DNA of 64,000 bases, taken from Bradyrhizobium sp. LTSP885 (lineage in GTDB: Bacteria > Pseudomonadota > Alphaproteobacteria > Rhizobiales > Xanthobacteraceae). This document shows positions 1 through 64,000 of the stretch, piece after piece. The stretch spans positions 1 to 64,000 of the forward strand of contig NZ_JYMT01000011.1 in assembly GCF_000938305.1 (NCBI RefSeq), read 5' to 3'. A program made the translations under genes and the position numbers. Position 1 is the stretch's first letter; each line of letters begins with the position of its first letter. The notes under the pieces were generated by a model. That model ran no database searches and was not told the origin of the DNA. It saw nothing but the letters and a program-made list of their open reading frames with translations.

Positions 1-19
1 CGTGTGATTCCAAGAAGAG

Positions 20-1123
20 ATGAGAAACGAATCGCTTGTGAACGAAGACTGGGCGCGTGTTGTTTCGCGGCTGGGCGGAGCTGAGGCTCTGGAGGCTGGC
101 GCGCGGGAGACGAAGGCGTTTGTTCGCCCGCGCGAGATCAGCAATGCAGTCGATCTGCTGCGGCTGATCCTTGCGTATTGCCTGGGCACGAGAGGTCTGC
201 GGTTGACGGCGGCATGGGCGACTTCGGTGGGCCTTGTCGATATCTCCAACGTGGCTCTGTTATACCGGCTGCGTCAGTCCGGGGATTGGCTTGCACAGCT
301 GATAGGCCGGGCACTTGCGAGCGGTGCGCCGAAGGCAAGCCGCGGTCGACTGATCCGCATCGTTGACGCCACGACGGTCCCAAAAGCTGGAACCGGCGGC
401 AGGCAGAAGAATGCGGTGTGGCGCATCCACAGTGCGTTCGATCTTCCGCAAGAACGTTTTGGTCACTTCGAGCTGACCGACGAACGCGCGGGCGAGACGC
501 TGGACCGGATCCCGCTGATTGCCGGCGAGATCCGTCTTGCCGACCGCGCCTATCTGCAGCCGGAGCGCATGGCGTATCTGGTCGAGGCCGGTGCGGACTT
601 CGTGATCCGCTCGGGCTGGAAGAGCGCTTGTTGGCTGGATCGCAAAGGCAATCTGATCGATCTCGTCGCCGAACTGCGCAAGGCCGCGGCACGCGGCATC
701 ATCGACCGGCCGATCTGGGTAAAACGCAAGTCTGGTGGAGCACCGCTTGCTGTGCGTTTGGTTGCCGTCAAGAAACCTGCAGATGCGGCTCAGGCTGCAC
801 GGCGCAAGGCACGCAGGACGGCTCAGAAGGGAGGCCATCGTCTCTCCAGGCAAACGCTTGATGCTGCGGATTGGGTGATCCTGGTGACCTCGCTCAAGCC
901 CGAGGACTTCACAACCGCTGATCTGCTTGCCCTTTACCGGCTGCGATGGCGGATCGAACTCGGCTTCAAGCGGCTGAAGAGCCTGATTGGCTTGAAAGGA
1001 CCTCCAGGAACTGACGAGCGGTCTGCCAGACCCCATATCCTCGCTCACCTGCTGATCATTCTTCTGCTCGAGCCGCTTGTCGACGAACTCGAGGACTCTC
1101 CCCGCTTGGCCGAAGCCGCCTAA
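20..1123 (+). CDS. IS4-family transposase, 3' end probably frameshifted
   Basis: Transposase that moves an insertion sequence through a DDE (RNase H-like) active site. The 367-residue frame has the IS4 layout: first acidic residue in RIVDATTV (113-120), second in LADRAYL (173-179), and the YREK-like block YRLRWRIELGFKRLK (306-320). The frame closes at 1123, but coding sense continues in another frame from about 1124 to the stop at 1294-1296, ending YQAMIKLS, a basic tail of the kind these proteins carry. Either a frameshift mutation has split the gene or the tail is reached by ribosomal frameshifting. Terminal inverted repeats were not identified, and the left end lies at or beyond the window edge. 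Confidence 0.85.
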   Translation: MRNESLVNEDWARVVSRLGGAEALEAGARETKAFVRPREISNAVDLLRLILAYCLGTRGLRLTAAWATSVGLVDISNVALLYRLRQSGDWLAQLIGRALASGAPKASRGRLIRIVDATTVPKAGTGGRQKNAVWRIHSAFDLPQERFGHFELTDERAGETLDRIPLIAGEIRLADRAYLQPERMAYLVEAGADFVIRSGWKSACWLDRKGNLIDLVAELRKAAARGIIDRPIWVKRKSGGAPLAVRLVAVKKPADAAQAARRKARRTAQKGGHRLSRQTLDAADWVILVTSLKPEDFTTADLLALYRLRWRIELGFKRLKSLIGLKGPPGTDERSARPHILAHLLIILLLEPLVDELEDSPRLAEAA

Positions 1124-1305
1124 CCAGACCTGCAGCATGGCGCCTGCTCCGTCAGCTCATCGCCTCCCTGCTCCAAGCCATCATTCCCCAGCCCACAATC
1201 GCGCGTCTGCGCAGAGCCAGCCTCGCTCTCCAACGACATCTGCGCGAGCCTCCCAGACGTAAACGCCGCTATCAGGCCATGATCAAACTATCTTAGCGCC
1301 TATGG

Positions 1306-1409
1306 GCGAAAGCCGGGACCCATAACCACAGGGTCGTGTTGTTAGTCCGAGCTGTGGCCCCAGCGTCGTGCAACGATGAACTGCGGTGGTTATGGGTCCC
1401 GGCTTTCGC
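1306..1409. repeat. Palindromic intergenic repeat
   Basis: Two 24-bp arms, 1306-1329 and 1386-1409, are perfect reverse complements (right arm contains GGTCCCGGCTTTCGCCGGG-type sequence running to about 1414). This is the REP/BIME-like class scattered through Bradyrhizobium intergenic regions. It sits between the IS remnant and the thiolase gene and occupies most of this gene-free stretch. Confidence 0.75.
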
Positions 1410-1545
1410 CGGGACGACACCTGCTTTGTCGGCCACACGGAGCGCTCGCCGCGGTCTCGCCTGACGGAATATTTCCGCGCTTGCCAAGGTCGTGCGAGCG
1501 GTTCAGAAAAAAGCTGGACATGAAGAAACGCCAGCGGAGAACGAT

Positions 1546-2703
1546 TTGACCATCAAGGGCAAGGCCTACATTGCCGGGATCTATGAGCATCCCACCCGGC
1601 ACGCACCCGATAAATCAACCGCGCAGCTTCACGCCGAAGTCGCCAAGGGGGCGATCGAGGATGCCGGGCTCACCAAGGACGATATCGACGGCTATTTCTG
1701 CGCCGGTGATGCGCCGGGCGGGCTGTGGCCGATGGTCGATTATCTCGGGCTCAATACCAAGAAGCTGCGCCACGTCGATTCCACCGAGACCGGCGGCTGC
1801 TCCTACCTGATCCATCTCGGCCACGCCGCCGAGGCGATCGCTGCCGGCAAGTGCTCGGTCGCGCTGGTGACGCTGGCGGGCAAGCCGCGCACCGGGGTGA
1901 TGCCGCCGCGCGCCTCCGGCGCCGAGGCGGATTTCGAACTCGCCTACGGGGCGACCACGCACAATGCCTATGGCATGTGTGCCATGCGCCATATGCACGA
2001 CTACGGCACCACCTCGGAGCAACTGGCCTGGATCAAGGTCGCGGCCTCACATCACGCGCAGTACAATCCGCACGCGATGCTGAAGGAGGTCGTCACGGTT
2101 GAAGACGTCCTGAACTCGCCGATGATCTCCGATCCGCTGCATCGCATGGATTGCTGCGTCGTCACCGATGGCGGCGGCGCCATGATCGTGACCACGCCCG
2201 AAATCGCCAAGAGCCTGAAGAAGCCGCTGGTGCGCCTGATCGGCCACGGCGAGGCGGCGAAGGGCCCGCGCGGCGGTAAGGATCTCGACCTGACTTACTC
2301 CGCCGGCGTGTGGTCCGGACCGCGCGCCTTCGAGGAAGCAGGCGTGACGCCCAAGGACATCAAATACGCTTCGATCTATGACAGCTTCACCATCACCGTG
2401 CTGATGCAGCTCGAGGACCTCGGCTTCTGCAAGAAGGGCGAGGGCGGCAAGTTCGTCGCCGACGGCAATCTGATCTCCGGCGTCGGCAAGCTGCCGTTCA
2501 ACACCGATGGCGGCGGCCTCTGCAGCAACCATCCCGTCAACCGCGGCGGCATGACAAAGATCCTCGAGGCCGTCCGGCAGCTGCGCGGCGAAGCGCATCC
2601 GAAGGTGCAGGTGCCGAATTGCGATCTCGCGATCGCGCATGGCACCGGCGGTCTGCTCGGCGTTCGCCACGCCGCCTCAACCTGCATTCTGGAGCGTGCG
2701 TGA
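1546..2703 (+). CDS. Thiolase-like acyl-CoA acetyltransferase (SCP-x type)
   Basis: Thiolase-fold enzyme expected to cleave or condense acyl-CoA esters in a beta-oxidation-like pathway in the cytoplasm. The nucleophile is most likely the Cys in ETGGCSYL, with the conserved His in SNHPVNRGG and the C-terminal GTGGLLG loop. At about 385 residues it matches the lipid-transfer-protein thiolase subgroup rather than biosynthetic thiolases. A TTG start at 1546 is preferred because GGAGA lies six bases upstream; an in-frame GTG at 1492 would add an unconvincing 18 residues. The stop overlaps the ATG of the next gene (ATGA), so the two are translationally coupled, as is usual for thiolase/DUF35 pairs. 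The substrate cannot be told from sequence. Confidence 0.88.
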   Translation: MTIKGKAYIAGIYEHPTRHAPDKSTAQLHAEVAKGAIEDAGLTKDDIDGYFCAGDAPGGLWPMVDYLGLNTKKLRHVDSTETGGCSYLIHLGHAAEAIAAGKCSVALVTLAGKPRTGVMPPRASGAEADFELAYGATTHNAYGMCAMRHMHDYGTTSEQLAWIKVAASHHAQYNPHAMLKEVVTVEDVLNSPMISDPLHRMDCCVVTDGGGAMIVTTPEIAKSLKKPLVRLIGHGEAAKGPRGGKDLDLTYSAGVWSGPRAFEEAGVTPKDIKYASIYDSFTITVLMQLEDLGFCKKGEGGKFVADGNLISGVGKLPFNTDGGGLCSNHPVNRGGMTKILEAVRQLRGEAHPKVQVPNCDLAIAHGTGGLLGVRHAASTCILERA

Positions 2704-3092
2704 TGTCTGAAGCGAAGAAGTACAATGCCCCGGTGACCAACCCGGAGACCGCGCCGTTCTGGGACGCGGCCAAGCAAGGCAAGTTCATGATCAAGCGCTG
2801 CACCGCCTGCGGCGAGGCGCATTACTTCCCGCGCTCGATCTGCCCGTTCTGCTTCTCCGACAAGACGGTGTGGGAAGAGAGTTCGGGCGAGGCTGTGGTC
2901 TACACTTACAGCCTGATGCGGAAATCGCCGACGGGGCCTTACGCGATCGCCTATGTCACGCTGAAGGAAGGTCCCTCGTTGCAGACCAATATCGTCGATT
3001 GCGATCTGGAGACTGTGAAGATCGGCCAGAAGGTGAAGGTGGTGTGGAAGCCGACCGATGGCGCGCCGCTGCCGTTCTTCGCGCCGGCCTAA
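2703..3092 (+). CDS. DUF35 OB-fold / zinc-ribbon acyl-CoA-associated protein
   Basis: Small partner protein of SCP-x-type thiolases. It has the DUF35 layout: an N-terminal rubredoxin-like zinc ribbon with CTACGEAHYFPRSICPFC (two CxxC pairs) and then an OB-fold (GEAVVYTYSL to VVWKPTDG). In characterised pairs the OB protein forms a complex with the thiolase and is thought to help with acyl-CoA handling. The ATG at 2703 overlaps the thiolase stop. The 129-residue length is normal for the family. Confidence 0.88.
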   Translation: MSEAKKYNAPVTNPETAPFWDAAKQGKFMIKRCTACGEAHYFPRSICPFCFSDKTVWEESSGEAVVYTYSLMRKSPTGPYAIAYVTLKEGPSLQTNIVDCDLETVKIGQKVKVVWKPTDGAPLPFFAPA

Positions 3093-3093
3093 T

Positions 3094-3250
3094 TACCTTC
3101 TCCCCTTGTGGGAGAAGGTGGCAGCCGAAGGCTGCCGGATGAGGGGTCTCTCTCCGCGCAAAGAATCTCTCTGCGGCGCGAACCCCTCACCGAAGCGTGT
3201 TTGTGACGAACGCCGGTGTAGCCCTCTCCCACAGGGGGAGAGGGCGCAGC
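3094..3250. repeat. Intergenic palindromic repeat (REP/BIME-like)
   Basis: The left arm CTTCTCCCCTTGTGGGAGAAGG and the right arm CCCTCTCCCACAGGGGGAG are complementary, with a second pair inside (GAGGGGTCTCTC against CGAACCCCTCACC). This is the common rhizobial pattern of two nested palindromes. It separates the DUF35 gene from the MaoC gene and may stabilise or end the upstream transcript. Confidence 0.6.
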
Positions 3251-3291
3251 AATCAGCACCGCGAGAAAAGATACTCGGGAGAAAAACGACA

Positions 3292-4152
3292 ATGCCGATC
3301 GTGTACGAACAGCTGATGGCCCTGAAGAACCTTGGCCAGAAATACAGCTACGCCGACCGCGACGTGATGCTCTATGCCTATGGTATCGGGCTCGGCGCCG
3401 ATCCGATGGACGAGAAGGAGCTCGCCTTCGTCAATGAGGGCACGCTGACACCGCGTGCACTGAAGGTGGTGCCGACCTTTGCGTCGGTTGCGGCCTGGGG
3501 CGCCGGCCCCGGCGAGATGAACCTCAACCGCGTGATGGTGGTCGACGGCGAGCGCGACATCACCTTCCACAAGCCGTTTGCGACGGCGGCGCACATCACC
3601 GCCGATTCCACCGTGCTCGACGCCTTCGACAAGGGCAAGGACAAGGGCGCGGTGATCCGCCACCAGACCGTGCTCAGGGACGAGAAGGGCGAGAAGCTCG
3701 CCACGCTCGTCGCGTCGCGTTTCGCGCGCGGCGACGGCGGCTTTGGCGGCCCGTCGGAAGGCCAGCCCGAGCCGCACAGAGTGCCGGAGCGCGCGCCCGA
3801 CAAGGTCGTCGACATCACCACGCGGCCCGACCAGGCGCTCATCTACCGGCTCTGCGGCGACCGCAATCCGCTGCACTCAGATCCGGAGTTTGCGAAAAAG
3901 GCCGGCTTCCCGCGGCCGATCCTGCACGGCATGTGCACCTACGGCATCACCTGCCGCGGCGTGCTGCAGACCTATGCCGACTACGATCCATCCGCCTTCA
4001 AGCAGCATGCGGCGCGGTTCTCCTCGCCAGTGTTTCCCGGCGAGACCATCACCATGGAATTGTGGAAGGACGGCAACGTGGTGTCGTTCGAAGCCAAGGT
4101 GAAGTCGCGCGGCGTCACGGTCATTAAGAGCGGCAGGACGGTGCTGGGTTGA
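3292..4152 (+). CDS. MaoC-type double hot-dog enoyl-CoA hydratase
   Basis: Hydratase expected to add water across the double bond of a 2-enoyl-CoA, the step before the SDR dehydrogenase encoded next. The 286-residue protein has two hot-dog domains, the N-terminal one degenerate as in eukaryotic type MFE-2 hydratase 2. The second carries the catalytic signature GDRNPLHSDPEFAKKAGF with the Asp/His pair, followed by ILHGMCTYG. The ATG at 3292 follows a GGGAGAA site. Its placement between thiolase and SDR genes supports a degradative acyl-CoA pathway. Confidence 0.88.
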   Translation: MPIVYEQLMALKNLGQKYSYADRDVMLYAYGIGLGADPMDEKELAFVNEGTLTPRALKVVPTFASVAAWGAGPGEMNLNRVMVVDGERDITFHKPFATAAHITADSTVLDAFDKGKDKGAVIRHQTVLRDEKGEKLATLVASRFARGDGGFGGPSEGQPEPHRVPERAPDKVVDITTRPDQALIYRLCGDRNPLHSDPEFAKKAGFPRPILHGMCTYGITCRGVLQTYADYDPSAFKQHAARFSSPVFPGETITMELWKDGNVVSFEAKVKSRGVTVIKSGRTVLG

Positions 4153-4159
4153 TTCATCC

Positions 4160-4241
4160 GTCGTTCCGGGGCGCGCGAGAGCGCGAACCCGGAACCTCGA
4201 GATTCCGGGTTCAGCCCTGCGGGCTGCCCCGGAATGACGGC
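4160..4241. repeat. Intergenic repeat, copy 1 (CGTTCCGGGG...CCGGAATGACG)
   Basis: Palindromic element starting TCGTTCCGGGG and ending CCCCGGAATGACGG, with an internal GAACCCGGAACCTCG core. A diverged second copy lies after the next gene at 5150-5252. Such elements are dispersed in Bradyrhizobium genomes. It ends about 20 bases before the SDR start codon. Confidence 0.7.
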
Positions 4242-4262
4242 AACTAAAAGGGAGAAGAAACC

Positions 4263-5141
4263 ATGGGATTACTCGACGGCAAAGTCGCCATCATCACGGG
4301 GGCCGGCGGCGGACTTGGTGAGGCCTACGCAAAACTGTTCGCGCGCGAGGGCGCGGCGGTTGTGGTCAACGACCTCGGCGGCCCGCGCGACGGCACGGGC
4401 GCCGACAAGTCGATGGCCCAGAAGGTCGTCGACGCGATCAAGGCCGAGGGTGGCCGTGCGGTGGCTAACGGTGCCGATATCTCGACGCTCGCCGGCGGCC
4501 AGTCGGTGTTCGACGACGCCATCAAGAATTTCGGCCGCGCCGACATCCTGGTCAACAATGCCGGCATCCTCCTGGACGAGACCTTCCACAAGGCCAAGGA
4601 AGAGAACTGGGACAGGGTGATGAAGGTGCATCTCAAAGGCACCTTCTGCTGCACCCAGCCGGTGTTCAAATGGATGCGTGACAATGGCGGCGGCGTCATC
4701 GTCAACACGTCCTCGACCTCGGGGCTGATCGGCAATTTCGGCCAGACCAATTACGGCGCGGCCAAGGGCGGCATCTGGGGCCTTTCCAACGTGCTGGCGA
4801 TCGAGGGCCGCAAATACGGCATCCGGATCTGGACCCTGGCGCCGGGCGCCTTGACCCGCATGACCGCAGATCTGCCCCGCTACAAGGAGAACCCGGGTGC
4901 GGCGCTCGGCCCCGACGGCATCGCGCCGGCCGTGCTCTACATGGTCAGCGATCTGTCGGGCGACCAGACCGGCAAGGTCCTGGGCGTCTCCGGCCCGCGC
5001 GGCGTCCGCGAGATGCGGATGATGGAAATGGACGGCTGGAAACCGCCATTTTCGGGTTGGAAGGCCGAGGACATCGCCAGCCATGCCAAGGAGATCTTCT
5101 TCTCCGAGGAGCAGATCAAGATGGGCGCGCGGCGGTTTTAG
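4263..5141 (+). CDS. SDR-family 3-hydroxyacyl-CoA dehydrogenase-like protein
   Basis: Short-chain dehydrogenase that would oxidise a 3-hydroxyacyl-CoA with NAD(P)+. It shows the cofactor loop TGAGGGLG (12-19), NNAG, the catalytic Ser in NTSSTSGLIG, and the YGAAK catalytic Tyr/Lys. The inserted NDLGGPRDGTG and the 292-residue length resemble the dehydrogenase domain of peroxisomal multifunctional enzyme type 2. An AGGGAG site precedes the ATG. With the neighbouring MaoC and thiolase genes it completes the hydration-oxidation-thiolysis order. Confidence 0.88.
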   Translation: MGLLDGKVAIITGAGGGLGEAYAKLFAREGAAVVVNDLGGPRDGTGADKSMAQKVVDAIKAEGGRAVANGADISTLAGGQSVFDDAIKNFGRADILVNNAGILLDETFHKAKEENWDRVMKVHLKGTFCCTQPVFKWMRDNGGGVIVNTSSTSGLIGNFGQTNYGAAKGGIWGLSNVLAIEGRKYGIRIWTLAPGALTRMTADLPRYKENPGAALGPDGIAPAVLYMVSDLSGDQTGKVLGVSGPRGVREMRMMEMDGWKPPFSGWKAEDIASHAKEIFFSEEQIKMGARRF

Positions 5142-5149
5142 ATGATAAA

Positions 5150-5252
5150 CGTCGTTCCGGGGCGTCCGAAGGACGAACCCGGAACCTCGGGATTCCCCGG
5201 TGCGCAATTGCGCACCTGCGGTCTGGTGCTTAAGCACCATCCCGGAATGACG
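5150..5252. repeat. Intergenic repeat, copy 2
   Basis: Second member of the repeat at 4160-4241, with the same outer arms (GTCGTTCCGGGG and CCCGGAATGACG) and a different centre containing the palindromes GGTGCGCAATTGCGCACC and GGTGCTTAAGCACC. It lies between the SDR and the DapA-like gene. Confidence 0.7.
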
Positions 5253-5271
5253 ATCAAAAATCGAGGCACAC

Positions 5272-6228
5272 ATGACCAAACTCACCGCCCAGGCCGCAGG
5301 CACCTTCGCCATCGCGCCGACCCCGTTTCATGACGATGGCCGCATCGACGAAGCCTCGATCGACCGGCTGACCGATTTCTACGCCGACGTCGGCTGCGAT
5401 GGCGTCACCGTGCTCGGCATCCTCGGCGAGGCGCCGAAGCTCGACGCCGCCGAGGCCGAGCAGGTCGCGGTGCGCTTCGTCAAGCGTGCGAAAAACATGC
5501 AGATCATCGTCGGCGTCTCGGCGCCGGGATTTGCCACCATGCGCTCGCTGGCGCAGAAATCGATGGATGCAGGCGCCGCCGGCGTCATGATCGCGCCGCC
5601 GCCGAACCTGCGCACCGACGACCAGATCGTCACCTATTTCAAGCAGGCGCAGGAAGCCATCGGCACCGACATTCCCTGGGTGCTGCAGGATTATCCCCTG
5701 ACCTTGACCGTGGTGTTCACGCCCGCCGTGATCCGCAAGATCGTGATGGATAGCCCATCCTGCGTGATGCTGAAGCATGAGGATTGGCCGGGGCTGGATA
5801 AGCTCTCGACCTTGCGCAACTTCCAGAAGGACGGCTCGCTGCGGCCGCTGTCGATCCTGGTCGGCAATGGCGGCATGTTCCTCGATTTCGAGATGGAGCG
5901 CGGCGCCGACGGCGCGATGACCGGCTACGCTTTCCCGGAACTCCTGATCGACGTGGTCAACCTCTCCAAGGCCGGCAAGCGCGACGCCGCGCACGATCTG
6001 TTCGATGCCCATCTGCCGATGATGCGCTACGAGCAGCAGCCCGGCGTCGGCCTCACGGTACGCAAATACGTGCTGCAGAAGCGCGGCATCATCTCGTCCA
6101 GCGCCCAGCGCAAGCCGGGCGCTGTGATCACGCCGCAGACGAGGGCGGAGGTCGATTATTTGCTCTCGCGGGTGGCCCGCGTCGACCGCCGCGCCAATCT
6201 GCAACCGCAATCCAGCGCAGCAGGCTAG
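5272..6228 (+). CDS. Dihydrodipicolinate synthase/N-acetylneuraminate lyase family protein
   Basis: TIM-barrel class I aldolase. The Schiff-base Lys is in CVMLKHED (about residue 165) and the catalytic Tyr in VLQDYPLT (about 143). The 318-residue protein is somewhat longer at the C terminus than lysine-pathway DapA and lacks its flanking context, so a catabolic aldolase or lyase is more likely than lysine synthesis. The ATG at 5272 is three bases after a weak GGCACAC spacer; the NUDIX gene starts three bases after its stop, suggesting co-transcription. Confidence 0.82.
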   Translation: MTKLTAQAAGTFAIAPTPFHDDGRIDEASIDRLTDFYADVGCDGVTVLGILGEAPKLDAAEAEQVAVRFVKRAKNMQIIVGVSAPGFATMRSLAQKSMDAGAAGVMIAPPPNLRTDDQIVTYFKQAQEAIGTDIPWVLQDYPLTLTVVFTPAVIRKIVMDSPSCVMLKHEDWPGLDKLSTLRNFQKDGSLRPLSILVGNGGMFLDFEMERGADGAMTGYAFPELLIDVVNLSKAGKRDAAHDLFDAHLPMMRYEQQPGVGLTVRKYVLQKRGIISSSAQRKPGAVITPQTRAEVDYLLSRVARVDRRANLQPQSSAAG

Positions 6229-6231
6229 CGC

Positions 6232-7032
6232 ATGACCGACATCGTCGCTCCGCGCCTTGCTTCGACGGTCCTGCTGTTGCGCGACAGCAAGGTTGCGAAC
6301 GAAATTGAAATCTTCATGATGGTCCGCCATCACCAGATCGAGTTCAATTCGGGTGCGCTGGTGTTTCCGGGCGGCAGCGTCGACAAGAATGACAAGGAGA
6401 TCGCGGCCAACCCCGCGCTCTATTCAGGCGGGGACGGGCTCGACGCCGACGCGCTCGGCTTCCGCATCGCTGCGATCCGCGAAACCTTTGAAGAGAGCGG
6501 CATCCTGCTGGCGCGGCCGAAAGGATCGAAGGACCTGGTCGACGCAAGGCCCGCGAACGAGATCGCGATCGCGCATCGCGCTGACCTGAACGAGGGCAAG
6601 ATCACCTTCCTGAAGGTGTTGACCGACAACGGCATGCTGCTCGCGCTCGACGAACTCGTGCCCTATGCGCACTGGATCACGCCGGAAGGCATGCCAAAAC
6701 GCTTCGACACCTGGTTCTTCCTCGCCGCGGCGCCGCCGGAGCAACTCGGCGCCCATGACGGCAAGGAGTCCACCGATTCGATCTGGGTATCGGCGCGCGA
6801 GGCGCTGGAAGGCGGCGAAACTGGCCGCTTCAAGCTGCCGTTCCCGACCACACGCAATCTGATCAGGCTCGGCAAGCAGGGCAGCGTGCAGGCCGCGCTT
6901 GACGACAGCAAGGGTAAGTCGATCGTCACGGTGATGCCCGTCATGACCAAGACCGCCACCGGCCGCCAGCTCCGGATTCCCAAGGAAGCCGGCTACGATG
7001 GCGAGGTATTCGACGTCGGCGCGGTGGGGTGA
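6232..7032 (+). CDS. NUDIX hydrolase, NUDT19/NUDT7-like
   Basis: Hydrolase of nucleoside diphosphates linked to another group. The NUDIX box is split by an insertion: FPGGSVDKND, then about 30 residues, then RIAAIRETFEESGILL with the REtxEExG metal-binding core. This split box is typical of the NUDT7/NUDT19 group, some of which cleave CoA and acyl-CoA; that would fit the upstream acyl-CoA genes but is inference. It follows the aldolase gene with a 3-base gap. Confidence 0.82.
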   Translation: MTDIVAPRLASTVLLLRDSKVANEIEIFMMVRHHQIEFNSGALVFPGGSVDKNDKEIAANPALYSGGDGLDADALGFRIAAIRETFEESGILLARPKGSKDLVDARPANEIAIAHRADLNEGKITFLKVLTDNGMLLALDELVPYAHWITPEGMPKRFDTWFFLAAAPPEQLGAHDGKESTDSIWVSAREALEGGETGRFKLPFPTTRNLIRLGKQGSVQAALDDSKGKSIVTVMPVMTKTATGRQLRIPKEAGYDGEVFDVGAVG

Positions 7033-7034
7033 CC

Positions 7035-7141
7035 CGTCATCCTGAGGAGCGCGCTCTTGCGCGCGTCTCGAAGGATGCACGGCCCGGCCGGTGGCCGTCG
7101 ATCCTTCGAGGCTCGCTCCGCTCGCACCTCAGGATGACGGT
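7035..7141. repeat. Intergenic palindromic repeat (GTCATCCTGAGG...CCTCAGGATGACG)
   Basis: Outer arms CGTCATCCTGAGG and CCTCAGGATGACG are exact reverse complements, with a second pair TCGAAGGATG and CATCCTTCGA-like arms inside. This is a widespread rhizobial REP-type element. It fills the gap between the NUDIX and EamA genes and may act as a terminator. Confidence 0.7.
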
Positions 7142-7222
7142 TCATTCAGTTGACACACTTCGGCGAGCAACGAAGTATCCTGTGCTTCGCTCCATGTAAA
7201 CTCCATCTCGATAGTCCGAGGG

Positions 7223-8146
7223 ATGGAATCCGAGATGGAACAGGTTACGCCGCGCCCGCCCAACATGGCCTTCGAGCTGGCGCTGCTGCTTGCGCTCGCC
7301 ACGCTCTGGGGCGGCTCCTACACCTTCATCAAGCTCGGGGTCGCGACCATTCCGCCGATCACGCTGATCGCGGCGCGCACCGCGATCGCAGGCGCCCTGC
7401 TGCTGGTCATCATGCGCTGGCGCGGCGTAGCGATGCCGGCGGATATTCCGACCTGGCGCCGCTTCATCTTCCAGGCCTGCCTCAACAGCGTGATCCCGTG
7501 GACACTGATCGCCTGGGGCGAGCGCATGGTCGACGCCGGGTTGACCACGATTCTCAATTCGGCCTCGCCGATCTTCACCTTCCTGTTCACGGTCGCGATA
7601 ACCCGCCATGAGGCCGCAAGCCCGAGAAAGCTGTTCGGCGTGGTCGCCGGCATGGCCGGCATCTGCCTGATCGTCGGGGTCGATGCGTTCCGCGACCTCG
7701 GCACCGGGATCGTGGCCGAGGTCGCGATCGTCGTCGCCACCATCAGCTACGCCTGCGCCGCGATCTTCAGCCGGGGGTTCAAGGACCTCGACCCGATGGC
7801 GCCGGCGGCGGGCTCGCTGATCGCAGGCGCCGTGATCCTGATTCCGGTTAGCCTTGTCGTCGACCAGCCCTGGACGCTGTCGCCGTCGACCAGTTCGCTG
7901 CTGGCGCTGTTGGCGCTCGCCGTGTTCTCGACCGCAATCGCCTTCGTGATCTATTTCCGCCTGATCCAGACCCTCGGCTCGGTCGGGACCACGGCGCAGG
8001 CCTACCTGCGGGTGCCGATCGGGGTCGCGCTCAGCGTCGTCTTCCTCGGCGAAGGGCTGAGCCCAACGGCATGGATCGGGCTCGCCTGTGTCGTGGTCGG
8101 GGTCGCAGCGATGACCATCCCGGCGCGAAAGGCCGCCACGGCCTGA
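7223..8146 (+). CDS. EamA-family (DMT) inner-membrane exporter
   Basis: Drug/metabolite transporter with about ten transmembrane helices arranged as two EamA repeats (roughly residues 15-150 and 160-300). Typical features are LWGGSYTFIKLG in the first helix pair and YFRLIQTLGSVGTTAQAYLRVP with FLGEGLSP in the second. The substrate cannot be read from sequence. The upstream start at 7223 (ATGGAATCC) is used; ATG codons at 7235 and later are alternatives. A paralogue lies at 63020. Confidence 0.85.
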   Translation: MESEMEQVTPRPPNMAFELALLLALATLWGGSYTFIKLGVATIPPITLIAARTAIAGALLLVIMRWRGVAMPADIPTWRRFIFQACLNSVIPWTLIAWGERMVDAGLTTILNSASPIFTFLFTVAITRHEAASPRKLFGVVAGMAGICLIVGVDAFRDLGTGIVAEVAIVVATISYACAAIFSRGFKDLDPMAPAAGSLIAGAVILIPVSLVVDQPWTLSPSTSSLLALLALAVFSTAIAFVIYFRLIQTLGSVGTTAQAYLRVPIGVALSVVFLGEGLSPTAWIGLACVVVGVAAMTIPARKAATA

Positions 8147-8183
8147 AACCGGCAACGGTCGTGGCCCCCGGAGCTTGCATGAT

Positions 8184-8300
8184 TTCGGAATAATGGAATA
8201 ATGCCACTGATTTGCCCGACGTGTCAAGTTGTCGTGTCGAAAGCCGGCGGCCCACCGGCTACTTTGCATGGGGTTGTTTTCGATATTTTAGCAGTGCACC
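8184..8300. repeat. Conserved Bradyrhizobium-type intergenic element
   Basis: The stretch with CACTGATTTGCCCGACGTGT and, further on, GCATGGGGTTGTTTTCGATA resembles a dispersed intergenic sequence I associate with Bradyrhizobium genomes; this is from memory and not searched. The rest of the gap before the sensor kinase (8301-8488) holds no gene that I can support. Confidence 0.4.
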
Positions 8301-8488
8301 CCTGCGATAGCCCTGCGGCGGCCGGGGCCGGCGCGGCCGCGCAAGTCCCGGATTGGGGCGATCCGCGTCATCAGCGTGACGCAAATCACCCTCGGTCGCG
8401 CCGATGCCCTGTTGGTGAGCGTCAGCCTGTTCCCCACAGCCCGTAATTTCCCGTATATTGCGGCCGACTGGACCCCGGCCTCGATGAC

Positions 8489-11170
8489 ATGACCGCTGAA
8501 TTGCCGCCGAATTCGCAACCGCCGCGCGCATTTTCCCTCTCGATCGGACAGCTCACGTTCGGCAGCTTCCTGCTGGTGCTGGCCGTGATCATCATCACAT
8601 CGACCGCGAGCGTGGTCGCGATCCGCCACATCGACGCGACCTTTGCCGAGCTGCAGCGGCTGCAAAGCGTCGGCGACATCGCCGAGGATATCGATCGCCG
8701 CATGAACGAGCTGCGGCTGGCGGCGCGGGATTTCGTCACCGAGCCCGGCAGCCAGTCGGCCCAGGTCGCGGAGGCCGCGCAATCGCTGAGCGACATCCTG
8801 AAGAAGACCCGCATCGTGCTGGCGCCCGAGCAACAGGAGATGATCGACGGCGTCACCCAGCGGCTCGCGACCTATCGCGGCGGCATCGATCGCATCTCGA
8901 CACTGCTCAGCCGCCGCGCCGAACTGGTCGCCGGAGTGCCGCCGCTGCGCGATGCCTTCGACCAGGCGGTCGCATCGATCGCCGATCCGGGTCTGGCGAC
9001 AACGCTGCTGGAAGCGCAAAGCCGCATCGCCACGGCGCTGCTCGCCCACAACACGTCTGCGGCCGAGCAGGCCGCGCAGAGCATGCGGGCGCTGGCCATT
9101 TCCGACGCTGCCTTGCGGAGCGCGGTCGACAATTACGCCGAGGCGATCATCGCGATCTCGGTGCGGGAAGGGCAGATCGCCGATATCGACAAGGAAGTGC
9201 TCGGTGAGGAAGGCCGGCTGATCCAGCGCGTCACCGAGCTGTTGCGCGAACTCAGCACAAGGCGTGGCCACGTGCTGTCGCGGGATTTCGCGCGCACATT
9301 GGCCGAGGCAAAGTGGCAGAGCATCGTGCTCGGCACGGCCGGCGTCCTGATCGGGCTGTTCGCGGCGGCGTTGGTGGTGCGCCGCACTGTGCGGCCGCTC
9401 GCCAAGATCGCGCGCTCGATCCGCAGGGTCTCAGGCGGCGAGAAGGACGCGTTCATCCCGGGCGCCGATCTCGACAACGAGATCGGCGATATCGCGCGCG
9501 CCGCCGAAGTGTTCCGCCAGGCCCTGGTCGATGCGGACAGCGCGCGTGAGGCGGCGCTGCGCGCGCTCGCCGAGCAGCGGCTCGCCGAGGAGAGCTACCG
9601 CAAGCTGTTCGAGGCCTCGGTCGAAGGCATCTATGTGACGACGCCGGGCGGCGCTTTGCTCAATGCCAACCCGGCGCTGGCGCGGATGATGGGTTATGCC
9701 ACCCCGCAGGACCTCATGAACGGCATCGCCGACATCGCTTCCGCCGTCTATGTCGATCCGGCGGCGCGGACGCAGTACCAGCAACTGATGCAGCGCGACG
9801 GCGTTGTGCGCGACTACGAGTACCAGGTGCGCTCGCGCGACGGCTCCGTGCTCTGGCTGTCGGACTCCGCCACCGTCGTGCGCAACGACGAGGGCGAAGT
9901 GATCCGCTACGAGGGCACGGTGCGCGATATCACCGACCAGAAGCGTGCCGAAGACGCGATCGCCGAAGGCCGCCGCCTGCTGCAGATGGTGATCGACACC
10001 GTGCCTGCCGTCATCAACGTCAAGGACCGCGAGCTGCGTTATGTGATGATGAACCGCTACATGGCCGGCATCTTCGGCGTCGAGCCGCAGGACGCCACCG
10101 GCCAGACCACCGCCGATCTGATGTCGCGTTACGGTGCGGCCAAGACCGATGAAAACGACAAGCGCGTGCTGTCGGCGCGGCGCGAACTCGGCTTCTACGA
10201 GGAGGAGTACAAGGATTCCGCCGGCAACATGCGGCAATGGCTGGTCAACAAATTGCCGATCCTCGGCCCGCAGGGCGAGATCGAGAACATCGTCACGGTC
10301 GCGCTCGACATTGGCGAGCGCAAGCGCTCCGAACAGGAGATGCGCAAGGCAAAGGATTCCGCCGAAGCGGCGCTGCGCAATCTGCGCGAGACCCAGAACT
10401 CACTGATCGAGGCCGAGAAGCTTGCAGCCCTCGGGCGGCTGGTGGCCGGCGTCGCGCATGAGGTCAACAACCCGGTCGGCATCAGCCTGACGGTGGCCTC
10501 GGCGCTCGAACGCAAGACCGCGATCTTCGGAGGCCAGGTCGAGCGCGGCGATCTGCGCCGCTCCACCCTCAATGACTTCCTGGAAACAGTCCGGGATGCG
10601 TCCTCGCAGCTGGTCGCCAATCTCAACCGCGCCGCCGAGCTGATCCAGTCGTTCAAGCAGGTGGCCGCCGACCGCAACTATTCGGACCAGCGCAGCTTCG
10701 ACCTCGGCGATCTCACCGAGCAGGTGGTGATGAGCCTCCGGCCTGGCCTGCGTAAGCACAATTTGACGCTCAACGTCGATTGCGAGCCGAATCTGGTGAT
10801 GAACTCCTATCCTGGGCCCTATGGTCAGGTCCTGACCAATCTGTTCCTCAACGCGGTCGCACACGCATTTCCGGACGGCAAGGCCGGCGAGGTCGACATC
10901 CAGGTGCGCGCGTCGGGCAATGACAATGTCGAGGTGATCTTCGCCGACAATGGCTGCGGCATGAGCCTCGACGTGCGGCGCCGCGCCTTCGATCCGTTCT
11001 TCACGACGCGGCGCGACCAGGGCGGCACCGGGCTCGGCCTGCACATCGTCTACAGCATCGTCACCACGCGCCTCGGCGGCCGGCTCGCGCTCGAGTCTGC
11101 GCCGGGCACCGGCACGCGCATCCAGATCGTCCTGCCCCGCGTCGCACCGCTGGAGCAGGCGGCGGAGTAG
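8489..11170 (+). CDS. PAS-domain sensor histidine kinase
   Basis: Membrane sensor kinase of 893 residues. Order of parts: transmembrane helix (about 24-46), periplasmic helical sensor region, second transmembrane helix (about 275-297), HAMP (about 295-350), two PAS domains (about 368-490 and 497-615), a dimerisation segment with the phosphoacceptor His in LVAGVAHEVNNP (His655), and a HATPase_c domain. The last has an N box NLFLNAVAHAF (about 784), G1 DNGCGM (about 820), F box FDPFFTT and G2 GTGLGL (about 846). No receiver domain and no adjacent response regulator are seen, so it is an orphan kinase here. The signal is unknown. Confidence 0.9.
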   Translation: MTAELPPNSQPPRAFSLSIGQLTFGSFLLVLAVIIITSTASVVAIRHIDATFAELQRLQSVGDIAEDIDRRMNELRLAARDFVTEPGSQSAQVAEAAQSLSDILKKTRIVLAPEQQEMIDGVTQRLATYRGGIDRISTLLSRRAELVAGVPPLRDAFDQAVASIADPGLATTLLEAQSRIATALLAHNTSAAEQAAQSMRALAISDAALRSAVDNYAEAIIAISVREGQIADIDKEVLGEEGRLIQRVTELLRELSTRRGHVLSRDFARTLAEAKWQSIVLGTAGVLIGLFAAALVVRRTVRPLAKIARSIRRVSGGEKDAFIPGADLDNEIGDIARAAEVFRQALVDADSAREAALRALAEQRLAEESYRKLFEASVEGIYVTTPGGALLNANPALARMMGYATPQDLMNGIADIASAVYVDPAARTQYQQLMQRDGVVRDYEYQVRSRDGSVLWLSDSATVVRNDEGEVIRYEGTVRDITDQKRAEDAIAEGRRLLQMVIDTVPAVINVKDRELRYVMMNRYMAGIFGVEPQDATGQTTADLMSRYGAAKTDENDKRVLSARRELGFYEEEYKDSAGNMRQWLVNKLPILGPQGEIENIVTVALDIGERKRSEQEMRKAKDSAEAALRNLRETQNSLIEAEKLAALGRLVAGVAHEVNNPVGISLTVASALERKTAIFGGQVERGDLRRSTLNDFLETVRDASSQLVANLNRAAELIQSFKQVAADRNYSDQRSFDLGDLTEQVVMSLRPGLRKHNLTLNVDCEPNLVMNSYPGPYGQVLTNLFLNAVAHAFPDGKAGEVDIQVRASGNDNVEVIFADNGCGMSLDVRRRAFDPFFTTRRDQGGTGLGLHIVYSIVTTRLGGRLALESAPGTGTRIQIVLPRVAPLEQAAE

Positions 11171-11226
11171 GCGGGCACGACGAGCGGAGAACAAGTTCAG
11201 CCGTCATTGCGAGCGGAGCGAAATCG

Positions 11227-11577
11227 CTAGTTGATATCCGCGAGCTTGTGCAGCGTGGCGCCGAAGATCAGGCTCGCTTTGCCGACCAGCGCGGTTCCGT
11301 TCATGGTGCCGCGCGTATCGGTGAAGGTGCCGGTGACGCCGACGCCGACCGGGGCGGGTCCGCCGAACAGCGGATTTTCGGTTTCGCGCGGCGTGGTGTG
11401 GCGCTGCACGAGCACTTCGCCCTTGAAGGCGTCGCCCTTCACCGTGTAGCTGCCGGTGTAATAGAGATAGGCATCGCCGCCGAAAATCTGGCCATCGCGG
11501 AACAGAATCACGCCGCTGCCTTTGCCGACGCGTCCGTCCAGCAGGGTCACGTGAATCGAATATAGCCCGTTCTTCAT
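11227..11577 (-). CDS. GrlR-like small regulatory-family protein
   Basis: 116-residue protein resembling the GrlR family (MKNGLYSIHVTLLDG, GSGVILFRDGQIFGGD, YYTGSY motif): small beta-barrel proteins named after a type III secretion repressor but common in rhizobia with unknown roles. The start at 11577 fits the family N terminus; a longer upstream frame reaches 11868 but overlaps the divergent gene and has no family support. It is convergent with the sensor kinase. Confidence 0.75.
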   Translation of the reverse strand: MKNGLYSIHVTLLDGRVGKGSGVILFRDGQIFGGDAYLYYTGSYTVKGDAFKGEVLVQRHTTPRETENPLFGGPAPVGVGVTGTFTDTRGTMNGTALVGKASLIFGATLHKLADIN

Positions 11578-11815
11578 AGTGTCCCGATCGCCGGCCGCCG
11601 CGCCCACGGAAAGCCGGTTGTTTTTTATGCCAAAGCGCGCACGATCGTGCAACGCGGCAGGTTGATTCCGGGGCGCGCGCAGTTGGGGTGGACCCTCGGT
11701 TCCTGCCAGCCTGTGTGACGGCGCAATGACAGCGGACCATGCCCGCGAATCACTATGGCCCGCGAAATGCATAGCTCTGGTTGCACTGGCCGGTGAGTGC
11801 TGGAGCAAGAGACAT

Positions 11816-12256
11816 ATGGCAGACTGGATTGATTCCGGCGGCCGTTTGGCACGCCATCGTAATGACAATGGAACTTCAGCTTGGCGTCGTATCGGTCGTG
11901 TGACGGCGCTATTGAAGCTCGGCCTGATAGTGTTGGTGTCAGTGGCAGCCGTGCAGTTCGCACACGCGCGTGATCCCGATGGCCGCTACGCCAATTCGCC
12001 GCTCAAGCAATGGTTCGATGGTTTGCGCAGCGGCAAGGGCCCGTGCTGCTCGGATGCCGACGGCAGCGCGGTCAGCGACGTCGACTGGGAATCCAAGGAC
12101 GGGCACTACCGCGTCCGTCTCGATGGCCAGTGGATCGACGTACCTGAGGAGGCCGTCATTACCGAGCCGAACCTGGCCGGTCGCACCATGGTGTGGCCGA
12201 TCCGCGGCTACATGGGCGTGACGATCCGCTGCTTCATGCCGGGTAGCATGACGTAG
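11816..12256 (+). CDS. Exported small protein of unknown function
   Basis: 146-residue product with a hydrophobic segment (LLKLGLIVLVSVAAVQFAHA) ending in a good signal-peptidase site, so it is exported or anchored. The mature part has CCSDADG and WPIRGYMGVTIRCFMPG, giving three conserved cysteines. Similar one-domain proteins occur in many rhizobia; no function is known to me. The start is uncertain: 11816 follows a weak GGAGCAAGAG site, while an internal start nearer the signal peptide is possible. Confidence 0.65.
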   Translation: MADWIDSGGRLARHRNDNGTSAWRRIGRVTALLKLGLIVLVSVAAVQFAHARDPDGRYANSPLKQWFDGLRSGKGPCCSDADGSAVSDVDWESKDGHYRVRLDGQWIDVPEEAVITEPNLAGRTMVWPIRGYMGVTIRCFMPGSMT

Positions 12257-12350
12257 CGGCGCACGATCACGTTCCGCGTCATCCCAGCGACAACGGCGAA
12301 GCCGTTGCGCGGGGATGACGGTGACGCGCGCGCCGACTTGCTCGTCGCGC

Positions 12351-12734
12351 TCACGCGTATTTCTTGTCGCGCTCCAGGAGCTCGATCGAGATGCCCTGCG
12401 GGCCGCGGATGAAGCAGATGCGCACGCCTGGGCGGATGGTGGTCGGCTCCTTGGTGAACGCGACGCCCTTGGCCTTGATCTCGGCGGCGACCGCGTCGAT
12501 GTCCTTGACCGTCAGCCCGAAATGATCGAGCCCCTGATAGGGCGTCAGCGGGGCTGCGTTGACGCCGTCACCGGCAGTCACTTCCGCGATGAACACTTTG
12601 GCGCCGCCGAGCTGGACATCGATGCGGCCGGGGCCGCGGATGATCTCGGCGCCGAGGACGTCGCGGAGCCAGGTGGCCGTCGCCTCGGGATCTGGACTGC
12701 GCAGGTGGACGTGGTCCCAGGTCACGGTCGGCAT
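12351..12734 (-). CDS. VOC-family (glyoxalase/bleomycin-resistance fold) protein
   Basis: 127-residue vicinal-oxygen-chelate protein with the paired beta-alpha-beta-beta-beta repeats: WDHVHLRSPDPEATATWLRD and LDHFGLTVKDIDAVAAEIKA. Metal ligands are probably the His in DHVHLR and LDHFGL and the Glu in GISIELLE. It could be a lyase, isomerase or dioxygenase; substrate unknown. Single gene, with an AAGGAGAT site upstream of the ATG. Confidence 0.82.
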   Translation of the reverse strand: MPTVTWDHVHLRSPDPEATATWLRDVLGAEIIRGPGRIDVQLGGAKVFIAEVTAGDGVNAAPLTPYQGLDHFGLTVKDIDAVAAEIKAKGVAFTKEPTTIRPGVRICFIRGPQGISIELLERDKKYA

Positions 12735-13005
12735 CGCGATCTCCTTTGTTATTCATGCCGCGCGATGAGCGCGGCGGATGCGGCGCAAATCTAGCGGCCA
12801 GTCGGGCGCAATTCCATCCCCGCGTGACATCGGCAGCAATATTGAGCCGCAATCTCGCCGTGCCGGAATGAAACCAATTTGGCTGTCGGCGATTGTCCCG
12901 ACAGTAGCGCCCCGTACCGCGGCCATCGTCGCTGGAAGCCTTACGGTGCGGCGCCCGTATGGCTTTTTTCATGAGCGGCAGCAGCCGCCGGGTGAGGGAA
13001 CGGCA

Positions 13006-13614
13006 ATGCGAATCGGCTGGGCGTCGTTTCGTGGGCTTGGGACCGGACATCTTGGTACCGCCGGCATCGGCGTGAGCCTGGTTGTGCCGCTGATCGCCGT
13101 TGCAGGTATCGCGGCATGGCTGATGCTCCCCGATCCGAGCGATGCCGATGATCTGGACGACGCGCCAGCGTCCTCTGCGATCATCCTCGCGGCACAGAAC
13201 GCCTCGATACAGAATCCGTTGGCCGAAGCTCAGCCGGGCCAAGCCGCTACTGCAACCGTACCCGCAGTTGAGCCCGCCGCGGCCGGGATCGTCACTGCGC
13301 CGGAGGCCAAGCCGGAGAAATCGCCGCTCGATGGCTTGCGGATCGCATCGCAATCATGGCGCCGGGGCGGGCTTGGCTCGAAGGCGCTAGTCACCCTGAC
13401 GCTGCGCAACGCCAACGACTTCGCGGTGAAGGATATCGAGATTGCCTGCGCCTTCATCCGCCGCGACGGCAGTCCCCTGACCGAGCGCAAGCGCCTGATC
13501 AGCGACACCATCGCCATGAGGAGCCGCAAGACCTATCCGCGGATGTTGATCGGATTCGTAAATATTAATGCAATTAAAGCGAAATGTTCCGTGGTGACCG
13601 CGAGCCGCCTCTAA
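13006..13614 (+). CDS. Membrane-anchored protein with C-terminal beta domain
   Basis: 202-residue product starting at the ATG at 13006 behind GTGAGGGA. It has a single transmembrane helix near the N terminus (VVPLIAVAGIAAWLML), an Ala/Pro-rich linker and a C-terminal domain (ALVTLTLRNANDFAVKDIEI) that resembles FxLYD/DUF2393-like beta sandwiches that sit outside the membrane. Function unknown. Confidence 0.6.
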   Translation: MRIGWASFRGLGTGHLGTAGIGVSLVVPLIAVAGIAAWLMLPDPSDADDLDDAPASSAIILAAQNASIQNPLAEAQPGQAATATVPAVEPAAAGIVTAPEAKPEKSPLDGLRIASQSWRRGGLGSKALVTLTLRNANDFAVKDIEIACAFIRRDGSPLTERKRLISDTIAMRSRKTYPRMLIGFVNINAIKAKCSVVTASRL

Positions 13615-13829
13615 ACCCTGCATCTCGAAAAAGTGACTGCCGGGGGTGAACCATAAACGGCCGCAAGGAACTAACTGATACATCGCCAGTTAGACCATGA
13701 CCCGGCAGCGCGGATGAGGGCTCCCCGGGTGATCATGCGCAAACGAACACAACGTTGGCGCACGGTGGCGTTTGCCGCTGTGCTCCAGGCGAGTTGAACC
13801 GCGCCCGTTGCGCGGGGGGAGCTACCGAA

Positions 13830-14387
13830 ATGCCAGTCGCGCGTTATTTCCTGTTCGTCGGCGGAGTTCTGCTCGCGCTGCTGTTCGTGATCGACGCCAT
13901 TGTCCCGCAGGAGACCGTGGTCGCCGCCGTCACCAACCCGTCGGCCCCAAGCTTCGACAGGAGCACGGTCCGCATCAGGTCGACCCAGAAATTGCCGGAG
14001 CGGGTGGTGTATGACACCAGCCTGCCAACCGTCATTCCGCCGCAAGTTAACGTTGTCGCCGCAGCTGCCCCCGCGGCCGCGCGAGAGACGTCGGCTCAGG
14101 CGCGCGTCCGCGACACCTTCGCCCAGTTCATTCCTGCGGAAGCCAAAAACGACGTGAAGACCGATGCTCGCGGCAAGCCGGCGGTGGCGGAGACGAAGCC
14201 GCTCGAGCAGCAGGCACAGCTCCAGCCGGTGCAGGCGCCGAAGAAGCGCAAGGTCGCCAAGACCCACACCAACCCGCCGACGCAGTTGCAGCCGACGCGC
14301 TTGGCGCAGCCTGGCCCCTTCCAGCCGTTCCGCGTCGCCCAGCAGCAGCCGCGCTCCGGGCTGTTCAGCGGCTTCGGCACCTGGTAG
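13830..14387 (+). CDS. Single-pass membrane protein with Gln/Pro-rich tail
   Basis: 185-residue product. One transmembrane helix (YFLFVGGVLLALLFVIDAIV) lies at the very N terminus, followed by a basic, Ala- and Gln-rich disordered tail ending RSGLFSGFGTW. The ATG at 13830 follows GGGGGAGC. Such proteins are common in Bradyrhizobium; function unknown. Confidence 0.65.
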   Translation: MPVARYFLFVGGVLLALLFVIDAIVPQETVVAAVTNPSAPSFDRSTVRIRSTQKLPERVVYDTSLPTVIPPQVNVVAAAAPAAARETSAQARVRDTFAQFIPAEAKNDVKTDARGKPAVAETKPLEQQAQLQPVQAPKKRKVAKTHTNPPTQLQPTRLAQPGPFQPFRVAQQQPRSGLFSGFGTW

Positions 14388-14470
14388 CCGGATTGACCGG
14401 CGTGAAATTGACCGAGCGGCGGCACCGTCGGTCGTGATCGCTTCATCAAGCTGACAATCGAACGTCCAGA

Positions 14471-14494
14471 TCGCCGTCGCATCCGCGACGGCGA
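14471..14494. terminator. Hairpin between convergent genes
   Basis: Perfect 10-bp stem (TCGCCGTCGC / GCGACGGCGA) with a 4-base loop, placed between the convergent 3' ends at 14387 and 14501. No clear T-run follows, so it may act as a bidirectional attenuating hairpin rather than a classic terminator. Confidence 0.5.
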
Positions 14495-14500
14495 TTGTGG

Positions 14501-14905
14501 TTAACGCGGCAGCCGCGGGATCTTGTCGGCGAAGCCGTTGTAGCAGGTCAGCCGCTCGTCCTCTTCCTTCAGGAAATGGCAGTCGCTGACGCCCTTCGCG
14601 GCCGGAGGCTTCGGCTTGGGCTGCGGCTTGAAGATCGCGTCGTAGCAGATCAGCCGGTCCTTGGTCGCATCGTCGATGTCCTGACACTCCTGCAGCCGGA
14701 GCGCGATCGATTGCGGCTTGCCCGGCGTGGCTGATTTCTCGCCCTTCTTGGCGGCGGGCTTCTTGCCGACCTGGACCAGCGGCTTGTCGCCGACCATCGG
14801 CGGCGGCGAGGCGGCTGGCTGGGCGGTGGCGGCAGGCGGGGTAGCCCCTTGGGCAAGCGCAGCGGCCGGGTACAGGAGCGCGAGCGCGAGGATGATCTGT
14901 CTCAT
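14501..14905 (-). CDS. Secreted cysteine-containing small protein
   Basis: 134-residue product with a clear signal peptide (MRQIILALALLYPAAALAQG), a Pro/Ala/Lys-rich linker and a C-terminal region with four cysteines (LQECQDIDD, LICYDAIF, SDCHFL, LTCYNGF), suggesting two disulphides in the periplasm. No function recognised. Confidence 0.65.
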   Translation of the reverse strand: MRQIILALALLYPAAALAQGATPPAATAQPAASPPPMVGDKPLVQVGKKPAAKKGEKSATPGKPQSIALRLQECQDIDDATKDRLICYDAIFKPQPKPKPPAAKGVSDCHFLKEEDERLTCYNGFADKIPRLPR

Positions 14906-15206
14906 GTCGAAATGTCCGAAATGGCGTGATGACCGGGAGGAGGGCGCCGGGGATCGGAAAAGCCCGGCCGGCGCCGTGACTTATCGCAACTTATTGGTAA
15001 ATCCTACCCCAGACTTTGACGGTATTATGTAACCGTGACGAGTTCGCCGATTGCGGCCCTCAGGGCCGATGCGGTGATTTGCGTTTGTCCGACCGGCTCG
15101 CTATGAACAGGCCATCTGCGCGACTGGCGCTTGGATGGGATACCATCGGGGAGCGCAGAGACTGACGCCGCGCGCCTGGGCACCGCTTCGACATCGGAGG
15201 TGCCAT

Positions 15207-16070
15207 ATGACGGCGATCATTCTGGATGGGCACGTACACGCCCAAATTCTCATCGACAATATTGCAATCGAACTGGATCGGATGCCCCGCGCGCCGGGGC
15301 TTGCCGTTGTGCTGGTCGGTGACGACCCGGCCAGCCACATCTATGTGCAAAGCAAGATCAGGATGGCCGAGCGGCTCGGCTTGCGCGGCGGCGTCGAATT
15401 GCTGCCGCACGGTGCCGGCGAGGGCGAGTTGCTCGCGCTGATCGAGAGGCTCAACGCGCGCGACGATGTCGACGGCATCCTCGTGCAATTGCCGCTGCCG
15501 GCACATATCGACGCGTTGCGCGTGATGGCCGCGGTCGATCCGTCCAAGGACGTCGACGGCCTGCACGCCCTCAACGCCGGTCGCCTGTTCCACGGCGACG
15601 ACGCGCTGGTGTCGTGCACGCCGCTCGGCTGTCTCCGGCTGATCAAGTCGATCCGGCCGGATCTCACCGGCGCTCATGCCGTCGTGATCGGAAGCTCCAA
15701 CATCGTCGGCAAGCCGATGGCCGCGCTGCTCCTGAAGGAGCAGGCGACCGTGACGCAGACCCACATCCACACCCGCGGCATCAGCGGCATCTGCCGTCAG
15801 GCCGACATTCTCGTCAGCGCGGTGGGCAAGGCCGGGCTGGTGCGCGGCGACTGGATCAAGCCACAGGCCATCGTCATCGATGTCGGCACCACCCGCGTCC
15901 AGACGCCCGACGGCGGCTACGCGGTGCGCGGCGACGTCAGCTTCGATGAAGCGGTTCTGGTGGCCGGCGCCATCACGCCGGTGCCGCGTGGCGTCGGTCC
16001 GATGACGATCGCCTGCCTGATGGAGAACACGCTGAAGGCGGCGAAGGCGAGGGCCGCGCGACTGCATTAG
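15207..16070 (+). CDS. folD: Methylenetetrahydrofolate dehydrogenase/cyclohydrolase
   Basis: Bifunctional cytoplasmic enzyme that interconverts 5,10-methylene-THF, 5,10-methenyl-THF and 10-formyl-THF. Family signatures are plain: VGDDPASHIYVQSKIRMAE (with the catalytic Lys), DGILVQLPLP, the NADP site VIGSSNIVGKPMAALLL and the C-terminal TPVPRGVGPMTIACLM. The ATG at 15207 follows a strong GGAGG. Length (287) is normal. It is encoded alone. Confidence 0.95.
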   Translation: MTAIILDGHVHAQILIDNIAIELDRMPRAPGLAVVLVGDDPASHIYVQSKIRMAERLGLRGGVELLPHGAGEGELLALIERLNARDDVDGILVQLPLPAHIDALRVMAAVDPSKDVDGLHALNAGRLFHGDDALVSCTPLGCLRLIKSIRPDLTGAHAVVIGSSNIVGKPMAALLLKEQATVTQTHIHTRGISGICRQADILVSAVGKAGLVRGDWIKPQAIVIDVGTTRVQTPDGGYAVRGDVSFDEAVLVAGAITPVPRGVGPMTIACLMENTLKAAKARAARLH

Positions 16071-16239
16071 CAGACCGACATCGGGAGCGGGGAGCCGCGG
16101 CTACCCGCTCAGCCATGTCCGCAGCACGGCGGTTGGGACAAGTGCGGACAAGTACCTTGCATTACATGGTACCTTGCTATATACAGAACTGGCTGCTCGC
16201 GGGAGTTCGATGGCCGCCGGCATCGGGAGGAGGATGACC

Positions 16240-17349
16240 ATGCATATGCGACGGGTTTTCGATCGCCGTCATGTTCTGGCCGGGCTTGGTGCGAGCCTGA
16301 TCGCGCCGCGCGCAATTGCCGCGGTGTCAGAGGACACATTCAGCGCGCGCCTCGCGCAATCCGAGAGTGCCGGCAGGATCAGCGGCCTCCATGCGCTGCT
16401 GGTGAGCCAGGGCGGCAAGCTCGTGTTTGAGCATTACGGGCAGGGCGACGACGAACAGGCAGGCCGTGGGCGGCTCGGCAATGTCGTGTTCGGTCCCAAC
16501 GTCCCACACGATTTGCGCTCAGTGTCCAAGAGCGTGGTCGGCCTCGCCTATGGCGTCGCGCTCGCCGCCGGCAAGGTGCCGCCGCCTGAGGCGAAACTCT
16601 ACGAGCAGTTTCCGGAATATGCCGATCTTGCGCGCCAGCCCGGCCGTGATCGCATCACCATCCATCATTTGCTCTCGATGACGCTCGGGCTCGAATGGGA
16701 CGAACTCACGGTCCCCTATGGGAGCGACCTGCGCAATTCCGAGATCGCGATGGAAGCAGCGCCCGATCGTTTCCGCTTCATCCTGGAGCGGCCGATTGTC
16801 GACGAGCCCGGCACCAAATGGACTTATTGCGGCGGCGCGACCGCGATCCTGGGTCGCCTGATCGAGAGGGGCACCGGCGAACCGCTGCTCGCCTATTGCC
16901 GCCGCGTGCTGTTTGATCCGCTGGGCTTCGGTCCGGTCGACTGGGCGAAGGGCCTCGGCGATGGTCAGTATCGCGCCGCCTCGGGCCTGCGCCTGTTGCC
17001 GCGCGATCTTCTGAAGATCGGCGAACTCTGGCGCGCCGGCGGCGCGTGGGACGGCCAGCAGATCGTGCTGCGGGATTGGATGAAACGCGTGGTAGCGCCT
17101 GCGGTCACCATCGCGGATGACCGCCGCTACGGCTATCAATGGTATCTCGGCGGGTCCATCGCCGCGGCCTCACAGCGCTTTGAACCCTGGGTCGGCGGCA
17201 TCGGCTGGGGTGGCCAGCGCCTCTACGTATTCCCCAAGCTCGACGTCGTCGTGGCGCAATGCTGCGGCAATTACGGCAGGCCGGGCACGGAACAGCGGCG
17301 CATCAACGATGCCATCATCTCCGAGGTCGTGCTGGCGGGCCTCGCCTGA
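16240..17349 (+). CDS. Tat-exported serine beta-lactamase-fold hydrolase
   Basis: Penicillin-binding/beta-lactamase superfamily (class C-like) hydrolase or esterase. A twin-arginine-like export signal starts FDRRHVLAGLGASLIAPRA. The active-site SxxK is in LRSVSKSVVG, the second motif Tyr is in WTYCGG, and a C-terminal GGIGWGGQRLYVFP replaces the KTG box region. Start chosen at 16240, six bases after GGAGG; ATG codons at 16234 and 16246 are alternatives. Substrate unknown; esterase activity is as likely as beta-lactam hydrolysis. Confidence 0.8.
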   Translation: MHMRRVFDRRHVLAGLGASLIAPRAIAAVSEDTFSARLAQSESAGRISGLHALLVSQGGKLVFEHYGQGDDEQAGRGRLGNVVFGPNVPHDLRSVSKSVVGLAYGVALAAGKVPPPEAKLYEQFPEYADLARQPGRDRITIHHLLSMTLGLEWDELTVPYGSDLRNSEIAMEAAPDRFRFILERPIVDEPGTKWTYCGGATAILGRLIERGTGEPLLAYCRRVLFDPLGFGPVDWAKGLGDGQYRAASGLRLLPRDLLKIGELWRAGGAWDGQQIVLRDWMKRVVAPAVTIADDRRYGYQWYLGGSIAAASQRFEPWVGGIGWGGQRLYVFPKLDVVVAQCCGNYGRPGTEQRRINDAIISEVVLAGLA

Positions 17350-17524
17350 AACTCGCCTGCGACAAGCACGCACGTCGCGCGATGCGGAACCGTCACGTGC
17401 GCGGTCAATGCGTCGCGCGCGGGGAACGTTTCGCTGCGGCATCGGTTCGAGAGTTGAGGCCCTGAGGAAACGGGCGAAGCGGGGAAGAAGCCAGCCAAGA
17501 CCGGAACCCAAACAGGAGCAGCTG

Positions 17525-17818
17525 ATGAAGCTAAATTCCGAACAGGTGAAACGGACGATGATGCAAATGGAGGCCGAAGTGCTTCCCGAGGATCATCCCG
17601 CGGTCGCCCGATTGAACAGCGTCTTCGGAGACCACACCTTTTTTGTCGACAGAAGCGGTCTCAAGGTGCTCGAACCCGCCGAAACGCGCGACATCGAGGG
17701 AGAAGCCGGCGAGGTCGTCAGTCTCGCCGAGTGGAGCGACGCGACTTTGACCAGTCTGCAGCCGCATGAGCCGGAACCGACCGGCGTGATCGTGGTGCTT
17801 GACCCAACCAAGCACTGA
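17525..17818 (+). CDS. Conserved rhizobial hypothetical protein
   Basis: 97-residue acidic protein starting at an ATG behind AGGAG. It includes DHPAVARLNSVFGDHTFFVDRSG and then an acidic C-terminal half ending in VIVVLDPTKH. No catalytic motif is visible. It resembles small conserved Bradyrhizobium proteins of unknown function. A strong hairpin follows its stop. Confidence 0.65.
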   Translation: MKLNSEQVKRTMMQMEAEVLPEDHPAVARLNSVFGDHTFFVDRSGLKVLEPAETRDIEGEAGEVVSLAEWSDATLTSLQPHEPEPTGVIVVLDPTKH

Positions 17819-17849
17819 TCGGTTCTCTTAGGACAGAACGGTGCCGTGG

Positions 17850-17876
17850 CCGGCCCCTTGCGGGGCCGGTGGCGGG
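17850..17876 (+). terminator. Terminator hairpin after the 97-aa gene
   Basis: GC-only stem CCGGCCCC/GGGGCCGG with a TTGC loop, 31 bases after the stop, followed loosely by TCCTTTTGAT. Likely intrinsic terminator, with a weak T-run. Confidence 0.5.
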
Positions 17877-18028
17877 CCGATTCCTTTTGATGCTTCGCCC
17901 GTTGCAGCCGCGGCATCGCCGACAGTCCCCTTCGTCACATCAAGAGGTGCCGAAAGTCACATGGCAAATCAGCGTTGCCTGCGTATGCATCGGGTCCAGG
18001 TGGAGCGCATCCTAGCGATGAGGGGAAA

Positions 18029-18403
18029 ATGGGGACCGTGCGGCGCTGGACCTTTGACGAAGACGAGAAGCTCAGGGCGCTCGCCAAGGCCGGCAGGAAT
18101 GCCCTCGAGATCAGCAACGAGCTGACCCGCAGCGCCTCGGCGGTGCGGCGGCGCGCGGAAGTTCTGTCGATCCTCATCGTTGCGAAAGCCTATCGGGCGC
18201 GCCCGTCGCACGTCGCCACCCATCTCGAACGGGTTGCGATCGACGCGATCAACAACGGCCGCCGGTTTCCGGCCGGCGTGGGCCCGAGTACCATCGCCGG
18301 AATGATCGACAAGGGCTGGATCGTGCCCGAGGGCGGACGGACCTATCGTGTCGCCGACGCCGGCGTGGAAGCGGTGCGCCGCAAGATCCCGAGCAGTTCG
18401 TAA
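18029..18403 (+). CDS. SANT/GcrA-like helix-turn-helix protein
   Basis: 124-residue protein with an N-terminal Myb/SANT-like DNA-binding helix set (RRWTFDEDEKLRALAKAG, then ELTRSASAVRRRAEVL). Short proteins of this type are common in Bradyrhizobium. The C-terminal half has no recognisable domain. ATG at 18029 follows AGGGG. Confidence 0.65.
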   Translation: MGTVRRWTFDEDEKLRALAKAGRNALEISNELTRSASAVRRRAEVLSILIVAKAYRARPSHVATHLERVAIDAINNGRRFPAGVGPSTIAGMIDKGWIVPEGGRTYRVADAGVEAVRRKIPSSS

Positions 18404-18544
18404 GCGCGAGCACAGCCTCGCGATTCTCCTTCATCTTCGCAGCTGCATGGACGATTTGTAATCGTCTGTCCGGGCTCGGGCCCGAACGCGCTTCAAACAA
18501 GCTTCGACCAATTGGCAGGCGACCCATCCATCTGGAGATGTCAC

Positions 18545-18877
18545 ATGCCGATCAAATCCAACATCGCCACCTCGGCCCTGGTGGCACTCGCACTGACCGT
18601 CGCAGCAGGCCAGACGCGGCCGGCCGCCGCCGGAGAACTTCATATCGACGGCGGCATGATCGACGGAATCCTCAACAGCGCCCTGGCCGCCAACCGCAGC
18701 TACTACGGCACCGGCGATCCGCGTTGCCCGTTGGTTCACACCTCCGATCACTACGGCCATTATGTCGGCTGGGTTCACACCTGCATGCTGCCGCCGACCA
18801 TCTCGCACGGCGTCCTGCAACTCCGCTCGCCGCGTTTGATCGTGGGCGACGAAGACCGGCGCGCGGCGCGGTGGTGA
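18545..18877 (+). CDS. Secreted small protein of unknown function
   Basis: 110-residue product with a signal peptide (ATSALVALALTVAAGQTRPAA) cleaved near AAAGEL. Mature region carries DPRCPLVHTSDHYGHYVGW and VHTCML, a pair of cysteines and several His/Tyr. A GGAGATGTCAC leader precedes the ATG. It resembles the small secreted protein at 58407 only in general style. It is the last core gene before the tRNA-Arg repeats. Confidence 0.6.
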   Translation: MPIKSNIATSALVALALTVAAGQTRPAAAGELHIDGGMIDGILNSALAANRSYYGTGDPRCPLVHTSDHYGHYVGWVHTCMLPPTISHGVLQLRSPRLIVGDEDRRAARW

Positions 18878-18927
18878 GCGTCGGCACGTGCAGCGACAGC
18901 CGTGGTCACCAAATTGTAGCGTTGAAA

Positions 18928-19014
18928 TGGCGCGCTCGGAGAAATTCGAACTCCCAACCCTCGGAATCGAAATCCGATGCTCTATCCAGCTGAATCCAGC
19001 TGAGCTACGAGCGC
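18928..19014 (-). pseudogene. tRNA-Arg(TCG) remnant with D-loop insertion
   Basis: Reads as a complete tRNA-Arg with encoded CCA on the minus strand, but the D-loop carries a 10-base tandem duplication (GGATTCAGCTGGATA) and the T-stem has a G-to-U change. The acceptor stem GCGCTCG/CGAGCGC is intact and the anticodon loop TTTCGAT is unchanged. Most likely a decayed copy left by integration or duplication at the tRNA locus; function is doubtful. Confidence 0.75.
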
Positions 19015-19127
19015 GTGTGGTTCGGTCGATTACCAGACCTGAGCTGGAACAGCCAGTGACGCCCGGCCTCAGAAGCAGGGATGGCGGCGGCGATCCTGGC
19101 CCGATATAGGCGGCCGAGCTCTGACCG
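19015..19127 (-). repeat. Duplicated tRNA 5' flank plus remnant of a secreted-protein gene
   Basis: The sequence following the tRNA remnant resembles the right flank of the island: GTGTGG...TCGATTA.CAGAC matches 58309-58330, and CCTCAGAAGCAGGGATG to GCGGCCGAGCTCTG (19063-19119) matches the 3' end of the gene at 58407-58697. A copy of the native chromosomal flank is therefore stranded here, 39 kb from the present flank. Confidence 0.65.
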
Positions 19128-19288
19128 GTGACGGTGCACAAAAGAGCAAAGGCGCGTCCACCCAAGACCTTAGGCTCTCGCCTAGACGCGCGGAAGCGCC
19201 TTCAGAGGAATTTAAATCTTGGCGTGCATCATTGATTCATGCGTGATATGGTTGTGAGCGGAGGAGCGCTTTCTCGCGAGGCTTTCAG

Positions 19289-19702
19289 ATGAATCAGATG
19301 AAATGGGTTCGAGGGTTCGTAGTTGGTTTAACGCTGTTTTGTTTGCTCGCTTACGCTCTTGCTGCGATAGGCTTCGGCGTCTCGAAACTTGGGTGGATAC
19401 AACCCTTCGCGACTGACTTTTTTGCTCTGGGCAGCTACCAATTCATGTTCGGGTTGCCCATCTCCGCAGTGGCGGCCGCTGCGATTGTGGTCGTTTTTCA
19501 AGAGGTCGCTCCCCCGAAGAACGAGGGCGGAGATTTGTCGTTCGATGCGTTCGGTGCCAAGTTTTCAGGTCCGGCGGTTCCGGCGACGCTATGGATAGTC
19601 ACCTATTTGGCTCTCGTCGTGTCGATGCTTGCTGTATCGCACACTGATCAACCGCTGGCGCAGCAAAGCCAGTCAGAAGTCGCGTCTAAGCCCGCACACT
19701 AA
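19289..19702 (+). CDS. Three-helix membrane protein, unknown function
   Basis: 137-residue protein with hydrophobic segments at about 9-30, 53-71 and 100-118 and a polar C terminus. No family recognised. Its bases are visibly less GC-rich than the core genes to the left, in keeping with its place between two tRNA-Arg remnants as the only cargo of a very small interval. Confidence 0.55.
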   Translation: MNQMKWVRGFVVGLTLFCLLAYALAAIGFGVSKLGWIQPFATDFFALGSYQFMFGLPISAVAAAAIVVVFQEVAPPKNEGGDLSFDAFGAKFSGPAVPATLWIVTYLALVVSMLAVSHTDQPLAQQSQSEVASKPAH

Positions 19703-19805
19703 CGGCTTGCCAGAGCGTCAAGTACGAATTGTGCCCTGACACCAGTATCGACCAATCCGGTGCAACGTCGGGCTGGCGAAATTGGAGCGTGTTTGGCCGC
19801 GGGGC

Positions 19806-19882
19806 TGGCGCGCTCTGAGAGATTCGAACTCCCGACCCCCGGAATCGAAATCCGATGCTCTATCCAGCTGAGCTACGAGCGC
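19806..19882 (-). tRNA. tRNA-Arg(TCG)-like gene, probably degenerate
   Basis: Minus-strand cloverleaf with encoded CCA, anticodon TCG in loop TTTCGAT, and normal D and T loops. It differs from the intact copy at 23584 by an acceptor mismatch (position 7 G facing A) and a G:U pair closing the anticodon stem. It may still fold, but looks like an older copy. Its 5' flank matches that of the remnant at 18928 and the right end at 58309. Confidence 0.65.
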
Positions 19883-20400
19883 GTGTGGTTCGGTCGATTA
19901 CCAGACCTGAGCCGGACGGAGTTACGGTGACAAGTGCACTTAATCGAGAACGAAGGCGTGTGCGGCCGTCGCAGTGCGAGGTGATGTTGTGCGCTGTTCC
20001 AGGGACAACGATGCGAACGAGGGCAGTTATGCCTGTGTGATGAGCGCCCAGAGGGAGGAGTAGGCAATTAAGTGCACTGGCACCGTAGTTCGCCTTACTG
20101 CATTGCAACTCACTACCGAGCGCGACACTTGAGACGGGATGGTGAGCAGCCATCGCTAGCGGAACGGTGGCGCCGGCCAGCAAATTTGCGATCAGGAGCA
20201 TGCGTGCCTTACGACTCCACACCGAGCCCATCATAGCCATCGCTCCATTTGAACACTGGGGGGCGCTAGGCCGGGTTTGTTTCGGGTCGGCTTCGTGGTC
20301 TGGGAAAATGATTTCGTGGGCCGCCCGGCGGGTTTCTTCTTGCGGTATCGTGCGCTAGCGCTCTAGGCTGCCACCATTACTTGAAAAGGGGAGAGCGGAC
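19883..20400. other. Gene-poor stretch after the second tRNA-Arg copy
   Basis: Begins with about 30 bases of the duplicated tRNA flank (GTGTGGTTCGGTCGATTACC). Short frames on both strands lack start sites and family character. I see no gene here. The last 60 bases are the leader of the cold-shock gene. Confidence 0.5.
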
Positions 20401-20604
20401 GTGGCGACAGGCACTGTGAAGTGGTTCAATCCAGTCAAGGGATTTGGGTTCATCCAACCCGACAGCGGTGGCAAAGACGTATTCGTGCACATCTCGGCGG
20501 TGGAAAAGGCCGGTCTGAGCAGCCTCAATGAGGGTGTCAAGGTGAGCTACGAGGAGAAGGAAAACCGCGGCAAGACGTCCGCGGAGAATCTGAGAGTCGG
20601 CTAG
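20401..20604 (+). CDS. CspA-family cold-shock protein
   Basis: 67-residue single OB-fold RNA chaperone that binds single-stranded nucleic acid. It has both RNP motifs, KGFGFIQP and DVFVHI, and normal length. GTG start at 20401 follows GGGAGAG at proper spacing. The long leader between 20340 and 20400 may fold, as is common for csp mRNAs. Cargo of the second small island. Confidence 0.9.
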
Positions 20605-20630
20605 GCCCGATTTGGTTCCGCGATTGCGCT

Positions 20631-20653
20631 CACCGGTTCACGCCGGTGGGTTT
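20631..20653 (+). terminator. Terminator of the cold-shock gene
   Basis: Stem CACCGG/CCGGTG around TTCACG, followed by GGGTTTTCACTTT, 27 bases after the stop. Confidence 0.65.
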
Positions 20654-20721
20654 TCACTTTGTGGCTCCTCGCCTAGCTTCGAATTGCGGCGCCCGCGGGG
20701 TTGAGATCGAGCGCGGAGTTA

Positions 20722-21036
<315 letters not shown>

Positions 21037-21273
21037 CTATTTGGCCGGGTTTCCGTATGATGGCCTGGAATACACGGGCACGTTGCCAATCTTGTGTCCT
21101 TTGTCGTTGATTATGGCAATGCGGCGCTCAGGATCATCTTCGGGCTTATCGAGCGATATGCCTACGGCAAGCACCGTCGCCCTGATGACTGCGGCAATAT
21201 CGTCGTCGCAAACAAAGCCTGTTGGATCAAAAAGCCTGTGGCCGTCTTCAACATCGAAAAAGTAGCGGGGCAT
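21037..21273 (-). CDS. DUF6894-type small protein
   Basis: 78-residue member of a family very common in rhizobia, recognised by the N terminus MPRYFFDVEDGHRLFDPTGF followed by a DDDIAAVIRATVL helix. ATG at 21273 follows a good GGAGG. Function unknown. Confidence 0.75.
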   Translation of the reverse strand: MPRYFFDVEDGHRLFDPTGFVCDDDIAAVIRATVLAVGISLDKPEDDPERRIAIINDKGHKIGNVPVYSRPSYGNPAK

Positions 21274-21337
21274 TGGCAACCTCCAGTTCGCCAAGTTCCG
21301 CCCTACGGCATTGTTCCGAATATCGAGGGTTGCCTCA

Positions 21338-21559
21338 ATGATCAGCGAGGGATTTGTTTCAATTCGGAACGAATGCGGACGCACGGTATTGGGCCATATG
21401 GTGCGAATTGGCAGCAGGACGTGGTCAGTAGCGCAAGTTGCACATTTGACGGCGCTAATTGATGCAGGAACATCGGCCGCGCGTGCCGCTATCGTGTTGA
21501 AACGTTCGATAATTGTCGTACGGGCCAAGGCGCGCAGTCTGGGTAAGGCTTTCAGGTAG
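21338..21559 (+). CDS. Small helix-turn-helix protein (doubtful)
   Basis: 73-residue frame whose second half, RTWSVAQVAHLTALIDAGTS and the following KRSIIVVRAKARSLGKAF, resembles the SANT/GcrA-like mini HTH proteins of Bradyrhizobium. The start is weakly supported, and the N-terminal part lacks family character, so it may be a decayed copy. Confidence 0.4.
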   Translation: MISEGFVSIRNECGRTVLGHMVRIGSRTWSVAQVAHLTALIDAGTSAARAAIVLKRSIIVVRAKARSLGKAFR

Positions 21560-21617
21560 CCTGGCACTCCGCAGCGGGTCATCGCGGAACCGTTTCGCGT
21601 GGTGCAGCTTGGTTTAT

Positions 21618-21959
21618 ATGCACACGTTCGAGACGTCTGATCGAAAAGTCGCGCGGCGCTATCGGTATCATCAACATCGCCGCCAAAAAGCAACCCTGAT
21701 CGTAAAAGGATCGCTCGTCGCGGGACTGGTTCATTCGGTCATGGAAGTTAAATCCAGCACCCCGACGCGCTGGATTATCAAGGTTGTTGCCAATCCGCAC
21801 CGCGCAGCCGGACTGATCCCTCCGTTAGGCCCCGGTCCGACCGGTGCTGTCTCTGTTCGGACGCTCGCTCTGACAAATGGGAGAGTGGTGAAAACTGACC
21901 AGTCGCGCATGGCTGTGTGTGATCAACTGAAGGTGGAATGTTGCTTAGTCGCGAGATAG
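21618..21959 (+). CDS. Hypothetical protein (doubtful)
   Basis: 113-residue frame beginning MHTFETSDRKVARRYRYHQH with a strongly basic N terminus and then IVKGSLVAGLVHSVMEVK and RWIIKVV, which reads like a small beta-rich domain. The last third is low in structure. No clear ribosome site. Possibly a real rhizobial small protein with a frayed C terminus. Confidence 0.35.
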   Translation: MHTFETSDRKVARRYRYHQHRRQKATLIVKGSLVAGLVHSVMEVKSSTPTRWIIKVVANPHRAAGLIPPLGPGPTGAVSVRTLALTNGRVVKTDQSRMAVCDQLKVECCLVAR

Positions 21960-22079
21960 CGCCATTCCCCAGACGGCCCCAGCGCTCGCCAGCCCCGGCG
22001 CCGGGGCCGGTCTGCCTCCTGGAACATTTGTGGCTGATAAATTCCCATTTGTGAGAAGCGCCCGAGCTTCAAGCAATCG

Positions 22080-22358
22080 ATGAGGTGCATACTGGCAAGC
22101 CAACGATTCAGACGATGGTCTCCCGGTGACGACGTGCGGCTTTTGATGATGGAGGCGGCCGAAATTCATCCAAGGGAGACAGGGAGGGCGCTCGGACGAA
22201 CCGAGGTCGCGATTGGTCTTCGTCGCGCCGTGCTCGCCAAAAGGCAGCCCGCGGATGGGGCTACCGAGTTGTTCTTTGGCAGCAACGAACACCGCTTCGG
22301 GTCGCCAAGTCCGGCCATCTGTTGGATCAGCGACCTTGGTTTCGTCAGCGTGAAGTAA
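22080..22358 (+). pseudogene. Remnant of a SANT/GcrA-like protein
   Basis: FRRWSPGDDVRLLMMEAAEI and GRALGRTEVAIGLRRAVLAK match the DNA-binding pattern of small Myb-like rhizobial proteins. The remaining sequence has no family character, so the gene is probably decayed. Confidence 0.4.
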
Positions 22359-22397
22359 GCCAGCCTCGACTTGTTCGGCGCTGAAGCGGCCTCCTTC

Positions 22398-22487
22398 CTA
22401 CATGTTGAAGATTATCCGAGACGCCAAGATCACCGAAAAGACGCCTAGTCCGATGATGGCGATACTCAAAATGCGGTCGGCTACCAT
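22398..22487 (-). CDS. 29-aa single-helix membrane peptide
   Basis: Frame MVADRILSIAIIGLGVFSVI plus nine residues is almost entirely one transmembrane helix. It follows an AGGGGG site with correct spacing. It belongs to a recurrent type in this window (see 26132, 33468, 35619 and 52665). Confidence 0.5.
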   Translation of the reverse strand: MVADRILSIAIIGLGVFSVILASRIIFNM

Positions 22488-22773
22488 GACGCCCCCTTGA
22501 TTGCAAATTTACTTCGCGAGCTTCGGAATCATCTGCCCGTGGTGATTTTCGTGAGGGATCGCGCTGCTTGCCTTTTCAGGCTTGTGCTCGAACGCCGCAA
22601 CCCTGCAACCGCCTTGCCAAACCTCAACGTCATGCCCGTTAACTAGCTGCTTGGTTTATTCTTTGGCGCTCTCGTCTTCTTCGCAGAGGAAGTCGATACG
22701 CCTTCGTACATGGCCGTTCGAACCCAAGATGTAGGCGCGGTACTCTGGCATCTAAAATTCCCTTGGGACGGCC

Positions 22774-22980
22774 TTACTGCTCTGTCGGTTGAACGTAGGC
22801 CGGGAGATCGCGGGGGTAATAGCTTGTCCGGCCTTTGTCCCATCGAACTTTGATTTGACGCCCTACCTCGACAATGGTGCCCATCTTACCAGCATCCTTA
22901 TGCAAGAGGCGCTGGCCTGCTTGCCAGCCGAAGTTGTGCGGATGCGCTTGAGGGCTCGGCCGGGGCATTGCACGCGGCAT
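22774..22980 (-). CDS. Small beta-barrel (KOW/SH3-like) protein
   Basis: 68 residues with FGWQAGQRLLHKDAGKMGTI and VGRQIKVRWDKGRTSYYPRD, resembling short SH3-like rhizobial proteins with a G-x-I-V-E-V turn. Adjacent to the following gene, whose stop lies at the same base. Start uncertain; the core may begin nearer FGWQAG. Confidence 0.5.
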   Translation of the reverse strand: MPRAMPRPSPQAHPHNFGWQAGQRLLHKDAGKMGTIVEVGRQIKVRWDKGRTSYYPRDLPAYVQPTEQ

Positions 22981-23189
22981 TAGATGGGCGCTTGCAATTG
23001 GCTGTGAAGCCAGCCGTTCGTTTTCGTAGATTTCATTGGCTCAGCGAGATCGGCGACGATCTGGTGCATGTCCCTGCATGCGGAGCACTCAAAAGTTCGG
23101 ATTTGAAAACCCCAGCGGCCGGGCGTGATATGTACCAGCGTCGTTGCGGCTCGACATACTGGGCATAACGATCCGAAATGGTGGGACAT
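22980..23189 (-). CDS. Zinc-ribbon small protein
   Basis: 69 residues with CPVCRAAT and CSACRDMH, a four-cysteine zinc ribbon separated by HITPGRWGFQIRTFE. This layout is familiar from Bradyrhizobium genomes, often in several copies; function unknown. It is transcribed with the 68-aa gene directly downstream. Confidence 0.65.
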   Translation of the reverse strand: MSHHFGSLCPVCRAATTLVHITPGRWGFQIRTFECSACRDMHQIVADLAEPMKSTKTNGWLHSQLQAPI

Positions 23190-23583
23190 GTTGCTCGCCT
23201 TGATCAGGCGGGAGCACTACGCTCTCAGTCACCGGCAAACGCCAATTGTAGGGCGATGATGGAGACGGCTTGGACCGGCGGAAACTCCAGCGCTGTTCCA
23301 TTTTGCTCACTTTCTGAAAATTCACGAACTGGTCGAGCCGATGGGCTCGCTTGCGTGCCTCAGTCGCCCTCTCCGCTGCTGCACGGACCGACGCACCGTA
23401 GATTGACTCCGCGATCTCGTGCCCATGGAGGACGTAATTGACCGCCTGACACCGAAGAGATAACAACCAGTTTCCAAGCTCCTCTCTATCCAAGGCAATT
23501 GCTGCAAATCCTTGCAGTACAGGAGCTTTTTGAACTCTGGGAAGGGGGCCGCCCGGCGGTCCGAAGGGCTGCGAGGGCGGGCT

Positions 23584-23660
23584 TGGCGCGCTCGGAGAGA
23601 TTCGAACTCCCGACCCTCGGAATCGAAATCCGATGCTCTATCCAGCTGAGCTACGAGCGC
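23584..23660 (-). tRNA. tRNA-Arg (anticodon TCG)
   Basis: Complete minus-strand cloverleaf: acceptor GCGCTCG/CGAGCGC, D-stem GCTC/GAGC, anticodon stem TCGGA/TCCGA with loop TTTCGAT (TCG reads CGA), T-stem GGGAG/CTCTC with TTCGAAT, discriminator G and encoded CCA at 23584-23586. It is the only perfect copy in the window. Its 5' half is part of the 42-bp repeat that bounds the island, so the present 5' flank (promoter side) belongs to the island. Confidence 0.93.
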
Positions 23661-23662
23661 GT
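23621..23662. repeat. Attachment core, left end of the island (attL)
   Basis: 42-bp sequence covering the anticodon loop to the 5' end of tRNA-Arg plus GT. It is repeated exactly at 58269-58310; homology ends abruptly on both sides. This is the expected product of site-specific integration by a tyrosine recombinase into a tRNA gene. Confidence 0.88.
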
Positions 23663-23699
23663 AAGTGATTTCAATGGGTTAGCAGAAAGAGCTAAATTT

Positions 23700-23717
23700 T
23701 TGGCTCTTTTTTGGCTC
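23700..23717. promoter_or_regulatory. Paired TTGGCTC arm-type integrase sites, left end
   Basis: Two TTGGCTC direct repeats at 23700-23706 and 23711-23717 (TTGGCTCTTTTTTGGCTC), 38 bases inside the attL core. The same pair occurs at the other end (58131-58147) next to the integrase start. Placement and symmetry suggest arm-type binding sites for the integrase N-terminal domain. Confidence 0.65.
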
Positions 23718-23812
23718 TCCCGTTGCCTATGCGTTCTGGCGCCAAGCGTCAAACCGCCGCAGGTAATTCGCACTTAGCGAATTCCTTTTCAAGCGGCTTC
23801 CAACAGAGGCTG

Positions 23813-24727
23813 TTATCCAGCCTTCCGGCGCCCCGTAGCCCGCTCAGGCTTGGCCGCCTTCTTTGCTGCGGGCTTCTTCCCCTCGATCGGGAGCAGCATT
23901 TCCTTCTGGCCGGCAGCGGCTTTGCGGGGCTTCTTGCCTTTGCTCGGCGGCGCCTCGCTGGCGATGCTCTTCTTGAGTGCGTCCATGAGATCCACCACGT
24001 TCTCACCGCGCGGGCGCGCCTTAGCGGTAATGGTCTTGCCGCTGCGCTTGGCGTTGATGAGTTCCGTCAGTGCCTCTTCGTAGTGGTCCTCGAATTTCTC
24101 AGGATCAAAATCGGCCGCCTTCTGGTTGACGATATGCTTTGCCAAATCGAGCATGTCCTTCGTGACTTTCACGTCCTGGATCTCGTCGAAATACTCCTTC
24201 TCGCTCCGGACTTCGTAGGGATATCGCAAGAGCGTGCCCATGAGCCCTTTGTCGAGGGGCTCTAAGCTGATGATGTGCTCGCGATTGGTTAGGACGACGC
24301 GGCCAATGGCGACCTTGTCCATGCTGCGGATGGTCTCGCGGATGACTGCAAAGGCGTCGTGTCCGACTTTGCCGTCAGGGACCAAGTAATACGGACGGAT
24401 GAGATAGCGCGGGTCTATATCGCTCTTCGGCACAAACTCATCGATATCGATGGTCCGGGTGGATTCGAGAGCGATGTTCTCAAGCTCGTCCTTCGACACT
24501 TCAATGTAGGTGTCGGTGTCGACCTTGTATCCCTTGGTGATGTCCTCGCTAGCAACTTCCTCGCCAGTGTCGGCATCTACCTTCATGTACTTGATGCGAT
24601 GGCCGGTATTCTTATTGATCTGGTTGAAGCTGATCTTCTCGGAATCAGAAGTGGCCGGGTACAAAGCGACCGGACAGGTAACAAGCGAAAGGCGTAAAAA
24701 GCCTTTCCAGTTGGCGCGGGGGGCCAT
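23813..24727 (-). CDS. ku: Ku protein (non-homologous end joining)
   Basis: Bacterial Ku forms a ring on DNA ends and recruits LigD for non-homologous end joining. The 304-residue protein has the single Ku core (MAPRANWKGFLRLSLVTCPV, then LEPLDKGLMGTLLRYPYEVR and ELINAKRSGK) and a long Lys/Ala-rich C-terminal tail (from about 255) that can bind DNA. No LigD is seen nearby, so it would work with a chromosomal ligase. It is the first cargo gene inside the island; rhizobia often carry several ku copies. Confidence 0.92.
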   Translation of the reverse strand: MAPRANWKGFLRLSLVTCPVALYPATSDSEKISFNQINKNTGHRIKYMKVDADTGEEVASEDITKGYKVDTDTYIEVSKDELENIALESTRTIDIDEFVPKSDIDPRYLIRPYYLVPDGKVGHDAFAVIRETIRSMDKVAIGRVVLTNREHIISLEPLDKGLMGTLLRYPYEVRSEKEYFDEIQDVKVTKDMLDLAKHIVNQKAADFDPEKFEDHYEEALTELINAKRSGKTITAKARPRGENVVDLMDALKKSIASEAPPSKGKKPRKAAAGQKEMLLPIEGKKPAAKKAAKPERATGRRKAG

Positions 24728-25413
24728 TCAAATACTCCAAACGCTACAGAACCCGGATTCAAGACGAACGAGGTCCGTTGGTTCCGACAACTGGTTGGGT
24801 GTTTTTTTGCTGCCGGCACACCAATCGTAGCGGCTTGCCAGTGGGGTCCAAATTCGGACACCCGCGACGGGGAATTAGGACACTCCCAATGTCGGGAGTC
24901 AGACCGACACCGCGTCGAACTCGTGTTTAGCTTGATTAGTGACGGGATAGGTGGAGACGCCTGCGTCGTCCAAGTGAAGGACGGCCCCAGCCATTGCCCC
25001 AGCCCCCAGTGCTGGGGCCGCCTCTTTGAGCGCACCCGACAACACAACGCCGCCCGCTTGAAAAGATTGCAGACGGCGCCGGTCCTAGCCCCGGGAAGGT
25101 GATCGTAAAATCCCGATATGAGTGTGTCAGCACACCCCGCGCAAAGGTTCATGGCCCAGATGGGTCAGGGGAGACGGTTGCAAGGTCATAAGTCCCGGGC
25201 TGGGGATAGGATTGAAGCGGGGATTGCCTCCCTGCTCATAGTCGGCAACACGTTCGCCGTAACAAGCCCCCTGGCAGTGATCCCGGCCCGACCATAGCGC
25301 GCGGCTGATCGCGCTAGGCTACATGGTCGATCTATCGGGCAGGCTGCGAATGACCACTCCGGGCGGAATGCGGATATATGCTGGACAGCTCGCCAGCTGA
25401 GGCGGCCTTACTT
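24728..25413. other. Intergenic stretch without a supported gene
   Basis: Upstream region of ku. It contains one inverted repeat (CCCCAGCCCCCAGTGCTGGGG, about 25000-25020). Frames present are short and without ribosome sites. Confidence 0.5.
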
Positions 25414-25611
25414 CTATTCCGGTGCCCTAAGCCCGGGTGATGAAAGCCAGTCATTGACGTGAAAAGCGGTTTCGGCCTGGCGAGCCTTGCGAAGAAGTTC
25501 GTCCCGTTCGGATCCGGGCGGCAATTTTTCGGCCTCTGTTCGGAGACGCTTGGCTTCCTGATCGAGACGTTCTGGGAAAGTCAGAATGTGTTTGAAACGA
25601 CGACGCTGCAT
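25414..25611 (-). CDS. Small rhizobial hypothetical protein
   Basis: 65 residues, strongly helical and charged (FPERLDQEAKRLRTEAEKLP and RDELLRKARQAETAFHVNDW), ending WLSSPGLRAPE. This small family recurs in Bradyrhizobium genomes. Function unknown. Confidence 0.7.
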   Translation of the reverse strand: MQRRRFKHILTFPERLDQEAKRLRTEAEKLPPGSERDELLRKARQAETAFHVNDWLSSPGLRAPE

Positions 25612-25809
25612 GACACACCTCTTGGCTTCCGGGTCCTAACCGTTGGGTTCCAGAGTTTCGATCCTATTATGCCGAAATCGCCCGGTCTGTTCAATTGTGA
25701 ACAGAATCAAACTAGGCCACCAGGGGTCGAAACAGGCCAGGACCCCAACTGAGGCGGCCTTCGACTTCTGTCAAATTGCGCGCGGCGCTTGGAGGTCTAA
25801 GGTGATCGC

Positions 25810-25935
25810 ATGCGTGGGGCGATCATCATAACCGTGGCGGGGTTTTTGGCGTTGGCGTCCGCTCTGCAGCATGGGCGTCAAACGACTATCATGCCAACGC
25901 AGCCGCTTCCCCCGGTGAACGTGCCTGACAAATAG
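25810..25935 (+). CDS. 41-aa exported or membrane peptide
   Basis: MRGAIIITVAGFLALASALQ is a signal-peptide-like helix; the rest is a Pro-rich tail (PTQPLPPVNVPDK). AAGG lies a little upstream of the ATG. Overlaps the 3' end of the convergent gene at 25889 by 47 bases. Low certainty. Confidence 0.45.
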   Translation: MRGAIIITVAGFLALASALQHGRQTTIMPTQPLPPVNVPDK

Positions 25936-26119
25936 CCCCAGCCAACCGAGGCGTCCTTGCTTGCCTAGCTCTGTTTCTTAGGGTGGGCTCGCTCGGGCTA
26001 GGTTTACAGGGGGCGTGAGGCGCGTCAAAGAATATGATTATTTGTCGGCAAGTGTCGCACTGGAAGGTGCGACCGAGCGGTTTCATGGGCAGGCTGCATA
26101 CCGGGCAAAGGGGCGACAT
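25889..26119 (-). CDS. Small zinc-ribbon-like protein
   Basis: 76 residues starting MSPLCPVCSLPMKPLGRTFQ with a second pair CDTC, i.e. two CxxC units. The C-terminal half is low complexity. It begins 12 bases after the stop of a 39-aa membrane peptide gene and is probably co-transcribed with it. Confidence 0.6.
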   Translation of the reverse strand: MSPLCPVCSLPMKPLGRTFQCDTCRQIIIFFDAPHAPCKPSPSEPTLRNRARQARTPRLAGAICQARSPGEAAALA

Positions 26120-26131
26120 TGGGTCCCAGCC

Positions 26132-26251
26132 TTACTGGACGAATGCACCCGTGAGCATCGCCGCAGCGAATAACATCGCGCCGATGATCGCGACGCTCAG
26201 ACAGATGCGTGCTCGAACCAAATACGAATCGGGGTGGGGGCGCTCGATCAC
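26132..26251 (-). CDS. 39-aa single-helix membrane peptide
   Basis: GTG-started frame VIERPHPDSYLVRARICLSV followed by AIIGAMLFAAAMLTGAFVQ, one transmembrane helix with a cytoplasmic charged N terminus. A strong AGGAG lies eight bases upstream. Same type as other short peptides in the islands. Confidence 0.6.
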   Translation of the reverse strand: MIERPHPDSYLVRARICLSVAIIGAMLFAAAMLTGAFVQ

Positions 26252-26515
26252 GTCAGGCTCCTCTTATCCGTTACGCAGGAGGCTGCCTGTTAACGCGAAC
26301 GAAAATGCGCGGTTCCTGATGCCTATATAAATGGCTATGCACCTATCAGTGCATATAGGGGAACGAAGGCTCAGTAGTCTTACCGAGAACGTCGCCTAAC
26401 CAATTCAGGCCACTGCAAAAATCAACTTAGGCCCCTAGAGGATAAAAAAGCCAGCACGGGCTTGCCAGTAAGAACATTTAGTGAACAAATATTGCGACTA
26501 ACTCTGAGGCTGGCT

Positions 26516-26746
26516 ATGGAACTGGACCACATCCGAAATGAAATCGAGCGCATGCGGACCCAGGTGGGGCGGCAGCGTGGAGAAATCCGCCAGCTGCAGC
26601 GGGCAGGGATACCTACAGCCGCGGCCGAAGCGCTGCTAGAGCGAATGCTCAACAAGATCGATGCGCTTTGTGCGGAGCGGGACAAGTTGAAGCGCGAGCT
26701 TCCTGCTCCCTCGAAAGGGAAAGTTTTGGGTGGCCGCCAATGGTGA
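26516..26746 (+). CDS. Small coiled-coil rhizobial protein
   Basis: 76 residues, almost all helical: MELDHIRNEIERMRTQVGRQ, then AGIPTAAAEALLERMLNKID. Members of this small family are common in Bradyrhizobium. ATG at 26516 is preferred over an upstream start at 26462. The sequence to 26922 continues in a weak frame that I do not support as a gene. Confidence 0.65.
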   Translation: MELDHIRNEIERMRTQVGRQRGEIRQLQRAGIPTAAAEALLERMLNKIDALCAERDKLKRELPAPSKGKVLGGRQW

Positions 26747-26964
26747 GCGAGCCTCTCAAGTACTTCCAAGACGAAGCCAATCCTCCGCCGTGGATTAAAG
26801 TTTTGGCGGAGGTCCGGCACTTAGCGGCCAGGGAAGGGCTATCAGCACGTCCAAGCGATTATTGTGGCCATAGATCAGTACGCGGAAAAGGCGCTCGGCA
26901 ATCGAAACTACTTCTTAAATAGGCCCTACAGTATTGGCGGCCGTGGCGGAGAGGCAGAGAAGCT

Positions 26965-27153
26965 GTGAGCGACGATCAGTGGTTACCGGAGACCGAGGCG
27001 ACCAAAAGCACATCGGTGGTGAGGATAGACCGCCGGCCACTATCCGAGCGATCGAAGTTGAGCGACCGCGGCCTGGTCGATTTTCGGCGCGTCTGCGACC
27101 AGATGGGTGTTCTCGATCGCGCGACGGATACTATCCTTCCTAGGAAAGAATGA
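26965..27153 (+). CDS. Hypothetical small protein (doubtful)
   Basis: 62 residues starting MSDDQWLPETEATKSTSVVR, with a charged helical second half (LSDRGLVDFRRVCDQMGVLD). No family recognised; start codon GTG. Listed because it fits the gap between better genes and has plausible composition. Confidence 0.35.
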   Translation: MSDDQWLPETEATKSTSVVRIDRRPLSERSKLSDRGLVDFRRVCDQMGVLDRATDTILPRKE

Positions 27154-27335
27154 GCACGCCGCTCGACCACCATTTCATTCCAGCTTTCTTCCTCGCGTAG
27201 TGGCCTTGGGCGAACGGAAAAGCTGACCGAATTCCTGGAGGAATTTGAACATTATTCTTCGAAACCTCGTAAGAACTCAGGAACAGGATCGGGCCAAAGT
27301 TACTATCGACGCAACCGCATCGGTGGTGGCTGTTC

Positions 27336-28877
27336 GTGCGAAAGCCTTTCCCCGGGAGTGACAGAATTGCCCTGAGAGCCGCGCAATACGTTCGCATGTC
27401 CACGGACGAACAGGACTACTCGACGCTAAACCAGATGGCGGCAATTGCAGCATACGCTGCCTCTCACAACCTCGAAATCGTTCGGGAGTATTCGGACGAA
27501 GCACGTAGTGGATTGCATTTGAACGGCCGATTGGGCCTCAAGTCGCTGCTCAAGGATGTTCAGACTAAGCTAGCCGACTTCGAAGTCATTTTGGTTTATG
27601 ATGTTAGTCGCTGGGGGCGCTTCCAAGATGCTGACGAAAGCGCGCACTACGAGTATCTCTGTAAACAGTCGGGCATTCAGGTTATCTATTGCGAGGAAGA
27701 GTTTGAGAACGATGGTAGCCTTGTATCAACTGTGCTCAAGGCTTTACAAAGGGCGGAAGCGGCGGGCTTTAGCAGACGTCTTTCTAGGAGAGTCTTTGCT
27801 GGGCATTGTACGCTAGGCAGCCGAGGCTTTTGGCAAGGGGCGCCTGCTGGATATGGTTTGAGGCGGACTTTAGTCGACGCTAGCGGCACTCCAAGAATCA
27901 TTTTGGCCGACGGGGAACGAAAATTTATTCAATCCGATCGCGTTATCCTTGCTCCGGGGCCGGCTGGTGAAGTCGCCCTCGTCCGACGCATGTTCAGATC
28001 CTTTGCGATCGACGGAAAGAACGAAATTCAGATAGCAGGAGAATTGAATCAGGAGGGGCTCGTCAATCAGTATGGGCGGCCATGGAATCGCGACACAATT
28101 TCAAGAATGCTTTCAAACGAGAAATACATCGGTAACAACGTCTACAATCGCACTTCATTCAAGCTGAAAGATAAGGCGGTGAAGAACCCGTCGGAGATGT
28201 GGATACGATCAGTCAACGCGTTTCAGGCAGTGGTTGATGCGGATCTATTTCACGCTGCACAGCGGAGATTCGCCGAACTCACAAGACGCAAGTCTGACGA
28301 GCACATGCTTGAAAATCTCAGGTGCCTCCTGAACCTCAAAGGTCGATTGAACAGCAAGCTTATAAATGCCGCAGGGTCGACGCCGAAAACTCAAAGCTAT
28401 CAAAAGCGCTTCGGCAGCCTAGTAAAGGCATACGAGTTAATCGGATACCAGCCAAAGAACAAATTTTCCAATGCATCCGCTAAGCGAGAGACCTCATCGA
28501 AGCGCAGAAGCATTCTGCCTCTGCTTTTCGCGGAGATGCGGCGCATGGATTTGACGACACGCTTCGACTTCAATGCGAGAACATACATCGTGAACGATAA
28601 AGTCACGGTTCAAATTTACCTGCTCCGATGCCTCAAGACAAAATCTGGAAATTCGCAGTGGATTTTGAGGCAACGACGAAAATCCAATATTGATCTAATA
28701 ATTGCCGTGCGCATGGACCTTGCTGAAGGCATCCATGATTTCGTGTTAATCCGCTCTCTTAGTCGATCCGACCGCCTGAACGGTACGGGCGTGGATGTAG
28801 AACTCCTCGGTGGGACCTGTTTTAGGACTCTGGGAGATCTGGCAAATGCATTAACGGATGCCACCCGCACAACTTAG
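27336..28877 (+). CDS. Large serine recombinase
   Basis: Site-specific recombinase of 513 residues. The N-terminal resolvase domain has the catalytic Ser in YVRMSTDEQ (about residue 22), the YDVSRWGRFQD motif (about 89-99) and FENDGS. A Recombinase (zinc-ribbon-region) domain follows: VDASGTPRIIL, QIAGELNQEGLVNQYGRPWN and SNEKYIGNNVYNR. A long C-terminal region follows. It probably excises or inserts a nested segment or inverts one; its att sites were not found. GTG start at 27336. It points away from ku and towards the plasmid-like module. Confidence 0.88.
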   Translation: MRKPFPGSDRIALRAAQYVRMSTDEQDYSTLNQMAAIAAYAASHNLEIVREYSDEARSGLHLNGRLGLKSLLKDVQTKLADFEVILVYDVSRWGRFQDADESAHYEYLCKQSGIQVIYCEEEFENDGSLVSTVLKALQRAEAAGFSRRLSRRVFAGHCTLGSRGFWQGAPAGYGLRRTLVDASGTPRIILADGERKFIQSDRVILAPGPAGEVALVRRMFRSFAIDGKNEIQIAGELNQEGLVNQYGRPWNRDTISRMLSNEKYIGNNVYNRTSFKLKDKAVKNPSEMWIRSVNAFQAVVDADLFHAAQRRFAELTRRKSDEHMLENLRCLLNLKGRLNSKLINAAGSTPKTQSYQKRFGSLVKAYELIGYQPKNKFSNASAKRETSSKRRSILPLLFAEMRRMDLTTRFDFNARTYIVNDKVTVQIYLLRCLKTKSGNSQWILRQRRKSNIDLIIAVRMDLAEGIHDFVLIRSLSRSDRLNGTGVDVELLGGTCFRTLGDLANALTDATRTT

Positions 28878-28947
28878 GGAAATCTCAACGATGCCGGCGC
28901 GATCGCTTAGGGCAGCTAATCCATGGCCAGCGGAATGGCGGAGAACG

Positions 28948-31900
28948 TTACTGCACGGATGAAGATGCTGCTGCAGCGGCCTCAATAAGGATCGAGCGGG
29001 TGCTCGTCGACGTGTTGCCCCAGGTGTCGGTTGCAACGTAGTCGATGGTGTCTGTGGCGACGGCGCTCGTGTCCATAACGATGTTGCTTACCAGCGCGCC
29101 GTTTAGGAATGTTTTGTAACCGAGGCTAGTGCCCTGATTGTCGGTCGCGATAGCGCCAAGGTCGGTGTAGGTGTCGCCAACCTGGATGATCGCAGGGTTG
29201 TTGCCCTGGATGTTGATCGATGGGGGAGTGCTGGTGCTGGAAATAGTCGGCGGGGTAGGGGCGCTTATTTGAACCTGGCCCTGTTGTGTCTCAAGAGCAA
29301 GTAGGTCCGCGAGCTGTTGCTGATTTATGCATGTCGAACCGACGCAAAGCTGTTGCGTGTGAAAACTGTCTGCAAATCCAGCAACGATAGCCGTAAGACT
29401 CTGTACTTCGGTCGAGAGAGTCTGAATTGCCTCCACGATCGGAGCAATAAGGCCAAGGTAGTTGAGGCCGAGCGTTCCGTCTGGCGTGAGTGCGGTAGCG
29501 GATGTGGTGGAGACCAGGTTTGGGAAGATCTGTTGCACTTGCTGCGCGATAAAGCCGTACTGGCGCGTGCCTCCTTTTTCTGGATCAAGCCAGTTATAGG
29601 TCACGGGCGTAAGCGCGTTGATTTCTGACAAGGACGTTGAAGCATCAAGAGGAATAACGTTTGTCTTCAAACGCTGGTCAGAACTCTGGGTAAGTGTACC
29701 CGAGAGTTGTGCATTGCCTCCATCGAAGACTGCGAAGAGAGTGGTAGAAGCACTGTTAACAATATTGAAAGCGAGAGTTGAGCTTGCGGTATCGCTCCCC
29801 CAAAGGGAAAGGCGGGCGTAGGGGGTCGTAGTACCAAAACCAATTTTGCTGAAAACGGATTGTGGAGTCCAATAGCTGTTAATAGAACCGGCCGTCCCCG
29901 TGTACATACTCATTACCGTTGCAGCGCCATTTTTCAAGTTATAGAACTCGTCGCTTCCGCCGGTGGCAGCGATTGTCCACCCGGCATTTCCGGCAGCCGT
30001 TCGAACTCCGATAACTGGAGGTGGAGAGCCTGGCATGTCGGTAAATGTAAGCAGCGGATTCGACGCAGCACTAAATCCGTTTGCGGAGATAGCGACCCTG
30101 GATGTGGAGTTACTATTTGCGGTTGTCGTACCGAACCCGAACGGAACACTGGCAGACGGATTGTAAAAGCTTGAATTGGTCGAACTGCCGGTATTTATCT
30201 GAAGAACATTCGTGAGATAGGGGTCCGCTAAGTCGAACATTTCCTGCGAGCCGCCTCCGGAACGAATCGACCACCCCAAATTGGTAACAGAATTTCTTAA
30301 GGCAATTATCGTGTTTGTCGTCTGTTGAAGGCCTGAGAACGTAATTGCACTAGCATTCGCGCTTCCTCCAGCATCTAGCGTTAGCGCTGAATAGTTGGTA
30401 GTCGTCCCAACCGCAAAACGAGAGAAATAGCCTGCCCCGGGAGTTGTTGATCCAATCGTCGGTGGGTTTGCGAAGAGGCTCAGGGCGTTGCTTGGCGTTA
30501 GTGTGGATGCGGAGCTGGCCGGCTGCAATACCGAAAAGCCCTGATAGATATCTTGCGCAACGTCATAGTAGCCTTGGCTATTGAGATGTAGCGTATCGCC
30601 GCTTGCGCGCAGTGACGTTGGCGGCGTGTCATTGCCGTGATCGATTACGTCTTGTGCTTGGTTTGGATCGTAGAGCGATACCAGATACGAGCGCACGTCG
30701 ATAAAATGCGAGCCGTACGTTGTCGCAAGATAAGAGTTTAGATTCGTAATACACGTGTACGCCCCAGTACCGGACCCTTCGGTTGTCGCATTGATAACAC
30801 CGAGAATTACGTAGTTGTTGTTTCCCACGGATTGAAGGGCGGAGACCATCGTTGCGATGTTCGATTCGACGGTAGAAATGCTGCAGCCGTCGTTGCGGCC
30901 CGACCAAATGACGGTAGGCCAGGAATATTTAGCTGTATCCGCAATCATGCGCGCTTCAATCTGCGAGCTGATTTGCCCGCCGACACCGCCGTTGTAGACG
31001 GAAAAGCCAGTGAGCTGTGCCAAATCCGTCGTGTACGGTGTGTTTCCCGCAGTCGCCGCCGTCAGGCTATCTCCCCAAGTCGCAATATGGGTTTGAGCCA
31101 AGAGTGTAGAGGGGGATGCATATCCAAGGCCCAAGTTTGTTCGCGTCGTTGTTGCATCCCCCACGGTCAAGCTGCCGGTAAGATACGCCGAGCCATTCAC
31201 TGCGAACGAGGCAAACGGCGACGTCGTTCCGATGCCCACGTTGCCGGATGAGGTAATGGAGAGGCGAGAAAGGCCCACAGTCTTGTCAAAGATGTCTAGG
31301 CGCCCGGCACCATTGGTATTGCCGGAGCCAGTGGAGATGAGATCGTAGATATGGCCACCCGTGCCGGCGTTGCCTAGGCGCAGCAGGGTTCCAGTTGTCG
31401 AGGTCGAGTCGATTGTGAGCAGCGCGCTTGGGGAAGTGGTGCCTACTCCCACGTTGCCGGAATTATACGAAATGTTCGACCCGGAAGTCGCCCATGGACT
31501 TGAACCGCCGGCCGCAATGCCGAGCGAAGAAGTTGCTATGAGTGTGTAGCCACCTGAACCGTTACCTATGAGTACCTGGCCGTACGTTGGTGCAGTGGAT
31601 GTTCCGGTACCGCCGTTGGTAACGCCCAAGATACCGGTGACGTCGGTCGATAGATTAACGAGTGCAGTAGAAACGACTCCTGCAACAGCTTTGAGGATGC
31701 CATTGAGGTTTCCTATCGTGAGACTGTTTGAGACGACAACGTTTGTTGATGATGCGGTGCCAACAACAGAAGTGCTGCCGGCGAAGGTCGATGTGGCGGT
31801 GGTCGAGGTAGCCTGGAAGCTGGCGCTGATATTCGTGCTGCTCGCGGTGGAAGGAACAACGATGCAGGTCGCGTCGCTCGGCGGACACGTGGGGTTTAAC

Positions 31901-31998
31901 GTTTGGCCAGGCTGATAGGAGGCGGAGGCTACTACCGGGACGAGGAAGAGGAGACCGGCGGACAGGAGCGATACAGAAAGCGTGAGTTTGGATTTCAT
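28948..31998 (-). CDS. Secreted fibre-like protein: SGNH hydrolase + peptidase S74, Patescibacteria-like
   Basis: 1016 residues. Order: signal peptide (1-27, ending VASASYQPGQTLNP), Thr/Ser-rich stalk with repeats of the form SGNVGIGTTSPFASFAVNG, an inserted SGNH/GDSL hydrolase (about 308-500) with all four blocks (GDSLTA, GGVGGQ, WSGRND, DTLHLNSQGY), more stalk, a peptidase S74 chaperone (SSDQRLKTNVIPL with its Ser and YGFIAQQVQQIFP), then HTQQLCVGSTCINQQQL and an Ig-like DUF5011 domain. S74 domains trimerise fibres and cut themselves off. This exact style is typical of Parcubacteria surface proteins, not of rhizobia. A TATATA -10-like box (GATATATAC) lies just upstream. Confidence 0.85.
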   Translation of the reverse strand: MKSKLTLSVSLLSAGLLFLVPVVASASYQPGQTLNPTCPPSDATCIVVPSTASSTNISASFQATSTTATSTFAGSTSVVGTASSTNVVVSNSLTIGNLNGILKAVAGVVSTALVNLSTDVTGILGVTNGGTGTSTAPTYGQVLIGNGSGGYTLIATSSLGIAAGGSSPWATSGSNISYNSGNVGVGTTSPSALLTIDSTSTTGTLLRLGNAGTGGHIYDLISTGSGNTNGAGRLDIFDKTVGLSRLSITSSGNVGIGTTSPFASFAVNGSAYLTGSLTVGDATTTRTNLGLGYASPSTLLAQTHIATWGDSLTAATAGNTPYTTDLAQLTGFSVYNGGVGGQISSQIEARMIADTAKYSWPTVIWSGRNDGCSISTVESNIATMVSALQSVGNNNYVILGVINATTEGSGTGAYTCITNLNSYLATTYGSHFIDVRSYLVSLYDPNQAQDVIDHGNDTPPTSLRASGDTLHLNSQGYYDVAQDIYQGFSVLQPASSASTLTPSNALSLFANPPTIGSTTPGAGYFSRFAVGTTTNYSALTLDAGGSANASAITFSGLQQTTNTIIALRNSVTNLGWSIRSGGGSQEMFDLADPYLTNVLQINTGSSTNSSFYNPSASVPFGFGTTTANSNSTSRVAISANGFSAASNPLLTFTDMPGSPPPVIGVRTAAGNAGWTIAATGGSDEFYNLKNGAATVMSMYTGTAGSINSYWTPQSVFSKIGFGTTTPYARLSLWGSDTASSTLAFNIVNSASTTLFAVFDGGNAQLSGTLTQSSDQRLKTNVIPLDASTSLSEINALTPVTYNWLDPEKGGTRQYGFIAQQVQQIFPNLVSTTSATALTPDGTLGLNYLGLIAPIVEAIQTLSTEVQSLTAIVAGFADSFHTQQLCVGSTCINQQQLADLLALETQQGQVQISAPTPPTISSTSTPPSINIQGNNPAIIQVGDTYTDLGAIATDNQGTSLGYKTFLNGALVSNIVMDTSAVATDTIDYVATDTWGNTSTSTRSILIEAAAAASSSVQ

Positions 31999-32118
31999 AT
32001 AAAAAATCGCGGCCGTATATATCAGTGTAGCACGGCGCGCAACGAGACAGGATAGCGTGGGGATAAAGGGTTAGGGCGTGAACGATATATTTCCGTGCGG
32101 TCCACGAGTCAGACACGA

Positions 32119-32820
32119 TTAACTTGGCGCGTGATCCTTGGATCTTTTCATGATCGTGACTTCGCGAACGCCATCAAGCTCCTTCAGTTTTTCGGGATAG
32201 GTGGCGATCTCCTGCGAAGAGACCTTGCTCAAGAGTATCACCAGGTCGTCGGTGCCCTGTGCGTTTCGGCTCTCCACCAGGAAACGCTTGATCTGGCCAG
32301 CCCTGAGACCAAGCGCCTCTCGAAGCAGTTCGGGCGTGAGACTTCCATTCTCGACCTCAATTTTAAGCTGGCAACTCTGATTTCTTGAACGATAGGCCTC
32401 CTCAAGCGGTTTGATGCCCGCAAGGATAATCAGGATAATCACGGTTGACGCGCTGGCAGCCAGATATAGACCGCCTCCGACGGCGAGACCGACTGCGGCT
32501 ACCGTCCAAATACTGGCCGCCGTGGTAAGACCCTTGACGATTTCGCCCCGGGCAAGGATCGCCCCTGCACCGAGGAATCCTATTCCCGAAACAACCTGCG
32601 CGGCAATTCGTGAGGGATCCAGAACGACATTCTGGTGGGTCAAGACGTTAGAAAAGCCGTATTGGGAGACAATCATGATCAGGCACGATCCGACACACAC
32701 CAGCATATGAGTGCGTATTCCCGCTGCCCAAAGTAGCCGCTCGCGCTCAAACCCGATAAGGCTTCCAAGGCCGGCCGCAGCGATAAGCCGGATCAGCATT
32801 TCCGAATCTGGCATCGTCAC
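32119..32820 (-). CDS. MgtC/SapB-family membrane protein
   Basis: 233 residues with four to five N-terminal helices and a cytoplasmic ACT-like C-terminal domain. Family signature: GLGSLIGFERERLLWAAGIR, IGFLGAGAILARG and GLTTAASIWTVAAVGLAVG. MgtC proteins modulate F-ATPase or magnesium homeostasis and are often needed in low magnesium or inside hosts. Encoded between the S74 protein and a NUDIX gene, each with its own spacing of more than 100 bases. Confidence 0.88.
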   Translation of the reverse strand: MTMPDSEMLIRLIAAAGLGSLIGFERERLLWAAGIRTHMLVCVGSCLIMIVSQYGFSNVLTHQNVVLDPSRIAAQVVSGIGFLGAGAILARGEIVKGLTTAASIWTVAAVGLAVGGGLYLAASASTVIILIILAGIKPLEEAYRSRNQSCQLKIEVENGSLTPELLREALGLRAGQIKRFLVESRNAQGTDDLVILLSKVSSQEIATYPEKLKELDGVREVTIMKRSKDHAPS

Positions 32821-32969
32821 CTCCCGGATTATATCGAAGCTTATGCCGCGTCACCCTATCCCAAGCCTATGAGCGGCAAGTCGCTCTTTCTTTAAATTAA
32901 GTGAACCACCACGGCGAGGCAACCATGGTGGAGGCTGGAGACGACAGTCGGCAGTGGCGCTGCCGCTCA

Positions 32970-33350
32970 CTAAGCTTTGGGGAACAGTTTGTCGCGGATG
33001 TAACGCGAGGTCGGCGTTAAACGAATGCCGCGCGGCTTGCGCCAGATCGCCTTGTCAATCTCCTTCTTGTCGCCAATGGTCAGGGGACCGGATGCCTTTC
33101 TGACGACAAAGATTGCATCGCTCATCATTTTGCCTGAGCGCCGGTTCTTTGATTTTACCTCTTTCCAGAGGCGGACGCGCCCGAGCTTGAGTTTGGGCAG
33201 CTCCTCTTTTATTTCTCTGCGCAGGCAGTCCTTCTCAGTCTCGCGTGGCCGCTTGCGACCGCCGGGAAACATCCAAAGCCGGTCGCTCTTGCGTCGCACC
33301 AAGAGGACCTTGCCGCGCTTTACTGCTATGAGCTTTGAAGACTTCGCCAT
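32970..33350 (-). CDS. NUDIX hydrolase
   Basis: 126-residue hydrolase with a complete NUDIX box: GRKRPRETEKDCLRREIKEE (G-x5-E-x7-REhxEE). The basic composition and short length resemble housecleaning NUDIX proteins seen in rhizobial accessory DNA. Substrate unknown. Confidence 0.85.
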   Translation of the reverse strand: MAKSSKLIAVKRGKVLLVRRKSDRLWMFPGGRKRPRETEKDCLRREIKEELPKLKLGRVRLWKEVKSKNRRSGKMMSDAIFVVRKASGPLTIGDKKEIDKAIWRKPRGIRLTPTSRYIRDKLFPKA

Positions 33351-33467
33351 TCAACACTCTGTTGCGCCGAGCAGAATCGGTGAGCAATCATAGCAGATTG
33401 GCGATTAACGAAGTTCCGTATTCCTACCGGGAATATCGGTTAAGCTTCGGTTTCCGCAGGCTTAAAT

Positions 33468-33557
33468 CTAGTGAGGCACATACTCATAAACGACGAGCGC
33501 CCCAAGTCCGATCATGGCGACCAGCACAGCTACTGCGAGAAAGGACTGCGGGCGCAT
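33468..33557 (-). CDS. 29-aa single-helix membrane peptide
   Basis: MRPQSFLAVAVLVAMIGLGA followed by LVVYEYVPH: one transmembrane helix with a short polar tail. GGAGG is present upstream at a proper distance (GGAGGATGCGCC before ATG). Same type as peptides at 22398 and 26132. Confidence 0.55.
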   Translation of the reverse strand: MRPQSFLAVAVLVAMIGLGALVVYEYVPH

Positions 33558-33816
33558 GGCGCATCCTCCAAGTCCGGAATCGGCCCCCTGCGCACCCTAA
33601 ACCAAAACAGAGGCCACTCTCAAATTCAACTTACGCCACTAGGGGATAAGGCAGGCAGCCGCCGCCGACCGGTGCCGTCCTTAACCCAGCCTGCCTCGGT
33701 ATATTTCAAAGCGCAATAATCTCGGTTCAAAAATGCCAACGAGTTAGCCCGTGCGAAACGATGTGTGCGGACATGGGTCGATCTCGCTCACGAACCGCGA
33801 TTGACGAGTACACGCC

Positions 33817-34896
33817 CTAGAGCACTCGCTTGAAGAATCCCACAATCATCCGCCACCAGCAAGCCAGCAACGAGCATGAGGGAGCGGCCACAGCTGCGGT
33901 GGTCGTGTCTGATACATGTGCAGAAGCTTCTGCCGTCGTTGCATAAAGGCTGACCGGCAGCGTCTCTGAAGCGATGGATTGTCTGCCATACTGCGCCGAC
34001 ACGCCCACCGTGTAGGCCCCTGCAGCAAGGCCCGCAGTCGGGATGCTGACACTAAGGTTCGACGCTGCGGCAGGGGCAACCGTGCCTGTTTGCGAATAGG
34101 CGATCGAGCCATCAGCGCGATACAAGCGGTAGGCATAAGATATATTCTGTGTGCGCTTTGCATTGTTGAAGGTGATGTTGAGCGCGAGAGGCCTGCCGAC
34201 GGTTGCTGTGGGGCTCGTATAGATACTCAACGTAATGCTGGGGGTTAGATGAGCCGGGATGGTCACGCCGCTGGTTGGGCCTGACACGGGTTTGATGACA
34301 GGCGGAGGCGGCGAGGTAGGGACAAGCGATGGCGGCGTGGTCGCGGCTGAAGACGTTCCGGTCGTCGAGCTTTCATAACCATATGATTGCGTGCCGCTGA
34401 TGGTGCCGCCTCCGCCAGTGTTGGTCGTGGTGTTGGTGGCTGCGACCGAAGAGTTCCTCCACGTGGTGGTGACGTTGCAGTACGTGCAGTCAAAGGTCAT
34501 GGTGCCAAAGAGGGACTGTGCAACCGTGCTGCCATGAAAGAGCCCATTGCTGTCGATGGTCACGCCCGTGAAGTTTATCCAACCAGTATTGGCGCCCCAG
34601 GCATAACCACCCAGAACACCGGCGTTGTTGGTGACGCCACCTAGCGTAGGAGACAGGTTGATCCAGCCGAAGCCAGCCGACCAGATGTAGCCGGTAAGAG
34701 TGGTGTCCGTGACGGTTACGTTTCCGTTAGTCGCATTCCAATTGACGTATCCGCCGTTGTCATTCCACGCGTAGTGGTTGGTCGCGTCGATGGTGCCGGT
34801 CGCGGCAAGCGAAGCTGTGACGTCACAACTGAGCGTAAGGAAAAGAGTGAAGAGCGGTAGCGCGATTGACCAAACAATTCGTCGACGAAAATCCAT
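33817..34896 (-). CDS. Secreted GYxW-repeat protein, Patescibacteria-like
   Basis: 359 residues: signal peptide (to about 32), then short repeats GTIDATNHYAWNDNGGYVNW, TGYIWSAGFGWINLSP and GGYAWGANTGWINFTG, then a Thr/Ser/Pro linker and an Ig-like domain (about 215-325), ending with a hydrophobic/basic tail (CSLLACWWRMIVGFFKRVL) that can anchor it. The repeated G-Y-x-W...GWIN units are a hallmark of secreted Parcubacteria proteins. A TACAAT box lies about 20 bases before the ATG. Function unknown; a surface role is inferred. Confidence 0.78.
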   Translation of the reverse strand: MDFRRRIVWSIALPLFTLFLTLSCDVTASLAATGTIDATNHYAWNDNGGYVNWNATNGNVTVTDTTLTGYIWSAGFGWINLSPTLGGVTNNAGVLGGYAWGANTGWINFTGVTIDSNGLFHGSTVAQSLFGTMTFDCTYCNVTTTWRNSSVAATNTTTNTGGGGTISGTQSYGYESSTTGTSSAATTPPSLVPTSPPPPVIKPVSGPTSGVTIPAHLTPSITLSIYTSPTATVGRPLALNITFNNAKRTQNISYAYRLYRADGSIAYSQTGTVAPAAASNLSVSIPTAGLAAGAYTVGVSAQYGRQSIASETLPVSLYATTAEASAHVSDTTTAAVAAPSCSLLACWWRMIVGFFKRVL

Positions 34897-34954
34897 AGTG
34901 AGTGTATGTCGTCATTGTATCATCCATTATCAAACTGTGCGGACGGGGTAAGAA

Positions 34955-34978
34955 AAACCCCGCGATTTGGCGGGGCAG
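34955..34978 (-). terminator. Terminator of the DUF3768 gene
   Basis: On the minus strand the stem GCCCCGCC/GCGGGG with an AAATC loop is followed by TTTTTCTT, immediately after the stop at 34983. Confidence 0.8.
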
Positions 34979-34982
34979 TAGG

Positions 34983-35315
34983 CTAGTAATCCTCGGCAAG
35001 CATCAACGTGCCGACGCGGACCGTCATTTCAGGATCGGCTGGATCCTCAGAGCCGCCGTCCATCTCTTTGTTGTAGTAATCGCACTTCCAGAAGAACGTG
35101 CGGTTACAGTGTTCGAAGCTAAGAAAGTCGTGCTCCCCGTGAGGGTCGTTCTCCAGAGTGAAGTCATCGAACTGCGCGACTTTCACAAGTGCAGATGCTT
35201 TTACCATGTCGGGTAATGCGGCAACGCTGGCGGTCATCACCATCTTTCCGCCGGCGAAGGTCTTCCGAAAAGCGTCATTCAATTCTCGGATACGCACAAC
35301 CGAGCGTTCATTCAT
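34983..35315 (-). CDS. DUF3768 protein
   Basis: 110 residues with the family pattern RIRELNDAFRKTFAGGKMVM, NDPHGEHDFLSFE, FFWKCDYY and GSEDPADP. DUF3768 is frequent on alphaproteobacterial plasmids and integrative elements, with unknown function. Good GGAGG before the ATG (GAGGTCGCC). Confidence 0.82.
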   Translation of the reverse strand: MNERSVVRIRELNDAFRKTFAGGKMVMTASVAALPDMVKASALVKVAQFDDFTLENDPHGEHDFLSFEHCNRTFFWKCDYYNKEMDGGSEDPADPEMTVRVGTLMLAEDY

Positions 35316-35415
35316 GGCGACCTCCTGTGCGAAAGAACGCTCCCAATCTTACCACGCAGGTTGTCAGCACGGCTGTGTGTGCTAGAAGGGCGCACCGGAA
35401 AGCGGGGAGAAACGA

Positions 35416-35604
35416 GTGGCTAAGAAGGCAAAGAAGAAAACAATCGTGCGCCGCGAATACACCAAGGCAGATGTGAAGGAGCTGCGCGCGCATTCGAAGG
35501 CGAAAACGCCCGTTGTCAAAATTGCGAAGCTTACAAAACGTAGTGTGGGATCTCTGCGACAGAAAGCGCTCAAGCTTGGCATTCGTCTAGGCCACCGGCG
35601 TTAG
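35416..35604 (+). CDS. Small basic HTH-like protein
   Basis: 62 residues, very basic: KKAKKKTIVRREYTKADVKE then KLTKRSVGSLRQKALKLGIR. The pattern matches short rhizobial DNA-binding proteins with a SANT/GcrA-like helix pair. Start GTG at 35416 follows GGGGAGA. Probably co-transcribed with the 44-aa peptide that follows. Confidence 0.65.
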   Translation: MAKKAKKKTIVRREYTKADVKELRAHSKAKTPVVKIAKLTKRSVGSLRQKALKLGIRLGHRR

Positions 35605-35618
35605 GAGCGGTACGTCGC

Positions 35619-35753
35619 ATGACGCTGTTCAATAAGATATTCTCGACGAAGACGCTGTTGCAGATCGTCTGCGTTCTCGGCGCGGTCGTGGTTATGAAAG
35701 TGCTGAGCGCGCATTATGATTTCAGCTGGGCCACCGCGTTAGCGGCTGAATAA
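35619..35753 (+). CDS. 44-aa single-helix membrane peptide
   Basis: MTLFNKIFSTKTLLQIVCVL, then GAVVVMKVLSAHYDFSW: one transmembrane segment. GGAGCGG lies upstream of the ATG, 14 bases after the previous stop. Terminator hairpin at 35758. Confidence 0.55.
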   Translation: MTLFNKIFSTKTLLQIVCVLGAVVVMKVLSAHYDFSWATALAAE

Positions 35754-35757
35754 GAAA

Positions 35758-35783
35758 ACAGCCCCGCTAATTGACGGGGCTGT
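35758..35783. terminator. Bidirectional terminator
   Basis: Stem ACAGCCCCG/CGGGGCTGT with loop CTAATTGA between the convergent genes ending at 35753 and 35767; the stop codon of the latter lies in the loop. On the minus strand it is followed by TTTTCTTATT. Confidence 0.75.
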
Positions 35784-35946
35784 CGTTGTCGAACAAGGAT
35801 GGTTGCACGGGATGGGCACTCGTTGCTTTATGAAGCTTCATGCACAAGTTGATCTGATGCATCGCGCTCATGTCGTTGTCTGGGTCGACGAACTCGTAGC
35901 GCTTTGAGCCATCGGGCAGGGTGAACTCGTACTCAATCATCTTCAT
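35767..35946 (-). CDS. Small hypothetical protein
   Basis: 59 residues (MKMIEYEFTLPDGSKRYEFV, then DPDNDMSAMHQINLCMKLHK). The start at 35946 has GGAAG eight bases upstream; a longer frame to 36225 lacks coding character. No family recognised. Confidence 0.55.
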   Translation of the reverse strand: MKMIEYEFTLPDGSKRYEFVDPDNDMSAMHQINLCMKLHKATSAHPVQPSLFDNDSPVN

Positions 35947-36233
35947 CGGCATCTTCCGATTTGTAAGGACTGCAATGCCTGGCGCCGCAATGTGGACAGT
36001 CATCGTCACATGTCGCTGACCAGACATCCTCCCACTCGTTTTGGCAGCGATAACAGAGGTAAAAGTTACGAAAGAGCGGCATGGCAACCTCCAAGGAATT
36101 GGGGATAGCTCCGCACCTTGCGAGTCATCAGCTCTCAACGGGGTTCCTATGTTCCTCGCCCGCCAGCGTGCCTCGTCGCTGCCCTGGAAAGGTTCGCACA
36201 GAGCTATCCGACTAAATTCTATCATCGAAAGAA

Positions 36234-36254
36234 AAGAGCCCCCGAAGGGGCTCT
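36234..36254 (-). terminator. Terminator of the primase-like gene
   Basis: Minus-strand stem GAGCCCC/GGGGCTC with a TTCGG loop followed by TTTTCTTTC, overlapping the stop region of the gene ending at 36253. Confidence 0.8.
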
Positions 36255-37041
36255 AGAACAACTCAACCGTATCGCAGTGCTTCGTTGCCATCAGCGCTGC
36301 GAGCATTTCTATTTGCAGCGCCGATATTTCCGTGAGGAAGCAAACGCAATTCGTGACGCCGCTTTCGTGGGCCTTCAATACGTCGAGCACGTCCCGAACC
36401 AGGTAGAGTGTGCCGGCCTCAACGCGCTCGCCGCCGAAGATGATCTCCTGCGGGTTGATCCCGTTGGGGATAGTGAGCGCTGGCTGCTCGTCACCGAGCG
36501 ATCGGCCGGCGAAGCCCAGGATGTTCCCATCCCGGTCGTGGAGGGCAATAGCAAGCCTACCGCGGTTGGTGCCGGAGTTTGAGTATCCAGCTTTCCAAGC
36601 CTTCAGGGTCTCGGCTGACAGGCCTAAGGGGGCCAGAGACGCATGCGACGCATCAAGACGCGCCGCATACGCCTCCGGGTCAAACGCCGTCTGCTTTCTA
36701 GCTTCCGGTGCTTGGGGAACTGTGGCCCGGTTCTTGCTAACTGTACTAGTACCGTTCTGTACAGTTCCGAAGGCGCGGTCGAGCTGGTCGGCCGCTTCCT
36801 TTACCGGGATGCCACGTATATGCGCGGTGAGGGCGATTGTGTCGCCGCCGGACTTTTTTGCAAAGCAATAGAAGAGGCCTTTGGCCGGGGTGACGATCAG
36901 GGCACGGTCGCCGCCGGCTTGGCAGACGGGACAGGCACCCCGATACTGATTGCCGTGTGGCGTCAGCTTGATGCCGAGCCATTGCATAGCCTGTTCGATC
37001 GAGACACGGGTCTTCAACTCCGCGAAATCCACGAAGGGCAT
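36253..37041 (-). CDS. CHC2 zinc-finger primase-like protein with degenerate Toprim
   Basis: 262 residues resembling the N-terminal part of DnaG-type primases. The zinc finger reads YRGACPVCQAGGDRALIV and FYCFAKKSGGD (about 33-66). A Toprim_N-like region follows (LRLSAETLKAW to GRLAIALHDRDGNILGFAGR). Where Toprim would begin, LYLVRDVLDVL has Arg-Asp instead of the usual Glu-Gly, and the DxD half is absent, so primer synthesis by itself is doubtful. Similar short CHC2 proteins occur on mobile elements. It heads the replication/transfer block of the plasmid-like module. Confidence 0.78.
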   Translation of the reverse strand: MPFVDFAELKTRVSIEQAMQWLGIKLTPHGNQYRGACPVCQAGGDRALIVTPAKGLFYCFAKKSGGDTIALTAHIRGIPVKEAADQLDRAFGTVQNGTSTVSKNRATVPQAPEARKQTAFDPEAYAARLDASHASLAPLGLSAETLKAWKAGYSNSGTNRGRLAIALHDRDGNILGFAGRSLGDEQPALTIPNGINPQEIIFGGERVEAGTLYLVRDVLDVLKAHESGVTNCVCFLTEISALQIEMLAALMATKHCDTVELF

Positions 37042-37225
37042 GGGACCATCCTTTGGGTGAGTGGGGAGGTGCTTCTGCCGCTATTCTACCACCTGGTATA
37101 CTGGGTGCAGATGCAGGTCGTGTGTGGAAAACCGGAGGTCGCACTGCGCTCGGCCGTGACTGAATCGGCCGGGGGTCCGCGATCCGGTTTCCCGCACATG
37201 AACCAACGGCGGGAAGGAGAGTGAG

Positions 37226-37435
37226 ATGCCAAAAGCAAACCAACCCGCAGCGAAGTTCCGCCTCGGCTACGTCACCGCAACCGTGTGGAAGAATGACGAC
37301 TTCTTCAACACCGTGCTCTCGAAGTCCTACAAGGACGGTGACGACTGGAAGGACACCGACCAGCTCGGTACGGGCGATCTTCTGAACGCAGCCAAAGTGC
37401 TGCAACGCGCCGAAGAATTCATCTCGCAGCAGTGA
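37226..37435 (+). CDS. Small widespread element-associated protein
   Basis: 69 residues, AKFRLGYVTATVWKNDDFFN then SYKDGDDWKDTDQLGTGDLL. This pattern (R-G-x-V-x-A-x-W, sYKDGd-WkdTD, DLl-A-kvl--A--fI) recurs in small proteins of many mobile elements and of Patescibacteria; role unknown, perhaps nucleic-acid binding. GGAGAG site upstream and its own strong terminator downstream. It runs opposite to its neighbours. Confidence 0.7.
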   Translation: MPKANQPAAKFRLGYVTATVWKNDDFFNTVLSKSYKDGDDWKDTDQLGTGDLLNAAKVLQRAEEFISQQ

Positions 37436-37441
37436 CAAAAA

Positions 37442-37468
37442 AGGCCCCGCTCAGTTGCGGGGCCTTTT
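37442..37468. terminator. Strong bidirectional terminator
   Basis: Stem AGGCCCCGC/GCGGGGCCT, loop TCAGTT, with A-run before and T-run after, so it works for the + gene ending at 37435 and the minus gene ending at 37471. Confidence 0.9.
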
Positions 37469-37470
37469 TC

Positions 37471-37653
37471 TTATATCCCAACCACCGGCATTTTATCCGG
37501 GCAGTTGCGGGCGGTATGGCCCTCCTTCTCGCAACTGCTGCATTTCTGTGGTGATCTCTTTTTCTTCTCCCCGGTAAAAAGACCGGCCAGCTCGGCGTCG
37601 ATTTCTTCGCGTTGGGCGATCAGTTCTTTGGCACGCTCGATGTCAATTTCCAT
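37471..37653 (-). CDS. CCHC zinc-knuckle small protein
   Basis: 60 residues: N-terminal helix (MEIDIERAKELIAQREEIDA), then KCSSCEKEGHTARNC, a C-x2-C-x4-H-x4-C zinc knuckle as in retroviral nucleocapsid and some single-strand-binding proteins. Zinc knuckles are rare in bacteria. Its ATG overlaps the last base of the Replic_Relax gene, so it is translated from the same message. Confidence 0.72.
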   Translation of the reverse strand: MEIDIERAKELIAQREEIDAELAGLFTGEKKKRSPQKCSSCEKEGHTARNCPDKMPVVGI

Positions 37654-38483
37654 TAAGTCTCCTTCGAGATGATGAAGTCGGGGTGCCCCACTCGCTGAAA
37701 CGGCTCATCGAGGAGGTGTATCAAGGGCTGCGGGTAGCTATCCCGCGAACCCAGGATTTCGATGCCCTTGAAGAGAAGGGCCGAAGACGACATGCGCAGC
37801 TCGTTCAGCATGAAAGTTTGAATGTTCCTGGCATGTGCCGGACTGGTGGTGATGTTGATGACCATCATGTTCGGGATCAGGTCTTTGTAGCTCCCGGATT
37901 TCAGAACGGCGCGGTACTGCAAGATCTTTCGCAGGTAGCTCGATGCGTTCAGCGTCGGCCGGGTTATCGGCTCGTGCTGCCGGTCCGCCTCCAGAACAAA
38001 GTAGGTGTTGTTGATGGCGAACAGCTCGTCGGGCTGGAGGGCGCCGTCGTAGTGCTCCATGTGTTTTGCAAACTGATGGGAGATCGATGACTTAAATTGG
38101 AGGGACTGTGCGCCGATGATATCGGTTCGATGCCTAAAGTGAAGGCCGCGTTGCTTGCACGCGATCTCGAACGACATTACGATGTCGGCGATCATCAGCT
38201 GGTGCCAGAACTGGCGCGCCTCGCGCCAGTCTGTGGGAGTACTGCCGGTGGCTAGTAATTCAATCCTGCCCTTGGGAGCCAGCTCATAGACGCGCGGCGA
38301 GTAGCGGTAGTTCGCAGAATTCTTCTGCTGTTCGGGTGCGGCAATGAAGCCGCGGCGACGCAAAGGGCCAAGATCCCGCTTGCGATGCTGCGTCGAGCCG
38401 CCGTGATAGGCGGCGATAAAGTTGCTCCGCAGATAACGGTATCGATCGAGCGCTTTGAAGGTGTCGAGGTTGTATGCTTCCAT
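37653..38483 (-). CDS. Replic_Relax (replication-relaxation) family protein
   Basis: 276 residues. N-terminal winged helix (RYRYLRSNFIAAYHGGSTQH to LGPLRRRGFI), then the family core PDELFAINNTYFVLEADRQH followed by YLRKILQYRAVLKSG, an acidic/Lys pattern like a restriction-fold. In Gram-positive plasmids such proteins are linked with relaxation or nicking of plasmid DNA. Here it lies between a zinc-knuckle gene and the TraG-like genes, so it may recognise the origin of this element. No other relaxase was found. Confidence 0.72.
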   Translation of the reverse strand: MEAYNLDTFKALDRYRYLRSNFIAAYHGGSTQHRKRDLGPLRRRGFIAAPEQQKNSANYRYSPRVYELAPKGRIELLATGSTPTDWREARQFWHQLMIADIVMSFEIACKQRGLHFRHRTDIIGAQSLQFKSSISHQFAKHMEHYDGALQPDELFAINNTYFVLEADRQHEPITRPTLNASSYLRKILQYRAVLKSGSYKDLIPNMMVINITTSPAHARNIQTFMLNELRMSSSALLFKGIEILGSRDSYPQPLIHLLDEPFQRVGHPDFIISKET

Positions 38484-38563
38484 AATTAGAAGGTACGGCA
38501 GAACATTTGGGCGGATAAGGCCGCTATGTTCGCACGTTCGCCATGTCCCAACTTTATCGCGGA

Positions 38564-40609
38564 TTAAAAGTCTTCGACCTCATCGTTGGGGACAGAGCGC
38601 GGCGGGTCGTTGCGCGGCGGTGGTGGTGGCGGTGTGTAGGGGGGAGGGGTGTCGGGTGCGGGTGGGAAGATGCTCATGTCGAACTCGGGCACGTTTATAG
38701 TGACGGCTGTGGGGGTCTTATCGCGCACGAAGCAGGAAAACTGGCCCACAGGTAAACGGAGAGCCGCGGCTTCCACACGAAAACGCTTTGCTAGGGCTTC
38801 GGCATCGTCGTCACTGTTGGCCATGCGGATGGCGCAGTTATTGAGGGCATCAATGACGTTGGCGTCAATTTGCGCAATACGTTGGTGGGCGAGTATCAGG
38901 GCAATCTTTTGACTGCGGCACTCGTCCAAGATTGTGGTTATCTTAGTGTCTCGCTTTATGACTGTATGGCACTCGTCAATGTAAAAAAAGACGGGCATCT
39001 TTTGATCTTGGCGCAATTTCGAGCGTGACACAGCTGCCATCCATACCATCGCGACAAAAAAGCGGCCAAAGAACTCTGCGCCATTCTCGCCCAACTCGTC
39101 CTTGGAATTATCAATGATGATGGTTTTTCCGCTGTCGAGGAGGGCGAAGAAGTCGGTGTTGGATTGCGGGGCGGTAAAGATTTTCTTCAGATAGTCGTTG
39201 GACACCAACAGCCTCAACCGTTGCAGCACTTCCTGCTTGGTTTCGTTGTACTGTCCGCCGTCGAACTCGGACTTGCGTCCTTCAACATAGAAAAAATCTC
39301 GGTTCATTTCGTCTAGCTGCATGACGTAGGGTTCTTGGTCTTTCCAACCGTGTACCAGCAGCTTGCGAAAAGTCTCGATGGTGGCGTTGGGTATCTTCAG
39401 CATCAGAGCCAAACAACAACGGAAGAGGGTCGTCTGCTTGGGGGTGAGTTTTGTTTCCAAGAGGGCGGAGAAAATGTACTCCAGAAAGTCGAGGGTGCGG
39501 GTCGAGCTGCCAAGCTGGAATGGATTTATCTGCACAGTCGAGGCATTAATTGGCACTACATTATCGTAGCCCTTATAGAAGTTGATGAGGTCACCTTTGC
39601 TGTCCATTAAGACGATGGTGCAAGACGTGGCGCGGTGTTCTTTAATAAGGTTGTGCAGGAGGTTCGTTTTGCCTCGGCCTGGCGGTGCAACAATCCAAGT
39701 CCCCGCAAAACGTTGTGCCTCGGGTAGTTGGAAAGAAATGGCAAAAGGGTTGGGTATTAGCTCATTCGCCCAGCCATACAGTGGCGAGCCAGTGAGAATT
39801 TTTTCAGTTGGGGTTTGCGCTTCGTCCAGTTCATCTTCCATTTTCTCCCATTCTTTACGATCCCTTTCGTAGGTGCGTAGTTCGACTTTGTATTCGGCCA
39901 TCTGCTCTTTGTAGTACTTACCAGTCTCGTCCCAAGACTTGCGCGAGGGCATGCTCGGCTCGGTAGGTCGTAAGAGCGGGTTGGTGTAGTGGTACCGACT
40001 TTGAAAGAGGCGGGTATCTAAGTTTCGAAATTCTTGGGAGAGTTGTTGATGGGCAGTAATCAGCTCTTCCTCATTCGGGGTAAGGGAAATGGTGAAAGGA
40101 CTGTTGGTAGGTTCTTGACGATATACTGCGGGCAAGGCAGCGGTGTATCTAACCAAAGAGCGTGAGGCGACGCCAATCATGGCGGTGTAAAGCGATTTGT
40201 ATTCCTCGACGGCGAAGAACCGTTGCAAATAGGATTTATCGCGGACGCAGATGTACGCTAGGCTTTCGCGGACGTACTGCGGCGCAGGGTACGGATGGGC
40301 GGTGACATCTTGCAGAAATTGGACGCGGTCTGGAGGGGTATAAGTATCCCACTCAGCCAGTCGCGCGTCTTCGAGTTTCTTCAGCTTATCCGCCTCGCGT
40401 TTGCGTACGCGCTCCGCCCTTTCGTTATCGACGTTCCTCTTGTAATTGGTAAGCCATTGGCTCTTGGCAAATCGTTTGAATATCCAAATTGCCGCCGCAA
40501 TGTATCCGACGAACAGCAGCAATTGGAACGTGCCTGGATGTTCGCCCATCCAATTTGTTGCGGCGATAATCAGCACCACCATAACGATGAGAAAGATGAT
40601 CGCGGGCAT
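38564..40609 (-). CDS. TraG/VirD4-like DNA-pumping ATPase
   Basis: 681 residues. Two N-terminal transmembrane helices (IIFLIVMVVLIIAATNW and FQLLLFVGYIAAAIWIF), a coiled region, then the motor: Walker A in WIVAPPGRGKTNLLHNLI (about 312), Walker B in MPVFFYIDECHTVI (about 532), and LILAHQRIAQID. The tail is Pro-rich (PPPYTPPPPPPRNDPP). This is the layout of type IV coupling proteins or TraM-recognising ATPases. It is the last gene of a three-gene operon; its ATG directly abuts the previous stop. Without VirB proteins it could only mobilise the element with outside help. Confidence 0.82.
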   Translation of the reverse strand: MPAIIFLIVMVVLIIAATNWMGEHPGTFQLLLFVGYIAAAIWIFKRFAKSQWLTNYKRNVDNERAERVRKREADKLKKLEDARLAEWDTYTPPDRVQFLQDVTAHPYPAPQYVRESLAYICVRDKSYLQRFFAVEEYKSLYTAMIGVASRSLVRYTAALPAVYRQEPTNSPFTISLTPNEEELITAHQQLSQEFRNLDTRLFQSRYHYTNPLLRPTEPSMPSRKSWDETGKYYKEQMAEYKVELRTYERDRKEWEKMEDELDEAQTPTEKILTGSPLYGWANELIPNPFAISFQLPEAQRFAGTWIVAPPGRGKTNLLHNLIKEHRATSCTIVLMDSKGDLINFYKGYDNVVPINASTVQINPFQLGSSTRTLDFLEYIFSALLETKLTPKQTTLFRCCLALMLKIPNATIETFRKLLVHGWKDQEPYVMQLDEMNRDFFYVEGRKSEFDGGQYNETKQEVLQRLRLLVSNDYLKKIFTAPQSNTDFFALLDSGKTIIIDNSKDELGENGAEFFGRFFVAMVWMAAVSRSKLRQDQKMPVFFYIDECHTVIKRDTKITTILDECRSQKIALILAHQRIAQIDANVIDALNNCAIRMANSDDDAEALAKRFRVEAAALRLPVGQFSCFVRDKTPTAVTINVPEFDMSIFPPAPDTPPPYTPPPPPPRNDPPRSVPNDEVEDF

Positions 40610-41017
40610 CTAGCGCAAGCGCTTTTCGATTCGAGTGTTCGGCTCTAGCGCGGTTACAATTTTATTTGCGGAGACGTCGATAGTTTGCCCAGCGACATAG
40701 AACATCACGGACGGACTATAAATATCATTGATGCGTATTCGACCAGAGCGGATGGTCAACTGAGCGTACTCGCTATTGGGAGTAGAGAAGCGTGAGCCTT
40801 GATCCAAATTTAGGTCGACATTCCCCGGCGGCAGATTGATGCAAGTCGAGGGTGGTACGAGTATTTGGCCGTAGTGGCAGGAAAATACGGGAGGCGGCGG
40901 AGGATTAGCCGCGCGGGTCTCGGCAGCCTGTTTGGTGCTTTCCAATAAGTAGCCCGGGGTGGCTATCCCACCCAGAACAAGGGCGAGGGCAAGTACCGCT
41001 TGGGGAAATGTGCTCAT
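40610..41017 (-). CDS. Exported or membrane-anchored operon partner
   Basis: 135 residues with an N-terminal hydrophobic segment (FPQAVLALALVLGGIATPGYL) and a C-terminal domain with two Cys (FSCHYGQILVPPSTCINLPP). Overlaps the preceding gene by four bases (ATGA) and abuts the ATPase gene, so it is a fixed part of this operon. It might be an entry-exclusion or coupling accessory; no family recognised. Confidence 0.6.
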   Translation of the reverse strand: MSTFPQAVLALALVLGGIATPGYLLESTKQAAETRAANPPPPPVFSCHYGQILVPPSTCINLPPGNVDLNLDQGSRFSTPNSEYAQLTIRSGRIRINDIYSPSVMFYVAGQTIDVSANKIVTALEPNTRIEKRLR

Positions 41018-42153
41018 GAAAAATACTGGGCAATACGCCGTTCAACCTGTAAGCGAGCGCGAGTATGACAGGCGCGCGTCCTCTTTTTCAAGGGCTTTAG
41101 ACGTTTTAATGAGGGAGGCCGTTCAGGATTAAAGAGGCCTTGTGCAGTGCGTACTTCGCTAGGGTCGAGATCCACGACCATACGCGGGTTCAGTAAGCCA
41201 ACGTAGAAGGATAGCTCGTCGGCGTCCTTCTTGTGAGTTTTGAAGACGTACTTTTGGTCTATGCCGAGCACGTCACCGCGCAGCTTCTGCGGTAGCTCGT
41301 CCAAAAAATTAACGGCTACGGTAAAGCGATCTTGCGGGAGGGGCAGAGGGGCGCAGAAGAACCCGTAGTCGTTGATAACTACATGCCCGGTACTGCGGGT
41401 GATGAGGAGCCCGCCTAAGAGGCGGGCGGTAATGTCGCCCAGTTTGGACCGATCCAGGTCGGCGATAATGACGTTGGTCTTGTTTGAAAAGGTAGTGCGT
41501 GGCTGACCGACGATGTTGCGTATCATCGGAGACATGAGCAGCGTTCCCAGCTTGTTTTGCAGCGGGGCCAGGGCGGCTTGCCGCTGTCTTTGGTCCCAGC
41601 TGTTAATGACTTCCCAGTTCGCTCTGACCACGGGGTCTTTACACTGCCGGAGGAGTTGTTCGCCGAAAGAGGGATCGGTAAGGAGTTTGATTGCGCCGAG
41701 CAATGTTTCGTTGCCATCCAACAGCAGACGCAGGCAGTTTGCGAGGATGTAGTTCGATTGCGCTCCCCAACCGTTTGGCCACATTGCTTCGAAGTAGGCA
41801 CACAGCTGCTCTGTTACGCGATGTCGGTCATCCGTCGGCACCTTTTCCAACACATTGAGGCCGACTGGCCGCGCCATATCGGCCGGGTCAAAGTACAAGG
41901 CGCGCTGCGTGAGGGCACGGGGCAGCTGGTTGGCTGCCGCCCTGGCCAGCGCGCCAGTCGGGTCGATCACGGTGACCGGCGTTTCGTCTTGCAAAAGTTG
42001 CAAAAGCAGATTTGTTTTGTCGGCCGCGCCGATTAGCAAACGGTTCATGGTGTGAAGTCGCAACGCCAGCCCAAAGCTCTGCCGAATGGTGTAGGCGCGG
42101 CTCGGTGTCGGGCGCTGCGACGTTACAGCACGAAAGAACCGGTCCACTGTCAT
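41014..42153 (-). CDS. TraG-like ATPase with degenerate Walker A
   Basis: 379 residues resembling the TraG/TraD ATPase fold: VIDPTGALARAAANQLPRAL, ALYFDPADMARPVGLNVLE, YFEAMWPNGWGAQSNYILAN, LQNKLGTLLMSPMIRNIVGQ and LGGLLITR. The P-loop position reads LIGAADKTNLLL, lacking the GKS/GKT core, and the Walker B region reads VAVNFLDELPQKL. It therefore probably does not hydrolyse ATP on its own and may serve as a structural partner of the 681-residue ATPase. First gene of the operon; the structured repeat at 42176 lies just upstream. Confidence 0.72.
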   Translation of the reverse strand: MTVDRFFRAVTSQRPTPSRAYTIRQSFGLALRLHTMNRLLIGAADKTNLLLQLLQDETPVTVIDPTGALARAAANQLPRALTQRALYFDPADMARPVGLNVLEKVPTDDRHRVTEQLCAYFEAMWPNGWGAQSNYILANCLRLLLDGNETLLGAIKLLTDPSFGEQLLRQCKDPVVRANWEVINSWDQRQRQAALAPLQNKLGTLLMSPMIRNIVGQPRTTFSNKTNVIIADLDRSKLGDITARLLGGLLITRSTGHVVINDYGFFCAPLPLPQDRFTVAVNFLDELPQKLRGDVLGIDQKYVFKTHKKDADELSFYVGLLNPRMVVDLDPSEVRTAQGLFNPERPPSLKRLKPLKKRTRACHTRARLQVERRIAQYFS

Positions 42154-42175
42154 TGTAGCGTGAGTGTAAAACTGT

Positions 42176-42381
42176 CCGCCACTTTGTCCGTCTGGGCGCT
42201 TCGCGCCTCGACTAAATCCGTTTCTCCCGAGCGTCAGCGAGTGGCCTGGCTCTTTCGTCGAACATAAAAAGACACGGTAGTTGTCTTTTAGCGGAGCGCG
42301 CGCTAGCGCGCGGAGCGATATGAGAGAAGAAGAGCAGAAAGGGATTTAGTCGAGGCGATAGCCGAAGCGGACAAGTGGCGG
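42176..42381. repeat. Large structured inverted repeat, candidate transfer origin
   Basis: Arms 42176-42226 and 42322-42381 are imperfect reverse complements: CCGCCACTTTGTCCG pairs with CGGACAAGTGGCGG, and GCCTCGACTAAATCC with GGATTTAGTCGAGGC. Between them are a hairpin TAAAAAGACA/TGTCTTTTA (42265-42290) and the palindrome GCGCGCGCTAGCGCGCG (about 42295-42312). It sits 22 bases upstream of the TraG-like operon, a usual place for oriT. Confidence 0.6.
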
Positions 42382-42475
42382 AAATGTATGTCCCGTAAGG
42401 GAAATTTGGCCGGTGGGCTCTGACAAGCAGCAGGTTACGAGCTTGTCAGTGAAGTTTCTCGGCCTGAAATAGGAA

Positions 42476-42499
42476 ACCCCGCCTTTGGAGGGGCGGGGT
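42476..42499 (-). terminator. Terminator of the AlpA-like gene
   Basis: Stem ACCCCGCC/GGCGGGGT with loop CCTCCAAA on the minus strand, directly after the stop at 42510 and followed by TTCCTATTTC. Confidence 0.75.
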
Positions 42500-42509
42500 C
42501 TGCTCCTAT

Positions 42510-42719
42510 TCAGAGCGTCGGCAGTCTCGTAGCAGCCCGAACTTCCAGCCATTCCAGCACTTCGCAAAGTTTCCAGACTCTCGGTGAGTTGCGATGCTCC
42601 GCGAGTTTGAAGCTCAGCGGAAACTTCGCCTTCTCCTCCAAGCGGCCTAGGTGCACTTTGCAATATCTAATGCCGAGTGCCTTCAGTCCTTTATGGTCTA
42701 CGATTTCCTTACCAGTCAT
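42510..42719 (-). CDS. AlpA/excisionase-like DNA-binding protein
   Basis: 69 residues, MTGKEIVDHKGLKALGIRYC, LGRLEEKAKFPLSFKL and RVWKLCEVLEWLE: the MerR-like winged-helix pattern of AlpA regulators and phage excisionases, with the usual F-P recognition helix and W-x-x-x-E-V-x-x-W. Probably controls excision or gene expression of the element. A perfect 16-bp palindrome 20 bases upstream may be its operator. Confidence 0.72.
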   Translation of the reverse strand: MTGKEIVDHKGLKALGIRYCKVHLGRLEEKAKFPLSFKLAEHRNSPRVWKLCEVLEWLEVRAATRLPTL

Positions 42720-42739
42720 GCGTCGTCTCCAAAGAATGG

Positions 42740-42755
42740 AGCCGTGCGCACGGCT
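42740..42755. promoter_or_regulatory. Palindromic operator-like site
   Basis: AGCCGTGCGCACGGCT is a perfect 16-bp palindrome located 20 bases before the AlpA-like start codon. Possible self-regulatory binding site. The remaining sequence to 43043 holds only a doubtful short frame. Confidence 0.45.
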
Positions 42756-43043
42756 GGGGTTACCGGCCGAGCAAGAAACTTATCGAATCTACCGGAAGTA
42801 GCAATAGCAACATGGTGTACTCATGCACTGCACAAAAGGGCAGTCCACGGGGCTAGTTAGTCCCATTGTTTCCTGAAGGAAGGTAAGCTCCTTGCCCGTC
42901 CGCCTGCGTTTGAGTGCTTTCTGCAGGAGGTCGGGTAGGTCCTTGTACTGAGGTAGCGCGTCTCTTTCCACGCGCAATGCACTTTACGCGGGTCATTCTC
43001 GCGCACTACACTTCAGAAATAAGGGAATTTTTGGGGGATTTTG

Positions 43044-44630
43044 ATGACGGATTTCTTTCCTACAATTGAAGCTCTTGTCGCGCGTGCTGAGGCAAACGGC
43101 GATGATGGCATAGAGATCAGACGTTCGCTTTACGAGCGAGCAAGAAGCGCAATGCTTGCGGCCTTTCAGAAAACGGCGATGTCGGAGGAGCAGATACATG
43201 CGGAGGAACTGAGTTTCTATGAGGCCGTCGCCAAGGTCGAAGCCAAATACGCTCAGGTCGCTCCGACACCTCAACCTGTTGTTGTTGACGCTATCGAGGA
43301 GGCTGTTTCCCCTACCCAAGCCGAACCCGAAGCTCGGTTAGAACCTATCACCGCCCCAACCATCACTCAAATTGACGCCATCGAACTCGGACCACTCCCC
43401 AAACCGCAAGAGCCTATCCGTTATAGAGGAAAAGTGGAAAGTTTTAACCAGGACACTCGGAAGGGATGGATAAAACTGCTGGGCGAGCCAACGGAGCACA
43501 TCAAGGACTTTGCGGCTCTCGCCATAGCGGATTTTCAGGCAGACACACCGCCAATGAAAGGCGAAGAAGTCGAGTTTTCTCTAAAACCAAATAACAAAGA
43601 GCGAGCACCTCGGGCAATAAAAGTTGATCGCCTCAAGAACCGCCATCGAGGTCAAGTAGTCGTTTGGAACGACGATGACCAGTTTGGCTTCATTAAATGT
43701 CCCGATTTTCGAGACAATATTTATGTTCGATATAAAGAAATTCAGGCTGAAGGTCCGCGTGAACTTATCGTTGGAGAAGAAGTCGAATTTGAAACGCAGA
43801 CGACAGATAAAAGTTTATCTGCAGTCAGGGTCCGAGTCTTTCAATCTCGATTTCCGCTGGAGCGTTTTGCTGACATCGAAAAGTTGAGGTCGGGGGAATT
43901 ACTGGACGTGCTCGCTGGCCGGGACGGCAAAGGGGGACTGGCCCAAGCCGAAGACTGGACCTACAAGCAGAAGAATAAGAAATATCCTCACCCTGTCCTC
44001 TTTAGTTACATCGTGTACACGTTTGCGCAACTTCTTCAGGAAGATAAGCTCGCCTTTGCTACCGATCGGAACGGCAAAAAGGTGGCATGTGGAAACACCG
44101 GTCTTCTGACAAATTTGCAGGAAGATATATATGCCTTCTTTTTGGAGAACCGAGACAAGTCAATTCCTCAAAAATGGACGTTAGATCGTTTCGTCACAGG
44201 TGCTGACGGCCGATTAAATTCCTTTAGCAAACTACCGGAGATCGCGAATTATTTTAACAACCCGGTCGATCTTATTTTTGATGCATCACTGGAGCTTCGC
44301 GAAAGAGCCGAACACATCTTAGAACACAACCTTGAACGCTTTCCAGTGGAGGTGCAAAGTAACAGGCATCAACTTAAGCAAAACTACGACGGCGCTTTAG
44401 CTAATGCGCGCAAACGTGTACTTAGAAACTATAAGACGGCCATCCCTCAATTTCACAAAGGACAGCTGCAACTGTTACTCCCGTTGTGCATGAGGCACTC
44501 AAATATTGCGGATCTTGCTCTTGTCGTTTCAAAGGAGGGCCAAACATATATCGCATCCACCGTCTTGGAACTGGACGACGCCTATAACAACGCGCGGTTA
44601 ATAGCGCGACCTGATAGAGAATGGCTGTAG
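43044..44630 (+). CDS. Double cold-shock-domain / DUF3825 protein
   Basis: 528 residues, lower in GC than surrounding genes. Order: helical N terminus (to about 60), acidic linker, two CSD/OB-like modules (RYRGKVESFNQDTRKGWIKL, about 128-200; HRGQVVVWNDDDQFGFIKCP, about 205-270), and a C-terminal DUF3825-like domain (RFADIEKLRSGELLDVLAGR to LARPDREWL). CSD-DUF3825 proteins occur in bacteria of many phyla, often near defence or RNA-related genes; the biochemistry is unknown, though RNA binding is likely. ATG at 43044 preceded by GGGGG; a TTG one codon earlier is possible. Confidence 0.8.
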   Translation: MTDFFPTIEALVARAEANGDDGIEIRRSLYERARSAMLAAFQKTAMSEEQIHAEELSFYEAVAKVEAKYAQVAPTPQPVVVDAIEEAVSPTQAEPEARLEPITAPTITQIDAIELGPLPKPQEPIRYRGKVESFNQDTRKGWIKLLGEPTEHIKDFAALAIADFQADTPPMKGEEVEFSLKPNNKERAPRAIKVDRLKNRHRGQVVVWNDDDQFGFIKCPDFRDNIYVRYKEIQAEGPRELIVGEEVEFETQTTDKSLSAVRVRVFQSRFPLERFADIEKLRSGELLDVLAGRDGKGGLAQAEDWTYKQKNKKYPHPVLFSYIVYTFAQLLQEDKLAFATDRNGKKVACGNTGLLTNLQEDIYAFFLENRDKSIPQKWTLDRFVTGADGRLNSFSKLPEIANYFNNPVDLIFDASLELRERAEHILEHNLERFPVEVQSNRHQLKQNYDGALANARKRVLRNYKTAIPQFHKGQLQLLLPLCMRHSNIADLALVVSKEGQTYIASTVLELDDAYNNARLIARPDREWL

Positions 44631-44746
44631 GCGCCGCTAGAAAGCTGTCAATCTCGGCAGCCTTCGCAAGATGGATGGGAGGAATCGGCTCGTCGCCATT
44701 GGAGCCGTGCAATAGGCTCGTCAGAAGCTCGGCACGCAGTTGGGCC

Positions 44747-44884
44747 TCAAGAGCTTAACTCGTCATCCTCATTGCCATCGATGTATTCGGCCTGGATGGC
44801 TCGAATGGCATCCATGATCTTCTGCTGCACTTCTGGTGGCCAGTCGGCGACGAGTTGGAAAAGTTGTTCGAGTTCGTCCAACAT
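44747..44884 (-). CDS. 45-aa acidic helical protein downstream of hicA
   Basis: MLDELEQLFQLVADWPPEVQ, then QKIMDAIRAIQAEYIDGNED: a short acidic helix pair. It begins six bases after the hicA stop and is very likely co-transcribed. Similar short W-P-x-E/Q helices appear in accessory proteins of toxin-antitoxin loci; role unknown. Confidence 0.55.
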   Translation of the reverse strand: MLDELEQLFQLVADWPPEVQQKIMDAIRAIQAEYIDGNEDDELSS

Positions 44885-44890
44885 GGTGCG

Positions 44891-45136
44891 CTAGTCGTTA
44901 TAAAAATGAGGGTGTAGTTCGGCCTGCGGGACATATCTGCAAGCTTGATTGTAGATCGCCCGGAGAGTGCCTCGTGCGATGGGCGAGTGGACCGGGACGA
45001 CGAGGGTTTCGCGTCCGTCAATGCCGATGCGTCGCAACTTCAGATGGCTGCTGTTGGTGCTGTGGAGGACGAAGCCGAACTTCCCGAGGATATCCGCAAC
45101 CTGTTTGCCCGAAAGGACCCTAAGCCCTCCCTTCAT
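44891..45136 (-). CDS. hicA: HicA-like mRNA interferase toxin
   Basis: 81 residues with the double-stranded RNA-binding fold of HicA: LSGKQVADILGKFGFVLHST, the catalytic His in SSHLKLRR, and RGTLRAIYNQACRYV. HicA cleaves mRNA and is held by HicB. Its start lies inside the hicB 3' end (17-base overlap), so the antitoxin is made first. Confidence 0.82.
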   Translation of the reverse strand: MKGGLRVLSGKQVADILGKFGFVLHSTNSSHLKLRRIGIDGRETLVVPVHSPIARGTLRAIYNQACRYVPQAELHPHFYND

Positions 45137-45356
45137 GTAGGGCGGGGGCTAGCTCAAAGTTGGTAAGGATTGCGGGGGATGTACTGAAGCCAAGAGACGC
45201 GGCGTTTTCGTCCTCAAAGTACAGAGCTACGGCCTCGCGGATATTGGCCTGCAGCTCCTCAAATGTGCTGCCTTCGGTGACGACAGGCACGTTGACGCCG
45301 TCAGCGGTGTAGACGCCTTGCTCTTTGGTCACCATGAATTGGATGATGTTTTTCAC
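45120..45356 (-). CDS. hicB: HicB-like antitoxin
   Basis: 78 residues, the short partial RNase H-like form: FMVTKEQGVYTADGVNVPVV, GSTFEELQANIREAVALYFE. It lacks a DNA-binding tail, so autoregulation may be weak or involve HicA. First gene of a three-gene unit (hicB-hicA-orf45). The locus would stabilise the element after integration or as a plasmid. Confidence 0.82.
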   Translation of the reverse strand: MKNIIQFMVTKEQGVYTADGVNVPVVTEGSTFEELQANIREAVALYFEDENAASLGFSTSPAILTNFELAPALHEGRA

Positions 45357-45523
45357 AGGCCCATTGTATCACAGCCACGCAAACAATGGCACAACGTCGG
45401 CTCGTGGCCCGTTTGAGACAAGCCGACGGACCCCGAGAATGTCTGTTCATAGGGATATACCGGAAGTCGTGGGCCGACGGTCAAAACGGCGCTTTTGACC
45501 CGAAGCGGACATTCGAATCGACG

Positions 45524-46285
45524 TTATGGAAATCGTCTCCGGAAATTGTCGAGAATGAGCAGTTCCGCTGTGGTGGCCTCAGACAAGAGCTGTAGCCCCG
45601 GCGGAGGCGGGATCAGGCTTCGTGAAGACGTGATGCGGGTTATCAGCCATGGCAGCCGGGCTTCGATCCCCGTCGTTGGCGGATCATCGGTGATTTCAAC
45701 AAATGCGCGCTGCAGCCTTACCCCCGGTCCGAAACTCCCAGCCAAGTCAGAAGCACTCACCTGCACCACGCTGCTCGGATCGGACAGATCCCGAAATCGC
45801 ACGAGCACGGGCAGATCCGCGAATGGCAACTCAGCCCGGGGTTTTCGTCGATTCAACTCCTCAAGATAAGCAGTGTAATCATCCTTCGCCCATATTCCTT
45901 CGCCGACCTCTCCGTGAAATTTCGTCTGCGGAAATGGCACTCGGGCTGCATTGTACATACCCGATCCACCGCTCCGTAGAGCTCGTTCATCCGCGAGTGT
46001 AGCGAACAGAACGCCACGCGCTCCCAGATCGACAACAACGGCCTCACCTTGCTCACCCGTCGTGCTCAGCGAAGAAAATCCTATTGCGCGGTTCAAGCGT
46101 CCGGGGGCGAGGATTGTCAATTGACTCACGCTCGAACCGGATCGTTCACCTTCCGGGGTTTCAACCACAAGCGTCAGCCGTGACCTAAGTGTGGTCGTCT
46201 CGCCACGAAATCCCCACCAGCCAAACGCCAAGATCGCCAAAAGCACCACGAACCCGACCAAACATCCCTTAGCGCCGCCGCTCAT
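45524..46285 (-). CDS. Membrane-anchored protein of unknown function
   Basis: 253 residues from the MSGGAKG start. One N-terminal transmembrane helix (GCLVGFVVLLAILAFGWWG); the outside part is beta-rich with TLRSRLTLVVETPEGERSGS and PVLVRFRDLSDPSSVVQVSA. Similar unnamed proteins are common in alphaproteobacteria on accessory DNA. No catalytic motif is seen. Confidence 0.65.
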   Translation of the reverse strand: MSGGAKGCLVGFVVLLAILAFGWWGFRGETTTLRSRLTLVVETPEGERSGSSVSQLTILAPGRLNRAIGFSSLSTTGEQGEAVVVDLGARGVLFATLADERALRSGGSGMYNAARVPFPQTKFHGEVGEGIWAKDDYTAYLEELNRRKPRAELPFADLPVLVRFRDLSDPSSVVQVSASDLAGSFGPGVRLQRAFVEITDDPPTTGIEARLPWLITRITSSRSLIPPPPGLQLLSEATTAELLILDNFRRRFP

Positions 46286-46542
46286 CGTGACTCCGCCTGC
46301 GTTAGTCGACACCACAGGCGCAGGACCATAGCGAACGACAATTAAAGTTCGGCAATGGCACTACGTTGAGTTGTGAGGGATCGGTTACCGCTGGTTAAGG
46401 ATCAGTTGCCGCTTATAAGACGCGCCTGCGCTTTGGCTTGCTTGACCGCTGTTGGCCCTTTTCGGAAGTGCGGCCTGGGCCGCGCAAGGTCCGTTGACGG
46501 GACCTAAACCGACATTCGCAACGCAAGGATTACGGAGAATGG

Positions 46543-46628
46543 AATGGCTCAACAGAGCCATATAAAATACGTCGCACAAGATCTCTTTTGCGACCCTATG
46601 CGTGTTTGGTGGCTCAACAGAGCCATAT
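46543..46628. repeat. Three palindromes in 86 bp between rep and upstream gene
   Basis: Two copies of the perfect palindrome TGGCTCAACAGAGCCA (about 46545-46560 and 46610-46625) flank an imperfect 24-bp palindrome, GTCGCA...TGCGAC (46571-46594). The repeats could be operator or partition sites; see findings. Confidence 0.65.
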
Positions 46629-46759
46629 TTTGATTTTCAGCCGGGGCATTTCTTACCGGGAGTTCTGGGTGAGCTGCAGACTTTGAATAGGCGCGTCATT
46701 GACAACTTTGCAAATGTGTTGTGTCGCGCTGGTTTTTCCATTCAAAAGAATGAGCTAAA

Positions 46760-46800
46760 GCACACGTGTGTTTATTGAGCTGATTATTAAATATAATTGA
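46760..46800. other. AT-rich segment next to iterons
   Basis: GTGTTTATTGAGCTGATTAT and then TAAATATAATTG form the most AT-rich stretch near the iterons, about 65 bases from the first iteron. It is a candidate DNA-unwinding element of a replication origin. Confidence 0.45.
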
Positions 46801-46863
46801 GCGATCGACCGAGTGGGACAAAGTGGCTTGAAGTATGGGTATTTTGCCATTTGCGGCCCAAGA

Positions 46864-46947
46864 AATTTGTGTCAGACCCCCCACTAATTTGTGTCAGACC
46901 CCCATGCAGTTTGTGCCAAACCCCCCACTAATTTGTGCCAAACCCCC
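46864..46947. repeat. Four iterons with 22-bp period (candidate oriV)
   Basis: Tandem direct repeats of consensus aaTTTGTGycArACCCCC; TTTGTG begins at 46866, 46888, 46910 and 46932, i.e. exactly 22 bp apart. Two versions alternate in order: GTGTCAGACCCCC (first two) and GTGCCAAACCCCC (last two). Located 90 bases after the stop of the Rep gene. Spacing of two helical turns is classic for iteron origins bound by Rep monomers on one DNA face. Confidence 0.8.
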
Positions 46948-47037
46948 ACCCGAGCTTTGGTTTTAGCACTCTGAGGGGCAGGGCCGGCTGGCTGGTTCCG
47001 CCCGGATCGATCAGTCTCACTTCCCTGTTGGACCTCG

Positions 47038-48531
47038 TTAGTTAAATTTTTTGGTGCGCCACTCTCCAAGGGTTGGAATACTAAAGCGCTTATCGATGAT
47101 TTTATCGCGTTCTAGGCGGACTACGATAGATCCCGCGGAGCTGCCCAAAAAGCCGCCCCTCGCCTTGGCCTGGGCAATAGAGTCAGCTTCGATGGTTTGC
47201 CGAACTTCAGCCCGCGCGGCGGCAAATAGTCGGTCCGCCTCGGAACGCCGGAAGGCTTCATATTCCTCGGCCTCGGCCTTCGCCTGTTCTACGCGGACGC
47301 GATTTGCGGCTGCCGCCTGTGCCTTGGCCAGCGTATCTCGTTCTCTGAGAAAGTCGCCGCAATAGGTTTTGAGCCCGGACAGTGTATTGACCGCGTAATT
47401 GCCGGCCCGGGCTCGGTTAACCCCATAGTCGACGAAAGCGAGAGCACCCTCGAACGTAAGTTCCTGTATCAAAGTAAGCGCGTACTGCTGTTCGGCTTGG
47501 GTCACATGCGAAGCAGTAATTTTCTCACCGGTACGTTGCTCATGAAAACGGCGAACCAATTCCAGCGGATGACCTATGCTTTGTTGCTCTTCGAAGAATT
47601 TGAACTGCAATTCATTTTGAAAGCGGTTTTTGTAAAAGCGATTGTAGTCGTCGTGGAAGCCAGTGCCGGGCAAAAAGGTGATGTTGAAGCCGTCGCCAGC
47701 AGCGGTCTTGTCGATCGAATACGAACGCAAAAATTTGTTTGCAACGAGGGCATCAAGATGCACACCGAGTTGGTCGCGGACGATGTGGGATTTATGAGTT
47801 CTCACGGCTATGCCGCCAAGCCATTCTTTGCAAATGTCGTCGTAGCGTTTGCGTATCTGCACAGAGTTGCGCGTACCGCGCTCAGCGAGATTTGCGAAGT
47901 GATGAAACAAACGAATATAAAGGGCGGCTTGTATAGTTGGTATTCCCCGGATGCGATTGTAGTTTAGGCAGGAAAAAAAACGATCGTCGAGACTTCGCTG
48001 AATGAACTCGGGAATAACAACTTCGCACGCTTCGATGTTGCTCCCGCGCGGTTGAATGGTGAACTCTGACGGAACGCTGAAGTTGGCAATCGTGGGTTCG
48101 TCTTTGCCGTTGCGGTAAAACGGCATGGTGACGCGGGTATGTGCGAGCGTGTACAGCGAATGAATAAATTCTTTGCCGGTTTTGCCACCCCATGCCCGAT
48201 CGGTAAGACGCGCTAGTTCTTGTTGAGAGAAATATACCTTGTTCGGAACTGGCCGTCCGTAGTCCGAAAGTTTTTTTAGAATCGCTAAGAAAATTTTGAA
48301 ATCTGCGGGACCGGGTTGACCATAACTTGGGTGAGGTTCGATAGTCACCTGTCGCTTTGCAATTTTGTCGAGGTCTGTTATCGGTTCAACATGTGTTGCT
48401 GCTGCGCGTGGATCATGACAGAAAAGGTAACCCATGACGCGTAGTAAATTGTTTTCCATAAACAATCGTTCAACGCGTTCGGGCGCCAAATTGTTCGCGA
48501 TTGTAGCAGGCGTTTGTTCAGCATCTTTCAT
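47038..48531 (-). CDS. Iteron-type plasmid replication initiator
   Basis: 497 residues. The core (about 40-330) has the character of RepA/RPA-type initiators: YGQPGPADFKIFLAILKKLS, QQELARLTDRAWGGKTGKEF, IPTIQAALYIRLFHHFANLA and FLPGTGFHDDYNRFYKNRFQ, with winged-helix organisation. The C terminus is helical and Glu/Ala-rich (about 390-450). A Rep with adjacent iterons shows that this part of the island derives from a replicating plasmid. AGGGG precedes the ATG and a TATACT box lies just upstream. No ParA/ParB genes are visible nearby. Confidence 0.82.
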   Translation of the reverse strand: MKDAEQTPATIANNLAPERVERLFMENNLLRVMGYLFCHDPRAAATHVEPITDLDKIAKRQVTIEPHPSYGQPGPADFKIFLAILKKLSDYGRPVPNKVYFSQQELARLTDRAWGGKTGKEFIHSLYTLAHTRVTMPFYRNGKDEPTIANFSVPSEFTIQPRGSNIEACEVVIPEFIQRSLDDRFFSCLNYNRIRGIPTIQAALYIRLFHHFANLAERGTRNSVQIRKRYDDICKEWLGGIAVRTHKSHIVRDQLGVHLDALVANKFLRSYSIDKTAAGDGFNITFLPGTGFHDDYNRFYKNRFQNELQFKFFEEQQSIGHPLELVRRFHEQRTGEKITASHVTQAEQQYALTLIQELTFEGALAFVDYGVNRARAGNYAVNTLSGLKTYCGDFLRERDTLAKAQAAAANRVRVEQAKAEAEEYEAFRRSEADRLFAAARAEVRQTIEADSIAQAKARGGFLGSSAGSIVVRLERDKIIDKRFSIPTLGEWRTKKFN

Positions 48532-48600
48532 GCCCCTAAAGTATATCCCCTCCGCAAGCTGTTACGGGTCGGAGCTGTGGAGAGCCGGTTGAGTGCAGCC

Positions 48601-49179
48601 TCAGTTCGGCGTGTTTGAGTTTTCTTCTTCAGATTTCTCCGGCGAGCGCAGTAATGGCGAAAGCAATCGTTGCAAGCCTTGCGTAAGCACATTCGTCTCC
48701 TTTACTCGTTCAAGCAGAACTACACTTTGATCGCGCAGGAAGGCATTCTCTTTTTCAAGTTGCTGAATATATAAATCTTGGAAGTTGCGCCCGGCCGCGT
48801 CTGGACGCGCCGGGGCGTCAGTGGGCATGCCTTCTTCTTTTTTGGAAAGATCATTTGTTTCTAACGAACGCTCGGGCGCGTCGGGGCGCGGCTGAGCGCG
48901 CCCGGCCGCGTCCTGGGCGTCCCTTGTTTGTGCGATATGGCGTTCAATTGATTCTTCGGAAATGAAATATTTCTCGCCGAAATTAGTTTCGACTTTTTTG
49001 CAGTCCAGATCTCCACGAGCACAGTATTTTTGAATGCGGCGGATTGTGCGGGGGACGCCGGCTTTGTCGTACCGGTCTGCGGCTTCTTCTACCGTGAGCG
49101 TGTAATGGGGGGCGTCACTGGGCGCGGCGGGGCGCGCCTCTGTTATGTTGTCCATGAGTTGATGATAACGCGGGGCCAA
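48601..49179 (-). CDS. HTH/coiled-coil protein next to rep
   Basis: 192 residues with an N-terminal helix-turn-helix like MerR-type KfrA/AlpA domains (YTLTVEEAADRYDKAGVPRT to GDLDCKKVETNFGEKYFISE), a Pro/Ala/Asp-rich linker and a C-terminal coiled coil (IQQLEKENAFLRDQSVVLLE). Such HTH-coiled-coil proteins next to rep genes may help partition or replication control. A TTG start at 49179 is preferred because GGGAGG stands nine bases upstream; an ATG at 49155 has no such site. Confidence 0.62.
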   Translation of the reverse strand: MAPRYHQLMDNITEARPAAPSDAPHYTLTVEEAADRYDKAGVPRTIRRIQKYCARGDLDCKKVETNFGEKYFISEESIERHIAQTRDAQDAAGRAQPRPDAPERSLETNDLSKKEEGMPTDAPARPDAAGRNFQDLYIQQLEKENAFLRDQSVVLLERVKETNVLTQGLQRLLSPLLRSPEKSEEENSNTPN

Positions 49180-49224
49180 AGTGTCGGCCTCCCGTTATCC
49201 CCAGGCGCTCATTCGGTCGCGTGA

Positions 49225-51744
49225 TTAGTTCTGGCGCGGTCCGCTGCGATTGGGACGTGTTGTCCGAATAGGTGCTGGCTTGGGGTTGTGGACGAATTTC
49301 AGATGAGCCGCAGCTTTTTCGATTGCCTCAACTGCGACGCGGCCACCAATTCCGTGTTCTTCGTAGAACGCATGGCGACGGCAGCGTCGCGTGTATTCGA
49401 AGCGAACGTGGTCGCTAAGAATCTTCATGATCTTCTGCTTCGTCGCTACCTGAAGGTCTGGCCGGTGATCCTGACCGGCCCACAACTGACCGATGTCGTT
49501 GGCAACTTCGCGGGACGCGAATTGCAAATTTGTCGTCAGGCCGATCAGGTACTCGTTCCGTTCTAAGAAAAAACGCATATGGATGAAACCGGATGCGTGC
49601 ATCCTGATCGCGTCGTCTTCTGACAATTTGTCAACGACCAAACTCTCGGGTTCGATGAGTCCCCATTTCACTACTGTCTCAATGGCTTTGAAGGCGTCTT
49701 CCTCATCGTAGCCCAGTTGGCTCATTTTTTTCAGGACAGTGCCGATCGTGGCATATCCTTCTTGGGTGAAATCGATCTTCGCCTTCCGGTTTCGGATTAA
49801 GTATTCCAGGATGTCTGGGATCAGCAAGTTGCTGGGACGATTGTAATCCGTGTCGGCGAAGAGGATGTTGTGAATGTATAGCGATCGGCCGTTATAATAT
49901 TTTTGACGTCCTCGCATTAGGGAACGAATGATGCGGTTCTCTTGAATGCGCATTTCGCCGCCCGTCAAAACAGAGCCTGTAATTTGGCCTGTCGGGATAT
50001 GGGGCGACACGATGATATCGCCAAACATTCCAAGTGCTCGTCTCACATCCTTCGCGACAAGCGCCTCCAGCGCGGAGGCAACTTTCACAGACCTATCGTC
50101 GAACATCGACAGATAGATACCGAGAAGGAATTCGCCGAGCCGTGTTGCGGGATATTTGATCTTGAGGCCAGATGCGAGAGCATATTCTTGCTGCGGGTCT
50201 ACCTCACTCTGAAGCGTCTCCATGACCAATTCCAGGCGTTTGCGAATTACTTGCGCAAACCGCGGCGGCCGGATGTAGAAGTTGATTGCGTTTATGAACG
50301 CATCAAGGGGAGGTTCGTCGCGATGAGCCTCAAATGTGGAGTCGCGGAGATTGATGAGAACGAGTGATTTGGTCAGTTCCTTGAACCACTGCGCAGCTTC
50401 GAAGATTGCTAGCTGCTGATCCCGCGACCGCTTATCGACGTTGTCGAATACTATGACGATGCCAAGATTCATTTCGCCGGAAAAATGCCTGGCGATGCAT
50501 TCTGCTAGCTTCGCGGGATCTTTTGTCAATTCATCGAGCAAGTCCGTGCGGCGTCGCACGTACTCAGTTCGATCATTGTTCTTGAGGGCCTTGGCCGGGC
50601 TTCGTTCGAAGCGGCGAAGCTCAGAACCGAATATTTTCTCGATTTGGTCGGCCTCATAGAGATCTACATTATTGATCTCAGCGAACGAATTGGCGAACTG
50701 CTCGGCGATCCATGTCCTGAGGCCGTCAAGCCCAGGAGGCATGACGTTGAAGTTGAGAAAGGCCCACCGAGTTTTCTTGCTGACTTCATGTGTCATTAAT
50801 CGTCGGTAGAAGCGGCGGATAAACGTGCTCTTACCAGCACCGACTGAACCAATAATGAGCTGAACGCGGGCATTCGAGGACGGGCTTAAAGAATATTTCT
50901 GGATTTCGGAGGAAATGCCAGTGGCTGTGTTTTTGCTCGTGACAATTGCCTTGAGCTGATTTCCCGCGATTTTGTCGGTGCGGTCCTTGAGATAGGTTTC
51001 GAGTACACCCTCGTAGTTGCCGAGTTCATCTGAGGTGACGTATGCCCGGTCGATTACCTCGTCAGGCGTTTCATCGGAGTTGCTGCCGAAGTATTTCGTG
51101 ATGGTGCTGAAGAGGGGTTCCGCAAAATCGTTGACGCCAAGCTGCTGCGCTAGCCTGGATGGGCCGCCCATAAACGACGCAACGCTGTAGAAAGTGCGCG
51201 CTTGGAAATGCGAACCAAGCTTTTCGACGCGGGCTTGGAGGGCGGCAAGACCGATCGCGCCTTGAAAAGCAGCGAGGAGGGCGGTTCCGGGTTGTACGTC
51301 GGCACACGGCGCGATGAGTCCACCAACCTCGCTATCCCACGCCGAAAGACCGAATTGCAAACCATTGCAAGCAAGCACGAAGCCTATTGGGTTTACTTCG
51401 GGCGGATAGCGTTTGTTGATCTCGGACGCATACAGGCGCGCCTCCCGCATCCCCAATTCAATCGCGACATCGGTGGCTTTTGCCTCGACGATCACCAGTG
51501 GAATGCTATTGAGCCAAATGGAATAATCCGGGAAATAGCCATACCGTTTCCCGGCCGCTTTATCGATCTCAGTCGGCGTCATGTACTCTTTGGTACGTAT
51601 CCAAGCGGTCCTGAGGCCGAGATAACTGGGATTGATCAGAAAGGGCAGAATGACCTTGTGTTCAACGTCACTCTCCGTGCGGAGGTCGCCCGGTTTGACG
51701 ATGGGTACAACTGACGATGGCTTGCTGGGTAGGCGAGTGACCAC
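49225..51744 (-). CDS. HsdR_N nuclease fused to P-loop NTPase, candidate defence protein
   Basis: 839 residues. Residues about 25-130 resemble the type I restriction HsdR N-terminal nuclease domain, with the PD-(D/E)xK signature YGYFPDYSIWLNSIPLVIVE-AKA. About 285-480 is a STAND/KAP-like NTPase: Walker A IIGSVGAGKSTFIRRF (about 298) and Walker B LGIVIVFDNVDKRSRD (about 430). The rest is helical with winged-helix-like segments (LEYLIRNRKAKIDFTQEGYA). No HsdM or HsdS is adjacent and the helicase motifs of HsdR are absent, so it is not ordinary type I restriction. A nucleotide-switched nuclease in phage defence is the best inference. Confidence 0.75.
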   Translation of the reverse strand: MVTRLPSKPSSVVPIVKPGDLRTESDVEHKVILPFLINPSYLGLRTAWIRTKEYMTPTEIDKAAGKRYGYFPDYSIWLNSIPLVIVEAKATDVAIELGMREARLYASEINKRYPPEVNPIGFVLACNGLQFGLSAWDSEVGGLIAPCADVQPGTALLAAFQGAIGLAALQARVEKLGSHFQARTFYSVASFMGGPSRLAQQLGVNDFAEPLFSTITKYFGSNSDETPDEVIDRAYVTSDELGNYEGVLETYLKDRTDKIAGNQLKAIVTSKNTATGISSEIQKYSLSPSSNARVQLIIGSVGAGKSTFIRRFYRRLMTHEVSKKTRWAFLNFNVMPPGLDGLRTWIAEQFANSFAEINNVDLYEADQIEKIFGSELRRFERSPAKALKNNDRTEYVRRRTDLLDELTKDPAKLAECIARHFSGEMNLGIVIVFDNVDKRSRDQQLAIFEAAQWFKELTKSLVLINLRDSTFEAHRDEPPLDAFINAINFYIRPPRFAQVIRKRLELVMETLQSEVDPQQEYALASGLKIKYPATRLGEFLLGIYLSMFDDRSVKVASALEALVAKDVRRALGMFGDIIVSPHIPTGQITGSVLTGGEMRIQENRIIRSLMRGRQKYYNGRSLYIHNILFADTDYNRPSNLLIPDILEYLIRNRKAKIDFTQEGYATIGTVLKKMSQLGYDEEDAFKAIETVVKWGLIEPESLVVDKLSEDDAIRMHASGFIHMRFFLERNEYLIGLTTNLQFASREVANDIGQLWAGQDHRPDLQVATKQKIMKILSDHVRFEYTRRCRRHAFYEEHGIGGRVAVEAIEKAAAHLKFVHNPKPAPIRTTRPNRSGPRQN

Positions 51745-51889
51745 GGGTTCACCTCAGGTGATTCGGCATTGTATCCGGAACCTGGGCAGAGTCAGCCGTA
51801 ACCCATGAAAATAATGGCGGAAATCCCGCCTTTAATATTGAGCGAAGCGGTTGTTGGAATCCTTCTGTGCCGCGCGAGCCTTTTGTTCG

Positions 51890-52060
51890 TTAGGCCGCGA
51901 GGGATGCCGGCTCGTCAATACATACGCTCTGCACGAACGCTTCCCACTTTTCCATCGCTTCACGCATTTCGGGAAGGTACGTCCACAGGTCGTAAGTGTC
52001 TTCCATGTCGGTGCGAGCGGAAATGTGATTGACTAGGCGCTCGGCAATGTCGGTCGAATT
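51890..52060 (-). pseudogene. Integrase 3'-end remnant, copy B
   Basis: Minus-strand sequence encodes ERLVNHISARTDMEDTYDLW-like residues and ends EASLAA-like, matching the last 50 or so codons of the intact integrase (56985). Identity is high (for example CTTCCCACTTTTCCATCGCT is shared). The upstream part of the gene is absent. Confidence 0.85.
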
Positions 52061-52664
52061 TTCAACTGGCCAAGGTTAAGTGCGGAGGTTCGCCGTCAAT
52101 CGTGCGGCGTCCAGGTTGGAATGCACCCGCTACATCACTCGAGAGACCGTTCGGCTGGGCCGCGGCATGGGCCGGAAGGGTTGCCCCCAAATTACACCAC
52201 GACGAATTCTACCGTCTCGGCAAGAAGCCGTTGGAGGCGAAGTAGGGGGAGCAGATGGACCACGTGGACAGGGTCCGGGCGATCCTGACGATGTCGCGGT
52301 ACGAGAGGGCAATCTTCGGCCGGTAACGGTGGATGAACAGATTTTATTTTTAGGTGCGCGCTCTCGAGGTAACACCGCGGCCCTTTGATTTTGCTAGGAA
52401 ATGTCAGCGGTCGTCGTGTTCCCTGGTAAGGGACATGGTGCGAAAAATAATCGCAAAAAGATCAACAACTGAAAGATATTAGCGGGATAGGGAGGAGGGG
52501 TTCGCTATTGTGTGTCAATGGTGTGCCAGCAAGTTTGAAATAGGTGAGCAATTTCAGTGCTGGCATGTCGGTCATTTGACACGATTTGGCGAATACCCAC
52601 TTCTGACAAAACCCCCTGAGAAAGCCGATTCGCTCTTCATGTTTTTCAAATGGAGAGCTGTGTC
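52061..52664. other. Decayed stretch with a 71-bp imperfect hairpin
   Basis: No gene is supported here. 52512-52582 forms a long imperfect inverted repeat: GTGTCAA/TTGACAC at the ends, TGCCAGCA/TGCTGGCA (52524-52531 and 52558-52565) and TTTGAAAT/ATTTCA inside. It might be a terminator-like or binding structure. Confidence 0.45.
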
Positions 52665-52787
52665 ATGTCAGACAAACTTCTGGTCAACCTCTGGGGCGCC
52701 ACCATCAGCGCCGACGGTGTCTGGGCTATCGGAGCCGCGGTGGTCATCGTCGTGATTATCGCAATAGCCCGACGGGTGCGTCCGTAA
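52665..52787 (+). CDS. 40-aa single-helix membrane peptide
   Basis: MSDKLLVNLWGATISADGVW, then AIGAAVVIVVIIAIARRVRP: one strong transmembrane helix and a basic tail. GGAG lies ten bases upstream of the ATG. Lies between the integrase remnant and the AlbA_2/nuclease pair. Confidence 0.55.
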   Translation: MSDKLLVNLWGATISADGVWAIGAAVVIVVIIAIARRVRP

Positions 52788-52921
52788 TCTTGGTAAAAAC
52801 AAACCCGCAGATCATTAGGCTGGCGGGTGCTTCTAATCGGCGCGTTCGCGTTTTTCGCTCGCTGCGGTTACGAGATGCGCGAGAACAAGTTGATGATGCC
52901 GATGAAGAGGCCTTAGGGCTT

Positions 52922-53887
52922 TTAGGCTTTTCGGATGAAGGGGTGTCCAGGGTGGATTAGAGAAAGCCGCCCGTTGTTGCACATAATTGCCCACTCCTCC
53001 CGTTTTGAAAAACCCGGCGACTGAACATTCGTCTCCAGATAGAAGATGCTGCTGACTCTGGAACTTTCCGGTACCTGGAGGGCGATCTGCCCAAAATGCG
53101 ATTCATGAATTGCCTCTTGGAATATCGGCACATCAGGCGGGGATGAGATCGTGCGACGGAACACCGTTAGTTTTGTATTTGGGCGATCGACGGTCGTGGA
53201 TTTTTTGAAAGGGTTGACCTGAAAAGGATTTGTGAGCGCAACATCAACGAGAACGTCAATAATGGCGTGATAGGCAGGAGCAGGCGACTCGTTGGTGATA
53301 ATACAACCGAGCAGGAATGACTTAGAAAGGTTGATTCCCGCAGTGAAGTCGGCAATGAGGATGTCTTTACCCGCCAAATCCAGGCCAACATGCAGGTCTG
53401 GCGTGGATGATCGCCGCATGATGTCCTTGATCTGGTAATCGTCCATCGCGACCGCTTCTAGCTCATAGCGTTTGTAGTATTTCTTATCGGGTGCCTGGTG
53501 TGGGCCGGTTTGGGTCGGTTCGACCGTGATGACGAAACCAAAACCCGTTGCGCTTAGCGGAATGCGCTGGACGGTCAGGCCGTCCATTCGAGGGTGGACG
53601 TTAGAACCAAGGATCTGATGCATCCATTCACGGGTGATTTTCTCATCGGTAACCCCATCATCGACGGCCGTGGGCTTATGGGTTTTCTTATCTTCCTCTA
53701 TCCCGTAGATGATTTGGCCGCCCGCCGAATTGGCCATCGCAGACACGTCTTTGCAAAGCTCCAGGACATTTTTGCTGTCCCGCGTCAGGGCAGGGGATGC
53801 CTTGTATTCGATGGTAAGGGTTTCCTCGACTTGAGCATCAACCATCTTCTGGAAGTCGGCGCGATCGGCAATCGTGAAATCGGGCAT
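52922..53887 (-). CDS. AlbA_2 (Schlafen-like) domain protein
   Basis: 321 residues from the MPDFTI start at 53887. The N-terminal AlbA_2/Schlafen domain (about 1-165) is recognised by ETLTIEYKASPALTRDSKNV, VSAMANSAGGQIIYGIEED and YYKRYELEAVAMDD. The rest (about 175-320) is beta-rich without a known domain. AlbA_2 domains bind or cleave nucleic acid and occur in bacterial defence genes. It starts eight bases after the nuclease gene stop, so the two are one operon. Confidence 0.72.
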   Translation of the reverse strand: MPDFTIADRADFQKMVDAQVEETLTIEYKASPALTRDSKNVLELCKDVSAMANSAGGQIIYGIEEDKKTHKPTAVDDGVTDEKITREWMHQILGSNVHPRMDGLTVQRIPLSATGFGFVITVEPTQTGPHQAPDKKYYKRYELEAVAMDDYQIKDIMRRSSTPDLHVGLDLAGKDILIADFTAGINLSKSFLLGCIITNESPAPAYHAIIDVLVDVALTNPFQVNPFKKSTTVDRPNTKLTVFRRTISSPPDVPIFQEAIHESHFGQIALQVPESSRVSSIFYLETNVQSPGFSKREEWAIMCNNGRLSLIHPGHPFIRKA

Positions 53888-53895
53888 GGGTGAAC

Positions 53896-55119
53896 TCAGG
53901 TTGGAACGTCGAAGGCCAGGATGGTAACAATCACCTCGCGACGCGGGTCTTTGGAATTGCCAAAGGTGCACCGGAAACGGCTCGCGCCTTCCTTCTTGGG
54001 ACCGTGTTTCAAATTCGGATGGCTAGTAAGAGAAGTCTCTATCGTTTTAAGCACGCCCGAGAAGTCCTTGTTTCGGTTGAACACCAAAACGGCCGTCTTC
54101 GTGTCACGCCAACTCAGATAATCTAGGAGCTGAGTTATCGTTGCGAGGAAGCTTTTCTCGCCTCCCCAGAATTTGCACTCAGCTATAAAAATGTTCCGGT
54201 CTTTGACCCGGATAAGAATGTCGGTCTTGCCTGTAAAGTTGAAGGTCTCGCCCGAAGCCGCACCTTCGAAGTGACCGTTCAACTGAACAAGGAAATGCTG
54301 GCGCAGGTTCTCTTCGCCCATAGTTTCAAATGCGGAAGGGCTACGTTCCATCACAAGCGCCATTGATTGGACAATATTCAGAATGGCCTGGTAGTTCGCC
54401 TCTTCGAGAACGGGCTCTGGTTCAAACGGTGCCGAGGTTGCGGGCAGCGCGGCCACGATCTTCTTTCGGACGAGCGGAGCAACGTACGTCTTTGGAGTGT
54501 CCGCCCTGGTGCGAATCGGAAAGGCTAACCCCGCCACCATTTTCCGAGCATCAAGCAATTTCTGTTTGCGCGCTTCGATTTCGGGCCGTAGCCGATTTGG
54601 GAGACTTTGGCGGTGCTCGTCTGTCATTGCGCGTTGGTAGCCAAGATATTCCTCGATCTCGTCGGATCTAACCTTAAATTGCTCATTGACGTGAGCGGGC
54701 TGCAGATTTTCGCCTCGCACGACGAGTATGATGTTGTTGTTGTGAAGATTAGCGCGGATTGCGCCGCCCCACCTTCCCGGGTTGATGTAGAGCATGCTTC
54801 CTTCGCCATCGAAGGGGATAATGAGCGCCAAGAGCGTACCCCGTAAACGCACCTCCCGTCCGTAATCCGGGTATTTGATTTCGACCTCATGCGGGCCATC
54901 AACGTACGCATCCGCTATCCGAAGGGTGGGCGGAGTGAGGCTGTATTTGTTCGACAGGTCGCTGACGATGTCCTCGGTAGGCGTATTCAGGAACGTGTCA
55001 GCAGGAATCTGCTGCACGGCTTGCAGTGCCTGCTGCACCTGGTAGGAAACCACATTGTGCATGTCCTGATTATTGAACAGCGCAACTGGTTCACCTAGGG
55101 CAAGGACGCTAACAATCAC
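53896..55119 (-). CDS. PD-(D/E)xK nuclease-like protein
   Basis: 407 residues. The N-terminal part (about 1-200) is beta-rich and contains VEIKYPDYGREVRLRGTLLA. The C-terminal part carries GKTDILIRVKDRNIFIAECK, i.e. D-x11-E-x-K of the restriction-fold family, followed by QLLDYLSWRDTKTAVLVFNR with a helix typical of Mrr/VRR nucleases. Probably cleaves DNA. First gene of the pair with the AlbA_2 protein; the unit sits between two integrase remnants. Confidence 0.72.
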   Translation of the reverse strand: MIVSVLALGEPVALFNNQDMHNVVSYQVQQALQAVQQIPADTFLNTPTEDIVSDLSNKYSLTPPTLRIADAYVDGPHEVEIKYPDYGREVRLRGTLLALIIPFDGEGSMLYINPGRWGGAIRANLHNNNIILVVRGENLQPAHVNEQFKVRSDEIEEYLGYQRAMTDEHRQSLPNRLRPEIEARKQKLLDARKMVAGLAFPIRTRADTPKTYVAPLVRKKIVAALPATSAPFEPEPVLEEANYQAILNIVQSMALVMERSPSAFETMGEENLRQHFLVQLNGHFEGAASGETFNFTGKTDILIRVKDRNIFIAECKFWGGEKSFLATITQLLDYLSWRDTKTAVLVFNRNKDFSGVLKTIETSLTSHPNLKHGPKKEGASRFRCTFGNSKDPRREVIVTILAFDVPT

Positions 55120-55340
55120 GGGATATGCTCCACAGAATCAGCTCGCCCAAGAGTCGCAGCCGCTGGGTCGATTGCAATAGGCTTTGCCAACCTGAGAAGG
55201 GTTGTACCGTGGCCAAGAAAAACTGCCCCTGTAGAGAATTAGGGCGGGGGCTCACACTGCTTTCACGGATGAGCAGATAGTTCAGTTCAAGGCCAAGCTC
55301 CTCGACTTCATCCGGGTACTGGCCAATCAACTAACGTCAA

Positions 55341-55466
55341 TCAAGCTGCGAGCGATGTCGAAGCGTCCACGCAAACGCTTTGCACGAATGCCTCCCACTT
55401 TTCCATCGCTTCCCGCATTTTGGGGAGGTAGGTGTAGAGATCGTATGTTTCTTCCATAACCGTTCG
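55341..55466 (-). pseudogene. Integrase 3'-end remnant, copy C
   Basis: Minus strand encodes EETYDLYTYLPKMREAMEKW and ends DASTSLAA followed by a stop at 55341. It matches the integrase C terminus including the Tyr region but diverges after about 40 codons. The remainder of 55120-55520 holds no gene I can support. Confidence 0.85.
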
Positions 55467-55520
55467 GTTCGTCATTCTCCTCAACCTCAACCCATACCTT
55501 GCGGCGATAGGTGGCGGTGC

Positions 55521-55805
55521 CTAAGACTTTTTCATTGATGATGGGCGAGTTGCGAAAGACGAAACGATAATCCCGATGGCCGCTGAAACCAGCGCCCGGC
55601 TCAGAACCAATTCGAGTGACCGGTCATAATCAGCGGTCGCATAGGTAAATGAGAAGTCGTTGACAACTGAGAGCAGTATTGAAGCTCCGGTTCCGCAAGC
55701 AACTGCGACAGCCCGACTTCTAGTACGCTTAGCTCGCCTGGCCACAAAGACGGTCAGTGAGACAGTGACTACAAAGCTTACGAGCTGAGATATCGTATCG
55801 AGCAT
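55521..55805 (-). CDS. Small membrane protein
   Basis: 94 residues from MLDTISQ with two or three hydrophobic segments (LVSFVVTVSLTVFVARR, AVAVACGTGASILLSVV and ALVSAAIGIIVSSF). No family recognised. It follows the 286-aa gene on the same strand by about 110 bases. Confidence 0.5.
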   Translation of the reverse strand: MLDTISQLVSFVVTVSLTVFVARRAKRTRSRAVAVACGTGASILLSVVNDFSFTYATADYDRSLELVLSRALVSAAIGIIVSSFATRPSSMKKS

Positions 55806-55913
55806 AAGGCCACATGATGGAAGTGTTTCACCAACTCTTAACACCTCAGCCTCGCCGATTTCGCGCTACCCCGATTCGTTCTTTGAGAACGGAATAGAGT
55901 CAGAGCGTGAACT

Positions 55914-56774
55914 CTATCCGTAAAGCTGCAACAGAACGGCATGAAGTTCGGATTGAAGCGCTGAGATGCGCGCTATTGCGTCTTTGAAAATCTGCTTAAA
56001 CGTTTCCTCCTTGTAAACTGGAGATACGCGCGCGGCCATGATTTGTGGTTTGTAACCCAGAGCCAGAAAAAACGTATTCACAACCGTGCAATTGGGCTCG
56101 AAATAGTAGGCAACCGCATTGAGATCGTGTTGGAAAGATTGATCCTCGAACTGGAGCTGACCTAAAAGCTTTCGAAATTTGAAGAATACGGCGGGATCGG
56201 TTTTAGGTTGTGGCCCGGGCAGCTGAGATTTGTCGAAATTCTCAGATATTTTATTCTGTTTCGCGATGTTGAACTCAATCCATTTGGCTCTCGCCTTGGC
56301 AATGAAGTCATCTGGTAGGTCATCGTAAGCTACGCGGCCATTGAGAAGGCCGAATTCCTGCAGGACTTGTAAGTATTGTAACTTTGCAAGCTCGGGCCAA
56401 ATCGAACCATCACTGCCGGGCAAGAACGGAATCTTCTGAACCGTCTTCGCGTCGTCTACTGTTGTCTTAAATGCAAGCTCGCGCCCATATAGTTCTTGGA
56501 TGAACATGCTTTGGCGGTTTATGAGCTGTTCGGCCTCTTTCATACATTGCGCGTGGTTTGTGACGTACCCGCCGCCGACAGACAGCAGCAGCGCCGAGAG
56601 AAGCCATAGGACGATCCCGCTATTGATAAACGCCCAAAGCTTACTTTTCTTTGGCTCAACCGGCTTGGCCAGCCTCTCTCGAAGCATCCTGTTTCGGATC
56701 TTCTCGTATTTCGGCATTCTGGCCACGACGGGCTCCAATCGTTCGCTCGCCACGGTCCAATATGCATAACACAA
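55914..56774 (-). CDS. Membrane-anchored protein of unknown function
   Basis: 286 residues, or 267 from MPKYEKI (56717). One transmembrane helix (INSGIVLWLLSALLLSVGGG) after a basic cytoplasmic N terminus; the remainder is helical, with HAQCMKEAEQLINRQSMFIQ and LRKLLGQLQFEDQSFQHD-like segments. No catalytic motif is seen. Lower in GC than the core. Its place beside the integrase, in the same zone as the nuclease pair, makes a defence or accessory role possible but unproved. Confidence 0.6.
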   Translation of the reverse strand: MCYAYWTVASERLEPVVARMPKYEKIRNRMLRERLAKPVEPKKSKLWAFINSGIVLWLLSALLLSVGGGYVTNHAQCMKEAEQLINRQSMFIQELYGRELAFKTTVDDAKTVQKIPFLPGSDGSIWPELAKLQYLQVLQEFGLLNGRVAYDDLPDDFIAKARAKWIEFNIAKQNKISENFDKSQLPGPQPKTDPAVFFKFRKLLGQLQFEDQSFQHDLNAVAYYFEPNCTVVNTFFLALGYKPQIMAARVSPVYKEETFKQIFKDAIARISALQSELHAVLLQLYG

Positions 56775-56984
56775 CTTGCACGATAAGGTCTGTCTTGCGA
56801 TAAGCCAATTGCTCCCCGTGCGTTGGGGAGAAATATAGTTTGATGTCGGCGGCGATTAGAGACGCAATTTCGAAGCGATCGCGAGCAACTGGCCGAAGGT
56901 GAAGGGACGGGGCCTCAATGCGCGCCAGAGACATCGTTTAATGCTTGTCAGGTTCGTCGGTCCAAACGCAGAAGTTTGTGCGGG

Positions 56985-58130
56985 TCACGCGGCAAGTGAT
57001 GTCGGAACGTCGATGCAAACGCCTTGGACGAATGCTTCCCACTTTTCCATCGCTTCGCGCATTTCGGGGAGGTACGTCCAGAGGTCGTAGGTGTCTTCCA
57101 TGTCCGTGCGAGCGGAGATGTGGTTGACCAACCGCTCCGCGATATCGGGGCGGACTTTCAGGCGGCCGAGGTTTGTTCGAAACGTTCGGCGTAGGTCGTG
57201 CAATGTCCAGGGCGCAATGTTGGCGGTCTTGTCGAGAGCCTTCTTGCATTTGCTCCAACCGCTGAAAGGTCGGTCGCCCTCACGCACCGGCCCGCGAGCG
57301 GGGAAGAGCAGGGGACTATCGCGGTTCTCCTGAACTTTCTTGTGAATAATTGCCGAGGCCATTGGCCCGACTGGGAAGGTGTGCACCCGGTTGTTTTTGG
57401 TAAGTTCGCCGGGAAGCGTCACGGTTTGCTGATTGTGAGAGTAGTGGAGTTTAGCCAACGCTCCGGTCTCGCTGCGGCGTTGACCCATCAAGATGAGCAA
57501 CCGGACGATTTCTCCAAACTCTCCTTCAGTCTGGCCGGCGGCATGCCAAACGGTTCGCAGCTCCTCGTCCGTCAGGATGCGCTTGCGCTTCTTAGACTTC
57601 GCAATCTGCATCCCTTCAAGCGGGTTGACGGTGATGTATCGCCGCTGTGGCCGGATAGCCCAGCGGAAGAATATCCGGCAGACGGCCAAGGCGTGGGCCT
57701 GCTCGCTGGGGGTATCGATCAAGGGGTCTGTGATGGCCGAAAGCATAAACGGGGTAACCGCGTCCATACGCTTCGGCTTGAGCGTTGGGAGGAAGTGCGT
57801 TTCGATCATCCTGCGGTAGTCCCGCTGGGTACGCGCCTTCCGGCGGGCGATGTAGTCCGTTTTGAAGATCTCGTAGGCCTCGCCGAAGGTCACCCGCTGA
57901 CCGCTTAGGGGCGTCGCAGCAAGGAGCCGCTTGGCCTCCTTCCGGGCGTCGGCAAGACTGACGGCAGGGTAGTGGCCAATCCGGATGCGCCGTCGCTCCT
58001 GGCCTCGCATGACAATCCACGTGCGGCGATGCTTGCCGACTCGGATGCCAAAGGCAGGTGTCGTCTCGTCAAAATGCGTGCCCGCGGGAAGCGAACGCAC
58101 GGTCAAATCGGTGAGGCGCGCGGTAGGCAT
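56985..58130 (-). CDS. int: Tyrosine integrase of the island
   Basis: 381-residue P4-like tyrosine recombinase with an N-terminal DUF4102 arm-binding domain (LTDLTVRSLPAGTHFDETTP, RIRIGHYPAVSLADARKEAK). Catalytic residues: Arg in LMGQRRSETGAL, HxxR in TLHDLRRTFRTNL, His in ERLVNHIS, and the Tyr nucleophile in EDTYDLWTYLPEMREAME. It inserts the island into tRNA-Arg; the att core lies 139 bases upstream of its start. The TTGGCTC arm sites touch its start codon, so binding may also repress its own expression. Two truncated copies of its 3' end lie to the left. Confidence 0.93.
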   Translation of the reverse strand: MPTARLTDLTVRSLPAGTHFDETTPAFGIRVGKHRRTWIVMRGQERRRIRIGHYPAVSLADARKEAKRLLAATPLSGQRVTFGEAYEIFKTDYIARRKARTQRDYRRMIETHFLPTLKPKRMDAVTPFMLSAITDPLIDTPSEQAHALAVCRIFFRWAIRPQRRYITVNPLEGMQIAKSKKRKRILTDEELRTVWHAAGQTEGEFGEIVRLLILMGQRRSETGALAKLHYSHNQQTVTLPGELTKNNRVHTFPVGPMASAIIHKKVQENRDSPLLFPARGPVREGDRPFSGWSKCKKALDKTANIAPWTLHDLRRTFRTNLGRLKVRPDIAERLVNHISARTDMEDTYDLWTYLPEMREAMEKWEAFVQGVCIDVPTSLAA

Positions 58131-58147
58131 TTGGCTCTTTTTGGCTC
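58131..58147. promoter_or_regulatory. Paired TTGGCTC arm-type integrase sites, right end
   Basis: TTGGCTC at 58131-58137 and 58141-58147, immediately upstream of the integrase start. Matches the pair at 23700-23717; in the circular form the two pairs would flank the att core. Confidence 0.65.
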
Positions 58148-58268
58148 AGCAATCGCGCGTGCTGTGGTGTTACGCGCGTGAGCACTATGAGCGAGTTATG
58201 CCTGCAAATAAAGGATAACTTGCATTTCGACGTGCGCCATGTAGCACCATGAATCGGTGCAAAAAATA

Positions 58269-58310
58269 AATCGAAATCCGATGCTCTATCCAGCTGAGCT
58301 ACGAGCGCGT
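58269..58310. repeat. Attachment core, right end of the island (attR)
   Basis: Exact 42-bp copy of 23621-23662: anticodon loop to 5' end of tRNA-Arg. The 3' half of the tRNA is missing, so it is not a functional gene. The sequence beyond (GTGGGTCGATTATCAG) is the native chromosomal tRNA flank, also found at the remnants near 19 kb. Confidence 0.88.
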
Positions 58311-58406
58311 GTGGGTCGATTATCAGACTTGGCTTGCGAGGGCCAGCAGCCCCGGCGCGTGTCCACCGATGCGGTGTCCGCGCCGTCTCCCGCCGCTTTT
58401 CCGCCC

Positions 58407-58697
58407 TCAGAAGCAGGGATGCCGGCGGCGGTCCTGGCCGATATAGGCGGCCGAGCTCTGGTAGCATTTGCTGGTCGAGGGGCCGTCGTAAAAGGCGAAG
58501 GTGCCCGCGTCCGGGCCGGGGCCGTAATTGTGCAGATAGCTGATGTGGTAGGGCAGGCCCCAATAGGCGTGCCGATAGTGGTGATGCCGGTGGTGCGGGT
58601 AGGCGGAGAGGTCGGCCGCGACGGCCGGGGTGAAGGCCACGGCGGCAGAGGCTGCCATGGCAACGGCGAACGCGGCAAAAAGCTGGATCTTGGTCAT
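58407..58697 (-). CDS. Secreted His/Tyr-rich small protein
   Basis: 96 residues with a signal peptide (FAVAMAASAAVAFTPAVAAD) and a short mature part with YPHHRHHHYRHAYWGLPYH and two Cys (CYQSSAAYIGQDRRRHPCF). A decayed copy of its 3' end lies at 19063-19119. First core gene right of the island. Function unknown; metal binding possible from His content. Confidence 0.65.
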   Translation of the reverse strand: MTKIQLFAAFAVAMAASAAVAFTPAVAADLSAYPHHRHHHYRHAYWGLPYHISYLHNYGPGPDAGTFAFYDGPSTSKCYQSSAAYIGQDRRRHPCF

Positions 58698-58919
58698 TGG
58701 CGGCCTCCGGGCATCACGCTGGAATCGGCCATTTGGGCCGCTCCATGGTTCATTTAACCCGGAATTGGGCGGAAAGCTGCGGGAAATCAGTCACAGCGCG
58801 CCAAAATTCGCCTTTTTGCGGATGCTTAACCGATTGCCAACACAGTCCGGCCAGAGTCTTGGGGTGAGGTCCGTCCGGGCCGACCCATCCTGACCAGGCA
58901 TTTCGGTTTCGAACGTTCC

Positions 58920-59363
58920 ATGCGCATCACGCCCCTTGCCTTGCTGTTTCTCGTTCTGGCTGCCGCGCCTGCGCGGGCGGATCTGCACATCACGCGCGAC
59001 CATGGCGGCTATGTCGAGGAGTACAAGGCCAAGTACAAGCGCATCAAGGAGCGCGGCGAGCGCGTCGTCATCGACGGCATCTGCAATTCCGCCTGCACGC
59101 TGGTGTTCGGCATCGTGCCGATGAACAAGATCTGCGTGACGCCGAAGGCCAGCCTCGGGTTTCACCAGGCCTATTACGACAAGGCCTTCACCTTCGGCAT
59201 CAAGGTCACCAGCATGGAAGGCACTTCCGACCTGATGTCCTATTACCCGGACACGGTGAAGGACTGGATCCGCCGCAATGGCGGCCTCACCACCGAGATG
59301 AAGAAGATCAAGAACGGCGTCGATCTCTGGAAGATCGTCGATCCCTGTCCAGACGAGTGGTAG
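58920..59363 (+). CDS. Exported ClpP/crotonase-fold-like protein
   Basis: 147 residues with a signal peptide (LALLFLVLAAAPARAD). The mature region RVVIDGICNSACTLVFGIVP and KASLGFHQAYY resembles the S-x-A-C-T and G-x-H positions of periplasmic ClpP/SppA-like proteins common in Bradyrhizobium. Catalytic Ser in NSACT and His in GFHQA would be the candidates; peptidase activity is unproved. Confidence 0.65.
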   Translation: MRITPLALLFLVLAAAPARADLHITRDHGGYVEEYKAKYKRIKERGERVVIDGICNSACTLVFGIVPMNKICVTPKASLGFHQAYYDKAFTFGIKVTSMEGTSDLMSYYPDTVKDWIRRNGGLTTEMKKIKNGVDLWKIVDPCPDEW

Positions 59364-59467
59364 GGCGAGCCGTCTCGCGCGTCGCGTCTTTCATGAGACT
59401 GTTGCTTGGACGCTCGGTGGATGGCAGGCTAAACGCCGATATCATCCCATCTTGGTGAAGTTCTCTC

Positions 59468-60301
59468 GTGAGTGGCAGGCAAAACAATCTTCTTGCTCAG
59501 GCCTTGCAACAAGGCGCGCAGGCGCTGCGAACGCAGCAGTTCGGTCTGGCGGAGAAGATTGCAACCGAGATCCTGAAATCGAGCCGCACCGACCGGAATG
59601 CGGCGCTGATCCTGGCTCACGCCCTGAGGGGCCAGAATCGGGCAGGCGAGGCGATTGCGCCGCTCGAAAGGGTTGCACGCCGCGGCAATGACGGGGAAAT
59701 CGAGACCCTGCTTGGTGCATCGCTCTGCGATTCCGGGCGGGCGCCTGACGGCATCGAGCAACTCCGGCGCACCGCTGCGCGGCGCCCACTTTATTTGCCC
59801 GCCTTTCAGGAACTCGCAGGTCAGCTTGCCAAAGCCGGACGCTTCGATGAAGCCATCCAGACCATGCAAGACGGCGTCGAATTGGCCCCTGAGAGCGTCG
59901 ACCTGAAGCTCGACCTCGGACGCCTGCTGCAGCAGAACGGCGAGCGTGCCAAGGCTCGCGACATCCTGACTGTCGCGCGTGACGCTGCGCCCGGACGCAC
60001 CGATATCCTGAGCGAACTTGGCCGGGTGCTGCTCCTTGAGGGAGACTATACCGCTGCTGCGGATGCCTACCGGCACGCACTCGCGCTGCGTCCGGACGAC
60101 GGCTTGACCCGTGCCAACCTCGCCACCTGTCTCATGGAGAAGGGAGAGCGCGACGCCGCCGAGGCGGCGCTCCGCGTAGTCATGAAGGGCCGACCCCATT
60201 TGCTTGGCCGTGCCGCCTACGTGCTTGCCGCGTCATCGCATGGCCGCTTCTTTTTCGATATGAGCGCGGTTGCGAAATTCCTTGGGGGAGAATCGTCTTG
60301 A
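59468..60301 (+). CDS. Tetratricopeptide-repeat protein
   Basis: 277 residues composed of about six 34-residue TPR units (for example AEKIATEILKSSRTDRNAAL, ELAGQLAKAGRFDEAIQTMQ, LLLEGDYTAAADAYRHALAL). No signal peptide, so cytoplasmic. In this form it is a scaffold; similar TPR proteins pair with sulfotransferase or 2OG-oxygenase domains, not present here. Start GTG at 59468 or a nearby internal Met. Confidence 0.8.
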   Translation: MSGRQNNLLAQALQQGAQALRTQQFGLAEKIATEILKSSRTDRNAALILAHALRGQNRAGEAIAPLERVARRGNDGEIETLLGASLCDSGRAPDGIEQLRRTAARRPLYLPAFQELAGQLAKAGRFDEAIQTMQDGVELAPESVDLKLDLGRLLQQNGERAKARDILTVARDAAPGRTDILSELGRVLLLEGDYTAAADAYRHALALRPDDGLTRANLATCLMEKGERDAAEAALRVVMKGRPHLLGRAAYVLAASSHGRFFFDMSAVAKFLGGESS

Positions 60302-60368
60302 ACAGCTCAAGCACGATCCCGAGAAGCGGCTTCCTTGCGAGCAAGGCGAAACGCGTCAGCGCAAGAAT

Positions 60369-61079
60369 CTAGGGTCTGAAATTCTTCCGGTAGAGATCGT
60401 GCTGCCGCCCCAGCTCATTTCGGAATTCGTGAACCCGCTTGGTTTCTTCCGCCGTGAAGACAGACGTCTGCGCGGTCCAGCTGTCTCGTTTGACGGGAAT
60501 ACACTGCGCGATCGGCGTGCCCTTCGGGAGGACGCCGCTGAAATTCCTGTCATGCCAGTGCGCAGGGAAGTGCACCCAGGTATCGGTATAAACGTCGCAA
60601 TTGACCAACCCGGTGAGCGTGGTGAAGGGCAGATCGAAGCGATTGGCAGGGTGCGTGAAGTAGACCGCATACCCTTCCGGGGCTTCGATGGCCCACAGAT
60701 TGTGGAATTTCATGAAGAAGCGCCCGGCGTCGAAAATCGGCGTGCCGGTGACCTGACCTGGATCGTGGAATCCGATTGGCGAGCGCGGAAAATCGAGTTC
60801 TCCTCCCGGAGGGATATCATTGTCCCAGGTGATCTCTCCGTTCTCGACCTTCAAGTCGCAGATCAGCGGTAGCAGAAACCCGTGGGTCATGGCGTCGACG
60901 AACGGCGGGCACCGCTTGACGGTTTCCTCGTCGCGCAGGTTGATCGAGCTGAAGGCTTTCGCCGGCATCGCCTTGAGCCAGTCGGGAACGCCCTGGGCGG
61001 CCGGCACCGGCCGCGGAAGATATCCTTCGAGTTCTCGCGGACAGCGAAATTTCAGGGTCAGTTTGTCGTTGGTGGGCAT
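60369..61079 (-). CDS. Hypothetical protein (DUF6065-like)
   Basis: 236 residues with LTLKFRCPRELEGYLPRPVP, GFLLPLICDLKVENGEITWD, HNLWAIEAPEGYAVYFTHPA and GTPIAQCIPVKRDSW. The pattern is that of uncharacterised proteins linked to secondary metabolism or sulfotransferase-like neighbours. Function unknown. Its 3' end is close to the end of the TPR gene, convergent. Confidence 0.6.
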   Translation of the reverse strand: MPTNDKLTLKFRCPRELEGYLPRPVPAAQGVPDWLKAMPAKAFSSINLRDEETVKRCPPFVDAMTHGFLLPLICDLKVENGEITWDNDIPPGGELDFPRSPIGFHDPGQVTGTPIFDAGRFFMKFHNLWAIEAPEGYAVYFTHPANRFDLPFTTLTGLVNCDVYTDTWVHFPAHWHDRNFSGVLPKGTPIAQCIPVKRDSWTAQTSVFTAEETKRVHEFRNELGRQHDLYRKNFRP

Positions 61080-61220
61080 TGGGCGATTCCGTGGCCTGAC
61101 TGGCGGCGTGACAATGTCACAGACTAAAGCGTTTTCAAGCGAAGTGGATACCGGTTCGCGCTAGGAAAACGCGTCGCGATCAATCGATCGTAGCGCACCG
61201 GGCGGATGGTTCAGGCACGG

Positions 61221-62051
61221 TCATCTCGCGGGCACTTCACGCAGCTCTGTCGACTTTTGGAGAAGGGCGGGGCGATAGGGCGGGTGAGGGTCGTCGTCAT
61301 CGGGGATGGCGCAATACCCAAGTTCCTGGTGGATACGCTGGATCTCCATGACGCGATCGTTCAACCGCTGCAGATGCTCCAGCGACCTCGCCTTCCAGTA
61401 GCGGAACGTATCGTGCGTAATCGGCACGAAGGCGGTACCGAACAGCGTTGGATCGGGGACGATGGTCCGCCCAAGCATGAGGTATTTGTCGGAGCCAACG
61501 ATGACGAGGGTGGCGTAATTGCGGGATGCGTTCGCCTTGAGGCCATTGAGCGACAATTCGCACAATTTGCTGAAGTAGGGCTCCTCGCGCCAGCGGTCGG
61601 GATGGTCGAGATCGACCTGGATGTTGAGCGCATCCAGGCTGAAATGCGGGACGATGCCAGTCGTCTCGGGGAACCAATCGTCATCGAAATGCCCTTGCAG
61701 CCAGGCGCAGCTGAACGACCGGCACTGTCGCGGACGCTGATCGTAGATCTCGCAGCCTCCGCCGGTCCGAATATGGTTGCAGACCGTGTTCACCGGTTTC
61801 CCGAGATCGGTCACTTCGAGCACCTTGCAGCACAGCGTGCATGTTCCACACTGCCGGACGCTCGGTGTCGACGGCGGTATCCCAATGGCCCATGCGCCCT
61901 GGCCCTCGCGAAACAGCAGCTTCTGCTTTTCCAGCGCGCTCAATGCACGCTCGACCTTGAGTCGGGACAGTCCGGTCGCGTCAATAATGCGTTTCGTCGT
62001 CGTCGCGCCACTTTCGACCGCCCGAACGACCACCAATGTCACTTGATCCAT
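61221..62051 (-). CDS. YkgJ-type cysteine-cluster protein with N-terminal HTH
   Basis: 276 residues. N-terminal winged helix (RIIDATGLSRLKVERALSAL, about 20-60), then the cysteine cluster CGTCTLCCKVLEV, NHIRTGGGCEIYDQRPRQCR and SFSCAW (about 86-140), the pattern of the YkgJ family that may bind zinc or an iron-sulphur cluster. ATG at 62051 is chosen because the upstream extension to 62306 is low-complexity. Role unknown. Confidence 0.8.
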   Translation of the reverse strand: MDQVTLVVVRAVESGATTTKRIIDATGLSRLKVERALSALEKQKLLFREGQGAWAIGIPPSTPSVRQCGTCTLCCKVLEVTDLGKPVNTVCNHIRTGGGCEIYDQRPRQCRSFSCAWLQGHFDDDWFPETTGIVPHFSLDALNIQVDLDHPDRWREEPYFSKLCELSLNGLKANASRNYATLVIVGSDKYLMLGRTIVPDPTLFGTAFVPITHDTFRYWKARSLEHLQRLNDRVMEIQRIHQELGYCAIPDDDDPHPPYRPALLQKSTELREVPAR

Positions 62052-63019
62052 GTTTCCAGCCGGCTTCTTGTGCCTTGTTGTGGGCCGTCGGCATCGGCGG
62101 CGACAGATCGCCCGCACGTGGTATCGGGATAGCCGCAGCCGATGTTCGCGAGATACCACGAGCCTATCCGGGCAAACAAGATGCCGCAATGTGCAAGGGT
62201 TCCTCGGAAGGGTTCTTCGGAGCAACGTTGCCGTGACTGGCGGAGCGAGCCCTCGCTTTCGCGAAGCGGCTCTGCAGGGTCTGTTTGAAGTCCACCCGCC
62301 AATCACTGAGTTGCCCGACGGCGCAAGCCCTTGTGCGAAAATATTTCGCTTTATCAGAAGCGCAACTCAGTGTATGAATCTCCCCGTCCCACCCGATTGA
62401 GGGGCGAGCGCACGTCACGAACGCGCGGTGGGATGCGGTGGACGCTGATTGCGCAACTGACGAGAGCGCGTGAAGCGGACAGCGAAGTCGTGCAGGCCTG
62501 ACGCCCCCAGTGGTAGGTGTCCTATCAGCAAGAGGCTACGCCCCGTGCTGATGGCGGTGACAAGCAAGCCTAGTCTCGCCGGGGAGAGCACGTATAAGCC
62601 GTAACCCATCGCGCAGGGAAAGCCGGAGTGCCTCCGCTGGACCTGTATGCTCGTGTGCGTTTCCTTTTCTACTCTTGCACACGAGACCGCGGGTGCAGCG
62701 TGCACCCGGCTTTCCCTGCGCCCTCTGCTTAGAGAGGGCGGAACGAAGAGCAAAGCTCGGGCGAATCATGTCGCGAGAATGCGGAGCTGCGTCCCCATCC
62801 ACAGTGTCATCGCCCGGCCTGTGCGCAATTGCGCACATGGACCGGGCGACCCAGTACGCCGCGGCGCATCGACTCAATCACTGACGTCTCTGGAATACTG
62901 GATCGCCCGGACAAGCCGGGCGACGACAGCACCAACCTGGTCAGAGCATCGCCTCGCATCACGCCCCGCAAAAAATCGCGATTGCCCGCCGCCACATCTT
63001 CAGGCAATGACGGCCGCAA
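62052..63019. other. Long gene-free stretch with repeats
   Basis: No gene is supported. Inverted repeat GCGCAGGGAAAGCCGG (62611-62626) / CCGGCTTTCCCTGCGC (62706-62721) encloses a 79-base centre. A second set, CGCCCGG...CCGGGCGA with the core GTGCGCAATTGCGCAC, and GATCGCCCGGACAAGCCGGGCGA lie at about 62812-62925. All look like dispersed rhizobial intergenic elements. Confidence 0.65.
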
Positions 63020-63892
63020 ATGAACAAAAGCTTCGAGGAAACTGCCGCTCGTCTGGCACCGGCGATTTTTGTCGTGCTGTGGAGCACGGGATTCATCGCC
63101 ACCAAATACGTCATCAACAATGCCGAGCCGCTGACCTATCTGGCGATCCGGATGGCGCTCGTGGTGGTGGTGATGGCTGTTATCGCCGCGGTCGCGCGGC
63201 CGAAATGGCCTGATTGGACCGGCGTGATGCACAGCGCGGTGGCTGGCATCCTGGTGCATGGCATCTATCTCGGCGGCACCGCAATCGCGATCGCGCATTC
63301 GATACCGGCCGGGCTGTCGGCGCTGATCCCGGGCCTGCAGCCGATCCTGACCTCGACGATTGCCAACCGCTGGTTAGGGGAGCGCGTCACGCCGCTGCAA
63401 TGGGGCGGGCTTGTGCTCGGTCTCGCCGGTGTCGTCTTGATCCTGCACAACCGGCCGATGACGGGCGAGGCGGGCTGGGGCTGGTTCGCTTCCGGCGTCT
63501 CGCTGATCAGCATCACGCTCGGCACGCTCTATCAGCGGCGCTACTGCAACGCGATCGACTGGCGCGCCGGCAATCTCGTGCAGTACATCGCGGTCACGAT
63601 CTTCTTTGCGATCGGCGCATGGCTGTTCGAAGCCAATGTCGTGCACTGGACCGGCGAATTCATCCTGGGCCTGGCGTGGCTGGTGTTTGCGCTGTCGATC
63701 GGTTCGATCGGGCTGTTGTACTGGCTGATCCGCCACCATGCCGCGACCTCGGTCGCGAGCCTGTTCTATCTGGTGCCGGCGGTGACCGCGCTGATGGCCT
63801 ATGTGCTGTTCGGCGAGCGGCTCGACACTGTCGCGATCGTGGGCATGGCCGCTTGCGCAGGGGCGGTGCTGCTGGTCAATCGTCGCGCTTAG
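63020..63892 (+). CDS. EamA-family (DMT) inner-membrane exporter
   Basis: 290 residues, ten predicted helices in two EamA repeats: FVVLWSTGFIATKYVINNAE and GLSALIPGLQPILTSTIANR in the first, LYWLIRHHAATSVASLFYLV and FGERLDTVAIVGM in the second. Paralogue of the gene at 7223. Substrate unknown. Its stop overlaps that of the convergent photolyase gene. Confidence 0.85.
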   Translation: MNKSFEETAARLAPAIFVVLWSTGFIATKYVINNAEPLTYLAIRMALVVVVMAVIAAVARPKWPDWTGVMHSAVAGILVHGIYLGGTAIAIAHSIPAGLSALIPGLQPILTSTIANRWLGERVTPLQWGGLVLGLAGVVLILHNRPMTGEAGWGWFASGVSLISITLGTLYQRRYCNAIDWRAGNLVQYIAVTIFFAIGAWLFEANVVHWTGEFILGLAWLVFALSIGSIGLLYWLIRHHAATSVASLFYLVPAVTALMAYVLFGERLDTVAIVGMAACAGAVLLVNRRA

Positions 63893-64000
63893 TCCTTGCC
63901 GCGGATCTTGGCGTAGGCGGCCAGCGCGCGCTCGCGGCCCTGCTTGTGATCGACGATCGGCTGCGGATAGGTCTTGCCGAGTTCGATGCCGGCGCTTGCG
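63889..64000 (-). CDS. phrB: DNA photolyase C-terminal end (partial)
   Basis: Only the last 36 codons are in the window: LGKTYPQPIVDHKQGRERAL followed by AAYAKIRGKD. YP-PIVDH--gRerAL-aY is the conserved C terminus of cryptochrome/photolyase proteins, which repair pyrimidine dimers with light. The stop codon shares bases with the stop of the convergent EamA gene. Confidence 0.8.
   Translation of the reverse strand, partial: ASAGIELGKTYPQPIVDHKQGRERALAAYAKIRGKD

Follow-up and report, generated by a model that had tools for sequence, protein, structure and literature searches.

Gene calls and island setting

Two adjacent genes, named A and B here, lie on the minus strand of the window, that is, of the whole stretch of 64,000 nucleotides that was analysed (Table 1). 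Both are real genes: near full-length relatives of gene A were encountered across many phyla, and those of gene B in the genus of the window at 39-57% identity. The GTG start of gene A is preceded by a GGAG at about nine nt. The frame of gene B itself opens further up, with a GTG at 53971, but this longer version is unnecessary judging from the alignment, where the ATG at 53887 approximately coincides with the start of close relatives. The original prediction described two genes eight bases apart, one with an AlbA_2 domain and the other with a restriction-fold nuclease domain behind a large N-terminal domain of no known identity. Eight nt were indeed measured between the TGA of gene A and the ATG of gene B, both frames were confirmed as genes, and the two are probably read from one transcript.

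Table 1. Coordinates of genes A and B, their domains and the surrounding island features
Feature	Position	Strand	Remarks
Gene A	53896..55119	-	407 aa, open frame, GTG start
Gene A, N-terminal alpha/beta domain with long helix	residues ~10-200		predicted model
Gene A, linker	residues ~205-235		low confidence, predicted model
Gene A, C-terminal PD-(D/E)xK nuclease domain	residues ~236-407		motif and predicted model
Gene A, putative nuclease motif D300...E314-C-K316	54172..54222	-	invariant in 61 aligned sequences
Gene B	52922..53887	-	321 aa from ATG at 53887; Schlafen/AlbA_2
Degenerate, frameshifted integrase 3' end	51882..52123	-	far side of gene B; 78% identical
Degenerate integrase 3' end	55341..55466	-	last 42 codons including stop; just upstream of gene A
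Intact tyrosine integrase (Arm-DNA-bind_3, Phage_integrase)	56985..58130	-	next to right end of island
tRNA-Arg (anticodon tcg)	23584..23660	-	probable left end of island
Probable right end of island	58269..58314	.	46 bp identical to 19843-19888

The pair belongs to an island of ~23.6-58.3 kb with a GC content of 54.2%, while the flanks reach 64.7% (left) and 61.9% (right). The 46-bp repeat at the probable right end consists of the end of a tRNA-Arg gene (19806-19882) and 6 bp beyond it, and 42 bp of this repeat are also identical to 23621-23662, at the tRNA-Arg of the probable left end. Full or partial copies of tRNA-Arg (tcg) are found in tandem at 18928-19048, 19806-19882, 23584-23660 and 58269-58331, which suggests that integration took place repeatedly at one tRNA gene. 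Segment 19063-19123 also resembles 58401-58460 (93%).

A TraD/TrwB-like coupling protein and a replication-initiator-like protein, the latter just under the Pfam cut-off, are encoded on the island as well. The remaining content includes a 529-aa protein with a cold-shock domain and DUF3825 (43041-44630) and a 1016-aa protein with GDSL lipase, Peptidase_S74 chaperone and Ig-like domains (28948-31998). An 839-aa protein (49225-51744) joins an HSDR_N nuclease domain to a P-loop ATPase part, matches PHROG 14719 (function unassigned) with an E-value of 7e-78 and is possibly another defence gene of the island.

The pair had been placed beside an integrase. The mobile-island setting stood up, while immediate adjacency did not: the intact integrase is only near, being separated from the pair by a 286-aa frame (55914-56774) and by the 3' remnant of an integrase. 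This remnant is 82% identical to the end of the intact integrase, and tblastn extends it to 55514 with 65% identity over residues 328-381. Altogether, three integrase 3' ends share the same orientation, the two degenerate ones and that of the intact gene (56985-57219), and each is followed after ~140-220 bp, in the same direction, by a cargo frame: the 286-aa frame behind the intact integrase, the A-B pair behind the middle remnant and the 839-aa gene behind the third. The remnants look like leftovers of related elements because their sequences differ from that of the intact integrase. A relative of the latter was present in one other genome of the 146 searched (74% identity), with a B-type gene ~1.4 kb downstream. 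This arrangement suggests stacked integrase-linked modules, each with its cargo, and also suggests that A and B came to the island as cargo, perhaps together, which does not imply that they work jointly.

Gene A, a candidate nuclease of family PDC-S54

The C-terminal part of gene A displays a D-x13-E-x-K motif that, like E270, E291, Q330 and the W337-R338-D339 triplet, was invariant among the 61 aligned members of the family. The model of the whole protein reached a mean pLDDT of 87.8, with the long helix at residues 141-197. A PDB-wide sequence search revealed no relative of gene A, and Foldseek retrieved nothing at an E-value of 0.001 with the whole model. In a structural comparison with VIA, restriction-fold enzymes topped the list over residues ~206-407, all with Z below 8: OkrAI (Z 7.5, rmsd 4.2, 140 aligned residues), a McrBC chain of 336 residues that is presumably McrC (Z 7.0, rmsd 4.3, 113 aligned), EcoT38I (Z 6.4, rmsd 4.5, 125 aligned), NucC (Z 5.6, rmsd 4.4, 138 aligned) and BsaWI (Z 5.4). 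Unrelated folds followed closely at Z of about 5 (yeast acetyl-CoA carboxylase, RNA polymerase subunits), and Z values of 5-7.5 fall within the range that VIA itself describes as common for models without a clear match. The Z values alone are thus insufficient, but motif and structural list combined make a nuclease fold likely; the predicted restriction-fold domain is supported by the invariant motif and, more weakly, by the structural comparison.

The N-terminal domain of ~200 aa was predicted with a pLDDT of 96.3 when modelled alone, and the best Foldseek E-value was 0.089. CesT (Z 6.0, rmsd 3.1, 80 aligned) and ribosome recycling factor (Z 5.5, rmsd 4.4, 89 aligned) were considered as relatives from the VIA comparison and set aside, both lying below the trustworthy level. 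In line with the unknown domain of the original prediction, this is a confidently predicted domain without a clear known fold in the searches made.

Gene A had no Pfam match at E-values up to 1 and no fitting NCBIfam family. It matched PADLOC model PDC-S54 (PDLC05036) almost over its full length (E 1.1e-143, residues 13-406 against profile positions 6-407 of 410), as did all four distant relatives of gene A that were tested. By profile match, it is a new member of this already listed single-gene candidate family, from which gene A itself displayed no difference; the AlbA_2 gene downstream is the only unusual feature of the present locus. The pair had not been recognised as a named system, which holds for the pair as a whole, none having been found that covers it, but not for gene A alone. 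In the available portion of PMC12988326, PDC names stand for putative defence candidates derived from guilt-by-embedding, mostly unvalidated, and further PDC genes occur in a survey of Streptococcus thermophilus (PMC11514479, as far as its available text goes). The name PDC-S54 was absent from the literature searched, where no report of an activity was found for any member.

Relatives of gene A were widespread and sparse. On plasmids, they were detected in 22 of 72,556 records, 11 of these covering at least 80% of the query, and the hosts ranged over proteobacteria, cyanobacteria, planctomycetes, actinobacteria, Spiroplasma, Deinococcus and haloarchaea. Genomes yielded 205 confirmed stretches, and the best 80 of these 205 include Methanolobus and a Lokiarchaeon. 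Across the order, four of 397 genomes carried gene A, the present one included and one of the four being weak; across the genus, the incidence was 12 of 257 genomes at an E-value of 1e-15, again including this one, and at least two of the others harbored broken copies (G561, G623). Two of 50,697 phage records contained gene A and none contained gene B; viral contigs provided three loci for gene A and one for gene B. When the DNA of the pair was compared with plasmids, seven records matched, each over 5-11% of the query and always within gene A.

Among known systems, Shedu (SduA) has a comparable layout, in which one protein joins an N-terminal part of its own to a PD-(D/E)xK nuclease at the C terminus (according to the part of PMC12839542 that was available). 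Unlike Shedu, gene A gave no match to SduA_C (PF14082) at Pfam E-values up to 1, and PF14082 had no match anywhere in the genome of the window. Identification of gene A as Shedu was discarded on this ground and on that of hhalign, which returned a probability of 1% against two Shedu-domain proteins of the genus. By analogy, Shedu is the nearest working model for gene A, though gene A is not Shedu by sequence. Type IV restriction enzymes with an Mrr catalytic domain share the PD-(D/E)xK-type motif, and, as with them, no methyltransferase was seen beside gene A; they differ in that gene A lacked a Pfam match to Mrr_cat. The profile of gene A scored 0.1% against one Mrr protein of the genus, a weak test with a single protein.

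Gene B, a bacterial Schlafen-type protein

Residues 22-145 of gene B matched Pfam domain SLFN_AlbA_2 (PF04326) with an E-value of 1.8e-15 and 57.9 bits against a cut-off of 25.3, in agreement with the AlbA_2 domain predicted originally. It was the sole match to this domain in the genome of the window, and the C-terminal part beyond it contained no other Pfam domain. Compared with the PDB as a single sequence, gene B gave chance-level matches only, CheY (E 0.097) coming ahead of CbCash (E 0.79), while a profile built from gene B and 14 relatives retrieved CbCash (9ylu, E 1e-15), Schlafen 8 (E 2.7e-8), SLFN11 and SLFN14; the link of gene B to Schlafens in the PDB consequently needs the profile. 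CbCash, or related wording, was absent from the literature searched.

In the available text of PMC5862951, SLFN13 lost tRNA cleavage upon mutation of E205, E210 or D248, E205A and E210A being fully inactive. Residues E22, E27 and E65 of gene B align with these three catalytic positions, in a register counted by hand with chain 5yd0 taken to be 13 ahead of the numbering of the paper. The third acid is thus a glutamate in gene B versus an aspartate in SLFN13. The four closest aligned relatives of gene B displayed Glu at the third position and Glu or Asp at the second, and relatives L103-L105 had Asp at position 27. Gene B is a bacterial Schlafen-type protein with an apparently intact putative active site, as judged from these alignments. 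Like SLFN13, SLFN11 and CbCash, it has an AlbA_2 domain and the three acidic positions; in contrast to the Schlafen-core RNases, it is made of a single AlbA_2 domain followed by its own C-terminal part.

Two relatives, L099 and G493, shared 74% and 72% identity, respectively, with the AlbA_2 domain of gene B, and in both cases the match ended near residue 170. An effector whose sensor can be exchanged would be expected to look like this, with AlbA_2 retained and the match ending at this point. Prokaryotic Schlafen-linked systems can counter phages by tRNA cleavage, and BREX-linked Schlafens are fused to histidine-kinase and wHTH parts (both from the accessible part of PMC12839542); Pfam gave no sign of either in gene B. 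The literature searched contained nothing on AlbA_2 together with phage defence and restriction endonucleases.

Association of the two genes and its interpretation

Conservation of the pair was followed from both of its members. The 83 other loci of gene A, whose genomic part consisted of the best 80 of 205 stretches and whose flanks were at most 6 kb long, many ending at contig ends and L082-L084 having little flank, contained no close relative of gene B. When all ORFs were scanned with a wider AlbA_2 profile, two of the 83 gave a match: a 460-aa protein of another AlbA_2 subtype in Lokiarchaeal locus L045, where its gene precedes gene A by 333 bp in the same orientation and a type I specificity gene comes after gene A, and a weak match in L026 (E 1.5e-5) on the strand opposite gene A. 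Within the genus, gene B was found in 32 of 257 genomes at an E-value of 1e-15, the present one included. Both genes were present in three of the 257 genomes and adjacent in one only, namely here; they were ~0.6 and ~1.1 Mb apart in the other two. Twenty same-genus loci, picked by hand among DNA matches to this region, comprised seven with gene A, 11 with gene B, two with neither and none with both, and gene A was absent beside the out-of-genus relatives of gene B in L103 and L105. Genes A and B are both patchy, and mostly occur in different genomes.

The original prediction of a coupled two-gene pair was not borne out by the neighbourhood search it had called for, and the two outcomes it had named as telling against it, a pair not conserved elsewhere and a match to a named system, were largely those obtained. 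A conserved two-gene unit was rejected on the basis of the 83 gene A loci, the neighbourhoods of gene B relatives and the searches across the genus. As the genes stand together here and almost never elsewhere, they are probably two stacked defence genes and not one new system.

The surroundings of the two genes change from locus to locus. Gene A was mostly solitary: an ORF of at least 100 aa followed it in 79 of 83 loci, lying on the opposite strand in 39 of the 79, and only eight of the 79 displayed a same-strand ORF of this size within 30 bp, with eight different lengths. The single-gene definition of PDC-S54, that is, no constant partner, agrees with this genomic proxy, few neighbours being recurrent. 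Out of 157 adjacent ORFs, 89 were on the same strand within 400 bp; among the 25 commonest of the 62 Pfam and 209 PADLOC families assigned to them, type I specificity and ResIII proteins were counted three times each and GmrSD_N, Fic and Abi_C proteins twice each, these being raw counts. The 89 also included housekeeping genes (glutamate synthase, glutamine synthetase), and a run of metabolic genes accompanied a gene A relative on a Rhizobium plasmid. An Ec67-type retron gene on a Rhizobium indicum plasmid (L110, 3927-7251) is followed, ~320 bp on, by a relative of gene A.

In the genus, gene A was followed by a SIR2-like gene in one locus and by an unnamed gene of ~390 aa, gene C, in three, with gaps of -4, -32 and 15 bp; in the locus with the gap of 15, gene A was broken. 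These and the following gaps are approximate, since gene starts were set at the first possible start. The gene C family (~345-416 aa; L132:7080-8246, L133:4629-5879, L142:6662-7699 and L124:6736-7920) had no Pfam or PADLOC match in the three members tested. In the three loci just described its members follow relatives of gene A, and in one locus a member immediately precedes a relative of gene B.

Upstream of gene B-type genes were found gene C (11 bp), a gene for an AbiJ_NTD4 protein (17 bp), an HNH gene (34 bp), an 87-aa piece resembling the same HNH by eye (9 bp) and, farther off, an Mrr gene (158 bp). On viral contig L099 (4298-5966), a DUF2971/PDC-S31 gene overlaps by 8 bp the AlbA_2 gene mentioned above, whose product is unlike gene B beyond the AlbA_2 domain. 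A role of gene B as the dedicated downstream partner of many nucleases was striking at first and was then abandoned, such spacing being no commoner than background: five of 26 intact gene B copies of the genus had an upstream gene no more than 40 bp away and at least 150 aa long, one of these neighbours being LysR-type by eye, versus 181 of 764 genes (24%) in the other fetched loci. All in all, the surroundings of A and B look like free reshuffling among defence genes.

The reading that we hold to be moderately probable is that of two separable, probably co-transcribed defence genes, one for a DNA nuclease and the other for a Schlafen RNase, within one cargo module. Gene A would then be a stand-alone nuclease of PDC-S54 type, in which the N-terminal domain would detect incoming DNA or some other sign of infection, the long helix may serve assembly, and the C-terminal domain would cleave DNA much as Shedu or type IV restriction enzymes do. 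Gene B would be a metal-dependent RNase, probably acting on tRNA under the control of its own C-terminal part; it would halt translation once infection proceeds. The two may form two antiviral layers, neither requiring the other. Some cooperation is conceivable, since the eight-nt gap and the integrase remnants on both flanks suggest that the two genes arrived together. These same features, with both genes on one strand and between two remnants where they may have moved as a unit, also speak for a genuine two-component system needing both genes, in which A would sense and cut phage DNA and B would be activated by A or its products, or would restrain A; the same-strand AlbA_2 gene of L045 points in this direction too. 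Such a system is nonetheless unlikely in view of adjacency in a single genome of the genus against 12 with A and 32 with B, of the 20 same-genus and 83 gene A loci without the combination, and of the nature of the two AlbA_2 matches, that of L045 being of another subtype and on the other side of A and that of L026 weak and on the opposite strand.

A regulatory role is often ascribed to AlbA_2 proteins, and gene B could be a nucleic-acid-binding regulator or co-factor, not an RNase, of an upstream defence gene that is freely exchanged. The succession of gene C, AbiJ_NTD4, HNH, DUF2971/PDC-S31 and, farther off, Mrr genes ahead of B-type genes is consistent with this role, but tight upstream neighbours were not enriched and the three acids of gene B stand at catalytic positions of Schlafens, so that it appears unlikely. 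Gene A may likewise be a nuclease with another task on mobile elements, such as DNA repair, maintenance of plasmids or islands, or exclusion of rival elements, its defence label coming from neighbours alone. Its presence on plasmids of several phyla, recombinases near it in some loci and housekeeping genes in others, and the mostly unvalidated guilt-by-embedding origin of PDC families (PMC12988326, in its available portion) are in line with such a task; its very patchy spread over order and genus and its repeated defence-type neighbours make it quite improbable. To the preferred reading of two separable genes may be added a broader and rather doubtful proposal, according to which the island grows by stacking integrase-linked modules, each with defence cargo ~140-220 bp behind an integrase 3' end, and genes for DNA nucleases or of abortive type (PDC-S54, HNH, Mrr, gene C, AbiJ-like) are freely combined in such modules with a Schlafen RNase gene, giving a mix-and-match defence in two layers (DNA cut, then tRNA) of which A-B would be one combination.

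The supposed two-gene system thus becomes two individually testable genes. Gene A represents a well-conserved candidate nuclease family that extends across bacteria and archaea and for which no experimental record was found in the literature searched; gene B is a prokaryotic Schlafen with an apparently intact putative active site. The integrase remnants on both sides hint at module-by-module addition of such genes to the island, and the gene C family constitutes a lead for new defence genes.
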